A stretch of 25,018 nucleotides of DNA from a virus, in IMG/VR virus record IMGVR_UViG_3300021090_001085, positions 1 through 25,018 of that record; one strand, 5' to 3'. The notes beneath the pieces are model-generated. The model saw only the letters and a list, made by a program, of their open reading frames with translations, did no database searches and was not told the DNA's origin. A program made the position numbers and the translations under genes. Below are positions 1 through 25,018 of the stretch, piece after piece (position 1 is the stretch's first letter; the number at the start of each line of letters is the position of its first letter).

Positions 1-77
1 GGATCAAAGTCCGCCAGTTCGTAACCGTCGGCGTCGCCGACGACCTGCCGTTGCATAAGAGCAATGTAAGCGGATAG
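1..77 (+). CDS. C-terminal end of a major capsid protein (partial)
   Basis: An open frame enters from the left edge (codons from base 3) and stops at TAG 75-77. The 24 full codons read IKVRQFVTVGVADD followed by LPLHKSNVSG. The order KVR, VGVAD, then LHK plus N resembles the extreme C-terminus of Mu gpT-like and protease-fused capsid proteins. The capsid gene that runs off the right edge (22929-25018) is of that type and stops short of such an end, so this is probably its tail in a circular molecule. The two edges do not join directly in frame, so some sequence would be missing. The assignment rests on a short pattern. Confidence 0.6.
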   Translation, partial: IKVRQFVTVGVADDLPLHKSNVSG

Positions 78-98
78 TTCCGATCAATCACGCATTCA

Positions 99-134
99 CT
101 CACAGTCGGAGGTACGGAAGCCCCCGACTGTGAG
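99..134 (+). other. Hairpin after the capsid gene
   Basis: CTCACAGTCGG (99-109) pairs perfectly with CCGACTGTGAG (124-134) across a 14-nt loop, 21 nt after the capsid stop codon. There is no U-run after it, so it is more likely a processing, attenuation or mRNA-stabilising stem between the capsid gene and the next structural gene than a full terminator. Confidence 0.6.
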
Positions 135-147
135 ATCAAGTCCAACC

Positions 148-166
148 CCTGCCTACCGCAGGCAGG
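148..166 (+). repeat. CCTGCCT/AGGCAGG palindrome just before a start site
   Basis: CCTGCCT (148-154), loop ACCGC, AGGCAGG (160-166). It lies directly before the AAGGAG ribosome site of the gene at 184. The same arms recur as a perfect 18-bp palindrome at 11267-11284 upstream of the integrase, so this is probably a small dispersed palindrome family. Confidence 0.5.
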
Positions 167-183
167 CATAAGGAGTAATCATC

Positions 184-690
184 ATGGGATACCTTCACGA
201 TACACACATGAGCCAGTACATCCCACCGACCGCCTTTCATTGCGTCACCGGAACCTATACCGACGCAGCGGGAGCCGTGTCAGGAACCATTGCCAAACAC
301 CGCGCCGCAGCCGCCTCAACCGGAGTGATCAATATCCCGATCATCCTACCGAGCAATTCCATAGATTTGAAGGGAGCGTATCTCAAAAGCGTCGAAGTGG
401 ATTATGAGTGCCTGCTTGCCGCGGCCACATCCATCACAGCCACCATGAACAAGATCACGCGCGGAGCAGACGGCTCCGTCGCAGTCGTAGCAGCCGTCAC
501 CGTCACGCAGGACCTAACCGCAGCCACAGACGCAGCCGACGAAGACCAACACAAATTGACAGTCACTCTCACAACGCCCGTTTGGATCGACAACGACGTA
601 GAATACCTACTTGTCATCACCGCCGTATGCGGCGGGACTGTCACAATTGACTTACTCGGCGCAGTCGCAAACTTCACGTTGAGATCGTAG
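184..690 (+). CDS. Putative capsid decoration or fibre protein, copy 1
   Basis: 168 residues, rich in Ala, Thr and Val and predicted mostly beta-strand, with no signal peptide or membrane segment. AAGGAG lies 9 nt before the ATG. It is a clear paralog of the next gene: both share M-G-x-x-HDTHMSQYIPPT near the start, the block KxTRGADG in the middle, P-x-WIDND and a C-terminal LGAVANxTLR. Lying directly after the capsid gene and duplicated in tandem, it is best explained as a surface, decoration or head-fibre protein made in large amounts. I do not recognise a named family, so the role is inferred from position and composition. Confidence 0.8.
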   Translation: MGYLHDTHMSQYIPPTAFHCVTGTYTDAAGAVSGTIAKHRAAAASTGVINIPIILPSNSIDLKGAYLKSVEVDYECLLAAATSITATMNKITRGADGSVAVVAAVTVTQDLTAATDAADEDQHKLTVTLTTPVWIDNDVEYLLVITAVCGGTVTIDLLGAVANFTLRS

Positions 691-697
691 GTGCAAC

Positions 698-1210
698 ATG
701 GGAAGCATCCACGATACACACATGAGTCAATACATCCCGCCAACCCTGTTCCATTGTGTAACAGGCACATGGACGATAGCCGCGGGACAGGTCGCAGGCA
801 CAATCTGCAAGCACGTCGCAGCCACAGATGAAGCCAGCGTAATCACCATCCCAATCCTTTTACACTCCAACTCAAGCGCTCTCAAAGGCTCCCATCTCGT
901 ATCCATCGAGATCGACTTCGAAATCCTCGTAGCAGCCTGTGATGCACTCGCGGCAGTCGTGAACAAGGTCACGCGCGGCGCAGACGGAGCCGTCGCAGTC
1001 GTCGCAGCCCAAACGTTCACCTACGACGCCGGACACGACACCGCAAGCGAACGCATCGACGTGGACCAGCATAAGATGACACTCACGCTATCAACGCCAA
1101 TATGGATTGACAATGACGAGTACATCCTTGTGGAAATCACAGCCGACAAAGCCGCCACCACCACAATGGACATGCTCGGAGCCGTGGCGAATTACACACT
1201 CAGACTGTAA
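698..1210 (+). CDS. Putative capsid decoration or fibre protein, copy 2
   Basis: 170 residues, tandem paralog of the gene at 184, starting 7 nt after its stop. The N-terminus (HDTHMSQYIPPT), KVTRGADG, PIWIDND and LGAVANYTLR are retained, while the linker around residues 110-125 is longer. The start is preceded by GTAGGTGCAAC, nearly the same leader as before the gene at 1274 (ATAGGTGCAACT), which suggests that the duplication carried its ribosome site. The two proteins probably share a fold and may form mixed oligomers on the head. No named family is recognised. Confidence 0.8.
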   Translation: MGSIHDTHMSQYIPPTLFHCVTGTWTIAAGQVAGTICKHVAATDEASVITIPILLHSNSSALKGSHLVSIEIDFEILVAACDALAAVVNKVTRGADGAVAVVAAQTFTYDAGHDTASERIDVDQHKMTLTLSTPIWIDNDEYILVEITADKAATTTMDMLGAVANYTLRL

Positions 1211-1273
1211 ATGCCCGTCTATAGGTTGTCAGTATCAGACCTATATAAAATCCTAAAGGCAATAGGTGCAACT

Positions 1274-1591
1274 ATGACTATATCAATCAACATGATCGAG
1301 AAGTATGCAGAAACCAGAAAGACAACGGTTCTTGCATACAAAATCGCCGACGATTACAAATCAGCAACCTTTGTACTTGAGTCGGGCCACAAACTGACCA
1401 TGACAGAGGATGAACTCAAGGCAGCGATTGAAAAATATCAACGGGAGGTCGGCTCTGACGGCGGCGCGGTAGCGCCGCCTCCTGACGAGCGCCCTGCGGG
1501 CACGCCAAAACACCCAAGGCCCGCACCGATTGAAAACCCCGCATACATCGGAATCGGGCAAGAACCCAAAACAAAGAAAGGCAAAAGATGA
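1274..1591 (+). CDS. Small phage protein with in-frame hairpin repeat
   Basis: 105 residues. The frame is open from an ATG at 1211 abutting the previous stop, but no ribosome site precedes it. The ATG at 1274 follows ATAGGTGCAACT, matching the leader of the gene at 698, so 1274 is preferred. The first 60 residues look like a compact domain (MIEKYAETRKTTVLAYKI). Then a palindromic repeat copy is translated in frame as EVGSDGGAVAPPP, followed by a Pro/Lys-rich tail ending KTKKGKR. The repeat appears to have lengthened the C-terminus. The stop overlaps the start of the next gene (AGATGA). Function unknown. Confidence 0.7.
   Translation: MTISINMIEKYAETRKTTVLAYKIADDYKSATFVLESGHKLTMTEDELKAAIEKYQREVGSDGGAVAPPPDERPAGTPKHPRPAPIENPAYIGIGQEPKTKKGKR
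1450..1501 (+). repeat. Palindromic repeat, copy A (inside a gene)
   Basis: Starts with the family head (GGTCGGCTC). Stem GGCGGCGC (1460-1467), loop GGTA, stem GCGCCGCC (1472-1479), then a second small stem GCCC (1491-1494), loop TGC, GGGC (1498-1501). This copy has loop GGTA where the other copies have GAGTAC. It is read in frame as part of the gene at 1274. Confidence 0.7.
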
Positions 1592-1773
1592 ATCTTCCCC
1601 CATTCGTGTACAGTCTCGCATTCTGGCAGGCTCTCACCTATGTGATAGCCGCGCTCGTCGTTTACTTCACACCCTATAAACTCGAAGCAGGCGTACTGCT
1701 TGCCGCAGTTCTGGCAATCCTGAAATTCTTCCAGATCACCCCCGAACTCAGGCAAAGCGGAAGATTGAAGTAA
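1588..1773 (+). CDS. Small two-helix membrane protein, holin-like
   Basis: 61 residues; the start overlaps the previous stop. Two hydrophobic segments (about residues 8-28 and 33-50) are separated by a short polar turn (TPYKLEAG), with a charged C-terminus (ELRQSGRLK). Small two-helix proteins of this size within structural modules are often holins or holin-like. No endolysin is visible nearby, so a lysis role is only a suggestion. Downstream is a very stable hairpin (1785-1837). Confidence 0.7.
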   Translation: MNLPPFVYSLAFWQALTYVIAALVVYFTPYKLEAGVLLAAVLAILKFFQITPELRQSGRLK

Positions 1774-1784
1774 AGAGCCCTTGT

Positions 1785-1837
1785 GAATTCCAATTCTGAC
1801 GGGCTGTTAGAAGAAATAACAGCCCGTCAGGGAATTC
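1785..1837 (+). terminator. Very stable two-part hairpin
   Basis: CTGACGGGCTGTTA (1796-1809) pairs perfectly with TAACAGCCCGTCAG (1817-1830) over loop GAAGAAA. An outer helix GAATTCC/GGAATTC (1785-1791 and 1831-1837) extends it to 21 bp with a 4-nt bulge on one side. No U-run follows, so it may be an attenuator or RNase-processing stem rather than an intrinsic terminator. Confidence 0.5.
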
Positions 1838-1925
1838 AAAGTATCCAAGTCGAGCAAAAGGGACGGGTAAAACAACAGAAGCCCGTACAACACGATTTTT
1901 ATACCTATCCGAAAGGACGATTATC

Positions 1926-2057
1926 ATGTGGAAAACAGCCGCCCTGATTGCCGCAGCCGTTTGCTTCGCAATCGGCTCTTTCAGCAGACTTGCGCCGTCA
2001 GACATAAACTGGATGAATGCCGGATTGTGCTTCGTCACAATCAGCCTATTGGTATAA
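1926..2057 (+). CDS. Small membrane protein (43 aa)
   Basis: ATG at 1926 follows GAAAGGACGATTATC, a reasonable ribosome site. The 43 residues contain two hydrophobic stretches (about 4-19, WKTAALIAAAVCFAIG, and 29-43) around a short polar loop (SRLAPSDIN). It stops 3 nt before the next start codon. I recall similar tiny phage proteins beginning MWKT with the same two-helix layout. It could act with the 61-residue membrane protein upstream in membrane permeabilisation. This is unproven. Confidence 0.7.
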   Translation: MWKTAALIAAAVCFAIGSFSRLAPSDINWMNAGLCFVTISLLV

Positions 2058-2060
2058 CCA

Positions 2061-2750
2061 ATGCAATTCAAAAGCGACGAGCAGCGCAGAGCCGTTTTTG
2101 CAAGATTGAAGGGAAAAGGCGGCGGCGGCGGACAGCCACCCAGGCCGCCCAGGAGCCCAGGCACTCCCCCAACAACAGGCATACCAGGCACAGGACCAGG
2201 ACTCGACGTGATCCTAGCCGACATCTGGAACCCAAGCGGCTTACCAGTCTTTACACCGCTACCGCCAGGACCAGGCATCCCAGGACACGGATCAGGGAGC
2301 AGTGTAGGCACAGGCGGAGCCATCTACAACAATCCTGCAAGCAATTGGTTCGTCAATCCGCCAGCACCCAATACAAACTACGGCAGCTACACAGGCACGC
2401 CGCCGCCAGGAAATGGGCCGTATCAAGCGCCGGTATTCCTGCAATTCCAGCCCGCTGAAACGTTTTGGGGAAATATGTACGATATTGTGCATGGCATCGA
2501 CCCGGAGACAGGCGATAAATTGCCGCCAATGGGAACGCCAGGCACAGTCAAAGACCCAATATCCCTAGTACTTGCAGAACAAGCTATTGATGCAAACTGG
2601 TTCGGAGAAAGAAACAAAGGACAAAACGCCGCATATTATGGTAGCTATGGACAAATATCCTCCGTATGGAGCGGTGACAGCCATCTTTCCTCCGCATGGC
2701 ACGGACAAGCACCAGGCGCAACGAAGAAGCGCCCTTGGTGGGCGAAGTGA
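2061..2750 (+). CDS. Pro/Gly-rich phage structural protein
   Basis: 229 residues. The N-terminal MQFKSDEQRRAVFARLKGKG matches the recurrent phage opening K-S-x-x-Q-R-x-A-x-F/M, followed by a Gly run and a long Pro/Gly/Thr-rich linker (to about 130). A more globular C-terminal part is rich in Trp, Tyr and Ser (NYGSYTG, YYGSYGQISSVWSG, AWHGQ) and ends KKRPWWAK. It lies between membrane proteins and the adaptor candidate, so a virion or assembly role is likely. The sequence does not say which. Confidence 0.75.
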   Translation: MQFKSDEQRRAVFARLKGKGGGGGQPPRPPRSPGTPPTTGIPGTGPGLDVILADIWNPSGLPVFTPLPPGPGIPGHGSGSSVGTGGAIYNNPASNWFVNPPAPNTNYGSYTGTPPPGNGPYQAPVFLQFQPAETFWGNMYDIVHGIDPETGDKLPPMGTPGTVKDPISLVLAEQAIDANWFGERNKGQNAAYYGSYGQISSVWSGDSHLSSAWHGQAPGATKKRPWWAK

Positions 2751-2784
2751 GCGGGCAAGAACATCCCGCACCTTCGGCGAGGAC

Positions 2785-2845
2785 GACGGCTCCGCCGACC
2801 GGCGAGTACGCCGGTCTCTTCTAATCGGGGTAGCGCCCCCGAACG
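2785..2845 (+). repeat. Palindromic repeat, copy B (intergenic)
   Basis: Stem GACCGGC (2797-2803), loop GAGTAC, stem GCCGGTC (2810-2816), preceded by GGCTCCGCC. The second hairpin is CGGGG (2826-2830), loop TAGCGC, CCCCG (2837-2841). It fills most of the gap between the genes at 2061 and 2861 and is nearly identical to copy H in its first half and to copy I in its second half. Confidence 0.85.
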
Positions 2846-2860
2846 ACTGAAAGGAAACAC

Positions 2861-3514
2861 ATGAGCGACTCATTGACCACTCTCATCGGCAAGGTACAAA
2901 ACATCCTAGGCGATGCAACAGGGACCTACTTCACCACCGCCATTGTGACAGCCGCCATAAGACAAGCATTGTCGGACTGGAACCTACGCGCGCCCAACTT
3001 CGCAGCCGTGACCATCGCAGCCGTAGCTAATCAATACGAATACGAGCTATCAGACGAGGACGCAAACGCAATCGAACTCCTCGACGTGCTGAAACAGGGA
3101 CCAAACAACAACGAGATCGACGTATCCCTCGACTATGACGCATACGTGGAGGATGAACGCGTGTTCTTCCGGCTCCGCCGTCCGCTTACCACAGCCGATA
3201 CGATCATTGTCAGGTACATCACCTATCACACGATCAATGGACTGGACAGCCAAACCGAGAGCACACTACCCACCTACTATGATCAAGCAATGGTAGACGG
3301 CGGAGCATTCTTCTCGATCATGATCCGAGCGACCAGCCGGATTGAAACAATCAATCTTTCACAGCAGCAATCCGACAATTACAGAGAAATTGCCGGAGCC
3401 TTCGCGCAAGCCTTTGCACTCAGACTTGCCGAAGCACAGAGAAAGAGACAAGCGCCGGTCTCAGAGCCCGACCCGCGCGCATGGAATGATGCTTATCACA
3501 ATTGGGGGCAATAA
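2861..3514 (+). CDS. Putative head-tail adaptor (neck) protein
   Basis: 217 residues; AAAGGAAAC precedes the ATG. An N-terminal helical region (TLIGKVQNILGDATGTYFTT then IVTAAIRQALSDWN) is followed by a beta-rich centre and a helical C-terminus (about residues 140-200). The opening pattern, a helix pair with a D/N-x-x-L-x-x-W motif about 30 residues in, resembles neck or adaptor proteins that cap the portal ring. It lies after the decoration genes and just before the tail or fibre candidate, with stop and start abutting (TAAATG), as expected for a connector. No specific family is confirmed. Confidence 0.6.
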   Translation: MSDSLTTLIGKVQNILGDATGTYFTTAIVTAAIRQALSDWNLRAPNFAAVTIAAVANQYEYELSDEDANAIELLDVLKQGPNNNEIDVSLDYDAYVEDERVFFRLRRPLTTADTIIVRYITYHTINGLDSQTESTLPTYYDQAMVDGGAFFSIMIRATSRIETINLSQQQSDNYREIAGAFAQAFALRLAEAQRKRQAPVSEPDPRAWNDAYHNWGQ

Positions 3515-5116
3515 ATGATTTCCATTGACGCAACCCTTGCGGCAGGACTTGCCGCAGGCACAGGCAATGCAATCATAAAAGTGGAGTATGTTCACAGCGG
3601 CGGAACCCACACCATCACACCCAACGTATTCGGCTATGTGATCGACAACATGACCGCCGAAACAGTCATTGAAGTAACATCCCTTTCCATCGCGCCAATT
3701 ACAAAATTTAGAATCATCAGAGGATTGAACATCAACGGTATAGACTACACAGTCACAAGTAGTTGGTTCAGAGTCACACGCAATATTATCAGCTACACAC
3801 GAACAGCGCTCAAAGGGACAGCATACACAAAGAAGCGCATCACCACAGCCGGAGACATATCAGTAGACACATTACTAGGCAATGTGTTCACAGCCGCAGC
3901 CGATGCTAGTTTGTTTTCCTATAATCTGGCACTACCCTCAGATTATTCGGAATGGTGGAGAGGCGTTCAATTCCTACCCACCGGACAGGATGTTATCCTA
4001 CAGACGACAGAGAGCATCAATAACTACTTGCGCCAAAAATACCTGGCGCAAGTCTGCAATCTCGGCAGATACAACGACACAACCAATAAAATCACCGTGA
4101 TTGGTGCAAACTACCGAGTAAACGCCGATATTTGGGACCATCAAATGAACTCGTCGAAGTTCATAGAAAACAATTTCGATGCAGGTCCCACAGATATAAC
4201 ACGCTATTGGACATGGATGGATGAAACAGAAGTTCGCCACTTCATAGGAACCAATAACTTTCCACTCCATAACCTTGGCTTCATCCCCTCCACAGCCACA
4301 CCCACACCAGAAAACAATACAGGTCTCACAAAATCGACGATCCGCATCTCAATGCCAAACCTAGCCATCACCCCAGGCGATTGGATACTAATCGACGATG
4401 AGAAAACTATGGCGAATGTCTCGGTCCGCGAGGTATTCAACCCGCAAAGCACACCCGCATGGTATCAGAACATCACAGAGATATATTTCCTTTCAGGCGG
4501 AGCACAAGCCGCAAGCCAAAAAAAAATAACCCCGATCGATACGAACAGTTTTGCCAGCGGGTTATTCACAGAAACAACGGAAGAGATCGAACTCACGATA
4601 GAGGAACAAGTTACAAACGCACCCATTCAAAGCGGAGAATTCTTCAACGCGCTGGGGGCCTACGACAACACAGTACAAAGAGCGTTCAAAACACTGGACG
4701 AGCACACACACGACGCCGACTACGTAAGCAAATCGACACTTGCCGGACACATGTTCCTGCCATTCGGAGTCTATGACAGCATAAGTCCAATCACAGCCAA
4801 CGGATCCGCGCCGTTCTCAGCCACAGTCGATAGAACAATGACACTCATAAAATGGGCGCAAGGGGTATTTATCGCAGGAACCAGTAACGGAAGCAATTAT
4901 TGGACAATCCAGCTAAAGGAAATCAATGGCGCCACAGTCCTGAATACAATTGTTACATCGGGAGTCAGCGCAAATACACCTACACTACTGACAGACACAT
5001 CATTCTCGACCCCATCCGTTGGCGCGTCAAATATCATGATTTACATCTATTGCACAAAGACAGGCACGCCAGGTGATTTATATATCTTCGGTCCACTATT
5101 GGAGGTATCTATATGA
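3515..5116 (+). CDS. Large tail, baseplate or receptor-binding protein candidate
   Basis: 533 residues, the largest complete virion candidate after the capsid gene. The first 400 residues are beta-rich (KFRIIRGLNINGIDYTVTSSW near 70-90). The C-terminal 130 residues (from about GHMFLPFGVYDS) look like a fibre-tip or carbohydrate-binding beta-sandwich, with many Ser/Thr/Asn and an aromatic-poor end (YIFGPLLEVSI). It starts directly after the adaptor stop and overlaps the next start (ATGA). With no tape measure or tail tube in the window, this is the best candidate for the adsorption apparatus. Tail hub versus fibre cannot be decided here. Confidence 0.6.
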   Translation: MISIDATLAAGLAAGTGNAIIKVEYVHSGGTHTITPNVFGYVIDNMTAETVIEVTSLSIAPITKFRIIRGLNINGIDYTVTSSWFRVTRNIISYTRTALKGTAYTKKRITTAGDISVDTLLGNVFTAAADASLFSYNLALPSDYSEWWRGVQFLPTGQDVILQTTESINNYLRQKYLAQVCNLGRYNDTTNKITVIGANYRVNADIWDHQMNSSKFIENNFDAGPTDITRYWTWMDETEVRHFIGTNNFPLHNLGFIPSTATPTPENNTGLTKSTIRISMPNLAITPGDWILIDDEKTMANVSVREVFNPQSTPAWYQNITEIYFLSGGAQAASQKKITPIDTNSFASGLFTETTEEIELTIEEQVTNAPIQSGEFFNALGAYDNTVQRAFKTLDEHTHDADYVSKSTLAGHMFLPFGVYDSISPITANGSAPFSATVDRTMTLIKWAQGVFIAGTSNGSNYWTIQLKEINGATVLNTIVTSGVSANTPTLLTDTSFSTPSVGASNIMIYIYCTKTGTPGDLYIFGPLLEVSI

Positions 5117-5328
5117 CCGACCCCGTAATAGAAAAGAACGAGGCAAGAATTGCAGCCGCAAAGACAGAACTAGCCCTCACCGAAGCCCTACGAACCGCCA
5201 CCCCACAGCAAGCCGTGAACTATATCGAGAACAATGTCACGACACTGGCCACAGCCAAAGCCGCGCTGAAACTCATGGCGCGGATGTTAATCGTATTGAG
5301 AGACCAAATCCCAGGCATACAGGAATAA
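5113..5328 (+). CDS. Small helical protein closing the structural module
   Basis: 71 residues, ATGA overlap with the upstream gene and TTGGAGG at 5099-5105 as ribosome site. It is almost entirely helical and charged (MTDPVIEKNEARIAAAKTEL; later VTTLATAKAALKLMARMLI) and probably coiled-coil-forming. It might be a chaperone or small assembly factor for the preceding fibre-like protein, by position only. A 9-bp hairpin follows and seems to end the operon. Confidence 0.7.
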   Translation: MTDPVIEKNEARIAAAKTELALTEALRTATPQQAVNYIENNVTTLATAKAALKLMARMLIVLRDQIPGIQE

Positions 5329-5336
5329 TAAAACGA

Positions 5337-5370
5337 ATGCTCCCCTCTCTTCTCACGGAACGGGGAGCAT
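5337..5370 (+). terminator. Terminator-like hairpin after the structural operon
   Basis: ATGCTCCCC (5337-5345) pairs perfectly with GGGGAGCAT (5362-5370) across a 16-nt loop, starting 8 nt after the stop of the last structural gene. The following sequence is CCAAAAAGG rather than U-rich, so a Rho-independent function is uncertain. Confidence 0.5.
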
Positions 5371-5500
5371 CCAAAAAGGCGAAGACGGCGCGAACAATCT
5401 ACCAATCAAAGTCAAGTCAACTTCTGGTCGTCTCAGTGATTACGTTTCGATCATGCTCCCAGGTCAAGCCGCGGCGTCGATTAAGTATAACGATATATAG
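5342..5500 (+). pseudogene. Orphan open frame without a start codon
   Basis: The frame ending at TAG 5498-5500 reads in the codon style of the neighbouring phage genes (GSIQKGEDGANN, then LPIKVKSTSGRLSDYVSIML, ending AAASIKYNDI). No ATG, GTG or TTG opens it after the upstream stop. It overlaps the hairpin at 5337-5370. It may be the remnant of a small virion protein whose start was lost, or it may be expressed by frameshifting from an ATG at 5338. Alternatively it is chance. Confidence 0.3.
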
Positions 5501-5536
5501 ATGATTGTCAATATGAAGATGAGAGAATGAGGAGAT

Positions 5537-5803
5537 CGGCTCCGCTTTCCGTCTCTCAAAACAAGACCAACGCAAAGAAGACGCGCAAGCCGCCCTAATT
5601 GAAACAGATCAAATAATACGTTTTTACACCCGTATAACGATCATGAACACGAACAACAGCCGACCCATTCGAAGATGGACAAATAAACCATACATAGCGA
5701 ATCATCGCCCTAATGTAATCCCAAGACAGCTTCATGCGAGAGTTCTCCTTGCCGCGCATAATAACACAGGTTTAGAAAACGGCTCCGCTTTCCGTCTCTC
5801 AAA
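5537..5803 (+). repeat. 24-bp exact direct repeats flanking a minus-strand gene
   Basis: The same 24 bases, beginning CGGCTCCGCTTT and ending CGTCTCTCAAA, occur at 5537-5560 and 5780-5803, 243 bp apart. Between them lies one small gene on the opposite strand (5595-5735). The repeat starts with the same CGGCTCC as the dispersed hairpin family, and the right copy runs into a GAGTAC hairpin (5812-5827), so these may be degenerate members of that family. Confidence 0.75.
5595..5735 (-). CDS. Small minus-strand protein (46 aa)
   Basis: On the minus strand, ATG (5735-5733) is preceded by AAGGAGAACTCTCGC. This is the same GGAGAACYCTC leader used by many + strand accessory genes here, which is the main reason to believe it. 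It encodes 46 residues (MKLSWDYIRAMIRYVWFICP, then SSNGSAVVRVHDRYTG), probably a short amphipathic helix followed by a beta-hairpin. It is one of only two confident minus-strand genes and lies between 24-bp direct repeats, which suggests a separately acquired gene. No function recognised. Confidence 0.55.
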   Translation of the reverse strand: MKLSWDYIRAMIRYVWFICPSSNGSAVVRVHDRYTGVKTYYLICFN

Positions 5804-6410
5804 GCAGAGGGTTGGCGAGTACGCCAATGGTAGCGCAAGACGCCCCCCGCCCCTCCCAAACCCAACCCCACCCCCCACGTCTGCTACGTTCTCTCACTAT
5901 CGTTCGGCACTTCGCATCCAGCAAGGTGTGTCAAACATGGGATAGGGGCGGGGGGCTCCAGAAGCTTCCCCCTACGGGGTCGGCGCGGTTGCGCCTAAGC
6001 CTTGCGCTACCAAAAGCAGAGGGTTTGCTTCGCAAAGGCTCACGTAAAGCTCGCCAAATCTCAAAGAAGATCAAAAGTTCTTAGAGTAACGCCGGAGAAC
6101 ATCGGCTAAAAGTTTTTAGAAAGAACATAAGCATGGTTTGCCCCTTCTCTTGCGCTCTCATTGCGGATTACCGCAACGAGCCTCAGGCGCAAGTAGTCGG
6201 GGTGGGTGCGGGTGCATTGCACAATGGCGCATTTTTGCAAGCAATGCCCGCGGCGTCTCTGCGTGTGCTGTTCATAAAGCCATGGTGTTATTTGCACACG
6301 CAGAGCGGCGGGCAAGAGCTTGCTTGCAAAAACCAGCCGAAAGAGCATCGGCTTTGCTTATCCCATTGTGCAAAGGGGGCAATGTGCTGCGCATTTTTTA
6401 GCACCCTCGC
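5804..6410 (+). ncRNA. Candidate large structured RNA
   Basis: About 600 nt with no convincing gene but many long nested helices. Domain 1: TGGTAGCGCAAG (5828-5839) pairs with CTTGCGCTACCA (6001-6012). Inside it GCCCCCCGCCCC (5842-5853) pairs with GGGGCGGGGGGC (5945-5956). Local hairpins are CCCC/GGGG at 5969-5979, GGCGC-GGTT-GCGCC at 5982-5995 and TTTGC/GCAAA at 6024-6036. Domain 2 is four stacked helices: 6219-6227/6363-6371, 6232-6244/6320-6332 (13 bp, TTTTTGCAAGCAA arm), 6246-6251/6308-6313, and 6257-6268/6294-6305 (12 bp). All nest correctly. Size and phage context recall giant phage RNAs such as GOLLD or ROOL, but I cannot match a family. Strand is assumed from the neighbouring genes. 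Confidence 0.55.
5812..5827 (+). repeat. Palindromic repeat, copy D
   Basis: Stem TTGGC (5812-5816), loop GAGTAC (5817-5822), stem GCCAA (5823-5827). It is preceded by the CGGCTCC-headed 24-bp repeat and followed directly by the nested helices of the candidate RNA. The stem sequence differs from all other copies while base pairing is kept. Confidence 0.6.
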
Positions 6411-6458
6411 TCATCTAAGTGCTAGCGCACGGCAAATCTAAAGCAAAGGCAGCCTCAC

Positions 6459-6560
6459 ATGCAATTCTCCCGCTTCATTCTCTGGTGTCTCAAAATCACA
6501 ATCTCAGTTCTGGCTAGTGCAATCACCGGCCGTCATTCCTGCTGGTGTTCAAATGTCTAG
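6459..6560 (+). CDS. Possible 33-aa hydrophobic peptide
   Basis: ATG at 6459 follows GGCAGCCTCAC, a variant of the GGAGAACCCTCAC leader. The 33-residue product (MQFSRFILWCLKITISVLAS, then AITGRHSCWCSNV) has one hydrophobic segment and a Cys-rich end. It overlaps the next frame by a few bases. It could be a membrane peptide or a leader peptide for the gene after it. The call rests on the leader alone. Confidence 0.35.
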   Translation: MQFSRFILWCLKITISVLASAITGRHSCWCSNV

Positions 6561-6786
6561 CTTTATTCTCATCCCGCGCGGCGCGGTCATTTGTCATTAT
6601 GTCGAGCTCACACCCGGCCAATGGGCAGTCGTCACACCCTGGGGGAAGGTCCTTGCCCCGTCATTTTTCGAGCTCCACAATCAATATCAGCCGCTCTGCT
6701 CAATCAATGGCGCGGGCGCGTGGGTTGTGCTAGTTCCAGTTAGTTCCTCGTCGTCTTCGCAAGCCACACAGCAAGCGTTATTCTAG
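6553..6786 (+). CDS. Small hypothetical protein (77 aa)
   Basis: The frame is open from a GTG at 6517; the ATG at 6553 is the more usual start and gives 77 residues. The core (SSFILIPRGAVICHYVELTP then GQWAVVTPWGKVL) looks like a small beta-barrel, followed by a Ser-rich low-complexity tail (SSSSSSQATQQ). Codon use is less biased than in the neighbours. No family recognised. Confidence 0.45.
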   Translation: MSSFILIPRGAVICHYVELTPGQWAVVTPWGKVLAPSFFELHNQYQPLCSINGAGAWVVLVPVSSSSSSQATQQALF

Positions 6787-6840
6787 GTCAATCCGGCTCT
6801 AAGAGCCGATAAAACAATTTTCGAAATGGAGAACCCTCAC

Positions 6841-7170
6841 ATGTCCCCAATCAATATCCCCCCCGAAGGCAAAGGTCAAATCACGCTCCACGGCTATTGC
6901 TTCATTCAAGCCGAGAAGGCATACAAAGAGTGCCTGATCATCGAAGCAAGCAGTGTCACGCAATCGGCAGTCGTGCACGTTCTGGGCAGTCTGTATATGC
7001 AGACAGTCCACTTTCGCAATATCGCCAATATCGCACTCAAATACGACGACGGGACCATAGCGCAGAATTTTGGCGCACCCAGGACCAGCCGCCCAGAGTC
7101 TCTCGATTTCATCGAGTCTGTGTACACACAGGAATTCGATGAGTATTCAGACGCCAACCCAGGGTTATGA
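6841..7170 (+). CDS. Accessory phage protein (109 aa)
   Basis: Start set at 6841, directly after GGAGAACCCTCAC. An in-frame ATG at 6826 is part of that leader and is probably not used. The protein has a conserved-looking beta-rich N-terminal domain (MSPINIPPEGKGQITLHGYC), central EASSVTQSAVVHVLGSLYMQ, and an acidic C-terminus (QEFDEYSDANPGL). It heads a run of closely spaced genes (7174, 7362). Function unknown. Confidence 0.65.
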   Translation: MSPINIPPEGKGQITLHGYCFIQAEKAYKECLIIEASSVTQSAVVHVLGSLYMQTVHFRNIANIALKYDDGTIAQNFGAPRTSRPESLDFIESVYTQEFDEYSDANPGL

Positions 7171-7173
7171 GCC

Positions 7174-7365
7174 ATGACACCAGACCAGGAGGCCGCCCAA
7201 TCACTAGTAAAGCGCGCATTAGACGCAGAAAGACAAAGTGAAGCAGAATTACTTATAGATGCAGCGAAAACCCTTGATTTATCCATAAAAGCCAACGAGC
7301 TCAAAAGCCAATGGCTAGAGCAATGGCTAGAGCAAAACAAAAACAGAAAAGGAACCCTCACATGA
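7174..7365 (+). CDS. Small helical protein (63 aa)
   Basis: ATG 3 nt after the preceding stop. It is wholly helical and charged (MTPDQEAAQSLVKRALDAER), with C-terminal repeats WLEQWLEQNKNRK encoded by a tandem 12-base duplication (ATGGCTAGAGCA, 7312-7335). The stop overlaps the next ATG (ATGA), and the end of this gene contains the GGAACCCTCAC leader of the next one. Translation of the two is probably coupled. No family recognised. Confidence 0.6.
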   Translation: MTPDQEAAQSLVKRALDAERQSEAELLIDAAKTLDLSIKANELKSQWLEQWLEQNKNRKGTLT

Positions 7366-7736
7366 GAACCTACGACCCACCAGAACCACCCGAGGCAATG
7401 CACCCTTGCCCCGAATGCGACCAGGAAATGGAGCAGGAATGGTACAAAGTCCGAGACAGCGCATGGATATGCAAAAATCCAGAATGCCCACGCAGCCCCG
7501 AATACAACGCCGACTCGGACAACCCAAGCGAAACCCAAGCCCGCGCTATGCTCTCACAGCGGACCACCTACCAGCTAGTGCTTGACTGGGAAGAACAAGA
7601 ACGACGGCAAATGACCGACGTCATGCCGATTGTTCGCGGCTGGCTAATGGACGAACTCGAAAAGCGAAACAAAGCCGCTTTTGATTGCTGGCTTGAAAGC
7701 AGCGAGAGCAGCCCACGCAAATTCTTTGTCGGCTAA
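7362..7736 (+). CDS. Zinc-ribbon protein (124 aa)
   Basis: Start set at 7362 after GGAACCCTCAC; the upstream in-frame ATG at 7311 lies inside the previous gene. Residues 16-42 carry two Cys pairs (C16-x2-C19 and C37-x4-C42), a rubredoxin-like zinc ribbon. The rest is helical and acidic (YQLVLDWEEQERRQ, GWLMDELEKRN). Zinc ribbons in small phage proteins usually mediate nucleic-acid or protein contacts; the partner here is unknown. It is one of several Cys-pair proteins in this stretch (also 7821, 8029, 12452, 12547). Confidence 0.65.
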   Translation: MRTYDPPEPPEAMHPCPECDQEMEQEWYKVRDSAWICKNPECPRSPEYNADSDNPSETQARAMLSQRTTYQLVLDWEEQERRQMTDVMPIVRGWLMDELEKRNKAAFDCWLESSESSPRKFFVG

Positions 7737-7820
7737 CACCAACGCAAGTGTGTCGTATAATTTCAAAATCCTATGAGCCACGCCGACGGCCTTGTAGTCG
7801 GCAGAATGGAAACCCTCACA

Positions 7821-8027
7821 ATGAACACACAATACAAGAGACTCCCCGAAAAAAGCGAACATTGGAAAGACCTACGGGCAGGGTGGCACTACTGGAAAAT
7901 CAATTTCACCTGCCAGGAATGCCAACAGCCAGCAACCGACAAAATACACGGTACAGAAGAAGGTATAAAAACCTACCTCGCCAACCCCATCAATTTAGTA
8001 TGCCAGAAGTGCATGGAGACTCTGTAA
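7821..8027 (+). CDS. Small zinc-ribbon protein (68 aa)
   Basis: Start set at 7821 after GGAAACCCTCACA rather than the upstream in-frame ATGs (7773, 7806). Cys pairs C31-x2-C34 (CQEC) and C61-x2-C64 (CQKC) with about 26 residues between form a typical four-Cys zinc ribbon. The N-terminus is basic and aromatic (HWKDLRAGWHYWKINFTC). It ends 1 nt before the next start. Likely nucleic-acid or protein binding; specific role unknown. Confidence 0.65.
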   Translation: MNTQYKRLPEKSEHWKDLRAGWHYWKINFTCQECQQPATDKIHGTEEGIKTYLANPINLVCQKCMETL

Positions 8028-8028
8028 C

Positions 8029-8613
8029 ATGAACGCCCCACAATCCCGACCCGTAGACCCCAACACCCCACTTGACGACTTCCATCCATCCCGCTTCCTG
8101 AAGGTCACAGACCTGACCGAACGCTGGAAACTGAAATCTATCACCGTCACAATCTCGCGCGTGATGGATGAGCCGACCGTACCCAATCCGAAGGACTTGG
8201 ACCCCACCACAGCCGACGCCAGGAACCCGCGCGGCAAGCCGCGCATTGTGATCCAGAAGGCTTTTTACTTTCTCACCAAGCATGGGACCGAATGGCAGAG
8301 CGGCTATCTGCTATCCGCCAAGGTAGACGATGAAAGCCTAAAAAAAGCGACCAAGGCAGAGACTGCCGGAGAGCTCATCGGAAAGCGAGTCGTGATCATC
8401 GTAAGCGAGCACCGCGGCAACCCAGTATTGAGAATTTCACCCCTGCCGCCGATGGAGAACGGCAACGGCAAGACCAGCGCCACAAGCGAAGTCATCGAAG
8501 CCACTTGTAAAAAGTGCGGAATGCTTGCCAATGTGAATCCAGAGACACAGAGATTTTATTCTCACCAAACCGTCGCAGGCGAGACCTGCGCCGGATGGGG
8601 AGACGCCACGTAG
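8029..8613 (+). CDS. Possible OB-fold / ssDNA-binding-like protein with Cys C-terminus
   Basis: 194 residues. From about 23 (FLKVTDLTERWKLKSITVTI) through FLTKHGTEWQSGYLLSAKVD to LIGKRVVIIVSEH (about 113-130), the order of strands and the D-L-x-x-x-x-x-x-x-I-T-V-T-I and G-K-R-V opening and closing motifs resemble small OB-fold proteins encoded in phage replication regions. After a Gly/Asn linker the C-terminus has CKKCGM and a further Cys near ETCAGWG, a partial zinc knuckle. It closes the 6841-8613 gene run; a new promoter follows. The fold call is from pattern only. Confidence 0.45.
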   Translation: MNAPQSRPVDPNTPLDDFHPSRFLKVTDLTERWKLKSITVTISRVMDEPTVPNPKDLDPTTADARNPRGKPRIVIQKAFYFLTKHGTEWQSGYLLSAKVDDESLKKATKAETAGELIGKRVVIIVSEHRGNPVLRISPLPPMENGNGKTSATSEVIEATCKKCGMLANVNPETQRFYSHQTVAGETCAGWGDAT

Positions 8614-8619
8614 AAAATG

Positions 8620-8650
8620 TTGCAGTAATTTTCCAACTGCTACATATAAT
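8620..8650 (+). promoter_or_regulatory. Sigma-70-type promoter
   Basis: TTGCAG (8620-8625), 19-nt spacer, perfect TATAAT (8645-8650), 44 nt before the gene at 8695. GCAGT (8622-8626) and ACTGC (8636-8640) form an inverted repeat over the spacer, a possible operator. Confidence 0.6.
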
Positions 8651-8694
8651 ACACTACAAAGAGATACAATCAAATCAAAAAACAGGAGAACAAA

Positions 8695-8961
8695 ATGCTA
8701 CACATCAAAACGGCTGACGGCGAATATGACACCGATGAGACACAAAAAGCCAACATGGTTTCTGATGGAATTCTGAACGACATTGCTGCTATGGAGTTCC
8801 CAGGAAAAAACATACATGATTTTGACCAGTTCATGTCATCTGTTTTCGATGAATTTGGCGGAAAACTCAAAGACGATGTAGATGTAGATGATTGGCATCG
8901 AGCATGTGAAAAGGTAGCGGCAGATTATTCAGAACCAGATGGCGATGAAGACGCCGCATAG
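8695..8961 (+). CDS. Acidic hypothetical protein (88 aa)
   Basis: Own promoter (8620-8650) and AGGAGAACAAA before the ATG. It is very acidic, especially at the C-terminus (DDVDVDDWHRAC, DYSEPDGDEDAA), and mostly helical, with an opening beta-strand (MLHIKTADGEYDTDETQK). Highly acidic small phage proteins often mimic DNA to block host enzymes, which is a possibility but not shown here. Its less C-rich codon use and separate promoter suggest an independently acquired unit. Confidence 0.65.
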   Translation: MLHIKTADGEYDTDETQKANMVSDGILNDIAAMEFPGKNIHDFDQFMSSVFDEFGGKLKDDVDVDDWHRACEKVAADYSEPDGDEDAA

Positions 8962-9005
8962 AAGATCAATCCCTAAAAAGTCTGGTTATTTACCAATCAA
9001 ATCAG

Positions 9006-9011
9006 TATAAT
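9006..9011 (+). promoter_or_regulatory. Putative -10 box for the gene at 9031
   Basis: Perfect TATAAT at 9006-9011, 20 nt before the ATG, with GGAGAACTCTC (9020-9030) in between. No good -35 element is visible (TGGTTA lies at roughly the right distance), so it may need an activator. Confidence 0.45.
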
Positions 9012-9030
9012 AAAGACAAGGAGAACTCTC

Positions 9031-9297
9031 ATGAAAACCGTAACCATTCCGCAAAAAATGTCAGGCACAGGCACGATACACGATACGGCCAGCGAACACT
9101 TTGACCGCGAGATCAAATTTCCCAAAGGTCACAAATTCGCCGTGGTACTTGCGGCTTACTATGGCGGCAAGGGATACACCACCCACGCCACCGCAGAAGC
9201 CACAATCAAGCAGTCAATCAAAGAAGGCAAATTTTCACACGTGATTATTGACGACGAGGGAGAGAATTGGGACATTGACCACCTACGCCACCAATAG
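9031..9297 (+). CDS. Hypothetical protein (88 aa)
   Basis: Preceded by TATAAT and the GGAGAACTCTC leader. It begins with a short strand (MKTVTIPQKMSGTGTIHDTA) and continues as a compact alpha/beta domain (KFAVVLAAYYGGKGYTTHAT, AEATIKQSIKEGKFSHVIID). It reads like a small globular protein with a glycine-rich loop. A perfect intrinsic terminator (9318-9346) follows, so this is a one-gene unit with its own promoter and terminator, as expected for a moron gene. Function not recognised. Confidence 0.65.
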   Translation: MKTVTIPQKMSGTGTIHDTASEHFDREIKFPKGHKFAVVLAAYYGGKGYTTHATAEATIKQSIKEGKFSHVIIDDEGENWDIDHLRHQ

Positions 9298-9317
9298 ATC
9301 AATCCCCAGGACAGACG

Positions 9318-9346
9318 AAACCGGACCCGCAAAGTCCGGTTTTTTT
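9318..9346 (+). terminator. Intrinsic terminator
   Basis: AAACCGGAC (9318-9326), loop CCGCAAA, GTCCGGTTT (9334-9342), then a continuous T-run to 9346. It closes the gene at 9031. Confidence 0.9.
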
Positions 9347-9361
9347 GTTCCAAAAATTTTT

Positions 9362-9381
9362 AAGCCTGCTGGTGCAGGCTT
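9362..9381 (+). terminator. Second hairpin, possibly bidirectional terminator
   Basis: AAGCCTGC (9362-9369), loop TGGT, GCAGGCTT (9374-9381). The bases before it (AAAAATTTTT, 9352-9361) give a U-run on the minus strand, so it could also stop transcription arriving from the lysogeny side. Confidence 0.55.
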
Positions 9382-9460
9382 TCGGGCTTCGCTTCAAGCG
9401 AGCACGTTTCCTTTTTGCTTTTGGGTTTTTTGTTTGTGTGTCGCAACGCGACGGGAGAAC

Positions 9461-9520
9461 GACTCCCACGGCGGCGGAGTACCGCCGCCTCCTGCTAACG
9501 GAAGGTTCCACCTCCCGACC
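9461..9520 (+). repeat. Palindromic repeat, copy E (intergenic)
   Basis: Stem GGCGGCG (9470-9476), loop GAGTAC, stem CGCCGCC (9483-9489), preceded by GACTCCCAC and followed by CTCCTGCTAACGG. Its first hairpin is identical to copy I at 22863-22882. It lies in the 295-nt non-coding stretch 9298-9592, which holds in order two terminators, a T-rich segment, this repeat and the promoter of the excisionase-like gene. Confidence 0.8.
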
Positions 9521-9546
9521 CCACCCTCCGAATGCCCTACGAATTA

Positions 9547-9586
9547 CGCCCAACAGCTTGACAATAGGACAGTTGGGGCGTATACT
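9547..9586 (+). promoter_or_regulatory. Strong promoter with inverted-repeat operator; leaderless transcript
   Basis: TTGACA (9558-9563), a 17-nt spacer and TATACT (9581-9586) form a near-perfect sigma-70 promoter. The ATG lies only 6 nt after the -10 box, so the mRNA would start at or next to the start codon. CGCCCAAC (9547-9554) and GTTGGGGCG (9572-9580) form an inverted repeat around the -35 box, a likely repressor or autoregulator site. Confidence 0.8.
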
Positions 9587-9592
9587 GAAAAC

Positions 9593-9844
9593 ATGCCCAA
9601 CACCAGACGCAAAACCGACCTCCTGCAAACCCTCACCACCGAGCAAGCAGCCGCGCAATTACAAGTCAACGCGCGGACCATCCGAAGAATGATCGAGCGA
9701 GGAACCCTAAATGCTCAAAAATTGGACCCAGGCAGCAAAAGCGTTTATCGCATCCCTACCCAGGAAGTGGAAAGAGTTTTGCGAGAACGGCAAACCAATT
9801 CCGAGAGCCGAGACACTCGACGACCTAAACCTACCCCTGATTGA
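9593..9844 (+). CDS. Excisionase-like HTH DNA-binding protein
   Basis: 83 residues with a MerR/excisionase-type helix-turn-helix domain (HTH_17-like) at about 14-65: LTTEQAAAQLQVNARTIRRM, then IERGTLNAQKL, the wing KSVYRIPTQEVERVL and a basic tail. Such proteins bend att DNA for excision (Xis) or regulate lysogeny. It lies between the strong promoter and attP, with the integrase on the other side, which fits Xis or a lysogeny regulator. The start is fixed by the promoter and there is no ribosome site, so translation is probably leaderless. The frame is open far upstream (from 9248), but that part runs through terminators and the repeat and is not credible. Confidence 0.75.
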   Translation: MPNTRRKTDLLQTLTTEQAAAQLQVNARTIRRMIERGTLNAQKLDPGSKSVYRIPTQEVERVLRERQTNSESRDTRRPKPTPD

Positions 9845-9896
9845 CATTCTCGGATTGATACTCCTTGTCGTTCTACTGGGCATAACAATTCCATGA
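9711..9896 (+). CDS. Overlapping frame ending in a membrane helix (61 aa)
   Basis: In the +1 frame relative to the HTH gene, ATG 9711 opens 61 residues: a basic amphipathic N-terminus (MLKNWTQAAKAFIASLPRKW), then RAETLDDLNLPLIDI and a clear transmembrane helix (LGLILLVVLLGITIP). 134 nt overlap the HTH gene. Either it is a genuine overlapping gene, or a +1 frameshift near the end of the HTH gene gives the regulator a membrane anchor. It could also be chance. No ribosome site is visible. Confidence 0.35.
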   Translation: MLKNWTQAAKAFIASLPRKWKEFCENGKPIPRAETLDDLNLPLIDILGLILLVVLLGITIP

Positions 9897-9945
9897 AAAT
9901 GCAATGTTTCTTTTTTCGATAATCGTCGTCAGGCTGATAACAGAA

Positions 9946-9971
9946 GCGGCCCATGCTAGAACATGAGCCGC
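9946..9971 (+). other. CATG-CTAGAA-CATG hairpin
   Basis: GCGGC (9946-9950) pairs with GCCGC (9967-9971). Inside, CATG/CATG closes a CTAGAA loop. A related hairpin with the same CTAGAA and CATGAGC parts but a different stem lies at 17543-17574. This one is in the 230-nt gap between the regulator and the first cassette, just before attP. Confidence 0.5.
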
Positions 9972-10037
9972 CTTCAATGACCATCCAGCCGCGAAGGTAG
10001 ACCAGTTTAGACCTGTACCTTTACAACCGAATAGTTT

Positions 10038-10080
10038 TGGGTGCCTGATGGGTTTCGAACCCACAACATCTTCAAATGCA
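10038..10080 (-). other. tRNA 3' fragment, probable attP core
   Basis: On the minus strand, GTGGG-TTCGAAA-CCCAT is a complete T-arm (5-bp stem, canonical TTCGAAA loop), followed by an acceptor strand CAGGCACC. There is no D-arm or anticodon arm to complete a tRNA. Integrases commonly target tRNA 3' ends and carry this part in attP. The integrase gene ends 256 nt away, with only a small cassette between. The base after the acceptor strand is C, which would fit tRNA-His, but this is tentative. Confidence 0.7.
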
Positions 10081-10091
10081 GCCTAAGATTT

Positions 10092-10336
10092 GGTAACAAT
10101 ATACTTGACACACAAAAGGATCAAAAATGGCTAGTTATAAAGTTGCACCATTGTTTAACCCTAACAAAGACCCTGAAACCTTCGATGATTACGAGGATGC
10201 GGAGATAAAAGCCATTGAAAACAGTATAGATGACGACGCTTGGGGCGTGTGGGACGAAGAAACAGACCACCTTGAAGCCATCGCTTACCAAAGCACCGCC
10301 TACTCTCAATGATTATGTGTCAAGTATATCAATGCC
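10092..10336 (+). mobile_element. Inverted-repeat gene cassette 1
   Basis: 21-bp terminal inverted repeats (10092-10112 and 10316-10336) start with GG, vary over the next few bases and share the invariant inner block ATATACTTGACACA. They are flanked by the direct repeat TAAGATTT (10084-10091 and 10337-10344; GCC before it matches too). One gene fills the inside. There is no transposase, so the element must be mobilised in trans. A GG start and 8-bp duplications occur in IS6- and ISL3-type elements, but the family is not established. It is inserted between attP and the last codons of the integrase. Confidence 0.85.
10127..10312 (+). CDS. Acidic cargo protein of cassette 1 (61 aa)
   Basis: ATG 14 nt after the left terminal repeat, with AAAGGA as ribosome site; the stop is 3 nt before the right repeat. 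61 residues, strongly acidic in the middle (DPETFDDYEDAEIKAIENSI, DDDAWGVWDEETDH). It is not related to the cargo of cassette 2. The -10-like TATACT in the left repeat may drive it. I recall similar acidic small proteins (F-N-P-x-K-D-P-E-T-F-D-D-Y-E) in Chloroflexota genomes, function unknown. Confidence 0.7.
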   Translation: MASYKVAPLFNPNKDPETFDDYEDAEIKAIENSIDDDAWGVWDEETDHLEAIAYQSTAYSQ

Positions 10337-11172
10337 TAAGATTTTACCAGTCTTGCGACCGGCAAATAGGGAGTGATTGCCGACGCATCCAAGCCTTGGG
10401 TATATCGCTCCACCATATCAATAGACGACCATCTACCCGCTTCCTGAACCACACGCGACGGAGCGCCAAAGACCGTCGCAAGTGTAGCAAACGAGCGCCG
10501 CAGATCATGGGGAGAGAGTTTTATCCCAATCCGCAAACCCCACCCCTTCACCATTCCCTGTAATCCCTCGCGCGTGAGAGCACGACCGCAGCGCTGATGA
10601 TTCATCGACACGAACAAAGCGCCGACTCCATCGGCAGGCTTGCGAAAGCCAAGCCAGCGATCAATATAGAGCGCCGTCTCGTGAGAGAATATCCCTATCC
10701 CCCACTGACCGCCCTTCACGATGACTTGCAAGGTCCGCTCATGCAGATCGACGTCAGCCAAAGCGAGTCGACAAAGCTCAGAACATCTAAGACCCGTATC
10801 CAGAGCCACAGCACAAATAGCCAAGTCACGCGCACCGGAAGGAAGGGACGTATCAAACGAGGCAAGCAATTCGAGAGCCTGCTCCTTTGTCAATACCCTT
10901 TGTTTCTTCGGCTTGATTATCTTCAGACGAGCCGAGAGAGCCGGATGATCATCCCCCCACTTCCAACGGATGTACTTCCGAATGGCAAAGAGAGCAAGCA
11001 GCCGCTGTGAATTCCCCCATTCAGGCCGATCAAGAAACCCAATCAAATCCACTGCCTGCCAGGAATTGACAGGCAGACCATACGCCAACCCAAAAACACG
11101 CAGGTATCTAGCCTTTGTGTTCTGTGCGTATGGATGAGACGCCAGGAAGCGCGTCACATCTTCCCTATTCAC
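10336..11172 (-). CDS. int: Tyrosine recombinase (phage integrase)
   Basis: 278 residues if started at the GTG at 11172, which has a near-perfect GGAGGT 5 nt upstream; the longer open frame to 11325 crosses palindromes and lacks a ribosome site. N-terminal SAM-like core-binding domain (about 1-75), catalytic domain (about 90-270). Catalytic residues: R129 (GLRCSEL), K153 (VIVKGG), H222 and R225 (SPHDLRRSF), W248 in the sixth position as in Cre, and nucleophile Y257 (MVERYTQG). It would recombine attP at the tRNA fragment (10038-10080) with a host tRNA gene. Cassette 1 is inserted right at its 3' end, and the stop codon sits at the cassette boundary. Confidence 0.93.
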   Translation of the reverse strand: MNREDVTRFLASHPYAQNTKARYLRVFGLAYGLPVNSWQAVDLIGFLDRPEWGNSQRLLALFAIRKYIRWKWGDDHPALSARLKIIKPKKQRVLTKEQALELLASFDTSLPSGARDLAICAVALDTGLRCSELCRLALADVDLHERTLQVIVKGGQWGIGIFSHETALYIDRWLGFRKPADGVGALFVSMNHQRCGRALTREGLQGMVKGWGLRIGIKLSPHDLRRSFATLATVFGAPSRVVQEAGRWSSIDMVERYTQGLDASAITPYLPVARLVKS

Positions 11173-11231
11173 GATGTACCTCCAATTGGTTTTATCAGGG
11201 TGAGCCCTATCCCCCGCCCTGTTGAAACAAC

Positions 11232-11251
11232 CCCGCGTTGGGACACGCGGG
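11232..11251 (-). promoter_or_regulatory. Hairpin upstream of the integrase
   Basis: CCCGCGT (11232-11238), loop TGGGAC, ACGCGGG (11245-11251), about 60 nt upstream of the integrase start. It could attenuate integrase transcription or serve as a protein-binding site. Confidence 0.45.
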
Positions 11252-11266
11252 AAGCCTGCCTGTGCG

Positions 11267-11284
11267 CCTGCCTGCGCAGGCAGG
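11267..11284. repeat. Perfect 18-bp palindrome CCTGCCTGCGCAGGCAGG
   Basis: Perfect dyad without spacer, embedded in a larger imperfect inverted repeat (GCCTGCCTGTGCG at 11254-11266 against the GCAGACAGGC region after it). It shares its arms with the hairpin at 148-166. It lies in the 226-nt gap between the divergent integrase and the gene at 11399, where regulators of both would bind. Confidence 0.65.
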
Positions 11285-11311
11285 GATACGCACGCAGACA
11301 GGCAATGAACT

Positions 11312-11364
11312 GTCACTGACAACACTCAGCGAACCCTCACGGAATGCAAAGCGCCGTCAGTGAC
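11312..11364. promoter_or_regulatory. Distant inverted repeat GTCACTGAC / GTCAGTGAC
   Basis: Exact 9-bp inverted arms at 11312-11320 and 11356-11364, 35 nt apart, in the intergenic region before the gene at 11399. They could be paired operator sites or a long-loop hairpin. Confidence 0.4.
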
Positions 11365-11398
11365 GCCAATATTTTACTTGAAATGGAGAACTCTCACA

Positions 11399-11578
11399 AT
11401 GCGAAGTATTCAAATTCATGAAGCGCCAAGACCAGGCGCAGTAATCGACGTTCAGACAGCCACTCCACCCACAGCGGGCGAAGTGATCGAACTCAAACGC
11501 GGCAAAGAGACCGTAGCAATCGCCGTTGTCGAAGAAAACCCCAACACCCATACCTATCAAGCCATAGTGATCATATAA
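11399..11578 (+). CDS. Small hypothetical protein (59 aa)
   Basis: Start set at 11399, directly after GGAGAACTCTCACA (the open frame begins at 11360 without a ribosome site). It is beta-rich (RSIQIHEAPRPGAVIDVQTA, then VIELKRGKETVAIAVVEENP) and ends in YQAIVII. It is the first gene right of the divergent integrase region and probably heads the early or accessory operon that follows. No family recognised. Confidence 0.6.
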   Translation: MRSIQIHEAPRPGAVIDVQTATPPTAGEVIELKRGKETVAIAVVEENPNTHTYQAIVII

Positions 11579-11615
11579 GAACCAAATCCAAAATCTTATG
11601 TAAGGAGAACCCTCA

Positions 11616-12401
11616 ATGAAAAAAGTATTCGCAGCAATCGCCGGTATCATCTTCGGCGCGTTCGGAATTGGAGTCCTCGGACTCCTGATATCCCTCACCT
11701 ACTCCGCCTTAGGTCGCATCTTCCCAGGCAGTTTTGAAAACCAAATGTGGGGGCTTGTGCTCTTCGACATCGCTACCATTGCATGGGCGCTTGCATTCGT
11801 GTTCCAATCCCACAGTCTCGCCCAATACGCAGCCGCAGGCGTAGGCTTTCTCACTGGACTGGTTGGGACAATCGGAATGGTAGCCGCCGAAGTGACACTA
11901 TCCAGCGGAGCACTCACAGGCAAGACCGACACAAGCACAATCGGGCAATGGATGGTATATGCCTTCATCGCCGCAACTATGATCCACGTAATTCTGATTT
12001 ACGCCCACCACGGCGGCAGCCCCGAAATCTCACAGCAAATCAGTACAGGCATTGCCCGCGGCGAAGTCGTCGATAAGGCAATGAAAGATGCAGTCAAACA
12101 ATTGGACGTAGAGAAAGCCGAACTCGCCCAGGCAATCACAATAGACATCGTGAGCCAGGTAAAGCGCGACCTGCAACTCACGCCGATCAATGACACCATC
12201 TTTGACCGACGCAAGAACGCCGAAACTCCCACAGTATCAGAACCTATCCCCTCCCCCACAGATGGAGACTATACCGGAATTGCTCCCGAACTCTACGCCC
12301 CAGGCACGCGCTTTGCAGACCCCAAGGACCAAGCCCGACACGATGCAGCCAAGGAGGCAGGCCAACAGCCTAACCCTTTTCTCAAATCGCCAGCCGAGTA
12401 A
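11616..12401 (+). CDS. Four-helix membrane protein with cytoplasmic tail (261 aa)
   Basis: GGAGAACCCTCA leader. Four hydrophobic segments at about 5-28, 44-63, 71-92 and 109-130. Then a hydrophilic C-terminal half with a helical stretch (DKAMKDAVKQLDVEKAELAQ) and a Pro-rich disordered end (SEPIPSPTDGDY). Both termini are probably cytoplasmic. I have a vague recollection of similar proteins beside phage replication genes, with no known function. Possible roles are superinfection exclusion or anchoring replication at the membrane; the sequence decides neither. Confidence 0.75.
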   Translation: MKKVFAAIAGIIFGAFGIGVLGLLISLTYSALGRIFPGSFENQMWGLVLFDIATIAWALAFVFQSHSLAQYAAAGVGFLTGLVGTIGMVAAEVTLSSGALTGKTDTSTIGQWMVYAFIAATMIHVILIYAHHGGSPEISQQISTGIARGEVVDKAMKDAVKQLDVEKAELAQAITIDIVSQVKRDLQLTPINDTIFDRRKNAETPTVSEPIPSPTDGDYTGIAPELYAPGTRFADPKDQARHDAAKEAGQQPNPFLKSPAE

Positions 12402-12451
12402 GGAGCGCGTTCCAGTCGAAGCCGAGACACAAGCCGCAGACGCTCAAAGAA

Positions 12452-12682
12452 ATGGCAGAGACGAGCGACCAACTCTGTTGTTGGAACGAGATCCCGACCG
12501 GACGCGAGCGCCTATGGTGCAAGATTTGCCGAAACGAGGGCAAGGCATGGCTCTCGCCGGAGCCGTGCAGCCACATCCTGAACGCTCAGAACCCCGAAAA
12601 GGTAACCATGGAGGTCGCAATGAACACCCTGCGCGCGTTGTTGAGCGAGTCAAGTTCACAGGAAAACACAGACCCGCAATAA
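12452..12682 (+). CDS. Cys-rich zinc-binding-like protein (76 aa)
   Basis: Starts 50 nt after the membrane protein, no strong ribosome site. Cysteines at 9, 10, 23, 26 and 39 (CC, WCKICRNEG, PCSHIL) form a plausible zinc-binding fold in the first 40 residues. The C-terminal part is helical (MEVAMNTLRALLSESS). It overlaps the next frame (12547). Function unknown. Confidence 0.5.
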   Translation: MAETSDQLCCWNEIPTGRERLWCKICRNEGKAWLSPEPCSHILNAQNPEKVTMEVAMNTLRALLSESSSQENTDPQ

Positions 12683-12816
12683 CCAAAATCTGTCCCTGCG
12701 GTTGCAAGCAGAAATTCAAGACTACCATCCAGAAGCAGAAGTATTTGAACGAGGCGCACAAGAAGCGCCATTACCGGAGAACACATGTACAAAATCCAGG
12801 TCAGAGTCAGGAATAA
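12547..12816 (+). CDS. Zinc-finger-like basic protein (start uncertain)
   Basis: The C-terminal part is convincing: KICPCGCKQKFKTT (C49, C51, C53), then QKYLNEAHKKRHYRR. This matches the phage pattern C-x-C-G-C-x6-F followed by Q-K-Y-x-x-x-A-H-x-K-R seen in small DNA-binding proteins. The start is uncertain: ATG 12547 (89 aa) or ATG 12514, both inside the gene at 12452 in another frame, so the true N-terminus may be shorter with a non-standard start. The end overlaps the start of the gene at 12785. Confidence 0.45.
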   Translation: MALAGAVQPHPERSEPRKGNHGGRNEHPARVVERVKFTGKHRPAITKICPCGCKQKFKTTIQKQKYLNEAHKKRHYRRTHVQNPGQSQE

Positions 12817-12976
12817 AAACCAACCCATACAAGCGCCCACATTCCTAACAAAATGGGACGATTGTATCAATGTACCAGAGTTGCCAACCATCGAAGAAGC
12901 GGAGCATTTTCTAGCCGCAATGAAAGTCGAAAAACTGGAACCCTACGGATTGGAATTCCAGATCATAGAAAAGTGA
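12785..12976 (+). CDS. Small hypothetical protein (63 aa)
   Basis: CCGGAGAACAC directly before the ATG, a good ribosome site in local style. It looks like a compact alpha/beta protein: strand (MYKIQVRVRNK), loop, helix (TIEEAEHFLAAMKVEKLEPY), strand (GLEFQIIEK). Overlaps the upstream frame by 32 nt. No family recognised. Confidence 0.65.
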   Translation: MYKIQVRVRNKNQPIQAPTFLTKWDDCINVPELPTIEEAEHFLAAMKVEKLEPYGLEFQIIEK

Positions 12977-13015
12977 CGAACGTCCCGACACGCTCAGGGA
13001 CGATGACCCCTCAAC

Positions 13016-13045
13016 CCCTCCGGTAATGTCCCGATTATCGGAGGG
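13016..13045 (+). terminator. Stable 12-bp hairpin between genes
   Basis: CCCTCCGGTAAT (13016-13027) pairs with ATTATCGGAGGG (13034-13045; one G-U pair), loop GTCCCG. A weaker CGTCCC/GGGACG hairpin precedes it at 12981-13002. There is no U-run; possibly a terminator or processing site before the leader of the gene at 13073. Confidence 0.5.
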
Positions 13046-13072
13046 ACGAAAACTCACAACAGGAGAACCCTC

Positions 13073-13411
13073 ATGAACACAAAAACTACGTACACATTCA
13101 CCAAACCCCACCTGATCCTAAACATCCAGGCATACAAGAACACCAACGAACTCAGGCGCGCCCATCCTGACGTGAAGTCATGGACGTATATCTATCACAT
13201 CCCGCGCGGCATGAGCGTCGAAGCCCTCAGAGCCGCCGTCGCTCAGGTCATGAAGCGGCAGGGACAATGGCATTCTATGGTCTACCACGTCGGAGATTTT
13301 ATTATGGCTCCGGCCCTGTCTGCACAGGCAGGAGTGACCACAAGCAATGTCAAATACATTTGTCTCGAACGCATCGGCGATAATGGTCCATGCCCGGTCC
13401 AGGGACACTAG
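13073..13411 (+). CDS. Hypothetical protein (112 aa)
   Basis: GGAGAACCCTC immediately upstream of ATG. A single small alpha/beta domain: LILNIQAYKNTNELRRAHPD, SWTYIYHIPRGMSVEALRAA, VAQVMKRQGQWHSMVYHVGD, and a C-terminal strand KYICLERIGDNG. Likely a soluble early protein. Function not recognised. Its stop is 2 nt before the small ORF that cassette 2 truncates. Confidence 0.65.
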   Translation: MNTKTTYTFTKPHLILNIQAYKNTNELRRAHPDVKSWTYIYHIPRGMSVEALRAAVAQVMKRQGQWHSMVYHVGDFIMAPALSAQAGVTTSNVKYICLERIGDNGPCPVQGH

Positions 13412-13413
13412 CC

Positions 13414-13455
13414 ATGAGCGTAAAAGCGAAGAGAAAACGGCAGAAGATTTGGTGA
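13414..13455 (+). pseudogene. Small ORF truncated by cassette 2
   Basis: ATG 13414 opens MSVKAKRKRQKIW then TGA at 13453-13455, inside the left terminal repeat of cassette 2. If the cassette and one copy of the 8-bp direct repeat are removed, the frame continues (KRKRQKILFTEAH and onward) into the region of the next gene. The basic start followed by a F-T-E-A-H motif resembles the end of the zinc-finger-like protein at 12547 (Y-L-N-E-A-H). Whether the intact ORF was a functional gene is uncertain. Confidence 0.4.
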
Positions 13456-13735
13456 CAATATACTTGACACATAAGGAAGGTAGTAATGGATGATAACCGT
13501 CCGTTTCCAATCCAGCACGAATACAAGCGCAATAAGGCGGGAGAAATGGAGCGTCATGAGTCTTCTGAAATACCTTGGTGGCTGGCAGAGGTTGCCTATG
13601 AGTGGTACGCCAAACGATACGGAACCAAACAGAGCCTTGAACGACTGGCTGAACGTGGCGGTTTTGGCAGGAGCGAATTGATTATGCTGATTCGCAGAGA
13701 ACTCTAGGTTTTTGTGTGTCAAGTATATGATTACC
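13451..13735 (+). mobile_element. Inverted-repeat gene cassette 2
   Basis: 21-bp terminal inverted repeats at 13451-13471 and 13715-13735 (4 mismatches) have the same inner block ATATACTTGACACA as cassette 1. They are flanked by the 8-bp direct repeat GAAGATTT (13443-13450 and 13736-13743). Size 285 bp, one gene, no transposase. Target duplications in the two cassettes differ only in the first base (GAAGATTT, TAAGATTT), which implies a preferred target. Insertion truncated the ORF at 13414. Confidence 0.85.
13486..13707 (+). CDS. HTH-like cargo protein of cassette 2 (73 aa)
   Basis: TAAGGAAGG precedes the ATG, 14 nt after the left terminal repeat; the stop is 7 nt before the right repeat. 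The first 27 residues are polar. Then IPWWLAEVAYEWYAKRYG and QSLERLAERGGFGRSELIML form three helices resembling an HTH or small helical bundle. I recognise W-W-L-A-x-x-A-Y-x-x-Y and L-E-R-L-A-E-R-G-G-F-G-R as a motif found in many unrelated phage genomes with unknown function. The cassette therefore carries a widespread phage gene. Confidence 0.75.
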   Translation: MDDNRPFPIQHEYKRNKAGEMERHESSEIPWWLAEVAYEWYAKRYGTKQSLERLAERGGFGRSELIMLIRREL

Positions 13736-13761
13736 GAAGATTTTATTCACGGAGGCACATA

Positions 13762-14400
13762 ATGAGCATCAAGGCAATGTCACTCGTTTGGGAACTAAAA
13801 TGTCCGGCAGAATGGAATGGCTTACGCTTCACATCGAGCCATAAATTCGTGCTACTTGCCTACGCGGACCACGCCGACCATGAAGGCAAAAGCATCTATC
13901 CGGCAATCATCACCATACGCAATAAAACCGGATACTCCACAGAAAGACAAATACAACGAATCACACACCAACTCGAACAAATGGGAATGCTTCTTCCAGA
14001 CGGAGCCGGACCCAAAGGCACACATAGATGGATGCTACCCTTTGATGTGGGGGGTGTAAAGATTACACCCCCGCAATTATTACAGGGTGACATTGGAGAC
14101 CAATCATTGGGTGACATTCCATTGGGTGACATTCCTTCGGGTGTAAAAATTACACCCGAATTAAAGGAACCAGAACAAGAGGTATATATATCTATTCTGG
14201 AAAAGAATTTTCAATTTCACGATTTTTGGAAAAAACTGAAATGGGAAATCCGAAATGCCAGCTTCCAGATCGACGGCAAAACTATGATCATCACAGGGCT
14301 TGGTACGCGCGCAGAAGTGTTACAAGCACGCTATATCAACTATATCAAGCGCGCCCTTGTCATCAGCCAAGACCTCGAATCAATCATCTTTCAGGAGTAA
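13762..14400 (+). CDS. HTH replication initiator, lambda-O-like
   Basis: Start set at 13762 with GGAGG 7 nt upstream; the frame is open back to 13714 inside the cassette. 212 residues. N-terminal winged HTH (about 25-92; FVLLAYADHADHEGKSIYPA, then TIRNKTGYSTERQIQRITHQ and LEQMGMLLPDG) of the type found in phage replisome organisers (HTH_36). The middle (98-135) is low-complexity, encoding LGDIPLGDIP repeats, and its DNA carries iteron-like repeats. The C-terminal domain (about 145-212) probably binds helicase or host replication factors. It very likely initiates replication at the repeats inside its own gene, as lambda O does. Confidence 0.75.
   Translation: MSIKAMSLVWELKCPAEWNGLRFTSSHKFVLLAYADHADHEGKSIYPAIITIRNKTGYSTERQIQRITHQLEQMGMLLPDGAGPKGTHRWMLPFDVGGVKITPPQLLQGDIGDQSLGDIPLGDIPSGVKITPELKEPEQEVYISILEKNFQFHDFWKKLKWEIRNASFQIDGKTMIITGLGTRAEVLQARYINYIKRALVISQDLESIIFQE
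14050..14160 (+). other. Putative replication origin inside the initiator gene
   Basis: Two near-perfect palindromes with shared core GGGTGTAA-N3-TTACACCC (14050-14072 with 10-bp arms; 14136-14160 with 11-bp arms) enclose three direct repeats GGGTGACATT (14085-14094, 14109-14118, 14124-14133; the last two are 15 bp apart). An AT-rich run follows at about 14160-14225. Origin iterons inside an initiator gene are typical of lambdoid phages. Confidence 0.65.
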
Positions 14401-14404
14401 AGCC

Positions 14405-14845
14405 ATGAGTAAGATCGAATTCACTCACAAATGGTTTTGGAAATCCAGACTTCCAGAACGAAAAGGGCAGAAGTGCAGAGTATTGGCACACGGCAAAATG
14501 AATTCAATCCTTGTTGAATTTGCAGACGGCTATAAGGTCATTACCTCGCGCTATGCAGTCCGACTCATCACAACCCTGCTAATTGTGCTCCTAATGACAG
14601 GTTGCATTTCAACGGTTATCAAAACAAATCCGACTCCTACGGCTCCGCCGCCGCCGAGTACGGCGGCTCTTATAACGGGAAGCCAGCCTCCCGGACCCAC
14701 AGGGAGCAAGACCGAGATCGAGAGCGGAGCCGTCTTCACCATCCCCGAATGGTGGATGCTAGGCACACCAGGACCCGCCAAGCACATCCAGAAGGGGAGG
14801 AGTAATTATTACAATCCCCAAAGCGGAGCGGAGCGGGACCAATGA
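14405..14845 (+). CDS. Composite lipoprotein with repeat-derived linker (146 aa)
   Basis: Residues 1-53 (EFTHKWFWKSRLPERKGQKC, ILVEFADGYKVITSRYAVR) match a free-standing small phage protein type I recall (RKGQxCRVLxxGxxNSxLVEF). Directly after comes a lipoprotein signal: LITTLLIVLLMTGC, lipobox LMTGC. Then hairpin repeat copy F is translated as PTAPPPPSTAALITGSQPPG, and a C-terminal domain follows (VFTIPEWWMLGTPGPA). The order suggests fusion of a small cytoplasmic domain to a lipoprotein, lengthened by the repeat. An internal signal this far from the N-terminus is unusual, so the lipoprotein may have its own start nearby (for example GTG or ATG around 14586-14595). Confidence 0.55.
   Translation: MSKIEFTHKWFWKSRLPERKGQKCRVLAHGKMNSILVEFADGYKVITSRYAVRLITTLLIVLLMTGCISTVIKTNPTPTAPPPPSTAALITGSQPPGPTGSKTEIESGAVFTIPEWWMLGTPGPAKHIQKGRSNYYNPQSGAERDQ
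14638..14700 (+). repeat. Palindromic repeat, copy F (inside a gene)
   Basis: Stem GCCGCC (14650-14655), loop GAGTAC (14656-14661), stem GGCGGC (14662-14667). The second hairpin is CGGGA (14676-14680) with TCCCG (14689-14693), a compensated change from CGGGG/CCCCG. The frame used here is shifted relative to the other in-gene copies. Confidence 0.8.
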
Positions 14846-15243
14846 ACACGCCAGCCGAATGGAAAACCGTCGCAGTAATCCATAATGCGGAACGTCTAGA
14901 GTTTTGGAAAAAGATTCTAGGCGGAGATCGAGCACCTATCAAGTCAATCCTTACAAACCGCGCGAAATTGCCAGACAAAGGCGAGCAAGATGTCTACATA
15001 CTGGACACAGACGCACTTACAGCAGAGCAGAAAGAGAAGCTCATCAAAGCACTAGCCGAAAGATTCGACTTACAAGAAGAATTTGTAAGGCTTCACCTAA
15101 TAGTAGGCGTGCCAATACTAGCCGAAGATGTAAGCGTATCATCTACCGATTCAGGATTGTTCTATTCGATGCTCGGAGACATTGACGACCAGGATCAATA
15201 CTTCACAGATCAATATCTTCACGAAGAAGACGAAGAAGAATGA
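14842..15243 (+). CDS. Hypothetical acidic protein (133 aa)
   Basis: ATGA overlap with the upstream gene. Alpha/beta N-terminus (WKTVAVIHNAERLEFWKKIL), a middle with DVYILDTDALTAEQKEKLIK, and a strongly acidic C-terminus (DIDDQDQYFTDQYL, ending EEDEEE). It may be a small regulatory or binding protein. No recognised family. ATGA overlap with the following gene suggests translational coupling across 14405-15530. Confidence 0.65.
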   Translation: MNTPAEWKTVAVIHNAERLEFWKKILGGDRAPIKSILTNRAKLPDKGEQDVYILDTDALTAEQKEKLIKALAERFDLQEEFVRLHLIVGVPILAEDVSVSSTDSGLFYSMLGDIDDQDQYFTDQYLHEEDEEE

Positions 15244-15530
15244 CCCAGGACGAAGCCCAAGCCGAAGCCGTCAGAAGATACGGACCCAAAGCCATAGCTC
15301 AACCATACCAGGAAGAATACGTTGAAATTGTGGTTGATTGCGCGGCAGAGCATAGTTGGGATACCAGGAAATACGGACCACTCACAAACCTACTTGGATT
15401 CGGCAGGACTTGGGAAGAAGCATTCCAAAACGTGGAGGACTGTCAATATGAACGAGAACAACACCAAAATTCATCCGAACACACCGCCAAAACTGGTGAA
15501 ACTTTTACGCAAATGCGGCTCTTTCCATAA
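15240..15530 (+). CDS. Hypothetical protein (96 aa)
   Basis: ATGA overlap with the upstream gene. Starts MTQDEAQAEAVRRYGPKAIA and contains VGY-like strands (YVEIVVDCAAEH) and a G-F-G-R-T-W-E-E-A-F motif (residues 52-62) seen in many small phage proteins of unknown function. The C-terminus overlaps the next gene in another frame by 83 nt, so the last 25 residues may be poorly constrained. Confidence 0.6.
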   Translation: MTQDEAQAEAVRRYGPKAIAQPYQEEYVEIVVDCAAEHSWDTRKYGPLTNLLGFGRTWEEAFQNVEDCQYEREQHQNSSEHTAKTGETFTQMRLFP

Positions 15531-15744
15531 GGCAGCCGAGGAGACCCGTGTCAATGTCTGGTTCATTCACAAACTCGTCACACAAGGCAAAGAGCCGACC
15601 GACCACACGCCGAAGGGACGCGAGATCAGGCGCAGGATGTTTTTGCCAAGGTACAAGCGCAGGAACCGAGCACGAAAGCCGCAGACAAAAGAACAAAAGG
15701 CAATCCGCCAGATGGTGAAAGAAACCAGGAGCACACTACCATGA
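15448..15744 (+). CDS. HTH DNA-binding protein (98 aa)
   Basis: GGAGG (15434-15438) 9 nt before the ATG. A helix-turn-helix at about residues 25-46 (FHKAAEETRVNVWFIHKL) is followed by a very basic tail (REIRRRMFLPRYKRRNRARK). I recall a related phage arrangement (V-A-x-E-x-x-V-N-x-x-x-V-H, then I-R-R-x-x-F-L-P). It probably binds DNA as a transcription regulator of the early or late genes. It lies in the middle of a long gene run, which suggests co-expression with the small proteins around it. Confidence 0.65.
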   Translation: MNENNTKIHPNTPPKLVKLLRKCGSFHKAAEETRVNVWFIHKLVTQGKEPTDHTPKGREIRRRMFLPRYKRRNRARKPQTKEQKAIRQMVKETRSTLP

Positions 15745-16208
15745 GCATCGACACGGACCGCGAGAAAGATTTACTAGCAGCAGTCAAAGCCGCCCAGGAC
15801 GCAACCGAGTATTTCAAAAAAGGCGCAATGCACGAGCTGAAAAAAAGACAGCAAGGCGAAGCCCGCGCCCTCGAAATCGCCGGAGAAGCCGCGACCCTAA
15901 CTGAGGCTTTAGACCAATGGGAAGCCGAGCGCGTTGCACTCGCCGAACTATACGACGAGAACGAGGCACTAGGCATCCTACACCGGCAGCTTGACACCGC
16001 CCTCACACTTGCAAAAACCATTATCGACCAGATCGAGAAGGACGCCGGAATGTTCGTCACGCAGAAAACCAGAGACAAGATCAAGCAATTCCGAGAGCTC
16101 GTGAAGAACGAAGAAAAGCGCCGAGCCTACGTCAGCCAAATGATTGCCGAAGCCACCGAAAGAAGAAACGAAAGGAAAAACGGCCATGGGCATGAAAAAG
16201 CTATATAA
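15741..16208 (+). CDS. Coiled-coil protein (155 aa)
   Basis: ATGA overlap with the upstream gene. Almost entirely charged heptad-rich helix (EKDLLAAVKAAQDATEYFKK, ALTLAKTIIDQIEKDAG, DKIKQFRELVKNEEKRRAYV) ending in a basic tail. No signal or membrane segment. It could be an oligomerisation or scaffold factor. No specific family recognised. It overlaps the next gene by 23 nt. Confidence 0.65.
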   Translation: MSIDTDREKDLLAAVKAAQDATEYFKKGAMHELKKRQQGEARALEIAGEAATLTEALDQWEAERVALAELYDENEALGILHRQLDTALTLAKTIIDQIEKDAGMFVTQKTRDKIKQFRELVKNEEKRRAYVSQMIAEATERRNERKNGHGHEKAI

Positions 16209-16386
16209 GCAAACTCTTGAATACCAGGAAGGCAGAAACGCCTACCGAGAAGGAACCCGCCGAGGGGGAAACCCATACGCGTCAGGAGACAAGCAAGGCT
16301 CGTCTACCGCATGGTGGATGGGATGGGACGACGAATGGGAAGAAGATCATAAAACGCAGGAGTCTTCCAATGTCCAAACTACATGA
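16186..16386 (+). CDS. RMF/CrpP-like small protein, copy 1
   Basis: 66 residues from ATG 16186 (AAAGGA upstream); 16192 is an alternative. The pattern Y-Q-E-G-R-N-A-Y-R-E-G, then GGNPYASGD and AWWMGWDDE follows the ribosome modulation factor / CrpP layout (E-G-x2-A-x3-G, N-P-Y, W-x2-G-W). RMF binds ribosomes in hibernation. CrpP-type phage and plasmid proteins are less well understood. A second copy with the same layout lies at 17320. The role is inferred from the motif only. Confidence 0.55.
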   Translation: MGMKKLYKQTLEYQEGRNAYREGTRRGGNPYASGDKQGSSTAWWMGWDDEWEEDHKTQESSNVQTT

Positions 16387-16705
16387 AATCCTCGAAAGGA
16401 AAATCATGCCTGAAAAAATGTTTGTAACCGTGTGGGGCTTGCAGAAAGCCGAGATTGAAGCGCATTGTTTTGGCTCCTGCAAGAAAGTCATATTCGGGCT
16501 TTTGATGGATGAGCAATTTGGCGGCTTGTCACATTGCTTTGAAGTCAATTGTCCATTTGTTGAAAAAGAAATGTCAGAACCATTCGGTGAAGTCGACGGC
16601 GTAAATGCGTATCTTCGCAAATTACAGCCGCCTAACACAACGTGCACTGGACTTGCGCCAGCCGTCGCGCCTGAAAGCAATGTTGTTAGTAGCGCAAGCC
16701 AGTAA
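16370..16705 (+). CDS. Foreign-looking gene fused to a duplicated start, ends in an attC-like palindrome
   Basis: From ATG 16370 (AGGAG upstream) the first 10 codons (MSKLHEILER) repeat the start of the gene at 16742 (MSKLHDILED). A second start at 16406 with AAAGGAAAA gives MPEKMFVTVWGLQKAEIEAH. The body has several Cys (C51, C55, C74, C79 from 16370) and T-rich codon use unlike the neighbours. The last 25 codons run through a palindrome (16630-16708). Best explained as a captured gene inserted into a copy of the MSKLH gene. Function not recognised. Confidence 0.55.
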   Translation: MSKLHEILERKIMPEKMFVTVWGLQKAEIEAHCFGSCKKVIFGLLMDEQFGGLSHCFEVNCPFVEKEMSEPFGEVDGVNAYLRKLQPPNTTCTGLAPAVAPESNVVSSASQ

Positions 16706-16708
16706 CGC
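16630..16708 (+). repeat. attC-like structured palindrome
   Basis: ACTGGACTTGCGC (16646-16658) pairs with GCGCAAGCCAGT (16692-16703), leaving A16651 as a bulged base, a hallmark of integron attC folds. GCCTAAC (16630-16636) precedes it and GTTAG (16685-16689) lies inside. The classic R' sequence is not intact. I recall similar CCTAACA-GTGCAC-TGGACTTGCG elements in Chloroflexota genomes; unverified. Confidence 0.5.
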
Positions 16709-16741
16709 TCGCAGTTCGACTTTCTGAAAGGAGAGACCCTC

Positions 16742-17053
16742 ATGTCAAAGCTACATGACATCCTCGAAGATCAACACATTTCAGCCAGAGCCGACCCAGG
16801 CAAGACTATCGTTCGGCGGCTCTACGGCGGACTTCGAATCGAGATGACCAGCTTCACAGTCGGACTCAATACCGAAATCAGACTCGGCATCACGCGCGAC
16901 GATAAATACCCATCCGACCAGGAATGGAAAACGATTTGCGACCACCTACCGTTTTGGTCAGAGCAGAAAAACCCCGAACGCATACTATCACAGCAAGGAC
17001 GGTATATACTTACGGCCATATTGAAACCAGTCAATCAGATCAAGTTCTTATAG
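16742..17053 (+). CDS. Hypothetical protein (103 aa)
   Basis: GGAGAGACCCTC leader. Begins MSKLHDILEDQHISARADPG, the intact partner of the truncated start at 16370. It continues as a compact alpha/beta domain (RLYGGLRIEMTSFTVGLNTE, QEWKTICDHLPFW, RYILTAILKPVNQIKFL). No recognised family. The duplicated first 30 bases at 16370 mark this gene as the probable original neighbour of the inserted gene. Confidence 0.65.
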   Translation: MSKLHDILEDQHISARADPGKTIVRRLYGGLRIEMTSFTVGLNTEIRLGITRDDKYPSDQEWKTICDHLPFWSEQKNPERILSQQGRYILTAILKPVNQIKFL

Positions 17054-17061
17054 GTGACGCA

Positions 17062-17307
17062 ATGGAAGCAGAAGCCGAACCCACAACCAAGACCAAGATA
17101 TTCGAAGTCCTCGAACGCATCGAAGAACGACTCATCGAATACAAAGACATACCGGAAGAAGTCAGACAACTTCGCGTCTTGCAGACGCAATTACACGACG
17201 CATTGAAGAACAAGCAAGCCCAGGAAGCCGCCAACATGAACGCACTTTACAGACTGTTGAAAGAAGCAATCTCATTACTTTTTCCGAACAACAGACAGCA
17301 TAAGTAA
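17062..17307 (+). CDS. Small helical protein (81 aa)
   Basis: AGGTGA before ATG 17062. Fully helical with heptad character (IFEVLERIEERLIEYKDIPE, VRQLRVLQTQLHDALKNKQA) and an amphipathic C-terminal helix (LYRLLKEAISLLFP). Possibly membrane-associated or oligomeric. No family recognised. Confidence 0.6.
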   Translation: MEAEAEPTTKTKIFEVLERIEERLIEYKDIPEEVRQLRVLQTQLHDALKNKQAQEAANMNALYRLLKEAISLLFPNNRQHK

Positions 17308-17319
17308 ATCGGAGAACAC

Positions 17320-17511
17320 ATGAAAAAAAAGACCGCACTAGTAATTGGACAGACGAGGGAATATACCGAAGGATGGGAAGCATTCACCAGCGAAATAAGT
17401 CGTGATGCAAATCCCTATCCACTTTTTTCAGCGGCAGAGCTTGCATGGCGACATGGGTGGGAAGCGAACGAAATGCTATCCCAAGACAGCGAAGAGCTAA
17501 CAGAACACTAA
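17320..17511 (+). CDS. RMF/CrpP-like small protein, copy 2
   Basis: CGGAGAACAC before the ATG. 63 residues: Y-T-E-G-W-E-A-F-T-S-E, then SRDANPYPLFS and LAWRHGWEANE, the same layout as the protein at 16186 (E-G-x2-A, N-P-Y, W-x2-G-W). This copy is closer to RMF in the D-A-N-P-Y element. Two diverged RMF-like genes in one phage suggest that control of host translation or ribosome hibernation matters to it; this is an inference. Confidence 0.6.
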   Translation: MKKKTALVIGQTREYTEGWEAFTSEISRDANPYPLFSAAELAWRHGWEANEMLSQDSEELTEH

Positions 17512-17542
17512 TCCTTATGGTAAGATAACCAGACAATTCGAG

Positions 17543-17574
17543 CCGCTCATGCACTAGAAACAGCCCATGAGCGG
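17543..17574 (+). terminator. 9-bp hairpin after the accessory run
   Basis: CCGCTCATG (17543-17551) and CATGAGCGG (17566-17574), loop containing CTAGAA. Related in sequence to the hairpin at 9946-9971. No U-run follows. Confidence 0.45.
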
Positions 17575-17595
17575 ACAAGGCGACTGCCCAAAGCC

Positions 17596-17636
17596 AGCCG
17601 CGTACCGAGACCACACAGGTCCACAGGTGCGCGGCT
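17596..17636 (+). terminator. Branched terminator-like hairpin
   Basis: AGCCGCGTACC (17596-17606) pairs with GGTGCGCGGCT (17626-17636; 11 bp with one G-U). An inner GACC-ACACA-GGTC hairpin (17609-17621) fills the loop, and CTTT follows. It probably ends the accessory transcript before the late genes start at 17679. Confidence 0.6.
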
Positions 17637-17678
17637 CTTTCGTTGCACTGCGTGACAACGCAAGTGTATTGGAGACGA

Positions 17679-17909
17679 ATGTCAGAACAAAAAGAAGATG
17701 ATGTTTCAAGACCCGTAACCTTATACGTCGAGAAAGTCGAGCCCAATCCAGAAATAAATTACTTCATCGAGAAGCGCCGAGTCTCCGTGATCGACATCGA
17801 GGTTTCAAAACCCCTCGCCGAGCAGATCATCGAATACCTACAGGAGCGCAGCCAGGGACAGACCGGAGCCATCCGGCTTAGATTATTGGGGAGATTGACA
17901 CACCAATGA
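17679..17909 (+). CDS. Hypothetical protein (76 aa)
   Basis: TTGGAGACGA precedes ATG 17679. First gene after the terminator-like hairpins, so it may head the packaging operon. Alternating strands and a helix (RPVTLYVEKVEPNPEINYFI, SVIDIEVSKPLAEQIIEYLQ), basic C-terminus (GAIRLRLLGRLTHQ). No recognised family. A 14-codon ORF (17906-17950) links it to the next gene by ATGA-type overlaps and contains the palindrome at 17915. Confidence 0.6.
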   Translation: MSEQKEDDVSRPVTLYVEKVEPNPEINYFIEKRRVSVIDIEVSKPLAEQIIEYLQERSQGQTGAIRLRLLGRLTHQ

Positions 17910-17914
17910 CTGAC

Positions 17915-17932
17915 AAGGAACTGCAGTTCCTT
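17915..17932. repeat. Perfect 18-bp palindrome AAGGAACTGCAGTTCCTT
   Basis: Perfect dyad in the 37-nt gap before the gene at 17947. In RNA it would sequester AAGGAA, a possible ribosome site, so it may act as a translational switch; alternatively it is a protein-binding operator. Confidence 0.55.
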
Positions 17933-17946
17933 AGGACGGCGTGTGC

Positions 17947-18294
17947 ATGAACGGCAAAGGAAACAGCATCGCCGACAAGATCGACAACCTCCTAAAAGAG
18001 GACGTCACTTTTTCCACACGCTCAGGCGTGAGATTTCTCACTGAAGTTATCCGCGACGCATTTGAATTCATCGAGCAGGAAAAGACACGCAACGCAAGCG
18101 CCGACCTGAAGCAGAGCAGCATCGAGATCCGACTCGGAAATGTGGAGAACGGTCTCAATGAATTTCTCAAACTACGCAAGGCAGAGCAGGAGAAGAACGA
18201 AACCGAAAGAACAAAATGGAGGTGGGCAATCATCACGCCCACAATAGGACTTATATTCGCGGAGCTAGCCAGATGGTTTCTATCAAAGCCGTGA
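17947..18294 (+). CDS. Coiled-coil protein with C-terminal membrane anchor (115 aa)
   Basis: ATG 17947 (a GTG at 17941 is possible). Helical, charged body with heptads (IEIRLGNVENGLNEFLKLRK), then WRWAIITPTIGLIFAELARW as a single C-terminal transmembrane helix. The shape (cytoplasmic coiled coil plus one anchor) fits an i-spanin or other membrane-tethered factor turned the other way, but it could be unrelated to lysis. It overlaps the next start by 22 nt. Confidence 0.6.
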   Translation: MNGKGNSIADKIDNLLKEDVTFSTRSGVRFLTEVIRDAFEFIEQEKTRNASADLKQSSIEIRLGNVENGLNEFLKLRKAEQEKNETERTKWRWAIITPTIGLIFAELARWFLSKP

Positions 18295-18695
18295 GAAAGA
18301 CAAAGGCAAAGACCAAGAGCCGCAAACAGGGAGGCCAGCCAGGCAATAAGAATGCCATGCGCCATGGATTTTACGCGAAGAGATTCACAGCCGAAGAACA
18401 GACCAGACTCGACAGCCAAGACTCAACCGACGTACAAGCCGAGATAGCACTTATCAGAGTGTGCATGGACCGACTGACAAATGAACTCAACTTCAAGATC
18501 GTAACCACCGTAGACATGCAAGGCAACATCACCAGGGACGACCATTATCTTAAACAACTCAACACACTAGGACTGATGACACAATCCCTGTCCACCCTCA
18601 CACGCACTCATTATCTGATCAAAGGCAAAGGCGGAGATGTGGCCGACGCAATTATGACCGCGCTCGAAGAACTCAGATTGGAGATGGGAATATGA
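18273..18695 (+). CDS. Candidate small terminase subunit (140 aa)
   Basis: GGAG upstream of ATG 18273. The basic start (KTKAKTKSRKQ) followed by GGQPGNKNAMRHGFYAKRF is a recurrent opening of phage proteins annotated as small terminase or terminase-associated. The rest is helical (VQAEIALIRVCMDRLTNELN, LKQLNTLGLMTQSLSTLTRT). Lying 0.8 kb before terL in the same operon, it probably recognises packaging DNA. CGATCG palindromes in the gene at 18808 could be its site. The specific family is not proven. Confidence 0.6.
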   Translation: MVSIKAVRKTKAKTKSRKQGGQPGNKNAMRHGFYAKRFTAEEQTRLDSQDSTDVQAEIALIRVCMDRLTNELNFKIVTTVDMQGNITRDDHYLKQLNTLGLMTQSLSTLTRTHYLIKGKGGDVADAIMTALEELRLEMGI

Positions 18696-18811
18696 AGAAA
18701 ATCGAAGAACAAAGAAAAGCAGACCAAGCCGCGTTTTACGCATTCCTAGCATTCATAGCACCATTGTTAATCGGACTTGCAATCCTCATTATTTTGTTGG
18801 TGAACCTATGA
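18692..18811 (+). CDS. Single-helix membrane peptide (39 aa)
   Basis: ATGA overlap at both ends (with 18273 and 18808). A charged 14-residue N-terminus, then one long hydrophobic helix (about 16-39, FYAFLAFIAPLLIGLAILII). Small single-helix proteins within packaging operons can be holin-type or inhibitors of superinfection. It is probably real because of the double overlap. Function unknown. Confidence 0.6.
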   Translation: MKKIEEQRKADQAAFYAFLAFIAPLLIGLAILIILLVNL

Positions 18812-19083
18812 AACGGGACAACGGCTCCCACGGCACGCCGAGTACGGCGATCGAGGAACATATAAAGGACAGTAATTTTACGATCGTAAACTTACTACTT
18901 AGTAAACTGCGATCGCAGAAACGCTACTTACACGAAGCATTGAAATACAAAATTGCAAAAATTGCATGGGCCATCTATCTATGGGCGATGGACACAACAG
19001 AAGCCGAACTCTTGGCAGACCTTCAAGAAGAAGCCGCGCGCGAATATAAATCAGAAAAGGCAACAGCATGGATGCAGAACTAA
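18808..19083 (+). CDS. Hypothetical helical protein with repeat-derived start (91 aa)
   Basis: ATGA overlap with the upstream peptide. Residues 4-17 (DNGSHGTPSTAIEE) are encoded by hairpin repeat copy G. The rest is helical (IVNLLLSKLRSQKRYLHEAL, KIAWAIYLWAMDTTEAELLA). The coding DNA from 18848 to 18918 carries three CGATCG-centred palindromes about 30 bp apart, unusual for a gene and possibly a DNA signal. No recognised family. Confidence 0.6.
   Translation: MKRDNGSHGTPSTAIEEHIKDSNFTIVNLLLSKLRSQKRYLHEALKYKIAKIAWAIYLWAMDTTEAELLADLQEEAAREYKSEKATAWMQN
18824..18850 (+). repeat. Palindromic repeat, copy G (inside a gene)
   Basis: GGCTCCCAC head, short stem CGCC (18836-18839), loop GAGTAC (18840-18845), GGCG (18846-18849). 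A shortened member of the family placed right at the 5' end of the gene at 18808, read in frame as GSHGTPSTA. Confidence 0.65.
18848..18918. promoter_or_regulatory. Cluster of CGATCG palindromes
   Basis: CGATCG at 18848, 18881 and 18910. The last two are centres of TTTACGATCGTAAA (18877-18890) and CTGCGATCGCAG (18907-18918), both perfect. Spacing is 33 and 29 bp, about three helical turns. A further hairpin TTACTA-CT-TAGTAA lies between them. It could be a packaging (pac-like) or operator site between the terminase genes. Confidence 0.45.
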
Positions 19084-19091
19084 TGCGACGG

Positions 19092-19155
19092 GAGGTCGGC
19101 TCCGCCGACCGGCGAGTACGCCGGTCTCTTACTAACGGGAGCCAGCCCCCGAACC
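19092..19155 (+). repeat. Palindromic repeat, copy H
   Basis: Stem GACCGGC (19107-19113), loop GAGTAC, stem GCCGGTC (19120-19126), second hairpin CGGG/CCCG (19136-19151). It sits in the 137-nt gap 19084-19220. A 34-codon ORF (19068-19172, MDAELMRREVGS) reads straight through it in the same frame as copies A, B and I (E/D-x-G-S); that ORF may be only a by-product of the repeat. Confidence 0.85.
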
Positions 19156-19220
19156 CCAGGGAGCGCAGCTAATAGTCGTTTGTGATAATAACATTTGTCG
19201 AAAGCATGAAGGAAGAACAC

Positions 19221-19517
19221 ATGACAGAGCAGACCACATTTGAAAGCTATTGCATCATAGAGCTATTCGGACACCAAAGAATCGCAGGCAAGGTCACTGA
19301 ACAAGTTATAGCCGGACAAGGATTTATACGCGTCGATGTGCCAGCTACCAAGAGACAGCCAGCATTTACAAGAATGTTTGGAAGCGGAGCGATTTACAGC
19401 ATCACACCGGTCGAGAAGGAAATTGCAGAGCGAGCCGCAGAAGCAATCTACGTCGAGCCAGTAACCATCTACATCGCGCCGACACACCAACTAGAGGAAC
19501 ACGAAGAAGAATTCTAA
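19221..19517 (+). CDS. Widespread phage/mobile-element protein of unknown role (98 aa)
   Basis: Start set at 19221 after GGAAGAACAC; the upstream ATG (19182) lacks a site. F-E-S-Y-C-I-I-E-L-F-G-H-Q-R-I-A-G-K-V-T-E-Q, then GFIRVDVPA and PAFTRMFGSGAIYSITPV form a pattern I recognise from many phage and mobile-element genomes (x-E-L-F-G-H-x-x-I-A-G-x-V-x-E-Q; F-T-R-x-x-G-x-G-A-I-Y), always as a hypothetical protein. Probably an all-beta fold. Overlaps terL by TAATG. Confidence 0.75.
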   Translation: MTEQTTFESYCIIELFGHQRIAGKVTEQVIAGQGFIRVDVPATKRQPAFTRMFGSGAIYSITPVEKEIAERAAEAIYVEPVTIYIAPTHQLEEHEEEF

Positions 19518-21004
19518 TGTCCACCCTCGTTCAGACCATCAAGAACATTTCCAAGACCTTCGACCGTTTCACAAGCAGAAGCGGAGCCATACAAATGCGC
19601 CCGTACCAACTGGAACCAGCCGAAGCAATTATCAATTCCATCATCACCAAGCAGGGTCTTACCTTCGTGATCATCATCAGCCGCCAGGCAGGCAAGGACG
19701 AGCTCCTTGCAAACCTGATTGCTTATCTCATGTACTTATTCGGACATCGGGAATGCGGGATAGTCGTTGCAAATCCCACCTACAAGCCGCAGACGCTCAA
19801 TTTTCTCATGCGTTTGGAGAACAGACTCAAAGCCAACCTATTGACCAAATCATTCTGGAAGAAGCGCGCCGACTACATGCGCATGATCGGAAGCGCCGTC
19901 ACATCCCTTCTATCAGGCGACAAGGATGCAAACGTCGTGGGAGCCACAGCCAGCCTATTACTTGTGATCAACGAAGCCCAGGACATCACGCCCGCCAAGT
20001 ATGACAAGGATTTTGCGCCAATGGTCGCATCGACGAACGCCACCCGAATAATCGTAGGCACACAATGGACCAGCAACACACTCCTAGCCAGGGAAGAGGA
20101 CGCAGCCAGGGAAGCCGAGAAAGCCGATGGTATCCGGCGAGTGTTCGTCTACACAGCCGAAGATGTGAGAAAAGTAAATCCACCTTACGGGCAATTCGTG
20201 GACTCGGAACTCAAAAAGCTAGGGAGAGAGCATCCCCTAGTCAAGACACAATACTTTTGCGAGCGCATCGACGCACAAACGGGAATGTTCAACGCCCGCA
20301 GGCTTGCACTGATGCAGGGAGACCAGCAGCCGCAGGACCAGCCAATACCAGGACACGCCTACGCCTTTCTGATAGACGTAGCCGGACAAGACGAAGGGAT
20401 TTTAGAGCTCGAAGGAATGCGAAACCCAGGCAGGGACAAGACCACACTCGACATTATAGACATCGACCTGTCACAGCTTGACCTGCTGCAAGCGCCCATC
20501 TACCGAGCCGTCAAGCGGCTCGAATGGCAGGGAGATAACCACGTCGATATTTTCGGCGCGCTGTGTGCCATGGCCAGCCAATGGCATCCCCTTTACATCA
20601 TCGAGGATGCAACCGGAGCCGGTGAAGGACTCTGGGGAATGTTATTCCGCAAATTCGGGGAACGCGTAATCGGATTCAAGTACACCGCGCAGAGCAAATC
20701 CGAATTAGGCTATGGATACATAGCCATTATCGAAAGCGGGAGATTCAGGGACTGCGTGCAGGACGAGAACAGCCGAGAGCAATACGCCAATTGCCGAAGC
20801 GAAATTCTGATAGGACCATCCAAAACCATGCGTTGGGGCGTGCCGGATGGAACACGCAATCAAACCGGCTTGCTTATCCATGACGACATCATCACGACCG
20901 ACGCACTCACAGCACAACTTGATTTGCTCGAATGGTATGTGCAAGCCGAGACCACAATTATCGAACAAGCCGACCCATTGGAGGAGATGAACCGTGCCTA
21001 CTAA
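19517..21004 (+). CDS. terL: Large terminase subunit (DNA-packaging ATPase/nuclease)
   Basis: 495 residues, usual size. It pumps DNA into the prohead through the portal and cuts it. ATPase: Walker A variant SRQAGKDE (55-62), Walker B LLLVINEAQDI (147-157; the usual Asp is Asn, E153 kept), coupling motif RIIVGTQW (177-184). Nuclease: D287 (AFLIDVAG) and D364 (YIIEDATGAG) as metal-binding candidates. Start overlaps the upstream stop (TAATG). The end overlaps the portal start by 11 nt. Walker A ending GKD instead of GKT/S also occurs in divergent TerL groups. Confidence 0.9.
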   Translation: MSTLVQTIKNISKTFDRFTSRSGAIQMRPYQLEPAEAIINSIITKQGLTFVIIISRQAGKDELLANLIAYLMYLFGHRECGIVVANPTYKPQTLNFLMRLENRLKANLLTKSFWKKRADYMRMIGSAVTSLLSGDKDANVVGATASLLLVINEAQDITPAKYDKDFAPMVASTNATRIIVGTQWTSNTLLAREEDAAREAEKADGIRRVFVYTAEDVRKVNPPYGQFVDSELKKLGREHPLVKTQYFCERIDAQTGMFNARRLALMQGDQQPQDQPIPGHAYAFLIDVAGQDEGILELEGMRNPGRDKTTLDIIDIDLSQLDLLQAPIYRAVKRLEWQGDNHVDIFGALCAMASQWHPLYIIEDATGAGEGLWGMLFRKFGERVIGFKYTAQSKSELGYGYIAIIESGRFRDCVQDENSREQYANCRSEILIGPSKTMRWGVPDGTRNQTGLLIHDDIITTDALTAQLDLLEWYVQAETTIIEQADPLEEMNRAY

Positions 21005-22343
21005 AAAGCAGTTGGAAAACCAGATCGTAATGTTGAATGATGCTTTAGAAGCCTCACTCAGTCTCTCGCCGGAGAGGGATAACAACTTCTTCACAGGCGG
21101 AATAAGCGGACTCTACGGAGATCAACGCAGCGCATGGGACCGCAAACGCATCTTTGCCGAGAGCCTCAGAGCATGGAGAGTCAATCCGATAGCGCGCCGC
21201 ATAGTCAGACTGATGACTTCATTCGTGGTAGGCAAAGGTCTCGCGATCAAGAGCGACGACCCAGACATACAAGCCTTCCTCACCCAATGGTGGAATCATC
21301 CCCTCAACAAGTTCAATCGCAATGTCAAACGCTGGAAGGACGAGGACACGCGCACAGGCAATCTATTCTTTTTATTCAATGTCTCGGCGAACGGAATGAG
21401 CATCGTCAGAGCCGTACCCGCCGAGAAGATCGAGGAGATCGAGACCACAGAAAACGACATAGAACAGGAAGTCTGCTATCACAAAGACGCCAGCGAAAAA
21501 GAGAAATGGGAATGCTACAACGACGAAATGGAACAGCAATCTTTTATGATGCACTTCGCAAGCAATCAACCCGTGGGCAGTCCATGGGGAGAAGCCGACC
21601 TATCGCCCCTTCTGGTATGGATAGGTCGCTTCAGTTCGTGGCTCGAAGATCGAGTCAGACTCAACAAATTCCGAACCGTGTTTATGTATGTGATCCGCGG
21701 CTCATACACCAGCGAAGCCGAGCGCAGCACACGCGAGAAGGTCATCAACGCCAACCCACCGAAATCCGGCAGCGTGCTCGTGCTCAATTCCAACAACGGC
21801 GAAGCATGGGGCATCCTGTCAGGACAGCTGGACGCATTCGACGCCTCGAACGATGGAATGGCAATCAAGAAGATGATCATGAATGGCGCAGGTCAGCCAA
21901 TGCATTGGCACGCCGAGGGTGAAAGCTCGATTTCAACAACGGCCGAAGCCGCAGGCACGCCGACATTCCGCACACTCGAAGAAACGCAAAACGATTTCTT
22001 CGAAATGCTCATCGAAATGGCAAAGGTCGCAGTCAAAGTCAAAGGCTTGCAACTCACAGAAGGCAAGACAATTTGGGTCGAAGGACCGGACATCACAGAG
22101 CGGGATAATGCAACCCTCGCGCTTGCGCTCGGTCGAGCCTATCCCAATCTAGCGGACTTGTACGATAGAGACGGCATCGACAGCAAAGAGTTTATGCGGC
22201 TCATCTACAAGATGTTCGCCGAAGTGTGGAGCGGCAAAGAGCCGAAGATCAAACAGAAACCGTTGACCAAGCCAGCCGCAGACGCACCGGCCACCAGCCC
22301 TGACAACGTAACAGAGCCGACCGACCCGAAGGAGCCGACATAA
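20994..22343 (+). CDS. Portal protein
   Basis: 449 residues from GTG 20994 with GGAGGAG 6 nt upstream, inside the end of terL. Typical portal signs: RVNPIARRIVRLMTSFVVGK (about 61-80), QAFLTQWWNHPLNKF (about 91-106), a long helical stem, and a Pro/Thr-rich disordered C-terminus (PAADAPATSPDNVTEPTDPK). It would form the dodecameric ring at the capsid vertex, docking TerL and the adaptor. Order terL, portal, small genes, protease-capsid is standard for tailed phages. Confidence 0.85.
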   Translation: MPTKKQLENQIVMLNDALEASLSLSPERDNNFFTGGISGLYGDQRSAWDRKRIFAESLRAWRVNPIARRIVRLMTSFVVGKGLAIKSDDPDIQAFLTQWWNHPLNKFNRNVKRWKDEDTRTGNLFFLFNVSANGMSIVRAVPAEKIEEIETTENDIEQEVCYHKDASEKEKWECYNDEMEQQSFMMHFASNQPVGSPWGEADLSPLLVWIGRFSSWLEDRVRLNKFRTVFMYVIRGSYTSEAERSTREKVINANPPKSGSVLVLNSNNGEAWGILSGQLDAFDASNDGMAIKKMIMNGAGQPMHWHAEGESSISTTAEAAGTPTFRTLEETQNDFFEMLIEMAKVAVKVKGLQLTEGKTIWVEGPDITERDNATLALALGRAYPNLADLYDRDGIDSKEFMRLIYKMFAEVWSGKEPKIKQKPLTKPAADAPATSPDNVTEPTDPKEPT

Positions 22344-22344
22344 C

Positions 22345-22632
22345 ATGCCATCCCCATTTGGCGGACACGGCCCCATACGAGGAGCGCCCAATCTCAAAAG
22401 CAAGCGCCTGATATATCTCTCAGGCTCAGACATCTTCCGATTCATCGAGAACAATCCTTATACATGTGTCCAGGTCGTGACCTATAAGATCAAAGAGCCA
22501 GCATTCAACGAGAACCCCGAAACGCCGGTAGGCATGCAGCAACCGAAGGGGCCGCACATGCAAGCAGTAGTGCGGGAAGTCCAATACTGGAATTGTGAAG
22601 GCTTTACGCAAGGAGAGAGGGTAGCCGGATGA
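22345..22632 (+). CDS. Small head-module protein (95 aa)
   Basis: Begins 1 nt after the portal stop. Residues PSPFGGHGPIRGAPNLKSKR are basic and flexible; then a small domain (IYLSGSDIFRFIENNPYTCV, QVVTYKIKEPAF) and QAVVREVQYWNCEG. ATGA overlap with the next gene. Position suggests a head-assembly or internal virion protein. Not recognised. Confidence 0.6.
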   Translation: MPSPFGGHGPIRGAPNLKSKRLIYLSGSDIFRFIENNPYTCVQVVTYKIKEPAFNENPETPVGMQQPKGPHMQAVVREVQYWNCEGFTQGERVAG

Positions 22633-22928
22633 CAATGCTCAAATGGGCAAACCAATCGCAGAACCCCTGCCCCTCCTGTATCGCGCTGGACGGACAGGTC
22701 CACAGTGAAGAGACGTGGCGAGAATTCGGCATCGAGCCGAAGCATGAAAGGCTTTACTGCAAAGATCATTGCACATGCACATTCATCGAGACCGACGAAG
22801 ACGAAAGCGGAGATTTATCGACCGTTCCTCTACGACAAGCCAGCGAGGAGGTCGGCTCCCACGGCGGCGGAGTACCGCCGCCTGCTGATAATCGGGGTAA
22901 CGCCCCCGAACGACTATTAGGAGAAACC
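22629..22928 (+). CDS. Minor-head-protein C-terminal-like domain, reading through into the capsid gene
   Basis: ATGA overlap with the upstream gene. MTMLKWANQSQNPCPSCIAL, then DGQVHSEETWREFGIEPKH and LYCKDHCTCTF have the Cys-pair and A-L-D-G pattern found at the C-terminus of SPP1 gp7 / Mu F-type minor head proteins, here without the large N-terminal part. There is no stop codon. The frame continues through repeat copy I (EEVGSHGGGVPPPADN) and then in frame into the protease-capsid gene. Either ribosomes make a fusion, or the repeat removed the original stop and the capsid is made only from its own start at 22929. Confidence 0.55.
22850..22910 (+). repeat. Palindromic repeat, copy I
   Basis: Stem GGCGGCG (22863-22869), loop GAGTAC (22870-22875), stem CGCCGCC (22876-22882). 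Second hairpin CGGGG (22893-22897), loop TAACGC, CCCCG (22904-22908). It ends 18 nt before the capsid ATG, next to its ribosome site (AGGAGA). Confidence 0.85.
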
Positions 22929-25018
22929 ATGACAAAGAAAATCAGACCCATACTCAGATCAATGCCCATTCACGAAAAGATGGAACTTCCACCGCGCGCC
23001 GAGCTCCTACCCAAGATCGAGAGCGGTGAGATCGACCATCTCGATTTCACCGCGCACACCTACCGCAAGGACACGAAGAACCATAACCCATATATCTTTC
23101 AGGACAAAGACCTTGAATCTTTCGCCAGCAGCTTCGAAGGGCAGCCGTTCCTCCGCAATCATGACACCTACGACATTGACGCCAGGGACGGGACCATTAT
23201 CGAGAGCGAATTACAGGGACAGTCATTCAAGCAGACGATCAGACTGACCACGCGCCGCGGGATGACAGATTTCATCGAAGGCAAGATGGATAGGTTTTCG
23301 ATTGGATGGTTCTATGACGACATCCTTTGTTCAATCTGTAATGCAACATGGTTTTCGTCCAGTTGCTATCACTGGCCAGGGCAGACATACGAGGTCGGCG
23401 AAGCCAAGACCAAGACCCAATGCAACCTGATATTCATCAATCCCAAAGGCAAAGAGACAAGCGCAGTCAATACGCCAGCCGTCGAAGGGACAGGGATAGA
23501 GCTCACGCAATTACAGGAATACAAGTTATCTCTTGCAATCCCAACACTTGAAGTAACCGGCGACAATGCCGTTACCCACGCGCGCAGCGCGTACAACAAC
23601 CAGCCCACACAAGGAGTAAAGACAATGTTAGTAAAAGTCCGTCGTAATGGCGCTGTGCTCATGGTGGAAGAAAGCGAAGTACTTTCGACCGACGAGCGAA
23701 TCGCCGACAATGAGCCACAATTGGCAGCAATCGAAGCCAACCGCCAGGCAGCCGCGCAGCTACTTGGTGAGACCGAGAGAATGGACGCACTCGAAGCACA
23801 GTTAGCCGAGAGTAATAAAATTCTCGTCGCGCAATGCGAGCACCTTTTGAATTCAGGTCTCGCGGGCAGCCGTTTACCCGATGTCGTGCAAAAGCGAATC
23901 CGGAAGGGATTTGCCAATCGAGCATTCCAGGCAAGTGAGCTCACCACAGCCATCACCGAAGCCAGGGAAGAACTCGCACAACTCACCCAGGGAGCGAACG
24001 TCCAGGGACCAGGACGAGGGCATTACGAATTCGGATTGTCGAACGCAGACCAATTCCGACTCGCACTTGAGGACTTGTTCGGCATAGAGCGCAAGCCGGA
24101 AGAGGCCAAGATCAAAGTCCATAAACTCGCCGGCATCAACGAAGCCTATCGCCTGGCCACAGGCGATGAGCAATTCACAGGCGGATACTTCCCCGAATTC
24201 GCATTGGTAAGCGCAAACTTCCCCGGCATCGTTGCCAACGTGCAGAACAAGATGCTGATCGACGCATGGAAGGATTTCGAAAACTCCTATGGATGGTGGA
24301 TGAAGATCGTCACCATCGAGCACTTCGTCAATCTGAAGACCGCTACATGGGTCCGCACCGGAACCATTGCCAGCTTGCCAGTCGTTGCAGAGCGCGGAGA
24401 GTACACGGAATTGCCTATCGGCGACATCAAGGAAACCAGTGAGTGGGGCAAATATGGTGGATATGTGCCGCTCACCATCGAAGCCGTGATCAATGACGAC
24501 CTGCGCGCATTCGTAAGAATGCCGAGAGAGTGTGCTCTCGCGGGCATGCGTAACATTTCGGAGCAGGTCGCAGCCATCTTCACAACCAACAGCGCAGCCG
24601 GCCCGGTCATGACAGACGGCGGAGCATTATTCAATTCCACTGCACAGACCACAGCAGGCGGACACGTCAACCTGCTTACTACCGCCCTCGGAACCGACTA
24701 TACCGCGTGGAACGCAGTAGCCACAGCCATGTACAAGAAAAAGCTCATAGTAAAGAACGCAGCCGGTTACTATGGCACAGGCAAGCCGCAGGGACTCAAG
24801 CCGAGCATCTGGCTTGGACCCGCAGACCTCATCACAGCAGCCGAAGCCCTATTCGTTCCGCGTTGGGACGCACAGGCGCAGAACGTGCCAGCCACCGCAA
24901 GTGTCCGTTGGGGCGGACGTGTTGACCCCGTAGCCGTACCCGAATGGACAGACGCCACCGATTGGGCAGCAGTCATTGACCCCAAGCTCCGCCCAGGAAT
25001 CATGTTAGGCGAAATCTT
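22929..25018 (+). CDS. Prohead protease fused to major capsid protein (partial, runs off the edge)
   Basis: AGGAGA precedes ATG 22929; 696 complete codons to the edge. N-terminal HK97-type (S78) prohead protease, about 1-190: H78 (FLRNHDT) and S124 (RFSIGW) as catalytic residues, a zinc-like insert C134, C137, C146, H148, and the closing KETSAVNTPA. Then a helical, scaffold-like region (about 240-350; MDALEAQLAESNKILVAQ). From about 370 the capsid domain of the Mu gpT / protease-fused kind: YGGYVPLTIEAVINDDLRAF, VRMPRECALAGMR, and near the edge DPKLRPGIMLGEI. The protein cuts itself during prohead maturation. An internal start at 23625 could make capsid alone. The C-terminus is missing and may be the fragment at 1-77. 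Confidence 0.88.
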   Translation, partial: MTKKIRPILRSMPIHEKMELPPRAELLPKIESGEIDHLDFTAHTYRKDTKNHNPYIFQDKDLESFASSFEGQPFLRNHDTYDIDARDGTIIESELQGQSFKQTIRLTTRRGMTDFIEGKMDRFSIGWFYDDILCSICNATWFSSSCYHWPGQTYEVGEAKTKTQCNLIFINPKGKETSAVNTPAVEGTGIELTQLQEYKLSLAIPTLEVTGDNAVTHARSAYNNQPTQGVKTMLVKVRRNGAVLMVEESEVLSTDERIADNEPQLAAIEANRQAAAQLLGETERMDALEAQLAESNKILVAQCEHLLNSGLAGSRLPDVVQKRIRKGFANRAFQASELTTAITEAREELAQLTQGANVQGPGRGHYEFGLSNADQFRLALEDLFGIERKPEEAKIKVHKLAGINEAYRLATGDEQFTGGYFPEFALVSANFPGIVANVQNKMLIDAWKDFENSYGWWMKIVTIEHFVNLKTATWVRTGTIASLPVVAERGEYTELPIGDIKETSEWGKYGGYVPLTIEAVINDDLRAFVRMPRECALAGMRNISEQVAAIFTTNSAAGPVMTDGGALFNSTAQTTAGGHVNLLTTALGTDYTAWNAVATAMYKKKLIVKNAAGYYGTGKPQGLKPSIWLGPADLITAAEALFVPRWDAQAQNVPATASVRWGGRVDPVAVPEWTDATDWAAVIDPKLRPGIMLGEI
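23611..23627 (+). promoter_or_regulatory. Internal ribosome site and start within the protease-capsid gene
   Basis: AAGGAG (23611-23616), 8-nt spacer, ATG 23625-23627 in frame (residue 233). It lies exactly between the protease and the scaffold-capsid part, so it would yield capsid without protease in excess, as needed stoichiometrically. Confidence 0.6.

Follow-up and report, generated by a model that had tools for sequence, protein, structure and literature searches.

The structured region at positions 5804-6410 of a 25,018-base phage sequence (the window, which is an entire IMG/VR record) is best read as a composite of two adjoining elements: a phage RNA that would be read from the minus strand (domain 1) and a palindrome that would most probably serve as a bidirectional terminator or insulator (domain 2). 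We give this reading, which was reached by sequence comparison, a probability of about 0.55. The initial annotation had described a real structure but had joined two elements as one. Its two domains of nested long helices are found as exact inverted repeats at the places it gave, with lengths that differ by 1-2 bp, and when the 617 nt from 5804 to 6420 were folded the region was far more stable than its shuffles on both strands (20 shuffles per strand; plus strand, -262 kcal/mol against -217 +/- 4, z -11.5; minus strand, -277 against -219 kcal/mol, z -8.6). Its view that no convincing gene is present was borne out as well, as L040 lacks counterparts of the small open reading frames between 5329 and 6516, and a gene with a homolog does not begin until about 6517-6553.

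That one ornate RNA of about 600 nt spans both domains, whether GOLLD/ROOL-like or of a new giant class, would agree with how very stably the region folds as a whole, with its phage setting and with its freedom from genes, yet we consider this very improbable. The region is not GOLLD, ROOL, OLE or HEARO, because the Rfam run on it gave no match either at the gathering threshold or at E<=10; Rfam at the gathering threshold on ten related loci returned nothing for either domain, and no match was obtained when the region or domain 1 was compared by BLAST with annotated phages and plasmids. Nor is it a single RNA, because relatives separate the domains by genes and promoters or by orientation: in L040 a copG-like gene and its promoter stand between them, in L060 they lie about 1 kb apart with a copG-like gene, another gene and a promoter-terminator unit intervening, and in L059 their relative orientation differs. 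Furthermore, domain 1 prefers the minus strand, whereas domain 2 has no consistent strand preference. The alternative suggestion of a new class is thus retained for domain 1 (about 180 nt, on the opposite strand) and dropped for the whole region.

The phage carries the integrase, terminase, portal, adaptor and initiator genes listed in Table 1. About 30 related contigs were gathered by portal, terminase and adaptor searches, and a tail-protein search retrieved no relatives. Because relatives of the terminase sit in MAGs of Anaerolineales and other Chloroflexi, the host probably belongs to a Chloroflexi/Anaerolineales-type group. A homolog of the first early gene is present in L040 and homologs of the second in L045 and L029; the absence of a match to the early protein in 396 genomes shows little, because that set held no positive control. 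Elsewhere in the window two adjacent similar genes of unassigned family (184-690 and 698-1210; 168 and 170 aa) appear to be a tandem duplication, and intergenic repeats of about 45-77 bp are dispersed over five sites (19085-19161, 2781-2844, 22847-22890, 9426-9502 and 14632-14705) and are shared with several relatives.

Table 1. Positions of the features discussed (window positions unless a relative is named).
Feature	Position	Strand	Basis or remark
Domain 1, candidate structured RNA, ~180 nt	5826..6014	-	homology, covariance-model matches, G-U bias
P1, closing helix	arms 5828-5839/6001-6012	-	exact 12-bp inverted repeat
P4, long C-rich/G-rich helix	5842..5956, arms 5842-5854/5944-5956	-	13-bp inverted repeat; conserved internal loop
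GGGGTTGGGTTTGGGAGGGG	5850..5869	-	invariant in 5/5 copies; helix arm and canonical G-quadruplex string
P3, side hairpin	5968..5979	-	folds and alignment
Domain 1 homolog	L040:3732-3918	-	
Domain 1 homolog	L028:15063-15262	-	
Domain 1 homolog	L059:10979-11172	+	
Domain 1 homolog	L060:12928-13112	+	
GTTYTTAGA, two copies, possible operator repeats	6077..6121	+	to the left of the palindrome; L040 has three copies and L045 two
Domain 2, long imperfect palindrome	6200..6410	.	arms 6217-6227/6363-6373 (11 bp), 6232-6244/6320-6332 (13 bp), 6257-6268/6294-6305 (12 bp); 6-bp side hairpin 6335-6353
First two early genes, 89 aa and 114 aa	6517..7170	+	3' of the domain 2 palindrome
SU10-type adaptor	2861-3514		weak match, slightly below the Pfam cut-off
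Integrase	10336-11325	-	
Lambda O-like initiator gene	13714-14400		
Iterons GGGTGTAAAGATTACACCC	14052-14157		two palindromic copies 87 nt apart, within the O-like gene
Small terminase	18216-18695		weak match
Large terminase	19517-21004		
Portal	20994-22343		weak match

Domain 1 and its homologs

Domain 1 is a candidate for a new family of structured phage RNAs with at least five members and no counterpart in Rfam. Against L040, the closest relative holding the region, it is 93% identical over window positions 5832-6008 with unalignable flanks, which is above the 78% identity of the adaptor gene in the same pair; the copy in L028 is 72% identical in the core. A covariance model built from these three copies matches two more distant phages, L060 (E=7.5e-18) and L059 (E=4.9e-11). 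A pattern of 21 bases taken from the 3' arm of domain 1 had been used to recruit both, so that their match is partly non-independent, and its independent part comprises the C-rich 5' arm, the CCCCTATCCCA...ACACAC segment and the outer helix. There is one copy per phage. In L029 and L023/L045 the G-rich end alone is kept, and these partial ends adjoin an HNH gene and a gene that by eye resembles a Dam-type methyltransferase. No copy of domain 1 turned up in 396 Anaerolineae genomes, and in 400 Chloroflexota genomes none was found save for one weak match, neither set containing a positive control. From the BLAST and model searches of Chloroflexota genomes, a 29-nt BLAST match and a weak 77-nt match were not counted as members, nor was a hairpin of 61 nt that follows the late operon in the L034 provirus (E about 0.01), and L052 proved to be a chance pattern match inside a gene.

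In every copy the fold is better on the minus strand, where G-U pairs are about fourfold commoner (35/319) than on the opposite strand (9/284), an excess which fits an RNA copied from that strand rather than a palindrome in DNA. In the outer helix P1 and the side helix P3 the letters vary while pairing is kept: P1 reads GCGCAAG/CTTGCGC in the window, GCCACAG/CTGTGGC in L028 and GCGCAGG/CCTGCGC in L059, and P3 reads CCCC/GGGG in the window, CGGCG/CGCCG in L040 and GGCCAT/ATGGCC in L028. It should be noted that the outer and P3 helices of L028 align out of register, so that their co-change rests on single folds. Paired changes of the kind that the initial annotation proposed to test for are seen within domain 1, where five pairs have changed on both sides among three sequences and three among five sequences (aligned core); the sequences are few. 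In the five sequences 96% of cells are paired, against 43-61% when slid, and for the 23 inner and outer pairs counted in P4 the figure is 97%. Since 17 of the 23 are invariant in all five copies, and since most pairs are invariant and the sequences few (n=5), the evidence for pairing is good and not final. None of the reading frames stays open through all five copies. An intrinsic terminator was rejected as an explanation of domain 1, the minus strand after P1 having no T run in the window, L028 or L060.

In L040 and L028 domain 1 lies directly or nearly 3' of, and co-directional with, a small gene that from the appearance of its sequence we take to be RHH/CopG-like. In L060 it lies farther 3' of such a gene, whose protein had no match in Pfam or PHROGs, after another gene and a promoter-terminator unit, and in L059 an RHH-like gene and domain 1 diverge. 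Because it is 3' of and co-directional with the RHH/CopG-like gene in three relatives, the RNA is probably contained in, or processed from, a repressor-side transcript, which would run antisense to the late genes. The copG-like gene has been lost from the window, where domain 1 also shows no clear promoter. If transcribed, the rigid multi-helix fold would be the active part, its invariant internal loop and G-tract arm binding a protein or switching to a G-quadruplex. A bolder reading, possible but doubtful, is that domain 1 represents a new class of RNA in phages with Chloroflexi-type hosts, made from the repressor-side strand, whose invariant GGGGUUGGGUUUGGGAGGGG arm would alternate between long helix and G-quadruplex and so control phage or host.

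Several other features of the locus were recorded. Immediately upstream of domain 1 in L060 (12525-12882) a promoter (TTGACT-17-TATTAT) is followed by about 300 nt free of genes and a GC-rich hairpin, possibly another non-coding RNA. In the window a candidate small RNA (5335-5511, minus strand) lies between a near-consensus promoter (TTGACA-16-TATACT, 11/12 consensus) and a terminator hairpin after the late operon; this arrangement recurs in L016, L040, L029 and L045, the last two being 89% identical over 143 nt. The direct repeat CGGCTCCGCTTTCCGTCTCTCAAA occurs at 5537-5573 and 5780-5816, and once in L049 (5263-5288) after a tail gene. The locus is also a hotspot for minus-strand cargo genes (L028:13298-15656, L029:18679-19343 and L045:10840-11930), among them an HNH_3 endonuclease and a D12-class methyltransferase, with a repeated boundary motif in L028; for an integron attC reading of this cargo array, no integron-like protein was found among the proteins scanned.

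The domain 2 palindrome and its counterparts

With GC content corrected for, no part of the 25 kb is more structured than domain 2 (4.3 sd over 300 nt and 4.2 sd over 200 nt), and counterparts lie just 5' of the early operon in six relatives (L029, L031, L045, L040, L060 and L059). The hairpin is long in L029 (z -7.5), L031 (z -7.3), L059 (z -8.3) and L060 and smaller in L045 and L040, and it is the strongest structure of the locus in the window, L029, L031, L059 and L060. The hairpin sequences are largely different, yet short motifs are common to them, AAAAAATGCG in four and CCAAAAGTAC in three; in a shuffle control a 10-mer common to three appeared in 0/200 shuffles. Paired A/T tracts are present in five of the seven hairpins, with opposite polarity in the window and none in L060, and several hairpins have a terminator-like shape on both strands. 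The copG-side promoters point away from domain 2 which, judged by promoter position, lies outside both the copG-side and the early transcripts.

From its shape and position, domain 2 would be a DNA-encoded palindrome between repressor-side and early promoters, and most likely a bidirectional intrinsic terminator or insulator whose stop in both directions would separate transcription of the early operon from that of the late, cargo and repressor genes. Against a terminator count the missing A/T tract in L060 and the fact that terminators are unusual between divergent promoters.

Alternative readings of the two domains

Domain 1 might instead be a small mobile or cassette-like DNA element in the minus-strand cargo hotspot, its fold a by-product of palindromic ends, and we hold this to be a possible but doubtful reading. 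The borders of the domain are sharp at the outer inverted repeat, it is more conserved than nearby genes, partial ends lie by HNH and Dam-like genes in L029 and L023, and the boundary motif GCCACAGGCCGCCC is repeated in L028; the single copy per phage and the failure to find it in 396 Anaerolineae genomes speak against this reading, and a DNA element would need neither the G-U strand bias nor hairpins that vary and stay paired. For domain 2 two alternatives are each unlikely. A functional RNA hairpin, such as a decoy double-stranded RNA, expressed from a promoter of its own would suit the pairing that is kept among phages though sequence and length vary, but the position of domain 2 outside the neighbouring transcripts argues otherwise, as does its low G-U content without a consistent strand bias. 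The other, a replication origin or another DNA-level cruciform site, draws on the long palindrome between divergent promoters with short repeats alongside it; this is made less likely by the O-like initiator gene having palindromic iterons of its own, whose 87-nt spacing is kept in L016 while the letters have changed. Iterons inside an O-like initiator gene are the lambda-type origin arrangement, and the pair at 14052-14157 is the probable replication origin of this phage. A protelomerase site was also considered for the palindrome, and no telomere-resolvase protein was found among the proteins scanned. The preferred reading, a minus-strand RNA beside a bidirectional terminator or insulator, illustrates how two unrelated adjoining structures can mimic one giant RNA if a single genome is read.

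Comparison with known systems

Structured phage RNAs are poorly catalogued beyond model hosts, and Chloroflexota phages have been little studied; domain 1 yields a covariance model, five candidate members, and a strand and position that are defined in relatives of Chloroflexota proviruses. ROOL RNAs contain multiple pseudoknots and assemble into a homo-octameric nanocage. GOLLD is often longer than 800 nt, and both GOLLD and ROOL often lie near tRNA islands (PMC12286853). Domain 1 shares with these two a phage or prophage setting, a non-coding character and an elaborate predicted structure, and differs in its length of about 180 nt, in the lack of any tRNA found in the window and in matching neither Rfam model, nor any of the 4227 Rfam families against which it was compared. 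It would also resemble phage small RNAs and structured 3' untranslated elements in being a short structured RNA of a repressor-side transcript, and is unlike them in its invariant C-rich/G-rich helix with a G-quadruplex string. The comparison of domain 2 with a lambda-type origin in an O-like gene, invited by its palindrome and repeats, fails in that the iterons of this phage are in the initiator gene and not in domain 2. With bidirectional intrinsic terminators domain 2 would have in common a place between transcription units and, in the five of seven hairpins with paired tracts, an A-tract/stem/T-tract arrangement that may be readable on both strands, and it departs from them in that its stem is set within an imperfect palindrome of 100-300 nt and its flanking promoters are divergent, not convergent.
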